A DNA stretch of 64,000 bases. It comes from Diphasiastrum complanatum (lineage: Eukaryota > Streptophyta > Lycopodiopsida > Lycopodiales > Lycopodiaceae). The stretch spans positions 42,661,104 through 42,725,103 of the forward strand of contig CM055103.1 of NCBI GenBank assembly GCA_029204225.1, in the 5' to 3' direction. The notes beneath the pieces are model-generated. The model was not told the DNA's origin. It saw only the letters and a program-made list of their open reading frames with translations, and did not search any database. The translations under genes were made by a program, and so were the position numbers. Shown piece after piece: positions 1 to 64,000 of the stretch (within the stretch, counting starts at the first letter, position 1; every line of letters begins with the position of its first letter).

Positions 1-313
1 CTTGTATGGTGGACAAACTAGACCAATCTGATGCAGCACTAACGTTGTAATACCATAGGTACAAATGTTGTCGGGGAATCTGAATTTTTCTTGGCTTTTC
101 CTAAAAAGAAAGTTTGAAAAACATCCTTGAAAAAGCAATGATTTGCTGGATCTCAAGTCTACGCTCGAGGTATACTTGCAGTAGGTCACCCTCTTTGAGA
201 ATGCTTCATGCAGATCTCAAGCAAAATGGAATAAACAAGAAAGTTGTGAAGGTACAACTCCAACAACCTGAAAATTGGCTACAAATCTGAATTTTGGGCA
301 AAATTTATAGTTT
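1..313. other. Unassigned AT-rich sequence upstream of Copia-1 gag
   Basis: No recognisable gene, LTR or primer-binding site. It lies directly upstream of a copia gag fragment and may be the decayed gag N-terminus or leader of the same element. Confidence 0.4.
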
Positions 314-637
314 TTGAAAGACTTATTTGGACTTGATGCACCTATTACACCATCTAGAACAACTACTTCATCTACGGAGGTGTCTTCCGATGAGCAAAAA
401 CAGTGGTATCGACGAGATGCACAAGCACATTCTGTCATTGCATTATCAGTGAAGAGATCTATCCTTCCTCATATTAAATCATGCAAGACTTCCAAAAGTG
501 TTTGGGAGACTCTTGCCAAGATATTTCAAGTAAAGAATGCGGCAAAAGTCGTATATCTTCGAAATCAACTTTCTATCTTGAAGATGCGAGAAGGTGATTT
601 GCTTACAAACCACTTGACGAAGATCAAGGATCTTTGA
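314..637 (+). pseudogene. Copia-1 gag fragment (UBN2-type)
   Basis: About 107 codons of copia Gag, the capsid-like protein that packages element RNA. The stretch SVWETLAKIF followed by LRNQLSILKMREGD matches the UBN2/gag-polypeptide family, whose members carry W-x-x-L near the middle and L-x-x-L-x-x-L-K-M-x-E-G further on. The frame ends at a TGA at 635. Comparison with complete copia gags shows that the C-terminal part, including the CCHC zinc knuckle, is deleted before the protease-like sequence at about 733. It is not functional. The frame is followed without a defined start codon. Confidence 0.75.
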
Positions 638-732
638 GAGGAGCTTCTTAGTATTGATGAGGTGATTGAGAACTCACAATTTATATCTATTACTCTCAAC
701 TCTCTTCCCAAGTACCGCAATCATTACGTCAT

Positions 733-2265
733 ATGACTTATCACAAAGAAGTCTTCACAAAGCTTGTAAAAGTGCATGATGGAAGCAAAGTTCAAGGTGT
801 TGATAACACCTCTTATCCTATCAAAGGTATTGGAATAATCCCCATTATCTTACCCAATGGTGAGGAGAAGTACATTCATAATGTACTTTATGTTCCAAAA
901 ATAAAAAGATTCTCATTTCGGTGTCTACAATTATGAACCAAGGATTGGTTGTGGAATTCAAAGAAGACAAATGTCTTATCAAAGACCCAAAGAGATCTCT
1001 TATGATCATTGCTTCGGAAACATTAGGTGGTGGATTGTTCCTTATGGATACCTATGAGAGAAGAGCTTCATCATCTTTTTGTCTTGTTGCATCAAGTTCA
1101 CATTCTTTGGAGTTGGCTGAATTACGGCATGCTAAGTTTGGACATCTCAACTTTGCTAGCTTGAAGATGTTGAAGAGATTCAATATGGTTGAAGACATTC
1201 CTAATATTGAGCATCCCGAAGGACATGTATGCGAAGGATGCATACTTGGAAAATTTCAAAGGCAAGCTTTTCCAATTGATGGAACTATTCGAGTTAATGG
1301 CAAATTTGATTTGGTTCATAGTGATGTATGTGGTCCAATGAGGACCGAATCCATTGGAAGGTGTAAGTACTTTGTTACTTTTATTGATGACCTTTCGAGA
1401 TTTACATGGATTTATCCTATGAAGGCAAAATCTGAAGTTTTTCAACGCTTTAAGGATTTTCTAGCAATGATAGAAAATCAGTTTGGGCACTCTTTGAAGA
1501 TCTTACGTACGAGGGGAATATATAAAGAATACGTTCGGTACTTAGCTTCAAAGCAAAGGTATCCATCATCAAATGACAACCCCTTACACACCTCAACAAA
1601 ATGGTGTTGCCGAAAGAAAGAATCGCACTATCATGGAGATGGCTCGATGCATGCTCAAGGCAAAGGGCCTACCTCACAAGTTTTGGGCTGAAGCAGTTAT
1701 AACGGCGGCTTACATTAGTAATCGGTGTCCTACTAAAGCCTTGAAGGTATTAACTCCTTATGAAGTTTGGTATGGTAAGAAGCCTACTGTTTCTCACTTG
1801 CGCATCTTTGGTTGCACGGCTTATGCTTTCATTCCCGATAAGCTAAGAACCAAGCTTGATGATAAAGGAGTTAAATATATATTTGTTGGCTATAGTAGCA
1901 AAAGCAAGGGCTATAGGTTGTTCAATATGGATACTAATAAAATCATAGTGAGTCATGATGTTCATTTTGATGAAAAGACCTCCTATGATGTTGCGCCCAC
2001 TCATGTCATGAAAGGGGACTTCCCCCATGATGCATATGTTGAAATATTTCCAAATTTGGTTTTGCCATCTAATTATGAAGAGAAGGGACTGCCATCAACT
2101 TCTAGTGGACAGCCCATTACTCCTTCAATTTTGCAGCCCATAGTTCATCAAGAAGAGCCTATTTATGGTGAAGAGCAGCCTATTGAAAACATTGGACAGC
2201 AAGGTCCAAGTTCGGAACACTTTGGACAACAAAGTGTTGACAAAGATAAGGCTGTTGGACAGCCC
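733..2265 (+). pseudogene. Copia-1 pol part 1: protease tail, GAG-pre-integrase, integrase
   Basis: A protease remnant runs first: its catalytic DSG is deleted, but the tail (NVLYVPKIK) survives. A one-base frame change near 920 leads into the GAG-pre-integrase region (HAKFGHLNFASLKML, then CEGCILGKF, a zinc-binding HHCC remnant). The integrase core follows, with the first catalytic Asp in HSDVCGPM and a FIDDLSRFTWIY stretch. A second frameshift or deletion near 1530-1570 removes the second catalytic Asp region. The frame resumes at TPYTPQQNGVAERKNR, which holds the third acidic residue, and continues through the typical copia stretch ending in HDVHFDE. A Gln/Pro-rich linker then runs to the gypsy insertion. 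Integrase would insert element cDNA into the genome; this copy cannot. Confidence 0.85.
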
Positions 2266-2270
2266 AAACC
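2266..2270. repeat. Target-site duplication of Gypsy-1 (aaacc), left copy
   Basis: The 5 bp aaacc is present here and at 7656-7660. The shared stretch could be read as up to 8 bp (aaaccagt), because the first element bases continue the match. Five bases is the usual gypsy duplication length. Confidence 0.7.
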
Positions 2271-2296
2271 AGTTACGGACTACAAGATACAGATAG

Positions 2297-2318
2297 TTAG
2301 CGGAAGTACTTCCGCTAA
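2297..2318. repeat. 22 bp perfect palindrome near the left end of Gypsy-1
   Basis: The half-site TTAGCGGAAGT is followed directly by its exact reverse complement. It begins only 4 bp after the last base of the 22 bp that still match the 3' LTR, so it marks the point where LTR similarity stops. Confidence 0.8.
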
Positions 2319-2380
2319 ATTTGGCGGCTGGAAAAAAAAAAATTTGGGCAGATTATTTCCGGCGCCCAAGTTCCAAATCC

Positions 2381-2590
2381 AGGCTGTCCAGCGCCCTACT
2401 TCATCACATTTTTCAGCCATTGTTCCAGCAGAGTTTCAGCCATATTTCAGTTTTGATTGGAGGCTGTCCATCGCCCTATTTCATCACGTTTTCCACAAAT
2501 TTCCAGCCATATTTTCAGCATTGATTGGAGGCTGTCCAACGCCCACTTTCATTCTCCTTGTGGTCACATTTTCCAGCCAGCTCTTCGCAC
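2381..2590 (+). repeat. Three diverged tandem units in the Gypsy-1 leader
   Basis: Units start at 2381, 2461 and 2529, each with aggctgtcca-n-cgccc followed by a TTTCATCAC/TTTTCCAGCC-like tail. Spacing is 80 then 68 bp. They lie in the untranslated leader between the left end and the gag start at 2787. Gypsy-2 also has a repeated leader motif containing GTCCAGCGC. Confidence 0.7.
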
Positions 2591-2786
2591 ACGCTTGGAG
2601 CTCTATCGAGAGGTATCTTTGCTGGTTTTTCCTTGCTTTCCACACCTTTTCTTGACATTTGTCATTTCCTTTCTTGCTCTTAGTGTCGTTTGTGTACCTA
2701 AAGCGTATTTGGGGTGACGACAAAAGTCCGCTCCCTCCGATATTAAGCTTTTCTTACACTCTCTTCACTTCCTGCATTCCTTGACC

Positions 2787-4260
2787 ATGGATACTTCCCC
2801 TACATCTTCTGAGCCTCCCATACCGTCTTCCACTTACCTTGACGAAGTACGGCATGAATTCCGAGATCATCTTAGGGAAGCCATGAGTGATGTACGCATT
2901 GATTTACGCCAGGAGTTACTGCTCTTTCTGCCCAGATTGCTACACTATCATTACAGTCCAATGTTTCTCCACCTGTTCTCCCACAGCGTACATTTCCACC
3001 ACCCGAGACTCCTTCATCTTCTGGTCCTTTGCCACGAGACTTTAAGGATAAGGTTCAGCTTACTGTGTATTATGGGTCATCCGATGGGAATGAACTCAAG
3101 AATTGATATTCTAAGCTTGAGACCTACTTCCTTATGTTTCCTAAGACTAACATTCAGCGGATACATTTGGCTGCTTTACATTTGGAGGGCCGTGCTGCAA
3201 CTTGGTGGCGCATGTTTCGCCAGACGGCTTCACACCCTGGCCTTGCTAGTTGGACAGAGTTTATGACAGCACTCCGCCTAGCGATGATTGATCCTCAGTG
3301 GCTTATTCCACAACGCGACATCTTTCGCAGTTTATCTCACACTGGTGACTTGGCTGCTTATACGACACGGTTTACAGAGCTTTCCTATCTATTCCCAGAT
3401 ATTTCTACATTGGAGCTCATCTCTCGTTACGTTGCTGGTCTACGAGGCGCACTCAGGTATGATGTTTCTTCTTTTCTTCCACTCACTCTTTCTCACGCCA
3501 TCTCCCTTGCTACCGCACTGCAGCACAAGTACTCTCCCATCTCTTCCTCTGTTTCTCGTCCTTCGCGTCCTTTCACACGTCCTATTTTTTCCTCTCCATC
3601 CTCTGCTAGTCCCACATCTGTCAGTTCACCTTCGTCCACTCTTCCTTCTGCACCACGTCCTCCTTTTTCTCCTCGTCCTGTTTTTGTTCGTCGCTACTCA
3701 CAGCCTGAGATGTCTGAGATCCGTGAGAAGCGATTATGTTTCAACTGTAAGAGTCCTGATCATATCGCCCGTGATTGCCGACAGCCTGCCACTGCTACTG
3801 CCGTCTATTTCCATTATGCTGACACACCTGATGATAGTCTTGATTCTGCCATATGCCTTCATATTCTTGATGATGACCCACCTGTTGATCAGTTTGCCAC
3901 ACCCACTGAGCCTGTTCCTGATCCCCCTGATCTAGTTGTATGCCATGCTCAGCTTGCTTATGCTACTTGGGCCGGTAAGCGGGGTCCACACCATATCCGT
4001 CTTCGCGTACGTATCACCGGTCGTGAGTTTATTGCCCTTGTTGACACGGGTAGCACTCACTCATTTCTCAGCAGTCATATTACTACACGCATTCGTGCTA
4101 TGCCAGTCACTACGCCTCATCCCCTGCATGTTGAGGTTGCCAGCGCACACTCTTTTCCTAGCACGCAGATGTATCAGCAGCTTTCATATCGGATTGGAGA
4201 CTTCCTTGGTCAGGCAGATTTTCATATTATTCCACTTACACGGTACAATGGAGCCTCCCG
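2787..4260 (+). pseudogene. Gypsy-1 gag and protease
   Basis: The first ATG in good context opens a frame beginning MDTSPTSSEPP, with an amphipathic start (EVRHEFRDHLREAM). Frame is lost near 2925. The next frame carries a TGA near 3103, where related gags have Trp, then the retrotransposon Gag core (LAALHLEGRAATWW, FTELSYLFPD). A Ser/Pro-rich linker follows, then a CCHC zinc knuckle at 3737-3778 (CFNCKSPDHIARDC) that would bind element RNA. An aspartic protease with LVDTGSTHSF near 4040 comes next, its DTG being the catalytic motif. Another frame change near 4260 precedes RT. The remnant would have encoded capsid and polyprotein processing. Confidence 0.8.
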
Positions 4261-4323
4261 AAGGCCCACTGTGCAGCTATTCTTTCTGTTCAGCCAGTTC
4301 AGCCTATTGCGGATGCACCACCT

Positions 4324-7205
4324 TTGCCACAGGTATTTTCTGAACTATTGTGTGAATTTGAGCATGTTTTTAGAGAGCCGACTCAGTTACCACCTTTACG
4401 AGATGTCAACCACCATATAGACCTTGTTTCCTCTGCATCACCTCCTTCTCGTCCTCCTTTTCGTATGTCTATTGTTGAGCGCGAGGAAGTCCAGCGTCAG
4501 GTGTCTGATTTATTACGTCAAGGCCTTATTGTTCCTAGCCACAGTCCTTTTGGTGCTCTTGTTTTACTTGTTGATAAGAAGGATGGTACTAAACGTCTAT
4601 GTATAGATTATCGTGCTTTAAATAAACTTACTATCCGTAATCAGTACCCTATCCCTCATATGGATGACCTGTTTGACCAGTTAGGCCAAGCCAAGATCTT
4701 TTCTAAACTTGATCTCCGTTCCGGTTATCACCAGATTCGTATGCATCCTCCTAATGAGCACAAGACAGCTTTCCGTACCCACTTTGGTCTGTATGAGTTT
4801 CGTGTCCTTCCTTTTGGTGTTACCAATGGCCCGCCCACTTTTCAGAATGTCATGAATAACATCTTTCGTCCTCTGCTTGGAAAGTGTGCCATTGTTTATT
4901 TTGACGATATCCTCATTTATAGCACCACTCTCTCTCTTCATGTTCAGCACGTTCGTTCTGTTTTTGTTTTGTTAGTTACTCATCATTTGTATGCTAAACG
5001 TTCTAAATGTTCTTTTGCTGTTGTACAAATCGAGTTTTTGGGCTTCTTTGTTACTAATGGTATTGTTCGTCTCGACCCTCGTAAGGTCCGTTCTATTCTT
5101 TCATGGCATGTGCCTGCTGATGTTCATGATGTTCGTATATTTCTTGGTCTTGCTATCCATCTTCGTAAACCAGTTGCTCATTTTGCCACTCTTGCATCTC
5201 CTTTGCATGCTCTGTTGAAAAAGGAAACTTCGTTTGCTTGGACTCCCACATGTCAGTCAGCTTTTGATACTTTGAAGGTTCCCAGCGTTTTGCTGTTGAG
5301 ACTGATGCTAGTTCCACAGGATTAGGTGCTTTGTTACATCAGCATCAGTGTGTTATTGCATATGAATCCTGTCGTCTTCGTTCGTATGAGCAGCGCTATT
5401 CCACTCATGAAAAAGAGTTGCTTGCTATCATTTTTGCTTTAAAGAAGTGGTGTCATTATCTGTATCGTGTTCCGTTTGATGTTTTTACTGATCACCAGTC
5501 ACTTCGTTATTTGTATACACAAAAGGATCTTAGTGATCGTCAGTACCGTTGGCTTCGGTTTTTACAGTCCTTTCATTTTGATATTCATTATAAGCCTGGT
5601 AAAAGTAACGCTGCTGCTGATGCTTTGTCTCACTTACCCGCTCTTACTTACAGTCTTGTTACGTCTCCCCACTCTTGGTATGATGTTATGTCGTCTGCCT
5701 CTCGTCCTTCCTCTCACCCTCACCAGGTTTATTCCATTGTTAATCATCGTTTGTTTCACTATGGTTCGTTATGTATTCCCAGCACTCTCGACATACATCC
5801 ACAGCTCCTTCTTGATGCCCATTCCTCTCCTGTTGGTGGCCATTTTGGTTTTCAGAAGTCCTTGTTCCGTTTGAAAGAACATTTTTATTGGCCTTCCATG
5901 AAGCGTGAGCTTTCCCACCTTATTCATACTTGTGATTTTTGCCTTCGTAACAAGTATTCCCGTGAAAAACCTGGCGGTCTCCTTCAAAGTTGGCCTATTC
6001 CTTCCCACCAGTGGACTGATATATCTATGGACTTCATTTTAGGTCTTCCCCGTACTCAGCGTGGTCATGACTCTTGTTTGGTGGTAGTTGATAGGTTTTC
6101 TAAACAAGCTCATTTCATACCAGTCAAACGTACTATTACAGCAGAGCAGTGTGGTCGTATATTTATTTCTGAGATTTTCCGCTTACATGGTCTCCCACGA
6201 TCTATACTTACTGATCGGGATACCAAGTTTACATCAGGTTTTTGGACAGAGCTTATGCGTATCTTGGATGTTAGGATACTTATGGGCACTGCTTATCATT
6301 CTTCTGCGGATGGTCAGTCTGAGGTTATTAATCGGGTATTGGAGGATTATTTACGACATTATGTTTCTCCTTCTGGTCGTGATTGGGATCAGCATTTATG
6401 TTTGGCTGAGTATAGTTATAACAGTTCTGTTAGTTCCAGCACAGGTGTTTCTCCTTTCTTGCTTGCTCATGGATACTCACCAGTTCTACCCGGTATACCT
6501 CTGCTCCTCCAGATGATGCACCTGTTACTATTTCATCTTATCTTTCGAGTGCTCGGGAGATTACAGCATATTCAGCAGCGGTACAGGACCATTGTTGATC
6601 GTCATCGGCGCCATGTTGAGTTTGCAGAGGGAGATACTGTTTTTCTCCGGTTACGCTTTGCTCGCCATCGTTTTGTACAGGGTCTTGCTTCTACTGAGAA
6701 GCTTGCGCCGCGCTATTATGGGCCTTTTCAGATTCTTGAGCGCCTCAGTCCAGTTACATATTGTCTTGAGTTACCTGCTGCTACTCGGGCTTGTGATATC
6801 TTTTATGTCAGTTTATTACGTGCTGCTATTGAGGATGATGTTCCTCGAGATTCCTCATTTCCTACAGATCCAGAGCTTTTTCCATTCCTGCCAGCTGCTA
6901 TTTTACAGGTGCGCTTATTGCATAGTCGTCGCCATCGGCAGGTTCAATTTTTGGTCCAGTGGGATGGTCGTCCTATTGAGGAGGCTACTTGGGAGCCCAT
7001 GTCTTTTATCATACCCCTATCCTGGTTGATCAGCCTTGATCACTTGAAACTACCATTGCTTCTCGGGATGCTCCGGCTTCTCTTGATGTTCCTTTCTCAG
7101 ATGGGATATCTTGATGCAGTATTTTTCTCTGGCACTGGTTCTTATCTTATTTTGCCTACATTGGGGGCAATGTTCTTTATAGCCAGGGAGAGTTACGGAC
7201 TATAG
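4324..7205 (+). pseudogene. Gypsy-1 pol: RT, RNase H, integrase, chromodomain
   Basis: RT is well preserved: [44 protein letters not shown], and the catalytic YFDD at 4897-4908. A frameshift near 5285 separates RT from RNase H (ETDASSTGLGALL, STHEKELLAI, TDHQSLRYL). Integrase follows, with an HHCC zinc finger (GGHFGFQKS to CDFCLRNK), catalytic Asp in SMDFILGLP, Asp in ILTDRDTKF, and Glu in QSEVINRVLEDY. Near 6955 a chromodomain (VQFLVQWDGRPIEEATWEP) contains the aromatic residues that read histone methylation in chromoviruses. After this the frame turns into hydrophobic read-through up to TAG at 7205. RT, RNase H and integrase motifs look intact, but frameshifts make the copy defective. Confidence 0.85.
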
Positions 7206-7655
7206 GATACAGGCCTACTGGGCTACTCTGCATATATTCCGTAGGCCTCTTTACTTTTACTGTTGGTTATGTATATTTCTGGTTACGCATTTTATATTAG
7301 TCATGTACAGGCCCCAGAGCCTTTTTATATGCTTATGACCAGCACTGGGTCCTTTTTTATGACATTGACTGGCCTTGGGCCCTTATTATATGGTTATATG
7401 TGGAGTGGGGCCCCGTAGGAGGGCGCACTGTTTTCCCTCCACATTTTGCCTCCCTTTACTTTTGAATTCCTATTTTAGGGTTCATTGGTAGGGTATTTAT
7501 AGGGGCATTTGTACACTCATTTTTCAGATTATTGATTGGTATTGCTTGGGCTCTTCGTGGGAGAACCTATTGTCTTGTCTATTGCTTGTAGGGCTTTAGT
7601 CTATTGCTGTCTTTTATGCTTCACTGATTCAACACCTGAGATTTTGATCATAACT
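7191..7655 (+). repeat. 3' LTR of Gypsy-1 with TATA-like box
   Basis: Runs from agttacgg, just after a purine run (ccagggag), to cataact, just before the aaacc duplication. The ends are the short inverted repeat AGTTA/TAACT, not the usual TG/CA. Inside are the core GAGGGCGCACTGTTTTCCCTCC, shared with two other LTRs in this window, and a TATA-like tatttatag at 7494-7502. Confidence 0.7.
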
Positions 7656-7660
7656 AAACC

Positions 7661-8403
7661 AGTCCCTAAATGGTTGTTGCAGACTTTGTAGGACAGCAAA
7701 GTGGATCATTTCTATAAAGGGAAGACTCATGCCTCTACTAAATCAGTAAAATTTGCTGATTTTTTTTATTTTGCTCTTATTTCTATTGAGGATGGTGCAA
7801 TAGAACCTGTTTTTTATGAGCAGGTCAAAGGAGTGAAATGTTGGGAGGATGCAATGCAAGAGGAGTATAACTCACTCATGAAGAACCACACTTGGGTTCT
7901 TGTTGATCTTCCACATGGGATCTCTCAACAACGATACATTGAGCAAATGTTGAAACAATCTTCTTTTTTCAAGTCACCGCAAGTTGAGGCATATGATGGA
8001 TGCATTAGTGAAAAGTTGCATGCGAAACCTTTTCAATTTGATGTTTTAGCAAAGGCTGAAAAATTCAAGCTCTCTTTAGAACCTTTTTGTGTTAATCGAG
8101 GAGGGAGTCAACATGTGTCAATTAATACTTCTGTTCAAAGTGTTAAGAGTGAGCATTTGTTTGAAGAGAATTTTTCATTACTTGAAAAATCTTCTATGTC
8201 ATCCCCTACCTCTTCGAGGGACAGATTTGATGACGTCATCATTGATACATCTCTTGATAGTTTGCCAAATTTTTATGATGAAGACGTTGAACAGCTAGTT
8301 CAGTCATCTTGTCTTGGTCATTTACAGCCTATTCTACATCATGAGCAGTCCATTATGCTTCGGGAACGGCCTGCGGAAGATTATGGACAACATGGTCCAT
8401 GTT
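7661..8403 (+). pseudogene. Copia-1 pol part 2: linker and start of reverse transcriptase
   Basis: Directly after the gypsy insertion the copia frame continues through PKWLLQTL, a TAG, then DSKVDHFYKGKTHAS, the usual linker before copia RT. It reaches the RT start (EPVFYEQVKGVKCWEDAMQE, EYNSLMKNHTWVLVDLP). The RT body, including the YVDD catalytic site, is missing. The frame jumps to a stretch resembling the end of RT (RYIEQMLKQ) and then to about 130 codons that I do not recognise, Ser- and acid-rich. The jump is best explained by an internal deletion. There is no catalytic function. Confidence 0.75.
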
Positions 8404-8660
8404 AGGAACACTTTGGGCAGCAAAGTGTTGATCAACCCATAACAGATCCTTGTCGGCTATTGGAGACTTTGCCGGACAGCAAAGAAATGTCTTACTAAGA
8501 AAGGAAGGCACATGCCTCTTTAAAATCAGTACCTCTAGCTGATTTTTTGGGTTCTACACTTACTCTTCATCATGATGTTGGTACATCGCCTATTCTATGT
8601 GAGCAAGTCATTGATGGTAAGGTTCGGGAGGATGTGATGCCAAAAGAGTTTGGTACTCTT
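8290..8660 (+). repeat. Diverged second copy of the Copia-1 linker and RT start
   Basis: The sequence from about 8320 resembles 2130-2250 (for example aacactttgg-caacaaagtgttga), and the part from about 8500 resembles 7720-7880 (catgcctct, aaatcagta, gctgatttttt, tgtgagcaagtc, gggaggatg). It is full of stops. The fragment is either an internal duplication of Copia-1 or the remnant of a second related copia. Confidence 0.6.
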
Positions 8661-8976
8661 TTTTATTGTCCTTATGGTAAGAAGTATTTTCGAATGATGT
8701 GGGAGCCTATAATGGATTACAAGTCCATGTTTCGACTTATTGTCGAGTTTATGTTGGTTTCCTACTTCGGATGGAGCATGCAAATCCTCACCCTTCGACT
8801 TGATGCTTCATTATTACGCATTCTTTTCCTTTTATACGTTGGACATGATTGGGGATGAGATTTCGACTACTTCAGTGCGAAGTTTATTTGGTGACATGAA
8901 GTTCGGACAGCAAGTTGCATTTTTCTCTTTCGAGAAGTTACTTCATGTTATGTTATGCATTTCCATTTAAGGAGGG

Positions 8977-9359
8977 TGTTGGAATGTAAATGGAATTGCT
9001 TACATTACCATAGTTTACTTTGACCCAAAAGGTCGAGAGTTGTGTAACCATGGTCATTTATTATATTAGGCCTACTAAAGTTAGAGTTAGCTAAGTTAGT
9101 ATGAAATTAACTTGGTAGAGACTCATGGGTCCACTAGGCCTAATTGTGACATTAAGTACTCCAACTTGACATATTGGAGGTACCTTATTCTTTCTGTGTA
9201 ACTTATAAAAAGTTGGATAGTCAATAGTCAAGTAGTTGGATAGCCAATAGTCATGAAGTTAGATAGTCATCTTGGACTATATATATGTGTCCCATTTGTA
9301 AGAGACACTTTTGTAAGCAATACTAACTATTCTCGTTGGTTGTCCACGAGTTTCTACAA
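8977..9359 (+). repeat. Probable 3' LTR of Copia-1
   Basis: Begins TGTTGGAATG directly after the polypurine tract aaggaggg at 8969-8976, as expected for a copia 3' LTR. It contains a TATA-like run (tatatatatg) near 9278-9287. The right border, placed at tttctaca, is a guess, since no second LTR is available to compare. Confidence 0.55.
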
Positions 9360-9437
9360 GAGGGAGCCATCTCTCTCTTTTGAGAATGCTTTGTGTGATT
9401 GAATAGTTAAGATCCTGGATCCTTTGGCTTCTATTTC

Positions 9438-9439
<2 letters not shown>

Positions 9440-9490
<51 letters not shown>
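9440..9490. repeat. (GA)n microsatellite at the 3' end of LINE-1
   Basis: Pure GA dinucleotide repeat, 51 bp. Read on the minus strand it is a (TC)n tail directly following the LINE-1 3' hairpin. Confidence 0.95.
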
Positions 9491-9493
<3 letters not shown>

Positions 9494-9537
9494 CATTAAT
9501 GTCTTTTCCATGCCAAAGGCATATAAGACTAATGAAG
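9491..9537 (-). other. LINE-1 3'-terminal hairpin
   Basis: The inner stem pairs ATGCC with GGCAT around a 3-base loop. A second stem pairs GTCTT with AAGAC. The outer 8 bp cttcatta at 9491-9498 pairs perfectly with taatgaag at 9530-9537. The structure sits directly beside the (TC)n tail. Confidence 0.8.
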
Positions 9538-11457
9538 TACACGTCAAGTATGTGGTAACCATGGGAGCGTATAAAACGTCTCCAAAACTGTAATAAAGAA
9601 AACATCTAGTACAAACTAAAACTAAAATAGACACGTATGCAAAAGTGTGTGTGCATAATAATCATTTGTGTCTATGTCAAGATGTCAAGGCTATGATGCT
9701 GTTGTTGTGCTGCTACTGTAAAAAGATGTAATGCGATCCACAACATGAGAGAGCACTGGAGTCAGCCGACGTCGTCTGTGAGCATGAGCATGTGTAGTAG
9801 TATGTCTCTACGTAGGATGTCTGGTGATCCTGGTAGTAGCGTGATGGTGGGGGGTACACTGTCTCTGATCTCTATGAGCATGTGAGCGGCTATCATCCTC
9901 GTCGTCGTCATAATCCTCATCCTCAGGCACTAAATCACACGATATCCGCCTAGTGAAGAATGAAGTAATCAATGGCTGTGAGGTGAACTGATGGGGCGTC
10001 CCGTATAAATCTCTCCGTAGTATGAACATCTCGCGTGCCAACAGAGCGACACATTGTGGGTTCTCATAGGCTATGGCATATCTCGAAACAGCCAGTGATA
10101 TTGCCATCTGATCTCATAGTATAAACTGGGCATCTAAAGATAGAGTGCTCCTCAAACTCCACCTCACCTAGAGAGCATAACTGGCAAATCCGCTCCTCTC
10201 TAGGAATACCATGGAACCTCCCCGTCCCAATAGCTAGCTGATGAGAAGACACCCTGAGCTGTCCCAGTGTGAATCTGAGGCAATGTGATAGTCCCAACTC
10301 CAAGTAGCGTGGCATGACCGGGGTCCCAGATGCATCCAACTCAAAGAAATGTGTCCGGTAGAAAGCTGGCTTAACCCCTATCTAGTTACGCCAAGTCCGC
10401 ACAAGATATACGTGATAGAGGAATCGTCTGATATACTGATGGGTGCCTGAGGGAAGCTCTGTGATGGAGATACCAGATGACTCAAGTAGGAGGTGGGATG
10501 CCTGAGAGAACCATGATAATTTGTAGCCCTGACCATGAAAACGCTGTGAGGAGGATAGTGCAATCTGTATGTATCGTCTGTCCATCTCTGGTAACGTTTG
10601 TATCCTCTGTGTATAGGAACAGAAGGCTTCGCATGGATCAACTGAGCTAGCATAGTGGTCTATGGTCGTGAAAGACTGGCCTAGTGTGAAGAAGGAAGAC
10701 CTGTACACCATGTGATGCCGCATATAGAGCCATGGGGGTGACAATGGTATCAAAGAGGCGACACTTACTGCGAGCATCCTAGATGGACTTCCGCAGACAA
10801 AATCTCTCTAGCTGAACAAGGGAGGCATGTCCCTTCCCCAGTCAAGTGGTGGTAGCCTGTCTCATGCTCCCCATGTATGTGTAGGAAGGGACCACCTCTA
10901 GAACCTATCCACCCAAAGTAAGCTCCTGTCGCTGCATGAATGCTCAAGAAGTGTTGAATACCATAACCTTAGTCTTCCCAATGTTCACCCCTAGGCCCCA
11001 TTTGGTGCAAAACTCATGCAAGCAATCCGACTGTCGCTGTAGACCCTCTCTGGTAGGTGAGACCAATACCACATCATCAGCATAAAGGAGGATAGCAATC
11101 AAGATGTCCCCAAGCCTGCAACTTGCACCACCACGTTGTGTAATGACTCTCTCCAACTCATCAATATACAAGCCAAAGAGGATTGGTGAGAGGGAACAAC
11201 CCTGCTTCACCCCAATAATGCTCCAAAATGTGATCGGATATGCCACTGCTATGTCGGAAACATCCCAGGACACGCTCATAAAGTGCCATCACAGCAAGAA
11301 TGATGCAGTGGAGAAGCTAAGGTCACGGAGTCTCTGGATGAGCAATGAGAGAGGGCTCGAAAACCTGCCTGACCCATAGCATGTAGTCTCCTGTCTAAGC
11401 CTCTGAGCTCACAACAGACTGAAGAATAGTACCATATAGTTTGCCAGGACACGCCCA

Positions 11458-11460
<3 letters not shown>
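9491..11460 (-). pseudogene. LINE-1: 5'-truncated copy, RT C-terminal half
   Basis: On the minus strand the copy begins within RT (MIG-like block IGRVLANY), abutting a (GA)n tract. It has GQAGFR, then a deletion that removes the block containing FVDFRKAFD, and resumes at SIIGVKQGCSLSP. It contains the catalytic ILLYADDVVLVSP block, the GLGVNIGKTKVMVFNTS block, and the C-terminal region with a Cys/His finger (CQLCSLGEVEFEEHSIFRC) near 10130-10190. Frameshifts and stops interrupt it. It ends in the family hairpin followed by (TC)n. It is closely related to LINE-2 and more distantly to LINE-3. It has lost ORF1, the endonuclease and the first half of RT. Confidence 0.9.

Positions 11461-11493
<33 letters not shown>
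11461..11493. repeat. (GA)n joining LINE-1 and LINE-2
   Basis: Pure GA repeat. On the minus strand it is the (TC)n tail of LINE-2 after AATAAAGCTTTC and also the 5' border of the truncated LINE-1. Confidence 0.95.
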
Positions 11494-11496
<3 letters not shown>

Positions 11497-14322
11497 TTTA
11501 TTAAAGTCTTTTCCATGCCAAAAGGCATATAAGACTAGTAAATGTGCATGTCAAGTATGTGGTAACCATAGGAGCGTATGAAACGTCTCCAAGACTATAA
11601 CAAAAATACAGATCTAACTGCTATGATCTGAAACTGAAAAGGATGCGATGATATATGAAACATGTGGGAGCATATATATTGCTAACTGTCATGAATACAG
11701 TATGACACTATCATCCAACCCTGTCTCGCTGATGCTATAAAAGGATGTAATACGGGATGCAGCATGAAGGACTGCTGGTGGTCGATGATGTCGTCTAGGA
11801 AGATGAGGTCTCCTCATGATAAGTCGGGTAGCTCGTGCAACAACATGAGTATGAGTGGAACATTGTCTCTAATCTCAGTGGGCATGTAAGTCTCCATCAT
11901 CCTCATCCTCATCAGATACTAAGTCTCGTCCTCTTCTCCTGGAAAAGAAAAAAGTGATCTGCGGCTGAGAAATATGACTCCGCTGGGCTGTCTGACATAG
12001 GCTCTGTCGTAGAATAAACATCTCTCGTATCATGAGAGCAGCGCATCGAGAGTCCTCATAGGCTAGGAGGGATCGTAGGGTGACAGGCGAATCATGAAAC
12101 AGACAATCATATCTAATACACCGGGCATCTAAAGATAAAGTGCTCCTCTGACTCCACCTCATCCAAGGAACAAAACTGACAAATCCGCTCCTCTCTCGGG
12201 GTACCCTGGAATCTCCCAGTCTCGATAGCCAACTGATGTGATGATACGCGGAGCTGTCCCAATGTAAATCTGAGGCTGTGTGACAATCCCGAGTCCAAAT
12301 AGTGTGGCAAAACTGAGAACCCTACTATGTCAAGCTCAATGAAATGAGTCCAGTAATAGGCGGGTTTAACCCCCAGCTGTCGCCTCCAAGTACGGTCGAG
12401 GTATGCTCTATATAAGAAGCGCCTGATATACTGGTGGGTGCCTGAGGGGAGCTCTGTGATGGATATGCCAAATGAATCAAGGAGGAAATGGGATGCTTGT
12501 AAGAACCACGACAGTCAATAGCCCTGGTCATGAAGGAAGTGTGAGGAGGCAAGTGAGGCCCGTGTATATCTCGTGTCCGCATCTGGTAGATCCTGAACTC
12601 TCTGAATATATGCGATGAGCTGGAAAGCTGCAGCTATCTGAATGGGTGGAACGGCAAACATTGCAAAAAGAATTTCGTGCGGAACCGAGGACTTTGCCCG
12701 AATCATACGAGCTAGCACGGTGGTCTGTAATCGTGAAATGTTGGCCCAGTGTGATGATGGAAGACCTGTACACCATGTCTCTGCTGCATACAAGGTTGTG
12801 GGAGTGACAATAGTGTCAAAAAGTCGGCACTTACTGCGAGCATCTCTGATGGACTTCTTGAAGCAGAACCGCTCAAGCTGAACAAGGGAGGAATACCCCT
12901 TCCCAAGTCGAGTGGTGGCTGCTTGTCGCATGCTGAAAGTAGGACCAGAAAAGAGTATCCCCAAATATGTATACGAGGAAACTACCTCTAAGGCCCGTCC
13001 ATCAAGCATGAGCTCCTGGCGCTGCATGAAGGCTCGAGAAGTGTTGAAGACCATAACCTTGGTCTTCGCAGTGTTCACCCCCAATCCCCATCTGGTACAG
13101 AAACCCTGTAAACAATCTAGCTCCCTCTGTAAACCCTCTCTGGTCGTGAATACTAGTACCACATCATCCGCATACAAGAGAATAGCAATCAAGATGGTGC
13201 CAAGTCTATAGCCAGCTCCTCCACACTGTGAGATGGCTCGCTCTAACTCATCAATGTACAATCCAAAAAGAACCGGCGAAAGAGAGCATCCCTATTTCAC
13301 CCCAATGGTGCTCCAAATGTGATCAAAGATACCACTACCATGTCGGAAGCATCCCAAGACCTTCTCATAAAGAGCCATCACTGCCAGAACAATATCCGTG
13401 GGGAAACCAAGATCCCGAAGTCTCTGAATGAGTAGGGAGCGCGGTACAGAATCAAAGGCTTTCCTGAAGTCCACAAAACAGCTGTAAACCCTTTCTTTCC
13501 TGTGCTTAGCTTCCTCAATCAAAGCTCTAAGTGTGAAAATATGGTCAGTGGTAGAGTAATGAGCCCGGAAACCCGCCTGTTCCAATGCAGGTAATCTCCT
13601 CGATTCCGCCTCTGAGCTTACTGCAGACTGGAGTATGGTACCATAAAGCTTAGTGAGGACATGTCCAATCATGATAGTGCGGTAGTTACCAGGAATCATG
13701 GGATCACCAGTTTTATGGATAGGATGGATGATGTTGGTGCACCAGGATGAAGGGAAGTCAAAGACAATGGAGGAATTGAGGAGAGTGGCTAGTGTGGGAG
13801 CAAGGAGGTCGGTAGCATGGATTAGGAGTTCAGACTCAAGGTCTTCAATGTCTCTTGCTTTATGGGATTTCATTTTCTTGATGGCCGCAAGTACCATGTC
13901 AGCGGTGAAGAAGGTGAACTCAGAGGGACGAGGGGAGATAGAGATAGGTGCGTCAGTAGGTATGGTATATAGACTGGTAACGTAGTCGGTCCATATGCGA
14001 AGGTCTTCCAGGAGAGGTGGTGGAGTACGAGGGATAAACTCACGCCAAAAGGCGCCTGAAGAAGAACTGAAGAGAAGGTCAACGAGGCATTTTCCTTCAG
14101 AGTCATCATAAGCACACTTTTTCCGACGGAGTGTGCGATGATGGTAAGAACGTCGAGCAGAGCAAAGGAGGTGAGGTTCATGACTGCATGCATGGGTGAC
14201 AAGATGATGAAGAGAGCGACACTCGGTATCATACTATGGAGGGTGTGGAGGGCGTAGCGACGAGGGACGTGTGTGTTTGCCTTTATGGGCCTTAGATGGA
14301 AAAGCTAGAGAAGCAGCAGCAT

Positions 14323-14324
<2 letters not shown>
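11494..14324 (-). pseudogene. LINE-2: 5'-truncated copy with nearly complete RT
   Basis: Minus strand. It starts in the linker between endonuclease and RT (AAASLAFPSKAHKGK, aligned with the same linker in LINE-3), directly after (TC)n. RT blocks follow: HPIHKTGDPMIPGNYRTIMI, QAGFRAHYSTTDHIFTLRAL, FVDFRKAFDSVPRSLLIQRL, ILLYADDVVLVF, and GLGVNTAKTKVMVFN. The C-terminal Cys/His region (CQFCSLDEVESEEHFIFRC) is at about 12130-12190. The RT frame is broken by a TAG at 13292-13294, exactly where LINE-1 and LINE-3 have CAG in GVKQGC, and by a TGA near 12515. It ends in the shared hairpin, AATAAAGCTTTC and (TC)n. This is a dead copy, but little decayed. Confidence 0.9.
11506..11535 (-). other. LINE-2 3'-terminal hairpin
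   Basis: Same fold as in LINE-1: GTCTT/AAGAC plus ATGCC/GGCAT with a 4-base loop. An outer stem, TTTATTA against TAGTAAA, has one mismatch or G-U pair. It is followed on the minus strand by AATAAAGCTTTC and (TC)n. AATAAA may serve as a polyadenylation signal. Confidence 0.75.

Positions 14325-14363
<39 letters not shown>
14325..14363. repeat. (GA)n joining LINE-2 and LINE-3
   Basis: Pure AG/GA repeat. On the minus strand LINE-3 ends in TAA repeats, then two TTCTAA units, then (TC)n, and the truncated LINE-2 body follows immediately. Confidence 0.95.
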
Positions 14364-14366
<3 letters not shown>

Positions 14367-14390
14367 AGAATTAGAATTATTATTATTAAC

Positions 14391-14419
14391 GTCTTTTGGT
14401 GCCCAGGGGCACATAAGAC
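14391..14419 (-). other. LINE-3 3'-terminal hairpin with covarying stem
   Basis: The stem GTGCCC/GGGCAC replaces ATGCC/GGCAT of LINE-1 and LINE-2, so both arms changed together. The lower stem GTCTT/AAGAC is unchanged. The hairpin lies about 28 bp from the (TC)n tail. Confidence 0.75.
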
Positions 14420-14600
14420 AAAAGAGAGTACAAAATGTGAGAAGCATTGTCCGCATAAGGACTTATTTACCAATGAAAAGACAGTAAAACTAAAACTAAA
14501 ATATCGATCTCTCTGTCTCTAAGAGAAAAAGTATCCAAGCTTGACCACCAGCTGGTGAGGGTACAAAGCAAGAGCTTAACCACCTGCTCCGCGGAGGAAA

Positions 14601-17600
14601 CTAGCTACGAGCAAGCCGAAAGTAATGAGTGATGGTAGTAGTGGGTCGTGATGTAGGCTGGTGGGAGGCGTATGAAGATCTAGTAGCACTGGATCGAGCC
14701 GAAACTCTCTGTGTCTTCGATCTTCGGACGGGGACGTCAAAATCCGCAACCGAAATATCCACTCTGTCTCGCTTCTGGAAGAACTGAGTAATGTGAGCCT
14801 GACTGGAATCCATATCTGAGAGCGTAGGTAGAAGTGAAGCTCGTAAAATATACATCTCTCTCAAAAGAAGACCCACACATCTAGCATCTGGATACTCGAG
14901 GAAGGAGCTCAACGTGAGGGGAATATCTCGGTATAAACAATGGTATCGTCCTCTAATCTCATAGTATACTGGGCAGCGAAAGATGAAATGAAACTCATCT
15001 TCCACCTCCTGAAGAGAACAAAGCTGACATATCCGCTGCAATCTGGGAGTGTCTGTGTATCTACCTGTCTCGATAGCAAGCTGATGAGAAGAGACTCGAA
15101 GCTGTCCTATACGATATCTCAGACCAAAAGATAGCGTCTGTGTAAGATAAACTGGAAGAATAGGCAAGCCCGAAACGTCCAGCCGTAAAAGATGTGTGCC
15201 ATAATAATGTAGCTTGACCCTATCTGGATCAGGATGTGACCATATAGTGCGTATGTAGCTCCGGTAGATCTGCTGTCTGATATAAGCATGGGTTCCATTC
15301 GGAAGATCAAGTGCGGATAAACCCCAAGTCTGAAGAAGGGCTGAGACACTGCGATACCAAGAGTGCTTGGCTCCCTGATCTGCAATGGTACAAGATGAAG
15401 TGAGAGCAGCAACAATGTATCTGGTGGTATCTAGATCTGATACCCTGTGAAGAAAGGTGATGATCTGAAACATAGCACCAACAACTAATGGAGGAGAAGC
15501 AAACTCGGCTAGTATGATATCATGTGGTACTGAGGGCTTAGCCCGGATTATCCTACTGAGCATGAGAATCTGGATACGAGTAAGATCTCTCCATGTATCG
15601 CGTGATAAATCAGGGCACCAAGTCTCAGCCGAATATAGCACAACTGGGGAGACAGTAGCAGAAAATAGTAGGCATCTGGTAGCAGGATCCTGCACATAAT
15701 AAGTAGAGCAAAATCTCTCCATATGCACAAGAGCGGTATGCCCCTTGCGGAGCCTGGCGGTGGCTGCTGGTCGAAAAGTGAGTAGCGGACCAGAGAAAAG
15801 AACTCCCAAATAGGTGTAGGAGGTCACGATCTCAATCGGTAGCCCGTCATAATAGAAAATCACATCTCTCATATGCTGTCTGTTGGTGTTAAACACCATA
15901 ATCTTAGTCTTCTTAAGGTTAACCGTCAATCCCCAACGCTGGCAAAAGTGATGTAAAGCAGAAAGGTGACTCTGTAAACCAGCTGCAGAGGATGAGAGGA
16001 GAACCACATCATCAGCGTACAAGAGAATGGGGATAATAATGTCTGCTAGGGGACAGCCCTCTCCACCTTCCTCGCGAATAATCCGCTCGAGGTCATCTAT
16101 ATATAGTGCAAAAAGAGTGGGTGATAAGGGGCAACCCTGCTTCACCCCAATGGTAGAATGTATCTGTGAGGACCAGCCACTACCATCTCTGAAACGTGCC
16201 AAGACTCGCTCATATAAAGTAATGATCGCAGCAATAGTATCCTCTGAAAAGCCAAGTGAAGACAGTCTCTGGAAAAGAAGATGTCGTGGAACAGAGTCAA
16301 AAGCTTTGCGAAAATCCACAAAGCAACAGTAAATTCTCTGTTTCCGATGTCGAGCCTCCTCAATAATGCATCTCAAAATGAAGATCTGGTCTGAAGTAGA
16401 ATATCCCGGTCTGAAACCAGCTTGACCCATAGCGTGTAAACCCTCAGTTTCAGCAAAAGATCCAGTGACTGTCTGTAGTATAGAGCCATATATCTTAGCT
16501 AGAGTGTGGCCAATCATAATGGTGCGGTAGTTTCCTACATTCATGGGATCACCTGCCTTGAGGATGGGGTGAAGGATATTAGTACACCAAGCCGTAGGAA
16601 AACCAGAAGTAACAGCTGTGTTAAAAACATGAGCAATGTAAGGGGAGATGAGATGTGCTACGGGCTTTAGGAAGTCTACACTTAAGGAGTCATAGTCAGT
16701 GGCTTTATTTAGTTTGGCATGTTTAATGGCGTTTTCAACCATGTCAGGGGTGAAAAGTGAGCAGTGGTCAGGTCTCGGTGAGAGTGAGGTAGGAGGAGAG
16801 TCCGTGGTATATAACTCCGTGGCATACTCGATCCAGGATTCGATGGCTATGGGGGCCAATGTTGAAGAGTGTCTGGTGAAATGTTTCCAGAAAAAAGAGG
16901 AGGAGGGTGAATCTAAAGAGTTGCTCATTTTTTTGCAGAGTGATTGTAGGTACTTGATCTTCTTTGTTCTGGTGGTTCTATGATATTCTTTCTGGCATTG
17001 TTTGAGTGTGGCAGGGGAGTGTGACCTGGCATATGTCACATGATTGTGAAGAGAGCGGCATTCTGCATCATACCATCTGTTATGAACACTTCTGTGAGAT
17101 GATGTCGTTTTGGTGGGGAAGGATGAGGAAGCAGCAGCTAAGAGGGATGTAGAGAGAAAAGTGGCTTGCTAGTCAATTGGTGCCATGAACGGGAAGTTAG
17201 CGAGTAGTTGGGATAAGATTGTGGTGTAATTAGTGAATCCAGATTGGGTGAAAGGAATACGTTTATGAGTGGGAAGAGAGCAAGAAATTTGCAAAGAAGA
17301 GGTTATGTGACCAAGTGAGATGTGTAAGAGTGAGTGATCGGAAATGGTAGGGGGTGTGATGGAGAAATCAGAAATGTGAGAGATCAAAGCAGGTGATCCA
17401 ATGAAGTAGTCGACCACACTATGTCCTCCACCATGAGGATAGCATGTATATGCTGATGAGGAAGGCCACTGTGTGAGGCCATTCAAAATGGCAAGAGCGT
17501 GTGTCTCTGCTAGAGTGATCAACTGCTCCCCGAAAGATGTAGCTGGAGTGTCTGCATCCTGTGATACCCGGTCTAGCCCCATATCCAAAGGGTAAAGCCT

Positions 17601-18104
17601 GAGAAGATCCGTAGCTGCATGAAATTCGGTTTGTCTAGAGCTTGTGCGGGCGTTGAAATCACCTGCTAGTAAAATGGAACCCTGCTGAGAAAAGATAGCA
17701 ATATCATCTGAGAGAGCCTGAAAAGGGTCCCCGCCAAACTCAGCAAACACTGAGGTCTGTGGAGCAAAATAGCATACAGCTATATAGATGTCCTGAGGTA
17801 ATCCCAATAGTGAGCCAATAATGTGTAACCAAATATAGCGAGCGTATGGATCTTGTTTAACCATCTGAACTGTGGTGTCTCTGTATAAACAAGCTACTCC
17901 TCCAGATCCTCGACAAGTTTTTCCCCTAACAAATGGACGAAAAGCAGAATGCCAAGAGTACTCCTGTATATTTGGAAGAGGATGATATAAGGACTCATGA
18001 GTTTCAGCCAACAACAAAATGTCGCATTTTCTAATAAAATCAGCAAAGTCTCCGGCTGATGACGAAGATAAAAAACCATTACAATTCCAGAAGCCAAGTC
18101 TCAA
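14601..18104 (-). CDS. LINE-3 ORF2: endonuclease-reverse transcriptase with one internal amber
   Basis: Would nick target DNA and copy the LINE RNA into the nick (target-primed reverse transcription). Numbering from the TTG at 18104, the AP-endonuclease residues are N7 (WNCNG), E34 (LAETH), D139/N141 (GDFNAR), D212 (VDYF) and D236/H237 (SDHSLLH), all present. Codon 312 is TAG (17169-17171), in the linker. RT follows: NYRTIMIGHTLAKIYG, FVDFRKAFDSV (catalytic Asp about 597), GVKQGCPLSPTLF, YADD about 696-699, and NLKKTKIMVFN. A Cys/His motif (CQLCSLQEVEDEFHFIFRC) lies near 1020-1045. No ATG precedes the endonuclease catalytic residues; the first in-frame Met is after E34. The frame is continuous with ORF1 upstream. 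The copy is nearly intact but broken by at least the internal TAG unless that is read through. Confidence 0.9.
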
Positions 18105-18152
18105 ATTGGTAGGGGATCTCGGGTAGCTTCTATATCCGGGGGCCCCTAGTTC

Positions 18153-19061
18153 CTATTGTGGAAGGTCGAAAAATCTCGGTTTCCCGTCAATAAAAACAAC
18201 CCTTTGCCCTTTCTCTTTCGCTTCAAGGATAATCTTTTTTCTTGCCAACCATTGAGTATTTGTTAAGTCATCATCCATATAAATGAAAGTACCTTTAAGC
18301 TTTGCCCTAAGCCGAAGGGCAGCATTGCGTTGTGAAAGCGAGCGGAACTTGATAAACAAAACATTGTCATCAAATTTACTGCGCCAAGCAGTATCAAAAC
18401 CGTCAGCCACATGAGATAACTTGGAAATGAGCAAATCCGTAGCTTCTTCCAACGGTTTTCCACCATTGGCAATGCCTCTTACTCTAATGTTAAAGGCTTT
18501 TTTGGCCCTTCTGGCTTGTTCACCCAAAACTGTCTCCAAATCGTTTTCCTTCGGAAAAGATGAAATCTGAGAGTGATTACCTTGCTTAAGGATCGATGTC
18601 GTTTCTTCAACCTGTTTTGCGAGTGATGAGAGTTTGCTGCCCATATCATCCGGTTTGAAGAGTGCTGCCCACGTTTTCGTCTCCTCGACTTGTTTCTCCA
18701 AGCTATTGATCTTGTTGGAAGTCTCCTCCAAGGCACTTTTTTCTGCGATTCGTTGCTTAAGATATATATTTTCTTGCTCAAGCTGCTCCACACGTTCCGT
18801 GACACCAAAAAGATCCTTAGCTAACTTGCTATTTTCAGCTTCAAAGAGGTGTAGTTGTTTCTTAAGTCCAAGAATTTCTTGCCGGATAAAACTAAGATCA
18901 TAAGCAAAAAGACTTTCGGTAGGTTTGGAAGGAGTGTAGTCAATGGCAGCCATGTTGATAGTTTCTGTCACCGAAGACGGCTCCTCCATCACTACCGGTG
19001 ATGGGGGGGTGTCCAACAGGGAGGGGGGTGTAAGAACACCCTCCTTTTTCTTAGGTGCCAT
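18153..19061 (-). CDS. LINE-3 ORF1: coiled-coil RNA-binding-type protein
   Basis: 302 codons from ATG (MAPKKKEGVL) to TAG. A basic, Pro-rich start precedes a long heptad-rich region (residues about 55-165; LKKQLHLFEAENSKLAKDL, VEQLEQENIYLKQRI, INSLEKQVEETKTW), predicted as a coiled coil that would trimerise. The C-terminal third (about 190-302) is basic, with IRVRGIANGG, VLFIKFRSLSQRNAALRLRA and a final LARKKIILEAKEKGQRVV. It resembles the C-terminal domains of ORF1 proteins that bind LINE RNA. There is no CCHC zinc knuckle, unlike the usual ORF1 of flowering-plant L1 elements. The stop lies in frame with ORF2, 16 codons before its leucine (TTG) start region. Confidence 0.85.
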   Translation of the reverse strand: MAPKKKEGVLTPPSLLDTPPSPVVMEEPSSVTETINMAAIDYTPSKPTESLFAYDLSFIRQEILGLKKQLHLFEAENSKLAKDLFGVTERVEQLEQENIYLKQRIAEKSALEETSNKINSLEKQVEETKTWAALFKPDDMGSKLSSLAKQVEETTSILKQGNHSQISSFPKENDLETVLGEQARRAKKAFNIRVRGIANGGKPLEEATDLLISKLSHVADGFDTAWRSKFDDNVLFIKFRSLSQRNAALRLRAKLKGTFIYMDDDLTNTQWLARKKIILEAKEKGQRVVFIDGKPRFFDLPQ

Positions 19062-19249
19062 AGGAGGCGGTAAGCAGATGGAGGACCAGCGCAGGGCAGC
19101 GTAGGGCAGGTGCGAAGGTCAGCACTGCAGCGCCAGCAGGGCGGACAGCAGCGCCAGCAGGGCGGGTGGGCGCGCAAGAGAGAGAGAGGGCAGCAGCGCT
19201 AGCAGGGCGGGCAGCGCACCAGCAGGGCGGGCAGCGCACCAGCAGAGCG

Positions 19250-19251
<2 letters not shown>
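19062..19251 (-). promoter_or_regulatory. LINE-3 5' region with GC-rich tandem units
   Basis: Strongly GC-rich within an AT-rich neighbourhood. At 19125-19250 about five units of the form CAGCRC(A)CAGCAGGGCGG repeat every 18-40 bp. The position directly upstream of ORF1 and the repeat structure suggest an internal promoter or 5' UTR monomers. Function is inferred from position only. Confidence 0.5.

Positions 19252-19304
<53 letters not shown>
19252..19304. repeat. (GA)n at the 5' border of LINE-3
   Basis: Pure GA repeat, 53 bp, directly upstream of the LINE-3 5' region on the minus strand. With 14325-14363 it brackets the full-length element. Confidence 0.95.
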
Positions 19305-19305
<1 letters not shown>

Positions 19306-20214
19306 ATGTGCATCGTGGGAGATATCCTTGGAGTAAAAAAATTTGCCATGGTTTCATGGTGAGGAGGGTTTAGCATAGTGGATTGTGCAATGTGTTTTAT
19401 GTTTTGAAATTTGTGCAATGTGCATTTGATGATCATTGATTGTGCATTCAATCTTGAATCTTGATCATTGATAATTTGATTGTGATTTGTGAGATGATAG
19501 ATCATAGGTTTGAGTCTTGACTCTTGACAATGGACATAATGGACTAGAAGAACGAAGCAATAAAGAGTGCCAGACTGAAGGTGGGACCATATTGGAGAAC
19601 TATTTGGATCTTGAAAAACATGTGGAATTGAAAGTGGAGAATGCTCAGAGAAAACTAGAGGTTTGGAACCCTGCAGAAGTTACTATTGGAGAAGTGCAAT
19701 CCTGTATGCATGCAAACAAAACAAAAAAAGGTTCAAACCTTTTCCTAATTCGAACCGAGCTAGCCGGTTTGAATCGGCCGATTCAAATTGGCTGGTAACG
19801 TTGAACATTTCCAAAGGTGAAATTGTTGCAATAGATGACTGGTGACAAGACACCATACAAACCCTGCTGCTCCAAAACTACAAAACACAAGTTCCTTCAA
19901 AACACCTTTTATGATATGAATTGTCACCTCCTTTTCACCCAACAATAGATCACCACACCCCACCTTTCGAAAAATACTTAGAAACAATAGCTTGCTATGT
20001 GTTCAAAGAAAGGAATTGCATAAGAACACTAAATGAATAATTCATACTATCCATGCTTTCTTCGTCTTTGGGCGCTTTTTGGCTAGAATTTCCTCCTTGC
20101 TCTCCACCACCTCCTCTCGTAGACTTATACACCTGGGTCCAATATGACGGTTCCAGCTTCACCCATCACGATATTCCCCAAACCTACTGACTTCACCATT
20201 TTAACTCTACACAT
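19305..20214. other. Intergenic stretch between LINE-3 and LINE-4
   Basis: No recognisable gene. It contains an 18 bp perfect palindrome at 19769-19786 (TTGAATCGG and its complement) inside a 30 bp imperfect one. An open frame at 19517-19798 has no recognisable similarity. Confidence 0.4.
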
Positions 20215-21656
20215 GGTAATGTCAGCTATTGAAAAATAGAAATGTAATAAACCTCAAAACATAGACGATCTCGAGTCTGAATTGCTTATCCATGCTGCAG
20301 ATATCATATCTCCTATTATTGCTAATCTCCTGAACTCCCTCATCTTGGTGCATGAATGTTCCATAAAGCAGGTGACTTTATGGAATGATTGGCCATGTCA
20401 TTACCAAGCTCTATGGGATCATAATGCAGACAGTAGTGAGAAATGAAGCAAAGATCAAATGGTTACACACATTGGGGTAGGTTAGCTTTAAACAACATTA
20501 ATCTACTTCTGACCACAACTTCACTCTCAAGTCCATTATTGAGGAAGCCAAATTCGGGAAGCAAAAAGTTCACTATTGTTTTGTGGATTTCAAGTGGGCC
20601 TTTGATTCTGTTCCAAGACATAACCTCATACAGCGATTCAGGGACCTTAAATTTTCCAAGACATCGTACTTGCAGTGATGGCACTTTATGATTTCGATAT
20701 TTCAGGAAAGATAGTGGCACATTTGAGATGGTCCTGAGCACTATTGGGGCAAGGCAGGGATGCTCTTTATCTCCCACTTCATTTGGACTGTACATTGATT
20801 CTCAGGATGGGGGCCAGGACTGCAAACTAGGAGAAATAATGATTTCCATACTACTATCTGCAGATGATGTGAGAAGGATTGTAATGTCATCTCAATACCT
20901 TACTCCCTTTTTATAGAGCATGGAGACTAGAGGTTAGCATCCAGAAGACTAAGATTATGGTCTTTACCACTTCGCAATTGAGAGTTTCTTCATACCACCT
21001 TCAAATTAAGATAAGCAGACTTCATGGGAACCCACAAACGGAGCGAGTCTATCAGCTTCGTTCATTGGCTGAGGTAGAAACAGAGGAACAGTTTATTTTC
21101 AGGTGTCCACTATACCTCAAGATCAGAAATAGATACCAATCTCTTTTTCATTGACCAGCTTGTCACAATGCACTCCTTGATACATTATGAGGATCAGAGA
21201 TGTATTGCACTGATGCTTCGAGAGATGTTTCGTGTAGGTGACCATACAGCTCGGACTCCTTGTTAGCCTCAGACTCAGATTCAGATTACATCTTTCTTCA
21301 ATACATGACAAGCCAGAGATCCAGGAGTTGATACAGAGACAACTCCCTCATCCCGTTCGAATTGCACAGATTGTCAAAAAGCTGCCCCATCGACCTTTAG
21401 AGTTAGAGACATAGAGCTCATTTTTTTAGCTGACATCATTTTTCAGTCATAAATTACATCTGTAATTTGTTATATTTTTTTATGTATGTTTATTTTATAG
21501 TTTGATCAAAATCTTTATAGATTCTCTTAATCTATTTTGGGTGAAATTTATGAAAGCTCCCACTAGTTCCATACACACACGAAATGTACTCTGGTAAACT
21601 TACGTACCTTTATAGACATTAATAAAGCTTTCTTTGTTTCTTTGTTTCTTTCTCTC
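20215..21656 (+). pseudogene. LINE-4: decayed LINE of the same family
   Basis: On the plus strand, in several frames, it reproduces LINE-2 blocks. DDLESELLIHAADIISPII lies near 20265-20330, HCFVDFKWAFDSVPRHNLIQ-like sequence near 20570-20640, and the GARQGCSLSPTSFGLYID block near 20745-20800. A degraded LLSADDV block replaces YADD near 20850. The C-terminal Cys/His region (YQLRSLAEVETEEQFIFRC) lies near 21050-21105. Many stops, frameshifts and deletions are present. The 3' end is gacattaataaagctttc at about 21615-21632, as in LINE-2, but the tail is TTTG/TTTC units with a short CTCTC. This is an older insertion in the opposite orientation to the array. Confidence 0.8.
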
Positions 21657-22212
21657 ACACAAACAGAAACATTTGATTTACATGTAGCAATTTCTAGATT
21701 ACTTCTACTTCAAGTTTAGAAGATATAACCCTACATTTACATAAGCTTGATAACAACCAAGCACCATCTCTTCCTTCTAGGCTAATCTACCCTTCTTCCT
21801 TGTTCTCTTCACTATTTCAACTTTGATTTCCAAAAATAGGACAAGTACTAGCACATAGACTTTGATTTGCTGAGAGCTCATCATATGAAAACTTACAGCT
21901 AAATCTCTACTAACATGAATTTGGGAAAAACGCAAATCAAATGTGAACATACTCTAGGCATTTGTGCCTTTGATACGCAAGGTACTAACTAACAGGGAAC
22001 CCACAAAGAAATTCAATAATACATAATAAATATAGGGTTTAAAACTTTCTAAAAATTGTACCTTTGAGTGTGCTTGCAAGTGCACATGAACCTTCTAAAA
22101 GTTATTTGATCAACATCACCACACTTTTTAAGTTCTTTTGAACCTAGTCCAAATCGATCGAGCCATGTAGAGGCTTAAAACGAATGATACAATATGGTAC
22201 AAGTGGTCATAC
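21657..22212. other. Intron or intergenic sequence downstream of HAD exon B
   Basis: AT-rich, with no recognised coding sequence. It should be intron of the host HAD gene on the minus strand, since a splice donor ends exon B at 22213. The next exon (expected to begin with a GDGRPFWK-like motif) was not found down to position 1. Confidence 0.45.
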
Positions 22213-22295
22213 TTCATAGCGTAGTCTTTCCGGCCATGGTTCAGCAAAGGCTTTCTTGAAACCTTTCTTGATATCTTCAGCGTTTACCTTGACAC
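22213..22295 (-). CDS. HAD-superfamily hydrolase, exon B (host gene)
   Basis: 83 bp on the minus strand. A textbook acceptor (ttgcttttctcag) precedes GTGTCAAGG, and GTATGACC follows as donor. Joined to exon A it continues YG|VKVNAEDIKKGF and then KKAFAEPWPERLRYE. This matches the conserved region after motif I in plant and animal HDHD3-like haloacid-dehalogenase hydrolases, where a form such as ADIKEGFKRAF-x-x-PWPEKLRY is typical. The phase fits: exon A ends with one base of a codon and exon B supplies the other two. The protein would be a Mg-dependent phosphatase-like enzyme; its substrate is not predictable. Later exons with HAD motifs II-IV are not visible. Confidence 0.75.
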
Positions 22296-23835
22296 CTGAG
22301 AAAAGCAATAACCATCACAGAGTTCAAGTGGACTGAATTAATAGGTGTTGTGTTTTCCCATTCATGCCTACATGATATCTTATCTTCCTCAAACTTTACA
22401 TTTAAAAACAGGATCAACATGGATGCACTAATGAGGACAATATAAATTTTCCCATTACAATGCATCTCAAAAGTAAAGCATGAAGCCTTTAATCTTGCCT
22501 CGTCAATCGCAGAAAACTAATGAAGATTAACTTCAGGATAATTCCACAAGAAGATAATGGGCATTTGAGCAGTACCAAGTTGCATTATGACATATAAATG
22601 TAGTAAAGAAGATGTGGTGTTTTTGTTATAGGAACAAGAAACCCATGATGAAACAACAAATAATGAACTACTAAATATGAGGCCCGTCCTTCTCTTGGAT
22701 CTAAGCTGCATCTGAACAACGTTCAGCAAGTGAGGATCAAGTTTTACGACTTTGGAATTGGATTAAGCTTGCTTCAGTTACCAGTAATTGCTCATTCCAT
22801 ATGTGTTAAGAACAAAGTACCTTGCATGATGTGCAGCAAGGTACAACTAGGTAGAAGAATTCCCAAAAGGACTTAAAGATTTGTCAGAACATCTTCTAGG
22901 TTTATGGAAATTGGGTTCATAACCATAGTGTAGATATACAAGGGTTGTTCAATGTTATTTAGAAGCTTTGCGTGATCCAAAAATATAGCAAAGCAAACTT
23001 GGTTCCGATGCAACTACAAGTATAGTATAGTATTCCTAATACCTAATAACTGTCACCATTTTTTTTTTTCTAGGCTTTTTTTTTCTCCAATAAGACAAAC
23101 TAAAAAATTTTACAAAGAAAAAAAAAAAAAAACGTTCTACGTCGGAACGACCTAAAATTACGGAATGCAATCAGAACACTACATTCTGGAATGCAATGCA
23201 TCTATGCTCGGATTGAAGTCGAAGTTAAAGATCAGACAAAAAACCAGCTCCTCCAAGATGGTCCTCAAACCAATGAATTTGAAGGAGAAGATTGGAAACC
23301 ATATAAAACTCTCCCAAGTCAAAGTTGTGCCGTTTGTGTACATGAAAGGACCAAATAGGATCCATTATGTCATCTGAAGATAAGTTGCCTTGGGTTGGAG
23401 AAAAGCATGAGTTGATCACCTACAATGGCCTTGCACATTGGAAATCTTGTACTAATTGCACCTGCCACCAACATCATGGAGGATATAGTGCAATTGGTTA
23501 CCTTCAAAGCCCCCCATCTTTCACCTCACATATCTTGTAAATGCATTAATTAAGTATTAGTGTATGTTGATTGTATGGCTCTTTACCTGATCTGTTTTAC
23601 ACGTTTCCGCAACTAAAAGAATTTGTGTGTGTCTACGGAATCGACTGTATCGATCCTCGCGACTTCGAAGCTTGGATTAGAGCTACCATCAAATTATCGA
23701 AGATAGTTCGAATCCGATTGATATCAAAGCACACAGTATCAGAACATTTCTTGTTCCGATTCTGAGTAGGCATTCTCTAAATTGTCTAGAGGTCATACAA
23801 TCTACAGTCTGCATAAACCTCCCTCAAATTTCCAC
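22296..23835 (-). other. HAD intron, proximal part
   Basis: First part of the 7,955 bp intron 22296-30250. It is AT-rich with poly(T)/poly(A) runs near 23060-23140. A short minus-strand open stretch near 22680-22750 (KLDPHLLNVVQMQLRSKRR) has no recognisable homology. Confidence 0.5.
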
Positions 23836-25440
23836 ATGGATTCTCAATCAAAGTTTGGTCTAATGGTAGACAAGCTCGATGAATCGAATTACCATCTAAT
23901 TCTAGATGAAAATCGTGCTAATGGACAAAGAACTTTGGGAAATAGTCTTAGATGTCGAACCAATTCCCAGTGTTGATGAGCAAGCCATTTCTAAATGGAA
24001 GCTCAGGGATGGTAAGTCTTTTGCCTCAATCACCCTTAACATATCAGACACACAGATTGGCCACATCAGACAAGCCCAATCTTCAAAAGAAGCTTGGGAC
24101 ATTCTAAGCACGCTCTACGAAGTGAGAGACATCACTTCGAAACTACATCTGAGGAAGAAATTCTTCTCACTCAGAATGTCAGAAGGCGATTCCATTCAGA
24201 ATCGCATCAATCAATTTAAGAACAGTTTGAAGAAGTTCGTCGCATATGATCGAAGGTGAAGGTATTGTAAAGCTGAATTTTCAGAATGGCTAGTCCAAAC
24301 TCATTCCAAAAGTATTGTATGTTCCAAATCTGGCAACCAATCTACTGTCTGTTGGCAAAATTATTGACTTGTTCTTTTTAAATTCTTGATAAAGAGTAGA
24401 GAGTCCTTGCACTTGGAAAAAGGCAAGGATATCTATATCGGCTTACTCATTACTACTCTACGACTGATCATGCTTTAAGTAGCTCAGTTTTGATCAATAA
24501 AGGATTGATTTGGCATTATAGACTTGGGCACTTGAATCATGTTTCTGTTGTAAATATGTCTAAACACTTTTTAGTTCTTGATTTTGATTATCGAACTGTT
24601 GACCCTCTAGTCTGCCGGAGTTGTATCATAGGAAAGCAAACTAAAAGGCCTTTTAAGGTGAATCAAGAGCACGTCTCTAGAAATCTCTTACACATAAGTC
24701 ATTCAGATATATGTGGCCCGATGCAGACACCATCACTACTTGGTGCTAAAATCTTTATTACATTCATTGACAGTTATTCGAGAAGAGATGTTGCTTCGAA
24801 AGATTTAGTCCAGCGGTCAACCACCCCTCTATCAGATTGCTACTATCATTTGTTGTTGTAGCCAACTTTGAGGTACATCAATTAGATGTACAAATTGCAT
24901 TCCTCAATGGAGTTATATAGGAGGACATCTATATGATCCAGCCAGAGGGTTATGTACTCAATGGCAAAGAGGATCATGTCTGTAAACTCCACAAGGCGTT
25001 GTATGGCCTAAAACTATCTTCGAGAGCATGGTTTAATCGAATCAACTCATTCCTTATCGAACAAGGATTCGAACCAAGCTCTGTAAACTATAATGTTTCT
25101 TTCAAGACCATTCGACAATCCTTTATCATCATCACATTGTATGTGGATGATAAATTGCTATTCATCAATAATATCGAATTGATAAAGGATACCAAGAGGA
25201 TGCCATCTCAAGAATTCGAGATGATAGATCTAGGAGAAGCTCATTACTGTCTCGGGATCCAAATCCACAGAGACAGAAACAAGAAGCTCCTCTACATTAC
25301 TCAGCAAAAGTATATCTTTAATATGCTTTCTAAATTCAACTTCATGAATTGCAAGCTTGTACATTCTCCTATGGATCTAGGTCTGAAACTAGTAATTGAG
25401 CTACTAAACACAAGATATACAAAGCTCAATTTTCTTGTCA
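23836..25440 (+). pseudogene. Copia-6: degenerate gag, pre-integrase and RT
   Basis: Begins ATGGATTCTCAATC, like the gag start of element M at 50693. The UBN2-type gag (DTQIGHIRQAQSSKEAWDIL, LRKKFFSLRMSEGDSI) ends at about 24258. A protease tail follows (PKVLYVPNLATNLLSVGKI, near 24310), then GAG-pre-integrase (WHYRLGHLNHVSVVNM, CRSCIIGKQTKRPF) and the integrase start (SDICGPMQT, FIDSYSR) to about 24800. The rest of integrase is deleted. RT resumes near 24870 (HQLDVQIAFLNG, a stop, then YMIQPEGYVL, CKLHKALYGLK) and contains YVDDKLLF near 25140. It ends near 25390 (SPMDLGLKL). No LTRs are visible. It lies antisense in the HAD intron. Confidence 0.8.
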
Positions 25441-26560
25441 TTAGCATACAAGGCACGATCTTGTAGCTTCTTAAATATAGTCCAGAGATCCAACAACATT
25501 TTAATACACATAAGTATGTCATCTATAAAATTCACAACAGACTTACGCATGTATTCAAAAAGTAGATCATTCATAAGATCATGAATGTGGCTAGCGCATT
25601 TGTTAACCCAAATTGGAAAATAAAAAATTCTTAGGGACCAAAACAGGTTCGGAAGATTGTCTTCTAGATGTCTTCTATCTCAAATCTGAATTTCACAATA
25701 ACTACTCTTAAGGTCAATTTTGTTAAACAAAGGTTGCACCTTCTTGTAAAGCATCCAATAAATCATCTATCTTATGCATCGGATATATGTGCTTAACAGT
25801 GATCTTATTTAAACCTTGATAGTCAATACACATCCAAAAACTACCATCCTTCTTGACAAGAAGAACGAGTGACTTGAAGGAAAGGAGGAATAACTAGAAA
25901 AGACATACCCCAACTTGAGGTACTCCAACATCTTTTTCATCTCTTCTTCCTCCACGCTCATCCTGTAAGGAGGCCTACACACCAGATTTGCACCTAAAAC
26001 AAGCTCAATTTTGTGCTCCGCGTTCCTACCACCATGTCATTAATTGAACTATCTTCAAACTCAGCTCAAATGAACTTCTAGCTCGTTCACACTCTCTTCT
26101 ACAAGTACAAAATCAAAATGATCATCATTCACATTCTTTAAATAATGCAACCATACACCCACAACTTAAATTCGTTATTTGCATACTAGAACATGAGAGG
26201 GCCTTGTAACAACCACCTCTCCCCCTTCAAAACATGAAGCATGCCCTCATGCTTGAAGTTATCTACATAAACCAGAAAGTCTATAGAAGATTGCTTGGCT
26301 GCATGCCAATGTTTAGACAATATTATTTCAAAGCTAGCCAACTTTGTGATCTCAAAATCTAACTTCTCAATGCATGTTATTATGGTTCACAACACTTGAG
26401 AGACCCTTTGATCGCATACTTCTTTGCCTTTACCATCTGGCATTTCTATAGTATCGCTATTGAGATGGCATGGTTGCTAAGCTTAAGTTTCTTGGCAAAA
26501 CATGAATAAATAACGTTGTGGAAGAACCGATGTACTATTGACAACAATGTCCCAACCTTT
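25441..26560 (-). pseudogene. Gypsy-4: decayed protease-RT remnant
   Basis: Read on the minus strand in shifting frames. It holds LVLLVKKDGSFWMCIDYQGL near 25810-25880, ITVKHIYPMHKIDDLLDALQ near 25750-25800, FGLTNALATFM near 25590-25630 and VVNFIDDILM near 25510-25540, the last being the RT catalytic block. Upstream, MSVEEEEMKKMLEYLK lies near 25910-25965. A protease-proximal stretch with EMPDGKGKE lies near 26420-26450. Numerous stops are present and both ends are undefined. It is inside the HAD intron. Confidence 0.65.
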
Positions 26561-27600
26561 CGGTTTCTCTCTGATCTTGATGAGTTCACCATTTGGAGAT
26601 TGATGGCTCTATTGTACCTTGATTCAAAATAAACATCTAGATGCTTCTACATTCAATTCCTGCATAGAAATCAGATTTACATGTCTCTTCTCTAGCTCGT
26701 CTTGCTCCTTAACATATCAATTTCCTCACCTTCATTACCACCCTCCTCTTGGGTTTGTTACACGATGTGGACTTTTGTTAGAAACTTCATCGTCGAATCC
26801 GGTCATTGCTAAGACACAATCAGGTGACGAACGCTATGTTACCGCCCATCCATAGAGGTATTGCCACCTCTCCCCTGTGCACTGGAGCTATAGGCCACCA
26901 TCAAGCAAGCTTGAATCTCCGATAAGCCATGGTGTCCCATACCACCCTGCCTTACCCTCGACAGTCGCCTACCTACATCCTGAGGCCTAGAATATTGTCT
27001 TGACCTGACCACCAGTGGAAGAGCTCTTCATTCTCCCAGAGAGAATGAATCACAAGCCCATGGAGATCCACCTCTATATACATAGTCCAGGTGGGGGGTG
27101 GTCATCTCCGACCATAAGGGTCACGCATGACCAAAGACACACGTCGGTTGTGCACACTGACACGGGTCCATAACAAAGGGTCGCCTCGTGCCAATGGGAC
27201 ATTGACACGTGACACCCTCTAGACCAGCGTTCTCTCCCATAAGTGAGACCGTCACCTTAGGTAACCTGTTACATGACCTTAGGGTACGTAACAACTTTCT
27301 TGCCTGTGCATCAAGGACAATCTTTGAGTAAATGTTTGGCCAAGATTGAGAAAACAAGACACAAATGATCTTAGGGGCCACATTTACAACATGCTTTAGG
27401 GGGTATGCATGAGGTGTCTCCTACTAATTCAGCTCTAGGCCCCACATGGACCAAGCGTCCTACTTGACCTCCTTGTTAAAATATGCATAAGTGGTTTTCA
27501 CAACGTATTTATTAAATACCCCCACGGCATACACACAACTTACAAATTACAAATATATAAGGCCAAAGGGGGTAAAAAAGGCAATAATTTCAGCATCACT
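26561..27600. other. Intronic sequence, possible LTR of Copia-7
   Basis: No coding sequence recognised. Because Copia-7 RNase H ends near 27610 on the minus strand, 27060-27600 could hold its 3' LTR, but no polypurine tract or paired LTR supports this. Confidence 0.3.
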
Positions 27601-27609
27601 CCGTTGATG

Positions 27610-28380
27610 GCTATTTTATGTATGTCGACACCTAGCATATGTCAAAACTCCTCTTTACTAAGAGCTTTAGTAAAGATGTCTGATCCCTGATTGTTAGTGT
27701 CACAATAAACCAGCTGAATTACACAACTCTGCACCTTCTCTCATATGAAGTGTTGTCCCACCTCAATATGCTTCGTCGAGCATGATACACAAGATTCTTA
27801 GCCAAATAAGTACAACTCTAGCTATTGCAATGAAGAACACTAGGATCTACCTAAGCAATCTGCACATCGCCAAGTAGACTCCTGAGCCAAATAGCCTCAT
27901 AAGCAATCTTCGTAGTTGACCTTGTACTCAACTTCCATCGATGATAGAGCTATGGTGGGCTACTTCTTGTTGCACCAATAAATTGCCCCTAAACCAAGAC
28001 TAAAACAGCAGTGTTTGCTTGATCTTCAATCATCCCTATCACCTACCCAATCTGAAACAATGTAGCCTTCAAGTTGAAGCTCACTTGCATCCATGTACAC
28101 AATCCCATAACAAATAATCTCCTTGACGTACCTCAATGTTCCTCGTTGCTTTCCAATGGGCTTCAATTGGGTTGCTCACAAACTGGCTTGCCACTCCAGC
28201 TGCATAGGCAATATTTGGCCTAGGTGTGGTAAGATATATTATGATACCCTGAGTCATCTATAAAGAATTTTGTTCACAAAGGGAGTGCCATCATCCTTGG
28301 AAGGCTTGATGTTAGTATCAATGGGTATGCATGCCTAACCTGTTTTGCATACTTTGATTGGGAGAATGGACATGCAATGT
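27610..28380 (-). pseudogene. Copia-7: RNase H and RT end remnant
   Basis: On the minus strand, in broken frames, it holds the copia segment after RT: LRYVKEIICYGIVYMDAS, EGYIVSDWVGDRDD, CCFSLGLGAIYWC, PTIALSSMEVEY, STKHIEVGQHFI, EKVQSCVIQLVYCDTNNQGS and DIFTKALSKEEF. These are RNase H blocks, with the DxDWxGD-like acidic core and the late TKHI-x-x-x-x-HFI motif. Stops and frameshifts are frequent. It lies in the HAD intron in the same orientation as the host gene. Confidence 0.75.
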
Positions 28381-28439
28381 TTCTTCTTCCACACCTCTAA
28401 GCCTAGGCAATAACGAATCAAACCCACAACAAAGGCGGT

Positions 28440-28860
28440 GGCATGCACATGAAAGTTCCGAAGGAAAGGGTAAAGTTTTTACAAACAAGGATTGAAGCCC
28501 GAAGAAGAGGGAAGACATCAAGAAGAAAGTTAAAGGAAAAAATCAAAATATTGTCAACTTGGAAAGCCTTACGTATTTTAAAATGGAAAAAGGGGCATAT
28601 TGCTACAGATTTTAAAGATGGATCGAGAAAGAAGCAAAGGTCATGGATAAAGAAGAAGCCACTGAGGAGTAGAAGGTCATATTAGAAGAAGAACGCATAG
28701 CACTTGAGAAAGATGTCCAAGCTAAACTTTTGAATCTTGATGTAAAGCTATATTGTTCCTGGGTAAGATTAAGCAAGAAGGAGAATGCTTCGATTTTGCT
28801 GGATAGTGGTAGCTCGAAGAATTGTGCCCTATTCTTTATGGCAGCAAAAAAATAACAAAA
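28440..28860 (+). pseudogene. Possible gag-protease scrap
   Basis: A basic stretch with KWKKGHIATDF resembles the second half of a gypsy zinc knuckle whose leading cysteines are lost. About 180 bp later ILLDSGSSKN resembles a retroviral-type aspartic protease active site. The frames are broken. The assignment is tentative. Confidence 0.35.
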
Positions 28861-29369
28861 AAAAGTGCCAAAAACTAGAAAGATATGGAAACTCGATATC
28901 TCAACTGAATGATTGAAGAGAAGAATTGTAAAGTGCATTAGGAGTGTACTACAAGAACAACAGTGATGTACAAATCTATTAATATTCAACCTAAAAGATA
29001 CAAAAAACATAAAGTATTAGAAACCTGAAAAGTTGGAAACCTCAATAGCTCACTTCTAGTGATCCAAATGATGAGTTGTAAACTACACTAGTACCACCAC
29101 TCTAGGAGGATCAACGATATAAAGATCTCCACAAAAGGTACACAAAAAAGAGTACAAAAGTGACAAAGTCTTCAAAAAAAAAAAAAAAGTTAAGTTTTTG
29201 GCAACTTACCCTTTGTAGATAAGAATTTCCACGACGAGCTGAAGAGGTAAGTCCAAAATGAAATTAGAACTTTAAAGCTAGATGCGTGCCTACCATTAGG
29301 AGCTAAACAATGTCCAAATAATCACATATGTTATTCATAAAACATCCTTGATATATGGATGCTCTGAGG
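28861..29369. other. Intronic sequence without recognisable features
   Basis: AT-rich, with poly(A) runs near 29170. Nothing identifiable. Confidence 0.4.
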
Positions 29370-29902
29370 ACCCAAACCATATGGTCTAAGTGTCCGATAA
29401 AAAGAAATAACATGGGGCCGAGGAGGTGCCAATAATGACCCTTTAAATCTGCCAGCATAACGCAACTTTTTACTTCAAGAAGTCCTAGTTACGAATAAAG
29501 CCACAGCTGATCTAAAGCTAAGCTATGAAAGCATCACATAAGCAAGACTTAAGCTATGAAAGCAGCACATAAGCAAGACTTAACCCTAGAAAGCAGGAAA
29601 GAGAGAGATTAATTTACTAAAGAGAGAGATCAATATCATCAGCTAAATAACAAATGACACAGTTTCCTTACTTATAGCCAAGAGGAAGCTCTAAAAGGAA
29701 GCTTTCGGTGGCTAGGGCCCAACTGGGAGGGAAAATAGTGCGCCCTCCAAGAAGGCCCCCACTCTCCAGTAATATGTCCAAATGGCCTAATAATGAATAA
29801 TAAGGCCACAGGCCAACCATATAGTCTAAGTCTCTGCTTATGCATAAAGTAAAGTAAATGTAAATGGACGCGGCGAATGTAATGAGCCGAGTCCATAACT
29901 GT
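29370..29902 (-). repeat. Gypsy LTR copy A (minus strand)
   Basis: Minus-strand start GTTATGGACT resembles the Gypsy-1 LTR start GTTACGGACT. The core GGAGGGCGCACTATTTTCCC and the downstream TCTCTCTTT, CTTGCTTATGTG and AGCTTAG strings match LTR copy B at 38119-38540. A purine-rich gatggaaatgagga lies directly upstream on the minus strand, as a polypurine tract would. The inner border near 29370 is uncertain. It is a solo or partner-less LTR in the HAD intron. Confidence 0.55.
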
Positions 29903-30250
29903 CCTCATTTCCATCATGATCAACACAACATCCTACTCATATCGTTAGCACCTATGACTATGTTTACATGCACAACAATATATCCACGTTATCTTTTGTA
30001 CGATTCTACAAAGATCAACTATACAATGATTGGGAAAATTTTAATGGGATAATAAACAAGAACAAATTTTCACAATGAACCTAATTTGCAATTTTTAAAA
30101 TGACTCCACAACACTCACACAAAAGTCCTACGTAGCAACTAAAATTCCCACAAGCAATACTAAGTTTCAAAATTATTTTCCTACCACCACTCCTACTTCT
30201 CAATTAATCTTGGGAAAAATGAGTGATTCAAGGATGCCTTTGAGATTTAC
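29903..30250. other. Intronic sequence next to HAD exon A
   Basis: No features recognised apart from the splice donor of exon A at its right end (GTAAATC on the minus strand, 30244-30250). Confidence 0.45.
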
Positions 30251-30364
30251 CATACTTCACCCCAAATGTTGCGTATGTTTCTGCAATAGGAGAAGTTGTC
30301 TCAAGAAGTGTCCCTCCAACATCCACCAATAAAGCCCCATAATTTGGTCGTGATTGTTTAATAC
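30251..30364 (-). CDS. HAD-superfamily hydrolase, exon A with motif I (host gene)
   Basis: 114 bp on the minus strand. Translation (after two bases from the previous exon) gives IKQSRPNYGALLVDVGGTLL and ETTSPIAETYATFGVKYG. LLVDVGGTLL corresponds to HAD motif I (hhhDxGGT/DxDGT), with the catalytic nucleophile Asp at VDVGG. The variant DxGGT is typical of HDHD3-like proteins. The acceptor is ttttgttgaag|G and the donor G|GTAAATC. Both are compatible in phase with exon B, which continues the same family alignment without a gap. The N-terminal exons were not identified; a young gypsy lies 1.5 kb upstream at 31827-38113 and may sit in the preceding intron. Whether the gene is still active cannot be told. 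Confidence 0.8.
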
Positions 30365-31759
30365 CTTCAACAAAAGATCATCACAAGTGATGGTCAATTT
30401 TGGTGTGTAATGCAAAAAGAACAATCTTATAAAGAAATTCTTAAAGCATGTAGTGCTAGTATCAACTTCATTAACAAGGAAACATTATCTACATATGGTA
30501 GAAAATAATAACCATGCTAGTGGAAACAATTCAAATATGGCATGCAAGAATAGAAAGGTGATAAATAAAGAACAAGAAGCATAGCACTTGCTTGTTGTCA
30601 TTACAATAAAAGTGTTGTACTTAGAATACATGCCACAATGTCGGAAATAACAAATACACGTCCATAAGAAAAGTCTTTGCCTATGACGTAGATTAAAGCA
30701 TACATTCAAGAAAAGGTGCAATGATGATATGATCAAAAGTCAAGAGGTAATGGTAACTGCCTAGAAGAGCAAAATTGGAAAATCAATGTCACCTACATGA
30801 CATATATTAGTACGAGGTTGGCAAGTATAAAGATTTTGGCGAGTTCTAGATTTGGACTAAAGTAGTTGAGAATTATGAACACATATACAAAGCATCATGC
30901 AATACAGAAAAATAGAACCATACATTGTCATTTGATTGTGCCTCTCCAACTAAAAGATAAAGTACAATGAACAATGTAGCTCCTCGCAAGGCCTCTTGCA
31001 AAAGAACATTTCCTTTGACACTATTATCAAAATTGACTTTCATTTTCATTTTCAAATATGTAGTAGCGGCTTAGGATCTAGAATAGGCCCAGATGATATC
31101 ATGTTTGTAAAAATTTCTTAACCCTCTACTACAAACATAACATTGCCCTATTTTGGGCAAATATAAGTATACATTGACAATAAAGAGCTTATATATGTAC
31201 AACTAAAAGAAATGGTCTAAATTATGCTTGTGTAAATGTTGCCTATGATTGAATGGTAGCAATGAATGTTTTGGCATGATCTTGCAACAATGGAGTACGA
31301 GCAAAGACATCACTAGACTCTCATGTGGCATTAATACTAAGATTGGAAACTACCTAGTACCTTAGTTTGATCTGCAATTCATAGTTTCCCTAAACCCTAA
31401 ACTCAAAACAAACCTATGACAAAGGGCATCGACATTTCCAAAGAAGCCCTAAAGTAAAACATAATCAACTACATAAGGATTAGGTCCTCAAAGCCTAGAG
31501 CGAAATAAGGTCCTCAAGGTGCATGGTCAAGGGAATGCATTCACACGATCAACAAATGGTTGATAGTGTTCCCTACACATGTCATTCCCGAAAACGCGTT
31601 CCAAGGAACAAAACCTTTGCTACGAGCATGTTGTCCCCCTCCTAAAAGGGAGGAATGTGTTCCTTCGTAAGAATGCACAAGGTAACTTTGGATCATCTAG
31701 AAACTATGTAGCAAAATCCTTATCTACTCCATTAGTAGCCCGCAACAAGCTGACATCCA
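30365..31759. other. Upstream intron or flank of the HAD gene
   Basis: No exon or element securely recognised. A minus-strand open stretch at 30873-31055 (VKGNVLLQEALRGATLFIVL) has no family I can name. Confidence 0.35.
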
Positions 31760-31826
31760 TTATATTAGTCTAGTTGCTATTTTGGTCACATGACTGATTG
31801 GGGGGCCCGTCGAGTGGGTCATAAAC
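31760..31826 (+). repeat. Left part of gypsy LTR copy B, interrupted by Gypsy-2
   Basis: The sequence up to taaac at 31822-31826 continues directly at 38119 once Gypsy-2 is removed. The left border is uncertain. Confidence 0.5.
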
Positions 31827-32184
31827 TGTTACGAGCTCGTAACCAGTGCCGAACCCTAGGGAACACAGATAGGTCAGATACCACAGTCAGGGTCGTGTCC
31901 AGTGTACATGACCAACAGGGCAAGACAGTGTGAGTAGTGTGCCCCAGCACGGTCCATAGCCATGGCGGGCCTAACACAGCCTAGGGACCCTGTCAGCAGG
32001 ATAGGGCCCCCAGTTGGGTCCCGACGTGCAGTCGACCACGTCAGTGCCACGTGGCCGACACTTGGCAGTTGCATGCTACCAGTCCTCACACTGGGCTAGG
32101 AGGGGCTTACTCTATATCAGGGAGTAGGCAAGGTTGGGTGGATCAGTTAGTGTTTGCCCTACTGTGGTGTTAGGATCTATTACA
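31827..32184 (+). repeat. 5' LTR of Gypsy-2
   Basis: TGTTACGAGC to ATCTATTACA, 358 bp. Compared with the 3' LTR there are two differences, G/A in aacaRgg and C/T in cagtYga. Both are transitions and one is at a CpG. Confidence 0.97.
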
Positions 32185-32185
32185 C

Positions 32186-32197
32186 TGGTATCAGAGC
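32186..32197 (+). promoter_or_regulatory. Primer-binding site of Gypsy-2 (initiator tRNA-Met)
   Basis: TGGTATCAGAGC one base after the 5' LTR, the standard complement to the 3' end of plant initiator tRNA-Met. Minus-strand DNA synthesis would start here. Confidence 0.95.
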
Positions 32198-32283
32198 CAT
32201 CTCCTTCTATGGGAGCTCAGTTTCAGCAGGGGAGAAATCCATCAGAGTGCATAGCAACTATGGTTAATATGCAAAGATAGATA

Positions 32284-32760
32284 GAGCAGGGTCAGCGCTG
32301 GAGAACCAGCTATCTATGGTGGAAATCTCCGTAGGATTACTTGTTTTTACAGTAAAATTTGAATCAGCTTTCTAGGCCAGGTCTAGCGCTGCCAATCAGG
32401 GTTTAAACTTCGATTTTGGGAGTGGAAATTCCGGATTTTGGAGCGTTTTCAAGTCAGGAAGTTTGATGCAGACCAGCGCTGTCAGAGCAGCCTCCTTCCT
32501 TGAGTTTTGAGTGGAAATCAGTGACAAATTGAGCAAGATTTGAAGCGGATTTCTACAGCAGGTCCAGCGCTGGACAGTAGGGGATAAATTTTAGAATTTA
32601 TCCTTGCATTTCAAAAGTTTTCTAGAAGTCTGAGCTTCAGACTTGCTTGTCACAGACCAGCGACCTACCAGCTGAGGTCAAATCAGAGATTCAAGCGGAT
32701 TTTTGAGTCTAAATGTGGACAAATTGAGATGCTGTCAGACCAGTGAGGGGGGATAGCAAA
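32284..32760 (+). repeat. Six diverged ~90 bp units in the Gypsy-2 leader
   Basis: A motif of the form CAG(A/G)YC(C/T)AGCGCTG recurs at about 32290, 32376, 32470, 32563, 32656 and 32737, a spacing of roughly 81-94 bp. The first four retain the palindrome AGCGCT. The last two are decayed (ccagcgacc, ccagtgagg). The units lie between the primer-binding site and gag, where packaging signals are found in retroelements. Confidence 0.65.
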
Positions 32761-32956
32761 AGTTTCAGATCTTGTTGCACATTTTCCAACCTCAAATCAG
32801 ATTGAGAAAGAAGCTGAGAAGGGTTTTTCTGTATTCTCTCTGTGGAAGTACAGTTCTCAGAAAGAGCTAAGTTTCCTTTCCCTTGTACAGTTGTAAATTA
32901 GTCTTTTAGACTTTTTTTCCTTCAGAAGTTAAGGTAGCTCTCTTTCAGTTCCGAAG

Positions 32957-35900
32957 ATGACCACTCCTCAGGGACCTGATCAACCCCCGGAGAGAGGCTT
33001 CGACGAACTTGAAACAAAAGCCTTGGCTTATATAAAAGGGAAGGAACCCATGGAAGTAGAAGAACAGGAACAGTTCGCCGAAGAACTCGACGAACTGGTT
33101 ACCAAGGAGCAGTTCCTCCAATTGGTAACAGAAGTGGATGAACTGAAGCTGGCATTAGCCAATTTCAAGTCCAGTGTGGACGACTCGTTCGCTGAACTCA
33201 AAAACTTGATTTTGAGCTCCGCGAAAGGAAGCCTTCCCTCCACTTCTCAGTTATCCCCTTCTCCACTTCCATCAGTTTCGGGTGAGACTTTACGGTCTCA
33301 CCCCAGTGTTTTTAAAGATTTAAAGCCTCCTACTTTTAATGGGGAAGAGAAGGATAGAAATGCAGATATTCTACAAACCTTCCTCAGCAAATGGAAGAAC
33401 ATTCATGCTCTTAAACAGACCCCTGACCATTTGCAAGCAATTGAGGCCAGTCTTTCCTTAGGGCCTATGGCCTATAAGTGGTGGTTAAATCTCCAGGAGA
33501 CTGGGCAGACTCCCCGGTCATGGAAAGCTTTTGAAGAAGCCTTCCTAAGAGAATTTCTACCAGAAAATGAACTGGATAGAGCCTGGGAAGCCTGGGAAAG
33601 AACAGTAATGGATAAATCCCTCATCCGATATATCTCGCAGTATCGAGAAGCAATTTTAAAGATTAAAAATATGGATGACTATCAGAAAATCAGGGGATTT
33701 GTCCGTGGCCTCAAAGATGAATATAAAGTAGAGGTCCAGAGAAACTCGCCTACTACCCTTGAGCAAGCTCTCAGATATGCTCAAATCTATGATGATTCAG
33801 TGGGTAGGAAGAGAGCGAGACAGCAACCACTTTCTGAGCAGCTTCCTCAGAAAGACTTTCAATTTAAAAAGAAATTTTTAAAAAGAAAGAAAGAAGATAA
33901 ATTTAAAGGTGAAGCTCCTCAGAAACGCCCTTCACTCATACAGCCCTTAAAACCAGATGATTTTGAGAAAGCCAAACAAGAACGTTTGTGCTTTGTGTGT
34001 ATGGGCAAGGGACACACAGTCAGACAGTGTCCCAAGGGGCCTTTCACTAAAAAAGATAAAAAAGATAAAAAACAAGTTCATCTTGTTCAGACTGTATGTT
34101 TCCCCAGTGACTCGGCAGCTTCCGAGATCAAAGTGTATCATGAAGATCATGAACACTGTTGCCAGCTGACCTCTGCAATGCTAGCGAGACCCTTCAGCTT
34201 TGGGCCGCATGACCTAGTACGTATGCATGGGAAAGTTGGTAACCAGTCAGTAAGAGTCATGGTTGATGATGGGGCAACCCATAATTTCATCAACCACACC
34301 CTGGTTAAAAAGCTTAAACTACCAGAGGTACCTAGTCAGCATAGGTACATAGTTTCATTAGCTAAGGGTGAAGATAAAAAAATATGGGAAACTATGGTAA
34401 GTAAGTTAAATCTTGGTATTCAGGGGTACCAAGATGAAATAAACTTTCAGATAATGCACCTGGATCGAACAGACATTGTTCTCGGGAGAGATTGGCTCTA
34501 CAGTTTAGGACCTTCCCTCCACAGAAACTATCAGGAGAACACCCTCAGCTTTCAGCATAAAGGCCGAGAGATCCAGTTGCATGGGGAGCATGATGTTCCC
34601 AACAGCCCTATGGTCTGCAGTTCAGAGCTCTGTCAGCTAATCGGAGACGAAGACCATCAGGTATTCTTATGTGACTTTCAGTTTATTCCTGAAGTTTCTA
34701 TTTCCAGTTCTATTCAGCAGAAAATCAGTAAATTAGAAACTTTATTGTCTAAATTTAAAGATGTTTTTCCTGAAGATTTGCCACATGGTTTACCACCTAG
34801 CAGAGAGGTAGATCATGTAATAAACCTAGTACCAGGTACAGCACCTGTTTCTAAACCTCCGTATCGGGTCAGCCGAACAGAGGATGAAGAAATAACTAGG
34901 CAATTAACAGACTATCTTGGGAAAGGCCAAATTCAGACCAGTAGTTCACCATGGGCCTCACCAGTCCTATTGGTGAAAAAGAAGGAGGGGTCTATGCGTC
35001 TTTGCGTAGATTACAGAGCCCTCAATAAAGTCACAATTAAGAATAAATACCCTATGCCTCGGGCAGACGAGTTGTTTGATCAACTCGACGGGGCTAAGTT
35101 TCTCAGCAAAATAGACCTCAGATCGGGATATCATCAAGTCCGTATAAAATCGGAAGATGTCTCGAAAACAGCTTTTAGGACTCGTCACGGTCATTATGAG
35201 TTTAAGGTGATGCCATTTGAGCTCACAAATGCTCCAGCTACCTTTATGACCTTGATGAACAGTGTCCTCAGACCATACTTGGGTAACTTTGTAGTCGTAT
35301 TTTTAGATGACATCCTCGTCTACAGCAAAACGAGGAAGGAGCATCTAAAACACCTCAGAAAGGTGTTTCGACTGCTCAGAAAGCATAAGCTTTATGCTAA
35401 ACAATCCAAGTGTGAATTCTTCGTTGAAGAAGTAGCATATTTGGGTCACATTATCTCTTCAGATGGGATTAAGATGGACCCAAATAAGGTTAAAGCCATA
35501 CTCAGTTGGCTGAGACCTCAAAATATTTTGGAACTTCAAATCTTTCTTGGTCTGGCGGGATATTACAGACGATTTGTCAAGGAATATGCTCAGATAGCAG
35601 TCCCTATGACAAATCTTCTTAAGGGGAAGGGAAAGGAGTTCATTTGGGAGTCCGCACAACAGGAGAGCTTTGATGCTCTCAAAACAGCCTTAGCTACAGC
35701 ACCAGTCTTAAAAGTCGTTGACCCCAATCAGCCATTTGTGGTCGAAACAGATGCTAGCGACTTTGCAGTAGGCGCTGTGCTAACTCAGGGTGGACGACCA
35801 GTTGCGTTCGAGAGTAAAAAACTCGAGCCAGCTCAGACTAGGTACAGTGCCTATGAAAAGGAACTCTTTTCTATAGTCCATGCCCTTAAGACTTGGAGGC

Positions 35901-37744
35901 ATTATTTGTATGGTGCCAACTTTGAGGTCCTGACAGACCATGAGAGTCTCAGATACCTTTGCAATCAACCTGAGCTTAGAGGTCGAAAAGCTCGTTGGGC
36001 AGAGTTGATGCAATAGTTTGACATGTCTATCAGATATAGGCGTGGAAAATTCAATACAGTAGCAGATGCCCTTAGCAGAATGCCTATGATAAACGAGCTG
36101 AGTTTTACTCAGATTCGTAATGAGTTACTCGAGTCCTTGAGAGGGAAATGCCAGCATGATGCATTCTTCTCTATTATCTGGAACTCAGTCCAGAATAGAC
36201 AGTTACAGACTCCAGAACCAGTTCCCGGGGCTGGTGCCAGTTCATCCAAGAATACGGCAGCTTCCGTTGAGGATGATGATGAGTCCGAGTATACGTCGTC
36301 AGATGACGTTGAGGATTTTGAGCCTGTATTACCCAAGCAAACCCCTGTGGTTGAGGGTCAGTTGACTCAAGGATTCAAATGGAAACAGTATTCCATTTAG
36401 GATGAGTACTTGCTCTATAGAGATAGAGTATGTGTCCCCAATTCAGAGGATTATAGGCAGCAGGTCCTATATGAATGTCATGACAATCCTAGCGCGGGAC
36501 ACCCAGGCATACAGAAGACCTATGAGCTTCTTCGTAGGCAATTTTTCTGGCCCAGTATGAAAAAGGACGTCCACCAGTATGTAACCAGTTGCCAGAAATG
36601 TCAAGTAAATAAAGCAGAGCGTTTAAAGGCAGGAGGGTTGTTGCATCCCTTAGAAATACCAGCTGGTAAATGGGAGAGTATCTCCATGGATTTTATAGTA
36701 GGCCTGCCTAAAACCCAAAAGGGTAATGACGCTATATGGGTCACAGTTGACCGTCTGACCAAAATGGCTCATTTTATTCCGACCAAAACAACCGTTAGAG
36801 CTCCAGAGTTAGCGAGGTTGTTTGTAGACGGGCTATTTAAATTGTACGGTCTACCTTCCATCATAGTCAGCGACCGGGACAGTAAGTTTACTGGAAATTT
36901 TTGGAGGGCAGTATTCCATCATCTCCATACTAAACTTAATATGAGTACCACCGACCATCCACAGACAGACGGTCAAACAGAAAGGGTAAATCAAGTGCTG
37001 GAGGATATGCTTCGTGCATACGTCAGCAAGAGGCAGACTAATTGGGAGGAGTATCTCTCGATATTAGAGTTTGCTTACAACAGTACCAAACATTCAGCTA
37101 CGGGATACAGCCCATTTATGCTGATGTACGGTTTTCAGCCACGCTCACCCACAGCTGTAGGGTTTAAACAAGAAAAAGTTGAAGCAGCCAAAAACTTTTT
37201 AGAAGACCTAAACCAGATGATAGAACATGCTAAGCGTAGCATTAGACAATCCCAGGATCGAGCCAGGCATTATGCAGATCCACACAGACGGGATGTGCAG
37301 TTCTCCACTGGTGAGAAAGTCTACTTGAGAGTCCCAGTTGACTCTAAAACCCTCAAATCAGGAGTGTGTGCTAAGTTGTCTCCAAGGTATTGTGGTCCCT
37401 TTACCATCAGTAGGAGACTAGGCGAGGTCACCTATGAACTAGAACTCCCACACAGCAGTAAGGTTTTTCCACTCTTTCATGTAAGTCAGTTACGAAAAGC
37501 CTTAACCAGATCAGATAATCTGGTAGGGGACAGTGTTCTAGTTCTCCCATTGGATCCTCAACAACCTCCACATGAACCAGAGGAGATTCTTGATAGTAGA
37601 GAGACGCAAACTCGTCATACTCTATACCGAGAATATCTGGTTAAGTGGAATGATCAGCCTGTTGAGAATGCCACTTGGGAAAGAGGCAGCGTCCTTCGCA
37701 AGATTTTTCCAGACTTTGTCTTAGAGGACCAAGACGGTTCTTAA
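32957..37744 (+). CDS. Gypsy-2 gag-pol polyprotein with two amber codons
   Basis: A single frame of 1,595 codons from ATG ([14 protein letters not shown]) encodes the whole element. Gag has a coiled coil (about 40-100) and a core with [12 protein letters not shown]; the zinc knuckle is at 345-358 ([14 protein letters not shown]). Protease reads DDGATHNF at 437, where D(S/T)G is expected. RT has [32 protein letters not shown] (Glu755 where Gly is usual) and FLDD at 782-785. RNase H spans about 925-1040 ([22 protein letters not shown]). TAG occurs at codons 1020 (36014) and 1148 (36398). Integrase has an HHCC finger (AGHPGIQ to CQKCQ), [19 protein letters not shown] and [12 protein letters not shown]. 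The chromodomain lies near 1550-1585 ([16 protein letters not shown]). The two stops and odd residues probably make this copy inactive. Confidence 0.93.
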
Positions 37745-37755
37745 GGGGGAGGGAG
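37743..37755 (+). promoter_or_regulatory. Polypurine tract of Gypsy-2
   Basis: aagggggagggag directly before the 3' LTR. It would prime plus-strand synthesis. It overlaps the polyprotein stop codon TAA at 37742-37744. Confidence 0.9.
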
Positions 37756-38113
37756 TGTTACGAGCTCGTAACCAGTGCCGAACCCTAGGGAACACAGATA
37801 GGTCAGATACCACAGTCAGGGTCGTGTCCAGTGTACATGACCAACAAGGCAAGACAGTGTGAGTAGTGTGCCCCAGCACGGTCCATAGCCATGGCGGGCC
37901 TAACACAGCCTAGGGACCCTGTCAGCAGGATAGGGCCCCCAGTTGGGTCCCGACGTGCAGTTGACCACGTCAGTGCCACGTGGCCGACACTTGGCAGTTG
38001 CATGCTACCAGTCCTCACACTGGGCTAGGAGGGGCTTACTCTATATCAGGGAGTAGGCAAGGTTGGGTGGATCAGTTAGTGTTTGCCCTACTGTGGTGTT
38101 AGGATCTATTACA
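37756..38113 (+). repeat. 3' LTR of Gypsy-2
   Basis: 358 bp, two differences from the 5' LTR, followed by the duplication taaac. Confidence 0.97.
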
Positions 38114-38540
38114 TAAACCTACTGAGAGGGCGCACTATTATCCCTCTGAGAGATTGGTCTCCCTAGTCTTATCCATTTAGAGTTCCTCTATGACTATAAG
38201 TTGGAGACATTGTCATTCATTATTCAACTTATGATATCTCTCTCTTTTAGTCGCCTTAAGCATTCTCTTTATCGCTTTCTAGTTCTTGCTTATGTGTTGC
38301 TTTCCCAGCTTAGCTATTGATCTGTTGTGAATCAGTTCGTAAGTATCTCCCACAGAGAGATATGAACATCAAAATCATCAAGGATAGACAAACTAGTAGA
38401 GATATTACATATAGTGACCCTAAGGCGAACCTTCCAGGATGTTGGCTCTCGAGAGGGCCTGTGCCCCACCACTTCATCACTAGCCCAATCACTCTGTTAT
38501 TATCTAGATATGTGTGTAACAGTTGCTAGCATCACTACTA
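38114..38540 (+). repeat. Gypsy LTR copy B, main part
   Basis: Contains GAGAGGGCGCACTATTATCCCTC and the strings ctctctctttta, cttgcttatgtgttg and agcttagctattgatctg. These recur in LTR copy A (29370-29902, minus) and partly in the Gypsy-1 LTR. It carries the Gypsy-2 insertion. The right border near 38540 is approximate. Confidence 0.6.
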
Positions 38541-39059
38541 CTGAAGGTAATTGGTGAAGTGGAACTAGCAGTTATTGGAGGAAAATCAATGTAGGTCACA
38601 TGCACAACCCTACATCCACATTAGCTTTTAATGTATTAAGTTTCTATTACTTTTATTATCAAGTTATGGACACAATCACGGATAAAGAATCGCACGTGGA
38701 TCAACTAGACAACAAGTGATGAGCATCAAGAAATCTCCAAATAGGAATATTGTTTGAACATCAATCACCGCAAGGAAGAAGAGTTGAAAATCTCCTATAG
38801 AGAAATCAATAGAGCCTACTACAAAGGACTCCAGAGGACTTCGGCAGCAAGCTGAATTCTTTCAAAAGGGGGGGATTAAAGAGACCATGGGGTCAACAAC
38901 AGCAACCTAGAAATCTTTGCAGACTGTGTAGAAACAGTATATGAGCCAACCATCACTGATAAACAGGTCCTATTTTTTAGGACATTTTACTCATACTCCA
39001 AGCACAGCTACAACTACAAAATAGTGTTCTACCAATTTGCTTCTCATTCTTAGTGCAAC

Positions 39060-39860
39060 TGCAGTTGTGCATCGTAATGTAACTCTTGCTCATAATTTAA
39101 AAAAAAGTGCACCTCGTTACATACTTCATTCAATCAAATGGAGATGAGCTTGAGAATCAGCTGGCCAAATTAGACATTAAGATGTATTCCAAAAGTGACC
39201 AGTTGAAGATCCAATAGCAGCTACACACCTTCATGGTAGGGCTTCTACATGTTGACGTACATATGAATCGAACATGTCAAAATAAGGCTTGATCGATCAA
39301 AGGTTAGCAAGATGTTTAAGATGTTATGATTGATCCACACCGGCTGTCACAATAGAGAGATGCTTTTCGAGGTCTCTAGCAGATGAGACTTTATCTAACT
39401 ACTTTCATAGATTCGCAAAAAGATCAGTTCTTTTCTTTGATCTTGCCAAAAACAATATTAATTCATGATCTGCGACAACATTGAGTAAAACCCTCAAGTA
39501 TGATGTTGCCTCTTTTCAATTGACATCACTATCTAAGGTCGTGTCCCTTGCAGCAACAAAAAATCAACGACATTTTGATTAGCAAACAAACAAAGCTACA
39601 GAAGCCAGAGCTATTGCAACATGACATGGCAACGTTTATCACATCAACTTCAGTTGTGCATAGAAATGATGCATCCATTCCATCAACCACATCAGTATAG
39701 CCCTACCATGTAACACCCTCTCAACTGATTTCAATAGAAACTATACTCGTGTGAAGATGGTTATATACACGAAGAACCTGTGTTTCAAGTGCAAAAGTAC
39801 TGATAATCAAGTTTAGTGTACTCAAGGTCTTAGTTTCAATGCTCCGAAGGCAAAGATGAG
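39060..39860 (+). pseudogene. Decayed gypsy gag related to Gypsy-1
   Basis: In broken frames it follows Gypsy-1 Gag: KMYSKSDQLKIQ-like sequence near 39180, MIDPHRLSQ near 39330, then VKTLKYDVASFQLTSLSKVV near 39490-39550 (Gypsy-1 has LRYDVSSFLPLTLSHAIS) and SLAATKNQRHF. A zinc-knuckle remnant (CFKCKSTDNQV, stop, C) lies near 39782-39825. It follows LTR copy B in the same orientation, so both are probably one old element, otherwise lost. It is non-functional. Confidence 0.65.
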
Positions 39861-40419
39861 TTTGTACACATATCATTGATGAGTCACCCAACATCACTAT
39901 TGTTGAAGTCCACGTTGTCATTCTTCACTTTCTCGTACTGTATAAACACGGATGATCACTGCATATTTTTGCTTTATGCTTACATGTTGCAACTTTTGGC
40001 TTGGTGGCCTACTACCTTAGCCCATCCACTTTTGCGATCAAATGCACTACATTGACATTGTACAACATACTCTTTAAGTTGCAATTGTTACTTTATTGAA
40101 ACTATATCAGCTTTTGTCATTATTTTCGATACATCTCGCTTTTATTGGGACAATGTTTTCAAATTTAGGAGTGTTATAGGCATGATACAATACATTCATA
40201 GGAACCTTTGTCGATCCTTAACAGAAGTAGAAAATAAGGGACTCTAGCTTAGTATAGTAGTGGCTCATTTGTTGGATCCCGAAGTTCTAACTCACGTGTA
40301 CTAGACGAGCAGGTCCACAGTAATACAACCTTGGAAGAGATGCTCTCTAAAGTTCATAAGACTGGTATAAACACAACAATTTTAAGTGGATGTATTTAGT
40401 TGATTGAAGTGGTTCTTTT
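39861..40419. other. Unassigned sequence
   Basis: AT-rich, no recognised domain. Confidence 0.4.
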
Positions 40420-40990
40420 GCAATTCTTTGTAGGAGGCCATCTTCAAACTAATCATCTATCTGCAAAGTATTTTGTCCCTTGGAGATACAAAACACTGGA
40501 AAAGGTATATACGCATTGCTTGCACTCATTTCTTTCGTAGACATCCACAAGCAAGAGTACCATCTTCCTTGGTACTCCGCATATTGGGCACAATTGGTAT
40601 CTCTATATCACATTTTCCTAAGGGATATCATTCTTACATTCAGCATTCTATCTATTTTGTTCATAGTATATGGTTGGGCCCATCGGGGGTCAAGTTTAAC
40701 ATCTGCAAGACATTTTCTAAAGTTGGATGCCACTAAAAGTTTGCCACTACTTTAATACCTAGACTCAGGCCTCTCAAATAGGTTGTAAATTGCCTTGGGA
40801 CAGCTTCATGTTTCCTCTCACTTGCTGCAGGTAGGATAGGTTGCTTCTGGCGATGCCTCAAGAAGACATGATATGCCTGCCAGCTATGTACCATGGGAGA
40901 GCTGAGTCAAAGAAGCATCTCATCTTCTAGTCCCCACTATACTACGAGATTAGGGAGCAATATCATTGCCACTTCAGGATCAGACACTCA
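40420..40990 (+). pseudogene. LINE-5: C-terminal ORF2 scrap of the array family
   Basis: In shifting frames it matches the C-terminal region of LINE-1 to LINE-3: SLVLRILGTIGISISHFPKG and YHSYIQHSIYFVHSIW near 40560-40680 (LINE-3 has ALDLPNGTHAYIRQQIY). LGQLHVSSHLLQVG-like sequence follows near 40795-40840 (LINE-1 has LGQLRVSSHQLAIGTG), then PTILRD near 40935. Many stops are present. No 3' hairpin or tail was found. Confidence 0.6.
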
Positions 40991-43900
40991 CACTATGTTC
41001 CTTAGTATCATGTGGAATATAGTGAACCAAAGATTTGAAACAATTTGAACATAATTCAAAATATCCGAATTTAGCTGTTTTACTTTGGAGAAAAAGTTGC
41101 TACTTATTTTTGGAGAAACAGTTGCTACTTAGAGTTGGAAAAAATCATGTTATTTAATGTTTTTGAAAATTTGGATGTTAGATCACCTGTAACTTTGACG
41201 TCATTAATATTACCAAATTAGAAATACAGATGTTAGATATATTATAGACTAAACCTGTGAAGATTCTAATTACCTTTAAATTGCTTCTACCCTATCATAT
41301 GTTCAGTCACTCAGTGATACTATTTCATCATATTTCAGCAATCCCACGACTTTTGGAAGCTAGATTCCCCAAAAAAATTGTAAAATTCCATTTCAAACTT
41401 TGTAGCAATTAGAATCGATTCCAAGAGGTTTAATCACGATCTCAATAAGTGTTTATAAAAGATTAAGTCATGTGAATCTATGAACTCAAGGATAGCACAC
41501 GTTTGTGTGCGGAGTACTCATCATCTACTTTGGATCTTTGAAGTTTGTAAAAACATTGTGCGCACTTTGGAACTAACTTTATTGTCAGACGGACCGTGGT
41601 TATCATGTTGAGTGAAGCTTTGGGAGATGCAGCACAATACGTTTACTTCAATCACAAAAATGTTTCTATTTGGGCATGTTTGGATTTCAATTGCATTTTC
41701 CAAAATTGCCTCAGAGTGCTGGTACTGATGCTTTCCAGGTTGCTGATTATACTCTACCAGCTCCATCCTCATTGTGTTTGACCAGAATGCATTGGTCATC
41801 ATAAGGTTAAGATGCTTATTAAGTAGTAACCAAGTAAAATTTAATATTGTTTTGCTACTTCAGATGCCTCCACTATTTACATGCACCCATGATAGTCAAA
41901 AACTCAAATATATGCATAGGTTCAATATGTTCTTGACAAAAAAAAAGGATAACGCAATGCAAAAAACTAAAAACCCTCTTTTGTTGGAAAATAAAGCTCA
42001 AGCTAGTCAAGCTGTAATCAGCTGTCTCTTTGGCTCAGCAGCCCAAACACAAATTTTCAACTCTTGATTGGATAACAAGCATCAAAATACAGGACCCAAA
42101 AGATCTATGAAATCAAAGTCTACAAACAGCTGTATTGTGGGTCGTTACAATCTATGCACATTGTTATGCATTTGAAGGTGCAAAAGTAAACATATCGATC
42201 GCCATAAAGTGGAACCAACCTGTTGCGAAATTGGTGCAACGAAGAGACGTTGGATGTATAGATGGAAAATAGGTTGCGCTCAAGACACCCCGAGTAAGGC
42301 TTGAAAGCCCGGAGGGACAAAATACCGCTCCCCTCATCATATCCGCAATTGAAAAGCTAATTCAAATGTGAGCCCAACAAAGAAAGCCGCATCTCAATGC
42401 TTCTTTTTCTGGCATTGCCTTGCAAAATGCAGAAGGCACTATTTCTATGTTCAAGTTCTCAATGGAGTTTCTACAAAAGATAAATTGAAGTAATGTTTTA
42501 GATCATCAAAGAAGAAGAAACACCCTCATGCATTCATTGATACAAGGCTTATAAGAGCATCGAGTAGAAGTTAATAAGTACTAAAAGGAAAAGTTTGAAC
42601 TTGATCATTTGGATGCATGATGTCATTACAAATGCAAGTCATAAATAGCAAAAACTTCATGTGCGTGTTTTTTTCTTTTCTTGCATGCATGCTCATGCTT
42701 TATATGCAAGTCATAAATGGCACAAATTTTGTTTCATGCTCTGTGTCTTGCATGCAACCCTAAGCTCTTGACCTGCGTGATGCACTAATATCATCACCAA
42801 CACCAATAATCAAATAAAATCTATCTATTTGCAATCAAAAATCATTTGGTATATGTTTTTTTATTGGTGTTGTATCTGTGCTAATGCACACACTTTGAAT
42901 CAAGGTTCAATCCTTGAGGTAAGAAGATGAAATGCTAACCATTATACTAGAGCTCCAAGACAACTAGGAATAGCTAAATTACCTTGGTCCAACCACCTTC
43001 TTTTTTTAAGAATTTCATGCTTTTCCCTCTTGTGCAGGTTTTTGGCCCTAGGGACCCAAGGTGTCCTCCACCTCGCACAATAGAGCTTCTACTTAGGTAA
43101 TCCCTAGGTGCGGGCTTTTTTTTATGGCTACTATTATTTTGTGAAGCAGCAAGAGTGTGCATGTGGGCCAAGGAATGGCGCATACGCTATGTGGTAGCCG
43201 ATCATTGGCTACGCACATGCACATTCTGGTGAACTATGCATGTGTTACGTGGAAACCACTCATTTAATGCCAACATACGAGTTCTAAAGGAATGTGTGAA
43301 TGTTGTAGAGTCACATGAAAATTTTGTTTTTGAATGTCACTCCAAAAAACAGAGAAAACATGCACACTCGTCATTATGTGGGCAATGATCTAAAAGCTTC
43401 TTCCTATAAACTCTTCGAGATAAGGGCCTCGTCCCCATTGACCCAAAATCACGGATGGGTCGTGGGTTTCCAGAATTTCAATCACAAGTCTTAGTAGGCA
43501 CTGGTTGGGTCCTCATTGACTCGTGAACCCAAGGTTGCAATTTTTTGGACACATTTCTTGACTCATTTTGCAAATCAGCAAGCCTACAATTTGCAACCAT
43601 TGCCTAAGGCAAGGTTTGTAAATCTTGGTTTTCATAAACATGTCCCTCATTTTGCAAAACTTCCATCACATTTGTTTCATCTTGAGTCAATGGGGGTACA
43701 CCCTAAGTCAAAAAAATGCACTTACATTGGGGTTTTGGCCATGGTCTTGGGTCGGGATCTACCGGGAGAGGTCTCACTAAGATTGACAGTTCTTTTCCTT
43801 TTGGGGTGGGGAGCAGGTTCAGCAGGAGCTACGTTTTCAATAGGGGGCTTGCTAACAAGGGTTGTGGATGAAGCTATCTTGCCATGTCCCAATGTTATTG

Positions 43901-44469
43901 ACTTTGAACTCTGAGATGAAAATATTGTGTCTTTTCCCTCCGCAATTGCATCCAACACTATCTTCAAACATGGTTTTAAACTCTACATGAAACACAAAAC
44001 AATCACATTGAATAATAAGAGCATCATGTTTAGTGACAAATATATTATGAGCATGGATGACATTAAGTAGATGACTGTGTTGCATATTTCAAAACAACAT
44101 ACCATTGTAATAAGAGCCTTATCGAAATATGCTCTCATGGCATCAATTTGAAGAAACAAAATGTTTCTGTCTCCAAAGCTTTGCTAGCTCTTGACCCTCT
44201 GTCTGCTAAAATCCGAAGGGTCCACCCACAGGGTGTAACCGCCAACTTAATGGTTTTAGCTGAAGACCTCGAAGACAAAGGAGAAATGTTTGCGGACAAG
44301 AGGAGCTCAACCGAAAGACTTAAGGGGACGATGGACAAAGGTAAGGACGAAGGTAAAACAGTCAGGACCAACCCGAAGACCGAACGACGCACCCGAAGAC
44401 CGAATACTTTCGGTTCTTCACACTCCAAGTATAGGAAAATCAAAGAAGTACCATAAAGTACAATCTCTT
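40991..44469. other. 3.5 kb with no convincing gene or element
   Basis: AT-rich single-copy-looking sequence. An open frame at 43516-43914 (132 codons, plus) and two overlapping opposite-strand frames at 44135-44521 show no recognisable domains. A minus-strand tRNA A-box-like string (TAGTATAATGGTTAGCA) lies at about 42937-42953. Direct repeats around aagtcataaatrgc occur near 42635-42715. The last part may belong to the Copia-3 LTR. Confidence 0.4.
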
Positions 44470-45012
44470 GACCTGATTCTGATGACGTCATCCAAAGGAA
44501 CGTTAGGACGTGCTTAATCAACCATTCTTGTAATCTCAGATCAAATTAGACCTTCTTCTCTCTATCCATATAAATAACTCAAACATGAGAGAACAGGTTG
44601 AACATCATTTTTGGTGGTATGAGCACCGTGTAGCCGGCTAATGTTCAAGAAGTCTGCTAGTAAGCGCGACAAGTTTTGATTCGCAAAAGGCAGAGCTTCT
44701 TTCACGTCGACGCGCTGTGTGATCTGTCACAACAACGCTCAAGGGATTATCTGATAATGTAGTAGATGTTTTATGCAGATGAGTTTCTTGTCTTGAACAT
44801 GATCGAATGCTTAATTGTCTGATAATTGTATGTACAATTGTAATCAACTGGTTTAATCTTATTCCGCACACTGGTTTTGTCTTGTTGAATGTATAAACAA
44901 ATTATACATAGGACAATTTCACACCTTGGAGGATTGTAGATCCTATCACAGAGGGTAGTAGACCTGAGGACATAATCGAATTCCATCTAGGTTTATTTCT
45001 GTAAGAATGTCA
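44470..45012 (+). repeat. 5' LTR of Copia-3 (left border uncertain)
   Basis: The right end is fixed by the primer-binding site at 45017. The part from about 44662 is repeated in reverse orientation at 59914-60245 (for example cgcgacaagttttgattcgc and ttgtctgataattgtatg-like strings), which confirms that it is a dispersed LTR. Confidence 0.65.
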
Positions 45013-45016
45013 ATAG

Positions 45017-45090
45017 TGGTATCAGAGCGTTTTGATGTTTTGGATATCAGCTCGGTTGTTGGTTGTTTTTCTCAACAGTGGTATCAGAGC
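45017..45090 (+). promoter_or_regulatory. Two tRNA-Met primer-binding sites in tandem, Copia-3
   Basis: TGGTATCAGAGC at 45017-45028, directly after the LTR, and again at 45079-45090, 62 bp downstream. Both are perfect 12-mers, each preceded by a CAATAG/CAACAG string. The first is in the normal position. Confidence 0.8.
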
Positions 45091-45200
45091 AACGAGCTCA
45101 TATCCGAGAGCCCTGATATAGCTTAAGAGCTATCAGATCTAGGAGACAAGCATTCAAAACAAAAAACCAGAAGAACAGCTGAAGAACACAATCTACAGCA

Positions 45201-46310
45201 ATGGCATCAATCAACAGTATACAATCGAAGATCTGCCCAATCCACGACTCAGCCGAGTCGAACAGAGAGAAGAACAACAAGGCAGTAGTCGTGTCGTCAT
45301 CATCCATCAAAGATAGCTTGATGCTTGACCTCGCGACACTCTCTAATGCAAGAGAGATGTGGAATACATTGCTTACCAGATTTCAAACGAAATCACGCAG
45401 CCAGATCATGCTTCTTGAAGATCAGTTGACGAATTTCTGATGGGATGGCAGAGACCTTACCTCCTTTATCAGAAAGATGAAGGATCTGTTCCTTTCATTA
45501 TACAATGCCGGAAGAGAGAATGCAGTATCAGCGGAGAAGCAGATCATCTACCAGTTACATGCTTTACCAAGATCTTTGTAGACAACCAGAATGTTGCTAG
45601 CAAAGGATCCAACTATGACACTCAAAAAGGCAATGATCGAGATTCGAGAAGAAGTCAAAGCTCGTGAGCACCTTGATCATAAGGACACTTCTTATCAAGC
45701 TCTCTACAACAACAAAGAGAAGCCGAAGAAGTAGTTCAAGCCTAAGAGGGAGTCAAATCAAAAGCAAGATCAAGACCAGCAAACAGAGGGAGCCAGCAAA
45801 GGCAGATGGAAGAACAAAGGAAAGCCGAAACAGCAAAATGACGACAAGAAAACATGCGTGAGATGCAAACGTGAAGGACATACTATCGATTTGTGTTGGC
45901 TCAATCCAAGGATTGAATGTATCCATTGTCACAAGAGGGGTCATGCAGCCATTGACTGCTACCAAAACTCGAGGAACAAGAAGCCTCAAGGCAAATGGGA
46001 GAACAATAACAGTTCATCCTACATCGAAGAGCTAGAAAGTTCGAAGATAGGCAAAGAAAGATCAAACTACGGAAATTCGACAGCCTATTTGTGTACAGAT
46101 GTGTGTGCAACATCAACATCTGACACACAGGAGGTAATCCTCGATTCAGGAGCAACCTCACACTTTGTTGCATCAAGATGGATAATGTCTAATTTTTGGA
46201 ATGTAGATCCATCAAGACTTATAGTTCTTGGAGACGGACTGAAACACCATGTGAACGGTATTGGTTCATTGTGGCTCAACGCAAATGACAGAGACCAATG
46301 ACTAGACAAT
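45201..46310 (+). pseudogene. Copia-3 gag and protease
   Basis: ATG opens MASINSIQSKICPIHDSAES. The gag core follows (DSLMLDLATLSNAREMWNTL, SRSQIMLLEDQLTNF), with a TGA at 45438 and frame changes. Two adjacent zinc knuckles lie at 45855-45895 (CVRCKREGHTIDLC) and 45918-45960 (CIHCHKRGHAAIDC); double CCHC is less common in copia gag. The aspartic protease has ILDSGATSHFVASRW near 46138-46180. The frame stops at 46301. Function would be RNA packaging and polyprotein cleavage. It is broken by stops. Confidence 0.8.
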
Positions 46311-46489
46311 GTTCTATTCATGTCCACACTACAGCAAGACTTTCTATCAGTCGCAAGAATAGCAGACGATGGGATGTGTGTGACGTTTTCGAACAAAACA
46401 TGCATCGTTGATGCCAGCACTAGTACGTTGATCACGCAAGGAAAAAGAAAAGAAAATTTGAAGGTACGCCTAAAAAACTGAACAATACT

Positions 46490-46660
46490 ACAATGTAGTC
46501 ATTGATTCAGGAGCAACATCACACATCACTTGCCACAAGAAAATCTTGATCAACTTCAGATAACTCAAAAATAACAAAGTAGTGATTCTAGGTGATGGGA
46601 GCAGACACAATGTCAAAGGCATCGAGACTCTACAGTTGCGAACACTGTTAGGTTAAGCAG
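46490..46660 (+). pseudogene. Second protease-like segment in Copia-3
   Basis: About 360 bp after the first, a second active-site motif (VIDSGATSHITCHKKI) is followed by VVILGDGSRHNVKGIETL, parallel to RLIVLGDGLKHHVNGIGSL in the first. A TAA and a later TAA interrupt it. This is a duplicated protease domain or a recombination between two related elements. Confidence 0.65.
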
Positions 46661-46718
46661 AGTTGCCAGGAGCACTCTACCTGTCTTCACTGAGAAAAGA
46701 TCTGCGTCAATCTCCAAG

Positions 46719-48930
46719 ATGGCAGATCTTGGAATTCGAGTTTTGTTCGATGGCAATACATGTCGCATGATCAAGAAAACTACAAATAAATTATTGACGG
46801 TTGGAAGCAGAGAAGGAAATCTCTTTTTTGCCAAGATAATCAACAATTCTGATAGCATATTAAATGCATTAGAAAATGAAGATCAGCTCTGGCACAAGAG
46901 AATGTATCATCTGAACATGAGGAGCTTGTATGACATGTGTAAGAAAGACATAGTCAGAAGTCTAAAGATATCAAGACCCGATACTGAGTTCTACGAAGCC
47001 TATCAAAAAGGCAAACAGCATCAGAATCCATTCACACATGAGGGAAGAAGAGCCAAAGAAGTTCCTGAGCTTGTCTACTCAGATGTCTGTGGACCGATGA
47101 AAATGGATTTGCTCTCAAGATCAAGGTATTTCCAGACGTTCATAGATGATTACAACCGGATGACTATGATCTACTACCTAAAGAAAAAATCTGAAGTGTT
47201 TGATTCCTTCATGAAGTTCGTGGCATTTGCAGAGTGATACACCTCAAAGAAGATTCAGATCATCAGATCTGACAATGGAGGTGAGTACAAGAGCAAAGAA
47301 TTCTCAAAATTTTGCCAAGAACAAGGGATTGAGCATCAATTCACTCCTATGTACACGCAGAATATAATGGTGTCGCAGAAAGAAAAAATAGGACGCTAGT
47401 CGAAGGAGCTAGATGCATAATGGCACAGGCTCGATTGCCAAGTCAATTTTGGGCTGAGGCAATAGTTGTAGCAATACACCTGTAGAACAGATCAACAATG
47501 ACAACGCTGAAAAATAAAACACCGTACGAGATGTGGACAGGTAGAAATCCTGATCTATCATACATACGTGTGTTTGGATATGCAGCATACAAGCACATTT
47601 CAAAAGAAAAAAGGAGCAAACTCGATGATAAATTAGAGCAAACAATCATGGCTGGGTACTCAAACGGATCACAAGTGTACAGACTCTACAACCCAACCAC
47701 GAAAAAAATTGTTTCGAGTAGAGATGTGAAGTTCGATGAGTCCACATTCCCTAGACTAAAAGATGAAAAGGGCCATGAGATCTTCACACTACTGCCAATT
47801 CAAGAGGGAGATTGAGGACAGGCGTCAAATCAGAATGTTGAGCCATAGATTCCAGAGCAGCAGGTTGCAGAAGATCAACCCCACGAACAAGAAACATTCG
47901 AGCAGCGACGAAACAAACCCAGAAGGTCAACAAGATAGAGAAGACCTCCAGACCGTTATGTTGACAATCTTCAATGGAGCGAAGACACGCAATTTGAGTA
48001 CTGCAGCTTCATTGAAGAGCCAACAACATATCAAGAATGTCTAGAGTCTAGAGGGAGAATTCTGGAAGCAGGCAATGTCAAAAGAGATCGAGTCGATGAG
48101 GCGAAATGAGGCATGGACGCTAGAGCCACTGCCAGAAAACAAAAAGATCATCGACTGCAAGTGGGTGTACAAAAATAAAATGAAATCAGATGACACTGTT
48201 GGCCGTTACAAGGCGAGGCTTGTCACGAAGGGCTACACACAAAGGTATGGTGTTGATTATTTCGACACATATTCGCCTATGGTTAAGATGACAAGCATAC
48301 GACTACTCCTTGCATACGCTACACAACACAATTTGGAAATCCACCAGATTGATGTGAAGACAGCCTTTATCCACGGAAATCTAGAGGAAGAAATCTTCAT
48401 GAACAGCCTGAAGGATTTGAAGACCTCGACAATCGACAATATGTCTGTCAGTTCCAGAGATGCATTTATGGTCTAAAGCAGGCATCACGAGCTTGGTACA
48501 AGAAGCTCGACAGTCTTCTGAAGTCTCTAGACTTCAATCCTACACAACCAGACTGTAATGTCTACATAAAAAGAGTAGGAAAAAATTTTGTGATACTGAC
48601 TATTTTCATGGATGATTCCCTTATGATAGAAAATTTCTTGATGCTGATCGAAGACACGAAGAGTCAGATTTCTAAAAATTATCAACTCACAAATCTAGGA
48701 GAGACAACAAAATGCCTCGGGCTGGAGACCAGAAGAGATCGAATAAAAGACGAAATGCACTTGAGTCGGTCTGAATATGCCAGAAAAGTGCTCAAGCAGT
48801 ATCACATGATGGACTGCAAAGAACATGCCACAGCAACGATAGTTGGAGCCAAGCTGACGAAGCAGGATTTCCCAAAAATAGAAGAAGAAAAACAGAAGAT
48901 GGCAGGTATACCCTACCAATGTGAAGATTA
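46719..48930 (+). pseudogene. Copia-3 integrase and truncated reverse transcriptase
   Basis: GAG-pre-integrase (LWHKRMYHLNMRSLYDM) is followed by integrase: YSDVCGPMKMD, FIDDYNRMTMIYYLKKKSEV, a TGA at 47235, IIRSDNGGEYKSKEF, a frameshift near 47360 and VFGYAAYKHI, with the end at HEIFTLLPI. RT begins near 48060 (EIESMRRNEAWTLEPLP, CKWVYKNKMKSDDTVGRYKA, IHQIDVKTAFIHGNLEEEIF). It shifts frame near 48420 (QRCIYGLKQASRAWYKKL) and has FMDD at 48605-48616 where YVDD is usual. It ends abruptly near 48930, before RNase H. No 3' LTR follows, so the 3' end was removed. It is defective. Confidence 0.85.
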
Positions 48931-49843
48931 GTAAAATATTATCTTCCTATCTCGAGTTTGGGGCCATGTCCATGATTATTTCCATTGTAATATATGTTGT
49001 ACATAAAGGTATGTGAATTGAGCACATAACTTTCTAGAATAGGTCAAGTTTGAGTTAGGTAGATTCAAATTTAATGTCATGCAAAAGTTTAGATAGCATG
49101 CAATGTCATTCTATATGCATGCAAGCCACATGCAATCAGTGCATGCAACATGCAAAGTGGTTTCTGTGATCTACACATGTCTAGGCAGTTTTATGAGTTG
49201 ACATGCAGTACATGCAATATCCATGCATGCAGTTACACATCTGGATCCTTGGTAGTTGAGTTAACTGAGTTAAGTGGACTTTCCATGCAACTCCACTGTA
49301 GGAATTTGAGTCTCTTTGATGTAGGAAAATCTTGGCATGTTTTGCCATATTGTGAATAATGAGATTTTGGTGTTTTGGACTCATTCTCTCTCTACCCAAG
49401 TGTTCTTGCATTGATTTTATCTCTCTATCCGAGAGCAGCCTAGCATATCCCACGACATGAGTACATCAGTTCTTTTCACCAATTTCATCAATTTTCACTG
49501 TCAATCAAGTAGAATTGGATAGAAGTGAGTATTCTGAGGTCTTAGACTTTTCATTTCACACAAATTATTGTGTCTGAGTTGAAAATAAGTTCCTAGAGAG
49601 TTTTTCAGTTCTTTGAAACTCATGGGAGAGATAGACTTCTTACTTGCATGTGCTTCATTTATGTGATTGAAGCAAGATCCAAATTCAAGATAGATTGATT
49701 TTCTATGTTGAGAGCTTGATCTCACATTCTGTTGCTAGATTTCATAGGTTGGATCAACATCATCTGTGTTAGATCCTAGGTTGAGATAGCAAGCAACATC
49801 TTTCAACTCCATCTTTGTCATTACTAGAATTTCTCATAGAGAA
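48931..49843. other. Leader or LTR region upstream of Copia-4, rich in CATGCA
   Basis: No coding sequence. Between about 49080 and 49240 CATGCA/TGCATG words occur about eight times, the RY element recognised by plant B3 factors. A Copia-4 5' LTR probably lies here, but no primer-binding site or border was found. Confidence 0.4.
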
Positions 49844-50350
49844 GATGTCTTTTCTTGGAGCACAGTGAGAGATTAACATTTTCCAACTATGCAATGTGGA
49901 AGATTAGAATGGAATTATTATTGATTCTACAGGATGTAATGGACATTGTGAGCGGAGCTGAAGAAGAACCTGCAGCACCTAATGAAGCTGTAGCAAGGGC
50001 AAAGGACAACAACACTTCAAGAAGGACAAAGCCAAGGAAGGTGGTGAGGATCAATCCTCACAAGTTGCAACATCCAGTGGCAAGAAGAAGCTGTCAAAGA
50101 TCAAGTGTTTTTTCTGTGGCAAGAAAAGACACTATGCATCAAACTGTTTCAAGAAGAAGAACCAATCTAAGCAAGCTAACCTTACTAATGAGGATGAGTG
50201 TGAGGGTGTTGAGAGTAAAAGAGAGGATTCTTTAATGATGTCTATTTTTTCATCTTTTCCTTTCAAGAATGAAGAAGTCTGGTGGATAGATAGTGGGGCT
50301 AGTTCCCATATGTCTAGTTCTAGAAACTCTTTCACTAGTCTCATGCCATG
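49844..50350 (+). pseudogene. Copia-4: gag and start of protease
   Basis: From ATG at 49844 a shifting frame gives FSNYAMWKIRMELLLILQDV, the UBN2-type gag start. A large deletion then leads to the zinc knuckle at 50106-50147 (CFFCGKKRHYASNC) and an acidic linker. The protease start VWWIDSGASSHMSSSRNS (active site near 50289) follows. The same blocks occur in Copia-5 at 62446-63300, so the two belong to one family. It breaks off at about 50350, where a minus-strand copia begins. Confidence 0.8.
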
Positions 50351-50693
50351 TCTAGGTGCAAAAAGATCAATCTATATGTAGCTTGAAAGCTATATCTTGC
50401 ACTTCGTATAGTGTGCTCAAGATGTCCCAAACTTCTTTCGATGTTTGGGGCTCGGATACATGGCCGATCTGGGTATCCGTAATGTTGAGGATGATCAGCG
50501 CGAAAGCATTTCCATACTTTAGCTTCTATATGGCGATTGCTGCGTCATTTGCTTTGGGTTTCCCTTCTGCACCTGTAACAGCGTCATACAATTTTTTAGT
50601 CATTAGTACAGTTTTCATCTTAAATTTCCAGACATGGTAATTAGCTCCATCAGGCTTGTCCATGATAGGACTGGCTTTTCCTTGGGAATCCAT
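50350..50693 (-). pseudogene. Element M (copia, minus strand): gag start
   Basis: On the minus strand ATG at 50693 opens MDSQGKASPIMDKPDGANYH, then VWKFKMKTVLM, one TAG, and DTQIGHVSEPQTSKEVWDIL with STLYEVQD. This is UBN2-type copia gag, close to Copia-6 at 23836. It is truncated at about 50350. The matching primer-binding site and 5' LTR lie just upstream at 50837-50848 and from 50849. Confidence 0.8.
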
Positions 50694-50836
50694 GTGCAAG
50701 ATTAGTCTAGGTGATAGGAAAAATTATCAATGACCTAAGTATGAAAATCTAGTACTGAATTACAGAACAAGAAGACAATTACTCTATTGGCTAGTAGAGT
50801 ATTGTTACTGTGGAAGCTTATCAGGCTACGAAAATA

Positions 50837-50848
50837 GGTCTGATACCA
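50837..50848 (-). promoter_or_regulatory. Primer-binding site of element M
   Basis: Minus strand TGGTATCAGACC, one base different from the usual tRNA-Met site, directly after the LTR end CCCAACA. Confidence 0.8.
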
Positions 50849-51203
50849 TGTTGGGTGAAAGAGGGTGTGTGAGAGAGAGGAACAAAAATTAGCTCTAAAA
50901 AAAATGAACACGAAAAGAAGCGAACTCGAAACTCGAAACTCGAAAGAGAAATGAACTCGAACAGAAAGTGTTTGTGCACAACGGAATGAGCTATCTCACT
51001 CTTTCCCTAAGCATGGCTACGCCTATCAGAAATGAACAGAACGTTAGTAATTGAAATCACGTTTGATCTGATTATGTAGCCAAACATTAAGCAACAAAAC
51101 ATCAGAAGGATAATTTGTCGCGAACAGCTAGACAAATTATTAGTCGTGAATGATTTGCGAAGAGCTAGATTGAGCTCAACTGATAATCAGTTGCAAAGTA
51201 GTC
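50849..51203 (-). repeat. 5' LTR of element M, 3' part
   Basis: The minus-strand LTR ends CCCAACA at 50849. It is interrupted by element T at 51204 and continues at 59044-59913, where it starts TGTTGGAT. Joined length is about 1,225 bp. Words around TTAGTCGCGAA occur on both sides of the insertion. Confidence 0.7.
51199..51203. repeat. Target-site duplication of element T (tagtc), left copy
   Basis: tagtc here and at 59039-59043, exactly flanking the two LTRs. Confidence 0.85.
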
Positions 51204-51757
51204 TATCATGTGCTGCATGTCATTAGCCCATGATCTTATCAATGAATCGCCAAATATAATCATGGAGCTAAATTAGATTAGAACTAGTCAATAGGATAGT
51301 TAATAAAGTGGTTCGAACAACCTCGCTATAATTGAGAATAGCGGAATTGTAATAATGGTTGTAAGGCCCAATTTAGCTAAATAAGGCCCCAAAATTATAG
51401 TAGAGGCACAAAATACCACTATAAATATCTGAGGTCGTGCTAAATTTGGAGGCTATTATTCATTTTGTAATTTTGAGTTTTAAGAGATCTTGGAGCTTCT
51501 CTTTGAGAGCCTTCTTGATGAAGAAAGTGGTTCATGTGCCTAAAATCGCATGAGAGCTATGATCATGCTCTAGAATCAGGGTTTATCTTGTGAATGATCA
51601 ATAATCATGAATAAAGATACCTTACTTTGCCTAATCTGGTGAAGTTTTGCTACTTTTAGCTATCTTCTTTATTTTTTACTAGTTTCTTGCATTTCCATTG
51701 TAATTTGATGTTTAATGAATGGATTAGATGTTTGAATGCTAAAGGTGGCACATGACA
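51204..51757 (+). repeat. 5' LTR of element T
   Basis: Starts tatcatgtgc (TG mutated to TA) and ends gcacatgaca. It contains a TATA box and AATAAA near 51610. Confidence 0.93.
51418..51427 (+). promoter_or_regulatory. TATA box in element T LTR
   Basis: CTATAAATAT, present as ctataaatag in the 3' LTR near 58696. The position in the middle of the LTR fits the U3/R start of transcription, with AATAAA about 190 bp downstream. Confidence 0.55.
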
Positions 51758-51761
51758 ATTT

Positions 51762-51773
51762 TGGTATCAGAGC
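51762..51773 (+). promoter_or_regulatory. Primer-binding site of element T
   Basis: TGGTATCAGAGC four bases after the 5' LTR. Confidence 0.93.
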
Positions 51774-52320
51774 ATTAGATCCTTTCCCCATCAGATTTGG
51801 TGGATTTTGTTAAATTCGGTAGAGATTCTTGTTCTAGCTTTCTTGATTTTCAATTTTTAACAATCTTTTATTCAGTTTTTGACTATCTAATCCTCATTTT
51901 TTGTGTGGTTTCTTGCTGTAGATCAATAGATCTCTCTCTTACCTTTCTAGACGTACTGAGATTTTCTGATTTGGAGCTATAATGACCAAGTTATGGCCAT
52001 TTAGTGTTTTCTTTCCAAGTTTAGTTAGTGATAGTTTTTTTGCAGTCTATTTTTCTCATTTTTGGCTGAATTTTTGTCCAAATTTTTTGACTGTAATTCT
52101 ATAAGATTGTAGATCTCAGTCTTAGCTTGAATTTGAGCCAATTTGTAGCCAATTTGGTTGAAAATTGAGGGAGATATAACAAATCTTGTGGAAGAGGTCA
52201 AGTTCTAGTTTGAGTAGGAAATTTGGGAGAGAAGCACTTCAACCTTTCATTTCTGAAGTTCTGTTTCTTTGTAAAAAATTTTTCCAGTTCTTGCATTTTG
52301 AAGTTTTCGTTTAAAAAAAA

Positions 52321-52408
52321 ATAACCCTAACCTTCATGCGACCTAAACCTAACCCTATATGCCATCCTAACCTGACCTACATACCTATCCTAAACCTAAC
52401 CCTAATTC

Positions 52409-52474
<66 letters not shown>
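52321..52474. repeat. Degenerate telomere-like CCTAACCC words followed by (TC)n
   Basis: 52321-52404 has repeated aaccctaacc, gacctaaacc, cctaaccct words with irregular spacing, resembling a decayed plant telomere repeat (CCCTAAA). A pure (TC)n/(CT)n tract follows to 52474. No LINE hairpin adjoins this tract. Confidence 0.6.
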
Positions 52475-52476
<2 letters not shown>

Positions 52477-53046
52477 GCATAAGTTTTTTCTTCCAATTTT
52501 TCTTCCTCTTCGCCCTCATGATGATGGATCCCAACACAGATCCAGCGTAAGATTGATCGATCGCCTCTCTAATATCCAATATCCAAGCCGCAGCAGAAAA
52601 ATCCTCCTTGAATCTATCTTGAAAAATCTATCCTCCTTGGAGCAGTGAGTTAACAAATACTTGAAAACTGGTTGGATCAGCTGGCCACAACTAGCGAATG
52701 CGTGCTCAGCATTGGCCGCCTAATCCTGGCTCACTGCGTGTTACTGAGTGCTGGCTCACTAAGATTCACGAATTCTGGGTTCTGGCCATCACGTACTTCT
52801 TCATTTGTCTCTAAAAGCTGCTACATTAGACTTCACCCATACCTTTTGAGAGCACTGGTTCGCAGGATGTTCAACACATTCTAGGGAACTCTACATTGTC
52901 GTGCTCCAATTGTGGTTCTGTATTTTTTATTTTGGAGGAAGGCGCACTCCAATTCACATCAGAAAAGCGTGGAGAAGGCAACCTACATTGCTATCTGACA
53001 TTCCGTTTCAGATTCTTATGCATTTAGTTGATTACCATCTCTCTTA

Positions 53047-53225
53047 CATTGGCTACATTCTCTCTCTCTATGCGTCGGCTACATTCACCATCGGTTACAT
53101 TCCCCATTGGCTACATTCCCTACATTCCCCGTCGGCTACATTTCTTCTCTCTCTAACCGTCGGCTACATTCCCTCTCTCTCTACATTCCCCATCGGCTAC
53201 ATTTCTTCTCTCTCTAGCCATTTTC
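53047..53225. repeat. Irregular repeats of (C/T)GGCTACATTC
   Basis: ggctacattc/ttggctacatt recurs at least seven times with TCTCTCTCT spacers. It is low-complexity and derived by slippage. The frame through it (52901-53392) is an artefact of the repeat. Confidence 0.6.
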
Positions 53226-54013
53226 TCTCTCTACCTTGCCCCTCTGTCCATTGGTTGAGATTTTCTCTCTCTAATCGTCCCTCTGCCTATGGTGCCCCTC
53301 TGCCCATGCTGCCAGAATCTTCCTTTTATGTGCCCGATAAAAAAATTTCCGTTTATTCCTACTTCTTTAACGGTTTTATATTTTTCTTCTAAGCACCCCA
53401 ACGGATCGCCCAAGTAACCAAGAAAAAAAAAATTGCTATCATTTTAAAGATTTCTACGGTTTATTTCTTTCATGGTCCAATGTTTCAAAGAACCAAAAAA
53501 AATTGTGTTAGGGCCTTTTTCTTAAGTTTGCCTAATTACGTTTGTTCCTCGATTTTTGTATGTCAATAACTCTTTCGTTTGCAGTTGGATTTCAGTACAA
53601 AAGCAATAAGATCATTGAGCTTGACACTATTCAGCTATCTGTACCCTCAAAATCATCATTTGACTTTTTTATAACTTTGTCCCATTTTGCCTTAGTTGTT
53701 ACATTTTATAATCCATTTCTTTGAAATTCCATATCTTTTCCATTTGACCTCAGATTTCGACGCAGTAAAAATCAAAAGTGGTCATTACGTTGAACTTGAC
53801 ATGATAGCACTGATCCATGAAACAAAGTTGACATTTTGCCAATAGCTATTTTGTTACATTCTTCGAGGACTCGGAATTTTGGGACGGTGGAGAAGAACAA
53901 ATTTGTTACTAACAAATTTGTGATTTTACAAGTGAAATTTACAATTGTCCCAAATTCTTCTCATTCATTCAGATTTGTGGACCCATAACCCACAGACTAT
54001 CTGTCACTACACC

Positions 54014-54514
54014 ATGGACATTGATAATGAATATATGTCCGACTATGAAGATCAATGGGATGGAAATGATTATGAGTATGATAACCAAAGTGACTGGTAT
54101 GACGATGGTGGTGATGATTGTCAACAAGATGAGGAGGAATGTGATGATGGTGACGATTGTCAACAAGATGATCCGCAATGTGATGATGGTAGCGATTGTC
54201 AGCAAGATGATAATTAACAATGTGATGATACGAATGAGCATGAACAATATTCCGATGCGGATCATGAGTGTCAACAAGATGATCAAAAATATCAGCTTGG
54301 TGATGTAGACGAATATAATAATGGCCAATATGAAACCGAGTATAACATTGTTGATTATGAGAGTCATAATCACTCTGAATGGCAACATGAGGACCAATAT
54401 GAGCCTACAGGTCAACTAAATGATAACCCTGAAAGTTGTGAGTATGATGAAGAAGATCCAACGGTTCACAACATGTACAACAAAAGATTACATTGTCAAG
54501 AGAGCCTAAGATGA
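54014..54514 (+). pseudogene. Acidic Asp/Gln/Cys-rich frame in element T, one internal stop
   Basis: From ATG in an accATGg context it encodes MDIDNEYMSDYEDQWDGND, then about three units of a 13-residue repeat (CDDGDDCQQDDPQ type). A TAA at 54215-54217 follows, and the same frame continues for 98 further codons (QCDDTNEHEQYSDADHECQQ and on) to TGA at 54512. Composition is strongly acidic (Asp, Glu, Tyr, Gln), with Cys spaced regularly. The continued open frame after the stop suggests a single recent nonsense change. No homologous family is recognised. It could be a Gag-like product of element T or captured host sequence. Confidence 0.5.
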
Positions 54515-54732
54515 AAAGTGTGAAGAATTGAAAAAGAATATCTATGTTAGATATAGGGGTCTTATGTTTTTTACATCAAGCATCTAGGTGTAGGATGTTG
54601 ATAGGAACAAATTTGGCATAGATGGCAAATTATGCATTTCCACTTGTAAAGCCACTATTGAGCCAAAATAGAGTAAGAGGCTAAACTCGTGCCAATATGA
54701 GTGTAGACAAGTGTAATGCTTTTGTTTGATGA

Positions 54733-54880
54733 ATTCTAAGAGGTCCAATAGGATTTAGAGGTGGAACTATGTGAGATCCAATAGGAATTTGAGGTGTGCT
54801 TGAATATAGTCCAATAGAATTAAGAGGTGCATGGATCAATGGTCCAATAGGATTAAGAGGTGACAAAGTGTGGTCCAATC
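54733..54880. repeat. Four to five tandem units of GGTCCAATAGGATTNAGAGGTG
   Basis: Units of about 35-40 bp with the core tccaatagrattNagaggtg. They lie directly downstream of the acidic frame in element T. Confidence 0.7.
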
Positions 54881-55180
54881 ATAGTTAAGCATAGTGGTAG
54901 CTCGTGGATCTACTAGTACCATTGTACTCCTCATTTTGAAGCTAATTGGTTTGGTGATTATAGGGATTTTGAGTGTTATTGGATTTCTAGCTTTCTCTCT
55001 CTACCCGAGAGCTCATGATGGTTTTTCTCTCTCTACCCAAGGAGAGCAGCTTGTTTTTACTTAGATTACTTTTGGAACACTTTCCACACATGTGCTTCTT
55101 GGCGCATCTGCACACCTTAGGAGATCACAAGTACATGTAGTGGACAATCCACACGTGTGAAATCAACAAAAAGTCAGGTA

Positions 55181-57690
55181 GAGGCCTATGTACTTAAATG
55201 TACTAAGTGCCAGTTAAATAAAGTAGAGAGGCTAAAAGCTAGTGGCCTATTACATCCTTTAGATATTCCTACTGGCGAAACAATGGAAATGAACCAAAAT
55301 TGACATTAAAGACCCTAAACCCAAAATTCACCACTAACTTTCCAACTGCCTGCATGTGCGACTCCACATCAAAAAGAGCTGTCTACCAAAACCTGACTCA
55401 CAAAAATGGTCTCGCATGTCGTCCCAACTTATGCGCATAATCCTCAACTAAATGCAGCCATCTGCTCCTCTAGAGCTCCAACGAATCGGAAGGGACACAT
55501 GTCAAAAGAAGCACATCGAACATGAGACAAAGCTGCAATGGAAAGTATATCTATGGATTTTGTGGTCGGGCTTCCATGTACAGGGAAGAGCCACGATTCA
55601 GTTTGGTCGTTGTTGACAGACTTACGAAGTTTGCTCAATTTATCCCAACGAAAACTACTATTAAAGCTTCAGAACTAGCACAACTGTTTGTTGAGAAGGC
55701 TTTTCGACTGTACATGATGCCTTGCGATATTGTCAGTGACCGTGACCCAGAATTCACTGGGAATTTTTGGCAAGCAGTATTTGAAAAGTTGGAAACAACT
55801 TTAAGTTTGAGTTCTACAGATCATTCGAAATCATACGGTCAAATGGACCAGTCAGACGATGGAGGATAGGCTTCGAGCATATGTGGGCCATCGGTAGTCT
55901 GATTGGAAACAGTACCTTCCACTGGTGGAATTTGTATATAACAATGCAAAACATTCAGCGACCGGATTCAGCCCTTTCATGCTTATGTATGGTTTTCAAC
56001 CTCGATCACCAATTAGTGTTGGCATGAAAAACCTACGGGTGCAAGCCGCAGCTGATTTCCTTGCGGATATGCAAGAAATGTTACAGCTGGCTAAAGATAG
56101 CATAAGAAGTGCCCAAGATGGGGCAAACACTATGCTGATCTATCTCGAAAGCACAAGGTATTCATGGTCAATGACTGGGTGTTTTTGAGAGTCCCTAGTC
56201 ACTCTAGGGGCTTGAAAACTATTAAGTGTGCAAAGTTGGCGTCTAGGTATTGCGATCCTTCTAAGGTTATCCAAGTGATAAACAAGGTTGCATATAAACT
56301 AAACCTTCCAGTTTACGTTGAGATTCATCCTGTTTTCCACGGTAGTAAGTTGAAACCCTCGTTGGGGGTTGGGGAGACCCTGGTCCCTATGGAAGATCTA
56401 GTGGAACTTTCTTCGTGATGAGTCCGTGAGTGGACCACCTGAACCCGAGGCGATTGTTAATAGCCGGCAGAGAACTCTATGGAGTAGAGTGCTTCGGGAA
56501 TTTTTAGTCAGGTGGAGGGGCAAATCAGAAGAGGAGGATACCTGGGAAAAGGAGGCTAATCTCCAGAAGAATTTTCCAAATTTTTCCCTACAGGAAAAAT
56601 TTAAGTTTAGGGGGAAGGAATGTTACATACCTATGTAACTAGCAATACTTCAGACCCCTAATAGTCCATTTAGTGTTGGGGGCTAAATGGCAAAGTACCC
56701 TTAGGATTAAGGTTATGTGCCCTTGGATAAGGGCAGGCAAGTGACTATACCTTAGTTGGAGGTATGGAGTCACGTGACCCTTGGATAAGGGATATCCTTA
56801 GTATTAAGGGTAGGTGTCTTAGATTAAGGTACTAGTGTCCTTGGTTAAGGGAAGGTAGGTGTCTATGCCTTGGATGGAGGTATGGAACCTAGAGAGGTGT
56901 TAGAAAGTCATTGGATGACTATTTCTCTAAACCTTGGGCCTCAACCTTGAACCATATCACTTTATTGGTCTAGGACCAAAGTATACATGCACAACTTGGG
57001 CAATGGGACCTAGTAGGAGGGAGCCCTTCTAAAATGTCCATTGAGTTCCCAACTCCCACAAGAAAGGCATCCAAAGAGTCATAGGTTATGAAAGGAGTCT
57101 CTTGACCTTCCATAAGCCTATGGAGGCTCTTGGAGATTTTTTAACTCCCCTAGGCTTCTCTCTCTCTCTCTCTCTCATTGGATGACCATGGAACTCCATA
57201 GTGCATTGGAGGGGTCCATGGGCCATCTATATGAGGGTAGTAGGGCGCCCATTGGGAGGGGGGAGATCTCTCTTGTTTGCTTTGCTTATGCTCTAGTGTT
57301 GCTACTAGTGTGTAGAGTGCTTTCTTGTGGTAGTATGCTTGAGGTTTGGATCTTGCTTATGGTATGGGACATAAGTAGGGTTTGGATCTTGAGTATGCTA
57401 TGGAGTGTTGTGGTATGCTTGTGATTTGTTTATGGTTAGCACGGGGTGCTAGATAGGTCTTGCTTGGACCTTGGATCTGGCTATGGTTGGGTGGTGAATA
57501 CTTGAGGCCAGCTTGTTATCTATCTTTGTGTTTAAAGAGTAGGGACATAGGTGGAGGAGAGATCCTTGGAGGCTTGCAGATCCTTACTTGCAGGTGGAGG
57601 CATCCTAGCTTGGAGTGGGGGAGCATCTTGAAGCTTGCAGGTTGCTTGGAGGACATTTGGAGGCTCTACCTTGGATTTGGAGGACTTCCT
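55181..57690 (+). pseudogene. Gypsy-3: 5'-truncated chromovirus in element T
   Basis: Starts within the integrase zinc finger (KCQLNKVERLKASGLLHPLD, close to Gypsy-2). A scrambled stretch of about 240 bp follows, then the integrase core: ISMDFVVGLP, VVVDRLTKFAQFIPTKTT, IVSDRDPEFTGNFWQAVF and a frameshift near the third acidic residue. MEFVYNNAKHSATGFSPFML continues to FLRVPSHSRGLKTIKCAKL and HPVFHGSKLKPSL. The chromodomain is near 56490-56560 (FLVRWRGKSEEEDTWEKE). A polypurine tract (agggggaagg, 56610-56620) precedes a 3' LTR starting TGTTACATAC near 56621. Gag, protease, RT and RNase H are absent. It is closer to Gypsy-2 than to Gypsy-1. Confidence 0.8.
56621..57690 (+). repeat. 3' LTR of Gypsy-3 with repeated inverted motif
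   Basis: Begins TGTTACATACC after the polypurine tract. The motif ccttggataaggg or ccttggttaaggg, a small hairpin (CCCTT/AAGGG), occurs at least three times between 56710 and 56860 with tagttggaggtatgg-like spacers. The right border is uncertain. Confidence 0.6.
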
Positions 57691-57694
57691 CACC

Positions 57695-58078
57695 TCTACT
57701 TGTAAAAACGACGCTCTCTTGGAACAGATTGATGAGTTGGAAACGACTGGAATGTGGCAAAATTTGGACAATGAAACATTTGATTTGGAGCATTACTATT
57801 TTGATCTATCATGAGCTATACCCATCGCTTCACTCACAGAGGATATCAATGGATCCATGGCCATCCATCTTCAACGAGATAAGGCTACCAATCTTGCTCA
57901 GAATGATTCGACAAGACGGAATTTCAATGCTCAATCAGATAACTTGGATGAAACCATTGCTTTAATCAATGATTTGGAGTTACAAAAGGATATTGTGATC
58001 CTACATCAAGGAGAAATGCACAAGGCAACAAAACCGGATGCAAAGACAAGAAAAGACACATCTGAAATTGGATAGCCT
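57695..58078 (+). other. Unknown frames between Gypsy-3 and the 3' LTR of element T
   Basis: A first frame (KNDALLEQIDELETTGMW...) ends at TGA near 57811. A second, 57857-58075, has heptad-like spacing (DNLDETIALINDLELQKDIV). Neither resembles a known retroelement domain. They may be decayed Gag of element T or captured sequence. 58079-58470 shows nothing further. Confidence 0.35.
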
Positions 58079-58480
58079 ATCCAATCAAGAAGATACTGAG
58101 GAGGAAGACTATTGAATGTCCTGTTGCTTGGATATTGTTAACCCATACAGAACTAATGCAACTTGAGACTTTCTTGTGTTTCATCAATCTCTTCTTCAGT
58201 GATCTTATTAATTCTATGGGATCAGTTGTAGATCAAAGGTTCTCTATGAAGAAAACTCGTTGCAAACTTGTTCTACAACAATAAGCTGGAAGTTGAACTT
58301 GAGGCAACAAAATTTAAATGGTAGATGGCTACTAACATGAATAATACAACAAAAGGTGTTTCTTATTCAAGGTGGCCAAATACTTCTCGACTACTGCCAA
58401 AGGATTCACGAGACATGGCACTCAACAAAGGACTACATGGTCATCATTTTTTAGGGCAAAAATGCTTAAAGTAGGGGGAG

Positions 58481-59038
58481 TGTCATGTGCTACATGTAAT
58501 TAGCCCATGAGCTTACTAATGAATTGCCAAATATAGCCATGGAGCTAAATTAGATTAGAACAAGTCAATAGGATAGTTAATAAAGTGGTTCGAACAACCT
58601 CGCTATAATTGAGAATAGCGGAATTGTAATAATGGTTGTAAGGCCTAATTTAGCTAAATAAGGTCCCAAACTTATAGTAGAGGCACAAATGACCACTATA
58701 AATAGCTGAGGTCATGCTAAATTTGGAGGCTATTGTTCATTTTATATTTTTGAGTTTTAAGAGATCTTGGAGCTTCTCTTTGAAAGCTTTCTTGATGAAG
58801 AAAGTGGTTCACGTGCCTAAAATCACATGAGAGCTATGATCATGCTCTAGAATCAGGCCCTATCTTGTAAATGATCAATAATCATGAATAAAGATACCTT
58901 ACTTTGCCTAATTTGGTGAAGTTTTGCTTTAGCTATCTTCTTGATTTTTGACTAGTTTCTTGATTTCTTGCATTTCCATTGTAATTTGATGTTTAATGAA
59001 TGGATTAGATGTTTGAATGCTAAGGTTGGCACATGACA
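58481..59038 (+). repeat. 3' LTR of element T
   Basis: tgtcatgtgc to gcacatgaca, preceded by gtagggggag. It differs from the 5' LTR by roughly 33 substitutions and a few indels, counted by eye. Confidence 0.93.
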
Positions 59039-59043
59039 TAGTC

Positions 59044-59913
59044 ACGAAAAGCAAGACTAAATATTAGTCGCGAACAACTAGACTAATAATAATTTGCTAA
59101 GGACTAATTATCAGATTGAGCAATAAGAGTGTCAGATAGAATGTAGAAAAGCATAACAATATTGACACAAATCCGAACGCAGAACAAATATATCTGTTAT
59201 TTGATTAAGTATAGAAAAATATATAGGTCAATAATGCTGTTGAGCACAAGACAATAGCGGACGAAACCGCGTGCTCTACAAAGCTAATCCAATGTGTAAA
59301 AATAAACCTATTACTGACAATACAAAGAATTGATGCATGAAAACATCTACTCGTCTATCTCTGATAAGCTTCTAATGTTATTATTTTTCACACACTGTTT
59401 GGAATACGCAAATGGTATCCAACATATATACATAATTTACAAGTGTGCAAATGAAGAAAGTACAAAGTGGATGTGTTGTCTGTAGGAAATCGTGGGTGGT
59501 TGCTGTCATTGTCAAATCTGTTTGCACAGTTGCATGGGATGAGTGTGAAAAGGCTGCGACGTCAGCCATTGCTAAAATGAACGTTGGTGAAGATGCGAAA
59601 AATGCGACACTTTGACAAATGCCTCAAGATTTAATTTATAGGGTGCCTTCACTTTTCTGTAAGGGCACCTTCGACATTTTGTAAAGGTAGTGTCGCCTTT
59701 TTCGCCTGTCACAAATCACGTGTAAAAATACAGTGTTGTCTTTTTCGCCTTCGCCTGTGGAAATTTACTTGTATTTATGCAAACAGTCGCATTTCTCGCC
59801 TATCTTATTTTACATGTAAATATGCAGACTATGCAACAACATGAGTAAAAATGCAGCATGAATGGAGGCAGATTAAAATGGGATTTAGGAGAGTAAAGGA
59901 GATAAATCCAACA
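59044..59913 (-). repeat. 5' LTR of element M, 5' part
   Basis: Continuation of 50849-51203 beyond element T. The minus strand starts TGTTGGATTTATC at 59913. It has short reiterated words (gtcgcctttttcgcct) near 59690-59760. Confidence 0.55.
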
Positions 59914-60245
59914 AGATTCTCATAGAAATAAACCCAGATGGCATTCAATTTTGTCCTCAGGTCTACTACCCTCTGTGACAAGATCTACAATCCTCCAAGG
60001 TGTGTAATTGTCCTATGTATAATTTGTTTGTGCATTCAACAAGACAAAATTAGTGTGCGGAATAAGATTAAACTAGCTGATTACAATTGTACAAGCATTC
60101 GATCATGTTCAAGACGAGAAACTCATCTGCATAAAACATCTACTGCATTATCAGAGAATCCCTTAAGCATTGTTCTGACATATCACACAGCGCGTCGGCG
60201 CGAAAGAAACTCTGTCTTTCGCGAATCAAAACTTGTCGCGCTTAC
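59914..60245 (-). repeat. Copia-3-type LTR fragment, reverse orientation
   Basis: Reverse complement of about 44662-45005, clearly similar along its length (gaattccatct/gaatgccatct, gtttatttct, ttacaattgta, cgcgacaagttttgattcg). Element M begins where this LTR would end. Confidence 0.8.
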
Positions 60246-60296
60246 TATAACAAAATCACACGACAAATGAATGTCCACAGAATAGACAGATAGCCC

Positions 60297-61320
60297 AAAG
60301 GTTTTGCATCTTTTGCAACACCAACAATCATGATACATCTACTTGTATCTACAATCCAAGAATACAAGCTGTTGCACGACAATACCAGTGGAGGATGCAA
60401 CAACATGGTCTCCAAATTACGAGTTATCAGAGGCCCACATTCCAACAAGCACCCCCATAATGCTTAGTGCTACCTGGATCTAATAATGTAGCTCCAACCT
60501 TAGTAGTGCAATAGCCTAGGCCTCAGATGAACCGTCAAATCATCCCAACAAACCTTGTTACCACAAGTCATGATCCTCAACCTCACCTAGCCTTGAGAAT
60601 GTGTATATGCAAGAGGATCAAGGGTTCTCCTATTTCTACTCAGATGGAACTGAAGCTTCTATTTATCCCTTATTTACCATGCAACAACGTTTCTACGGAA
60701 ACAGAGCACCTATCCAATGTTATGGCTATGGAGAGAACCACTGCATCACCGAAGTGCCTATATAAAGGCACCTACGCACATATCTGTAGGGAATGTGGCC
60801 ATGGCCATTGCTATAAAGATTGCCCATCCCGACTAGTAGAGCCGCAAGTTGATGCACCTATCAACCTAGCAACTATTGTACATGATAGGAGAGTGAAATC
60901 CACAAAACCAAAAGCCCTTGTCTATTTTCACGTGCCCAACACTTGAAAGAGTTTCCAATGGTAGAGAGAATTTTGAACGAGGAGCATAGTCAACTCCATA
61001 CTATAATCCATTACACTAATTCCACTGGACTAGGAGAATATCCCAACCTGCAAAAAGAAAAAAATCGTTATATCAAGGTAAAAAAGTGGATACAAGAGGA
61101 TCAAGCTAAGGCCCCTATTGGTGATCTCAATCATCCAATAGAACCTATGGATTCGCTTGTACACTCTGACCAAGCTGTGAATGCTCCTACCTCAACCATG
61201 AACCAGAAAGAACTTATCCAACCTGAGTTCTCTGAAGAAGCCTTCGTCTCCCTAGAACCAAAAGGGAGTGGGATCGAAGCCTTAACTGCTTTATTGTCCA
61301 GTCATCTCACCCTGCCCTGA
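60297..61320 (+). pseudogene. Unknown coding remnant with two Cys/His motifs
   Basis: The frame from 60297 gives FCIFCNTNNHDTSTC (C-x2-C-x4-H-x4-C, a zinc-knuckle pattern), two stops, then from 60527 a 139-codon stretch ending with CRECGHGHCYKDC. That has the spacing C-x2-C-x3-H-x4-C or C-x2-C-x4-C-x3-C. A partly overlapping frame 60943-61320 is Glu/Lys-rich (KEKNRYIKVKKWIQEDQAKA). This could be the gag region of an unrecognised element or a host zinc-finger protein. No flanking LTR explains it. The assignment is open. Confidence 0.4.
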
Positions 61321-61462
61321 GGTGATGTTTTTAAGAATTCCAAACCCCTACGCCAAGCCTTAACCATCTGGTTAGGAGATAGAAATACACCTACAAACCC
61401 TCCATGATTGGAGAGAGTGATGATGACCAGTTCATCATGGCCATTGGTGCCACTTGGGAAAA

Positions 61463-61655
61463 TGAGAAAAGTAATTTACCCTACCTGTTTAGCACAACAT
61501 GAATGGATAGATTGTGAAAAGGAAAAGTGTGCTCTTGCCTTGACATCAAGTAGATTGTTTGCATCAATCAAGAGATAGTTTCATGTGCAATCACACACTC
61601 CTTATAAGATCAATCACATGCTTTTTGCTATCCTCACACATGTGAAATGTTCTCA
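61463..61655 (+). repeat. Candidate short 5' LTR of Copia-5
   Basis: 193 bp from TGAGAA to TTCTCA (6 bp inverted ends), directly followed by a primer-binding-like site. No second LTR is in the window, so the left border is tentative. Confidence 0.4.
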
Positions 61656-61667
61656 TGGTATCAGCGC
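61656..61667 (+). promoter_or_regulatory. Primer-binding-like site of Copia-5
   Basis: TGGTATCAGCGC, one mismatch to the usual tRNA-Met site. It lies 778 bp upstream of gag. Confidence 0.6.
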
Positions 61668-62445
61668 TTGCATAAGGATAGATGGCATGCATCATGCTTG
61701 ATGAAAATTGCTTGAAAAAACAAGGTTTTGAGAGCTACTTTGGACAAAAGGGCTCAAATTCATGATGGATTGATCCATGTATGGTACTGTATGGATATTA
61801 GTGCTCAGACACGTGTGAGATCAGCCAACCTTGAGTGGTTGGTGTTTCTCCAAGGTAGATCCAAATCTAGTGCATGATAGCTTGTTGAAAGCTATTGAAG
61901 TCTAGTTTGTGTTGCAATTGATCTCAAGTCAAATGGATGTTTCTTGAGAAAGTTATTGGAATTCAAAGTGAGGTGGGTAGGGCACCCAACCTGGTTGGAC
62001 ATGCCATGATAGGCTCACAACTAGCTTAGATCATCAAAAATTCATGATTCTACATTGTCAATCTTGTTCAGGGTTGATCTAGAGGTGATTTTGATGCCAT
62101 AGGCACATAGTTCCATTTAAATCATGTGTGTTTGAGTATTTTGTTGAGTCCTTGAGTGTTTTCAGGTGATTTGAAGCTTTTTGAAGCTCGTGGAGGGAGT
62201 GGGCTCAAAATTCTTGGGTGCTTCATCTCTGGATGGAGACAAGATCTAGATTGAAGAAGATTGACATTTCTTGTGAGATTGGTCTCACAAAGAGGTTGCA
62301 AGAATTGGAATTGGATTGACATCTTTGTTAGATCCTTAATTTGAGAGAGAAGAAATGTTCATCTTTGTTAGATCCTTGATTTGAGAGAGAAGCAACGCCA
62401 CTTTTTGTTTTTGTATCCATAACAATTCAATTTATCAAGGGAAGA
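61668..62445 (+). other. Leader of Copia-5
   Basis: Untranslated-looking, T/G-rich. A 25 bp direct repeat, tctttgttagatccttRatttgaga and on, occurs at about 62322 and 62363. Confidence 0.5.
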
Positions 62446-64000
62446 TGGCTTCTATGGGTTCCATACTATAGGAGCAAGCCGAGAGATTGACCACCTCCAA
62501 TTATGCCGTTTGGAAGGTGAAGATGGAGTCAATTTTGGTACTCCAAGATGTGATGGATATTGTGTTAGGATTGAGGAGGAGCCACAAGTGCTACAAGAAG
62601 TTCAAAAGTACAAGAAGAGGGCAAGGATGGCCCTGCGTGTCATAAAAAATGAATGTGTCAAATGAAGTGTTCAGGAAGATTAGCTCATGCACCTCGGCCA
62701 AGGAGGCTTGGGACTAATAAAACAAAATTTTCAAAGTTACCAAAAGAGTGATGAGAGTGCCTCAAATTTTGCTATGAGAGTGAAAGATCTTCATAGAGAG
62801 ATTGCTTGCATAGGAGACCATCTCAATCAAAGTGAATTAGTTCCAATAGTCCTAAATGGATTAAGAGATGAATTTGACAACATTGTTCAATCTTATGAAA
62901 TCAAAGAGGAGCTTCCAAGCTTGGAGGCATCACAAGGAGTTCTCATTGTCGAGAAGTGTAGGCAAGAAAACAAGCTATTGAGGATCAATCAACTTTCTTT
63001 GAAGGATGGTGGAGAGGAGAAAGCATTCTTCTCAAAGGACAAGCCAATAGGAAGGGTCAAATCCAATAAGAAGTGCTTCTTTTGTGGTAAGAAGGGGCAT
63101 TATGCTTCTAAATATTTCAAGAAGAAAAAGTTCCTCAAGCAAGCTAACTTCACTAAAGAGGGTGAAGGTGAGGGAGAGGTGAGTTATGAGGAAGAATCTC
63201 TCACGATGTCAATGTACTCTTCTTCTAATTTTGAAGATGAAAATGCATGGTGAATAGATAGCGGAGCTAGTTCCCATACGACTAGTTCAAGGAAATCTTT
63301 CACTCATCTTGCATCTTATAATGGATCTAGAAAGTTCACTTCCATTCCTATTGATAGTAAATGCAAGATAGAAGGAATTGGAAGTGTACCAATTGGTGTT
63401 GGATCCACTATGCTGCTTAAGCTCAATGATGTGTTTTTTGTGCCTAATCTCACCATGAATCTCATTAGTGTTGGTCAAATGCTTGATGATGGCTTCAAGT
63501 TGACTTTGGGAAGGATGCTTGCTTGATTAAAAGGGATGGTGAAGTGGTAGCAAGAGGGACTAGATGTGGAAAGCTTTTCAAGTTGTAAGCTTTTTTTTTG
63601 TGGAAGAATGGTCAAGAGGAGCTTGGGTCATCTCAATGAGGAGAAGGTAATTGGACTCAATCTATGTTCCACGATGGTAAGGCTCTTGAGGATTGTGCTT
63701 TGGCAAAAGCACATGGAAAGTCATTGCCAAGGTGTTCTACTTCTCATCAACTTTTTCATCTTGTTCATTTGGATGATCATGTTTCATCAAGTAGAAGCAA
63801 AGATGGTGCTTTCATATGTGTCTCCTTCATTGATGACTTCAATTGGATGTATCTCTTATCAAATGTGCTTGATTGGAAGATGAAAATAGTTGATAATTTG
63901 GGGATCTTGAGATCCATACACTTTGTCTATATTCCTTTGCATGCAAGGAGTAAGGAAAATCTCATCTCTATCAAGAGGATGATGGTAGGATCCTCATATT
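62446..64000 (+). pseudogene. Copia-5: gag, protease, start of integrase (cut by window end)
   Basis: ATG at 62446 (MASMGSIL, then a TAG). Gag continues in shifted frames (LTTSNYAVWKVKMESILVLQ, FAMRVKDLHREIACIGDHL, PIVLNGLRDEFDNIVQSYEI). The zinc knuckle near 63077-63118 reads CFFCGKKGHYASKY: the last Cys is Tyr, so metal binding is lost. The protease starts IDSGASSHTTSS near 63258, after a TGA, and ends VFFVPNLTMNLISVGQM. Pre-integrase (SLGHLNEEKVIGL) and integrase remnants (FIDDFNWMYLLSN near 63827) run to the window edge. It belongs to the same family as Copia-4. Several stops make it defective. Confidence 0.8.

Follow-up and report, generated by a model that had tools for sequence, protein, structure and literature searches.

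Most well-characterized LINEs with site-specific insertion come from animals, among them the microsatellite-specific elements Kibi, Waldo, and Dong. The window analyzed here, a stretch of 64,000 nucleotides from the clubmoss Diphasiastrum complanatum, contains three minus-strand LINEs joined by simple repeats, and it raises the question of whether a plant LINE could likewise use a microsatellite, (TC)n, as its insertion target. An earlier note had proposed such targeting and had placed pure (GA)n tracts at 9440, 11461, 14325, and 19252; we verified these coordinates, with pure (GA)n (forward-strand letters) occupying 9440–9490, 11461–11492, 14325–14363, and 19252–19304. Read along the minus strand, the array consists of host sequence, (CT)n, LINE C (19251 to 14364), (TC)n, LINE B (14324 to 11493), (TC)n, LINE A (11460 to 9491), (TC)n, and host sequence again.

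19252 to 19304, minus strand: (TC)n tract preceding LINE C, interpreted as target DNA from sequence and junction comparison
14364 to 19251, minus strand: LINE C, full-length copy of a young family (20 further copies, 99.1–99.8% identity)
14325 to 14363, minus strand: (TC)n tract between LINE C (on its 3' side) and LINE B (on its 5' side)
11493 to 14324, minus strand: LINE B, 5'-truncated, second family; ORF2 with stops and frame changes
11461 to 11492, minus strand: (TC)n tract between LINE B (on its 3' side) and LINE A (on its 5' side)
9491 to 11460, minus strand: LINE A, 5'-truncated and decayed, third family
9440 to 9490, minus strand: (TC)n tract adjoining LINE A on its 3' side, with host sequence beyond
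20100 to 21660 (approximate bounds), plus strand: LINE of the same group, older and decayed, lying in the opposite orientation, with a degraded TTTC/TC-rich 3' end

This layout confirmed that the full-length copy has (TC)n on both sides and that the truncated copies start at a (TC)n tract. As the earlier note had stated, LINEs A, B, and C each end 3' in (TC)n, and poly(A) ends are absent (0/3). In 114 kb of outer flanks from the fetched loci, (TC) tracts of at least 30 bp account for 0.33% (2 tracts, 378 bp); across the 1.745 Gb genome their share is at least 0.36%, or no less than 6.3 Mb of long (TC)n. Each LINE end of the array nevertheless abuts such a tract; given this rarity, the tracts of the array are not there by chance. 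The three LINEs had been assigned to one family, and this assignment did not hold. In aligned DNA blocks, LINE A is ~74–79% identical to LINE B, and LINE C is ~65–74% identical to either; judged by sequence, they are insertions from three related families that share roughly 65–75% DNA identity overall.

We turn to the LINE C family, for which 20 fetched copies plus the window copy gave a sample of 21; two of these represent one insertion, leaving 20 independent insertions including that in the window. Copies were picked for their identity in a 2-kb stretch of ORF2, and the sample is thus without very short copies. (TC)n, with TC on the sense strand, lay on both sides of 21/21 copies and 20/20 independent insertions, which is the flank pattern that the targeting proposal had predicted for most copies. 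A poly(A) 3' end, the usual one in plant and mammalian L1, was absent, (TC)n following instead in all 21. Nine of the 20 insertions lack part of the 5' end, each with its own truncation point (between positions 53 and 931; five lie within ORF1) at 0–8 nt from TC. With a median pairwise divergence of 0.155%, the family appears very young and recently active, and it is widespread, with at least 40 matches on many contigs and at least 100 3' ends dispersed over C1–C4. Compound repeats host four of the insertions (L009, L015, L023, and L024), the junction falling within the TC part in each. Several insertions are located at older LINE tails. Others lie in repeats of non-LINE origin with TC already present in the paralogues, so old LINE tails provide some of the targets but are not their sole source. 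The suggestion that new copies prime on older tails is correct in part.

The joined flanks of 11 insertion sites served as queries for empty sites. LINE-free counterparts were recovered for 4/11 sites (L015, L018, L011, and L017); for the remaining seven, there was none among the matches listed, which were rich in repeats. Thirty counterparts from three of the sites were inspected by sequence, and all have TC at this point, although in two of them the tract is degenerate. L015 has a near-identical LINE-free site (L031) with 23 bases of TC, compared with 18 + 9 when filled; L018 has 11 paralogous LINE-free copies with TC present; and L011 has 18 with TC, including the two degenerate ones. At L017, 40/40 listed matches span the join, as judged from the alignments. 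Together with the flanks of the 20 insertions, these LINE-free counterparts support targeting to (TC)n.

Exact 3' ends were also informative: 353 of 501 continue directly as TCTCTCTC, the other 148 being assigned neither way. The same exact end is found in 16 of the 21 fetched and window copies, 13 running directly into TC and three doing so via extra TTCTAA units. Ends of older families also run into TC, or into TTC/TTTC and then TC; the RNA end is pyrimidine-rich in the families seen. Downstream tracts exceed 100 bp at 5/20 insertions and upstream tracts at none. The asymmetry between 5' and 3' tract lengths is weak (KS p = 0.08; Wilcoxon p = 0.65). At three sites (L011, L017, and L018, as a group), the filled tracts measure about 80, 80, and 290 bp versus 10–32 bp in LINE-free paralogues. 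Filled tracts are thus longer than those of paralogues at 3/4 sites, a difference that insertion alone into a tract of paralogue size leaves unaccounted for.

The LINE C copy encodes the following features.

19127 to 19250, minus strand: 5' leader of GC-rich 20–21 bp repeats, varying between copies
18156 to 19061, minus strand: ORF1, 302 aa, with coiled coil, RRM, and C-terminal domain, L1 ORF1p-like by structure model and fold matches
18153 to 18155, minus strand: UAG separating ORF1 from ORF2, both in one frame; kept in 20/20 fetched copies
14601 to 18152, minus strand: ORF2, with APE-type endonuclease and reverse transcriptase by Pfam and fold match

ORF1 is 97% identical to O6H91_02G138100 of D. 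complanatum and had no Pfam match. Its protein model is of moderate confidence (pLDDT 68.9, pTM 0.38); the top match in a fold search was human L1 ORF1p (2yko, E 5.7e-07), and the seven matches with E <= 0.001 were all human L1 ORF1p (target TM 0.39–0.48). ORF2 contains PF03372 and PF00078, and the best fold match of its model was human L1 ORF2p (8uw3, E 2.3e-34); a domain search found no RNase H. These predicted domains, together with the best fold matches to human L1, support classing the LINE C family as L1-type. A stop in ORF2 at 17169–17171 is confined to the window copy and absent from 20/20 fetched copies. RNA structure 3' of the UAG was not above chance (z = +1.03), and no relative of the family was confirmed in viral contigs.

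We conclude that the clubmoss very probably harbors an L1-type non-LTR retrotransposon lineage which inserts specifically into (TC)n in one orientation. TC on both sides of each young copy examined, the fixed orientation, and LINE-free counterparts with TC already in place show (TC)n to be the target, and the strand chemistry can be proposed as follows. The APE-type endonuclease would nick the GA strand within a (TC)n tract, and the (GA)n 3' end would pair with the 3' terminus of the LINE RNA, which is rich in pyrimidines (..AAUUC or ..CUUUC) and might bear a short (UC)n. The paired (GA)n would then prime reverse transcription, during which TTCTAA or TTC units would allow slippage, and the cDNA end, often 5'-truncated, would be joined to the upstream TC. 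Insertion would leave TC at both ends and turn old insertions into landing pads, so copies of different families would pile up head to tail. We think it unlikely, though conceivable, that insertion also lengthens the TC tract, in which case the LINE would both use and enlarge its own target and each insertion would create better landing pads; if true, this feedback would drive the stacking of LINEs head to tail and the growth of a share of the long (TC)n in the genome. The new copy might also gain from the TC a promoter element rich in pyrimidines.

Other explanations were weighed against the same evidence. If the (TC)n were element-borne, a (UC)n RNA tail would be copied into ordinary sites and the upstream TC would come from 5' joining. 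Filled tracts at L011, L017, and L018 that exceed those of most LINE-free paralogues, and the >100 bp tracts found downstream only, would fit such an origin, but LINE-free counterparts have TC at the exact point of insertion (partly by alignment), L015 gains nearly no TC, and truncated copies are without a template for upstream TC, which makes this reading very improbable. That the array is one insertion event duplicated locally, as three adjoining LINEs in one orientation could suggest, is next to impossible given three families, different truncation points, and the same flanks at 19 further independent insertions elsewhere, and we rejected it.

A subtler alternative accepts (TC)n as the destination and concerns the enzyme: the endonuclease would not be TC-specific, with cutting that is loose or guided by open chromatin or by unusual DNA at microsatellites, and with RNA–(GA)n pairing alone selecting TC. 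Insertions in compound repeats and the pyrimidine-rich RNA ends are consistent with this possibility, while the placement of the junctions in the TC part of those repeats speaks against it; the fixed orientation requires strand-specific priming at least, and sequence alone cannot separate cutting from priming. We regard selection by priming alone as possible but somewhat doubtful.

Under targeted insertion into (TC)n, the clubmoss LINE resembles Kibi, Waldo, Dong, and Togen in entering a simple repeat of fixed motif that flanks it on both sides; those elements have animal hosts, whereas this one resides in a plant and both its protein models best match human L1. Unlike human L1, it has no poly(A) end, inserts into (TC)n, and carries ORF1 and ORF2 in frame across a UAG. 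A recently active (TC)n-targeted L1-type LINE in a lycophyte would extend simple-repeat targeting by LINEs to land plants, with an L1-like set of proteins, and would offer a candidate L1-type endonuclease with a defined short target for comparison with human L1. It would also be a case where LINE and microsatellite may shape one another, and would explain why LINEs are arrayed head to tail without invoking any role at centromeres or telomeres.

Togen is described as specific to (TG)n (PMC4640811). Within the green lineage, Zepp of green algae is described as inserting in a nested fashion into existing copies, giving tandem arrays of 5'-truncated copies, with one cluster per chromosome in Coccomyxa (PMC8226300); it shares with the clubmoss LINE this nested targeting of existing copies and differs in its tabulated (A)n 3' end (PMC3747384) and its clustering, the clubmoss LINE having a (TC)n end and scattered copies. 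Flowering-plant L1s likewise have two ORFs, an APE-type endonuclease, and reverse transcriptase, but 224/233 families in the table of PMC3747384 (2013) have an (A)n end and none has another repeat there, and RNase H is reported from plant L1 (PMC4640811), in contrast to the (TC)n end and the lack of a detected RNase H here. A review mentions plant transposable elements surrounded by microsatellites (PMC12477314); the literature searched, with most subscription papers outside its reach, yielded no plant LINE of this (TC)n-targeting kind.

Some individual copies depart from the general pattern. L015 has eight extra bases at its 5' junction, and the leader of L016 is rearranged. A 9-base direct repeat at L017/L026 was considered as a target-site duplication outside TC and was read as native, since 40 LINE-free matches span it.

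The window (G000:C12:42661104-42725103) belongs to a host genome assembly, G000, of 1.745 Gb in 5176 contigs; the chromosome number of D. complanatum is 23. The earlier note had described the array here as one plant LINE family with (TC)n tails, lying head to tail in a microsatellite. We confirmed its four pure (GA)n tracts, which set apart, in minus-strand order, a full-length LINE (LINE C), a 5'-truncated LINE B and then LINE A, also 5'-truncated.

9440, 11461, 14325 and 19252: pure (GA)n tracts, the complement of (TC)n
14364-19251, minus strand: LINE C, full length
18153-18155, minus strand: in-frame UAG between ORF1 and ORF2 of LINE C
19127-19250: 5' leader of LINE C

The single family was not borne out. 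LINEs A and B share ∼74-79% identity in aligned DNA blocks and LINE C shares ∼65-74% with each of them, so the three represent three families.

The family of LINE C is young and recently active. A query of 2 kb of its ORF2 gave at least 40 scored matches at 100% shown identity, from 5834 first-look candidates, one being the window itself; we retrieved the next 20 of the 40 listed matches, taken in order (loci L009-L028). All 20 extend to the 3' end of LINE C at 99.1-99.8% identity; very short copies fall outside this sample because the query was 2 kb of ORF2. Over 3860 bp, the 21 copies differ by a median pairwise divergence of 0.155% and carry a mean of 2.7 private substitutions each. Genome-wide, the 30-base 3' end has 501 exact matches (reversed control, 0); 353 of these continue directly into TCTCTCTC, and 148 lie outside this count. 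Among copies in hand, 16 of 21 have the exact end, 13 running directly into TC and 3 with additional TTCTAA units first.

Every one of the 21 copies has (TC)n on both sides, ahead of the element and, after a short (TAA)n(TTCTAA)n run, on its 3' side, and in each the sense strand is the TC strand. Since L017 and L026 have flanks 98.6-99.8% identical, we counted them once, leaving 20 independent insertions; all 20, selected by the 2 kb of ORF2, bear out the earlier expectation of (TC)n on both sides in most copies. Truncation affects nine of them, each at a different position (53, 64, 167, 181, 231, 238, 323, 517 and 931, five of which fall within ORF1), and leaves 0-8 nt between TC and the start of the copy. 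L014 lacks the first few bases of the leader, beginning at TC 4 nt in, and in L016 the leader is rearranged and TC lies 74 nt upstream. The remaining copies are full length; their long TC tract is found between 1 and about 98 nt upstream, past variable leader repeats, some of which hold short TC runs; in L015, 8 additional bases separate TC from element. The leader (window, and 5' ends of L012, L013, L017, L019, L022 and L026-L028) is built from GC-rich 20-21 bp repeats, in numbers that differ from copy to copy, interspersed with short TC runs.

We compared these flanks with the genomic background. Counting (TC)15 matches at two-base steps gave 1,589,100 for one strand and 1,574,016 for the opposite one, which puts TC tracts of ≥30 bp at no less than 6.3 Mb, or 0.36% of the genome; assuming 50,000-150,000 tracts, the share is 0.44-0.60%. 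The outer flanks of the fetched loci (114 kb) contain two such tracts, 378 bp in total. Twenty of 20 insertions in TC, in a single orientation, cannot be chance. The long (TC)n load of this genome is itself unusually heavy; neither the window nor the scored outer flanks of LINE-free counterpart loci (L029-L058) contained any CA, TA or CG tract of ≥16 bp.

These counterparts came from searches with the joined flanks of 11 sites (L012, L028, L027, L011, L018, L015, L019 and the window, plus L017, L014 and L013). Among the 40 matches listed per answer, LINE-free counterparts appeared for four of the 11; for the other seven the lists were filled with repeats and have no bearing either way. In the first search, of eight sites, the 40 listed matches belonged to L015 (1), L018 (11) and L011 (28), and we read the sequences of 30 of them. 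L031, which matches the L015 flanks at 100% and 99.5%, lacks a LINE and has 23 bases of TC; for L018, all 11 counterparts show TC in the gap, which spans 16-32 bp; and in the 18 read for L011 the TC-bearing gap measures 10-22 bp, one or two changes being present in several. TC is degenerate in L050 and L057, a pair which, like L055/L056, resemble mutual duplicates. The (TC)n empty site predicted previously was thus present in all 30, two of them degenerate. At L017, 40 of 40 listed matches align across the join (97-99% identity, 318-330 bases), and since the 322-base query includes 22 bases of TC they should hold a similar amount, as judged from the alignment. These data show that (TC)n was the pre-existing target at the checkable sites, and that orientation is fixed.

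Filled tracts are longer than those of LINE-free paralogues at L011 (68 + 13 vs 10-22 bp), L018 (62 + about 20 vs 16-32 bp) and L017 (about 70 + 219), giving totals of about 80, 80 and 290 bp against 10-32 bp; L015 (18 + 9 vs 23) shows hardly any gain. The difference may mean that long alleles were chosen, or that the tract grew during insertion or later; TC tracts also change after insertion, since neither tract is alike in the two alleles L017 and L026.

Two accounts of how TC is chosen are compatible with the sequence, which does not tell them apart: the endonuclease itself may recognize TC, or priming alone may select it. In the mechanism we propose, the GA strand would be nicked within the (TC)n target and its 3' end would pair with the pyrimidine-rich RNA end, which is AAUUC in the young family and CUUUC in most older families. 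Such pairing would account for the slippage units as well as for TC always being the sense strand. Upstream, the cDNA would be joined to TC; at this junction, most truncated copies have little sequence in common between cDNA and TC. Older LINE ends in L009, L010, L016 (twice), L020, L021, L022, L024, L025 and window LINEs A and B likewise lead into TC, either directly or by way of TTC/TTTC units, and older pieces start at or near TC downstream of L015, L016, L025 and L028; the end tract of a plus-strand older LINE in the window is degraded. These mostly adjoin a young insertion and hence are not an unbiased sample.

LINE C encodes ORF1, a UAG, and then ORF2, in identical frame, with an APE-type endonuclease and reverse transcriptase; Pfam found neither RNase H nor zf-RVT in ORF2. 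The UAG is present in 20 of 20 fetched copies, and an extra stop within ORF2 is private to the window copy and absent from all 20. No AUG precedes the endonuclease core, the first ORF2 methionine lying past the conserved Glu (E50) of the endonuclease. The L028 flank holds an older LINE (endonuclease 46% identical over 110 aa) that has a UAG at the equivalent point (L028:7464-7466) followed by similar sequence, and another stop in ORF1 12 codons before it. ORF2 is likely translated by readthrough or reinitiation; we looked for a special RNA fold after the ORF1-ORF2 UAG and found none. Stop-codon readthrough is possible in this LINE.

The ORF2p model (pLDDT 83.1, pTM 0.69) had human L1 ORF2p as its top fold match, followed by R2, and its endonuclease part matched the human L1 endonuclease at a target TM of up to 0.79. 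The ORF1p model was weaker (pLDDT 68.9, pTM 0.38), and all seven fold matches below E 0.001 were human L1 ORF1p. We file the element as L1-type, by architecture and fold rather than by clade. We conclude that this lycophyte carries a genuine L1-type LINE lineage that was active recently and is targeted to (TC)n. Simple-repeat targeting by LINEs is known in animals; the literature we searched yielded no plant LINE targeting simple repeats in this way, in line with the earlier note, which knew of no described plant family of this kind. Table 3 of PMC3747384 lists flowering-plant L1 families as ending in (A)n (224 of 233), in other repeats (0) or in none (9), and 8 of 15 green-algal L1 families as ending in other repeats, e.g., (CA)n or (TAA)n. 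Zepp of green algae is described in PMC8226300 as forming nested arrays by targeting existing copies.

The public annotation of D. complanatum is contaminated by the young family. ORF1 matches protein O6H91_02G138100 (cluster of 8 member sequences) at 97% identity over its full length, and three of the four other ORF1 matches are also from D. complanatum; ORF1 copies, including this entry, are recorded as hypothetical proteins. The gene model O6H91_Y196800, with glycoside-hydrolase Pfam domains, terminates in a LINE-type endonuclease piece (residues 571-682), which is encoded at three places in the genome (99%). We take these protein matches to identify the clubmoss D. complanatum (Lycopodiaceae) as the host.

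Elsewhere in the window, 31827-38055 is probably a young LTR retrotransposon; a long gypsy-like open frame there is enclosed by two direct repeats that match over 300 nt at 99% identity and lie 5929 apart. A second direct pair (51206-51505/58483-58782) is 94% identical and 7277 apart, and an inverted pair (44658-45008/59916-60247) is 92% identical and about 15 kb apart.
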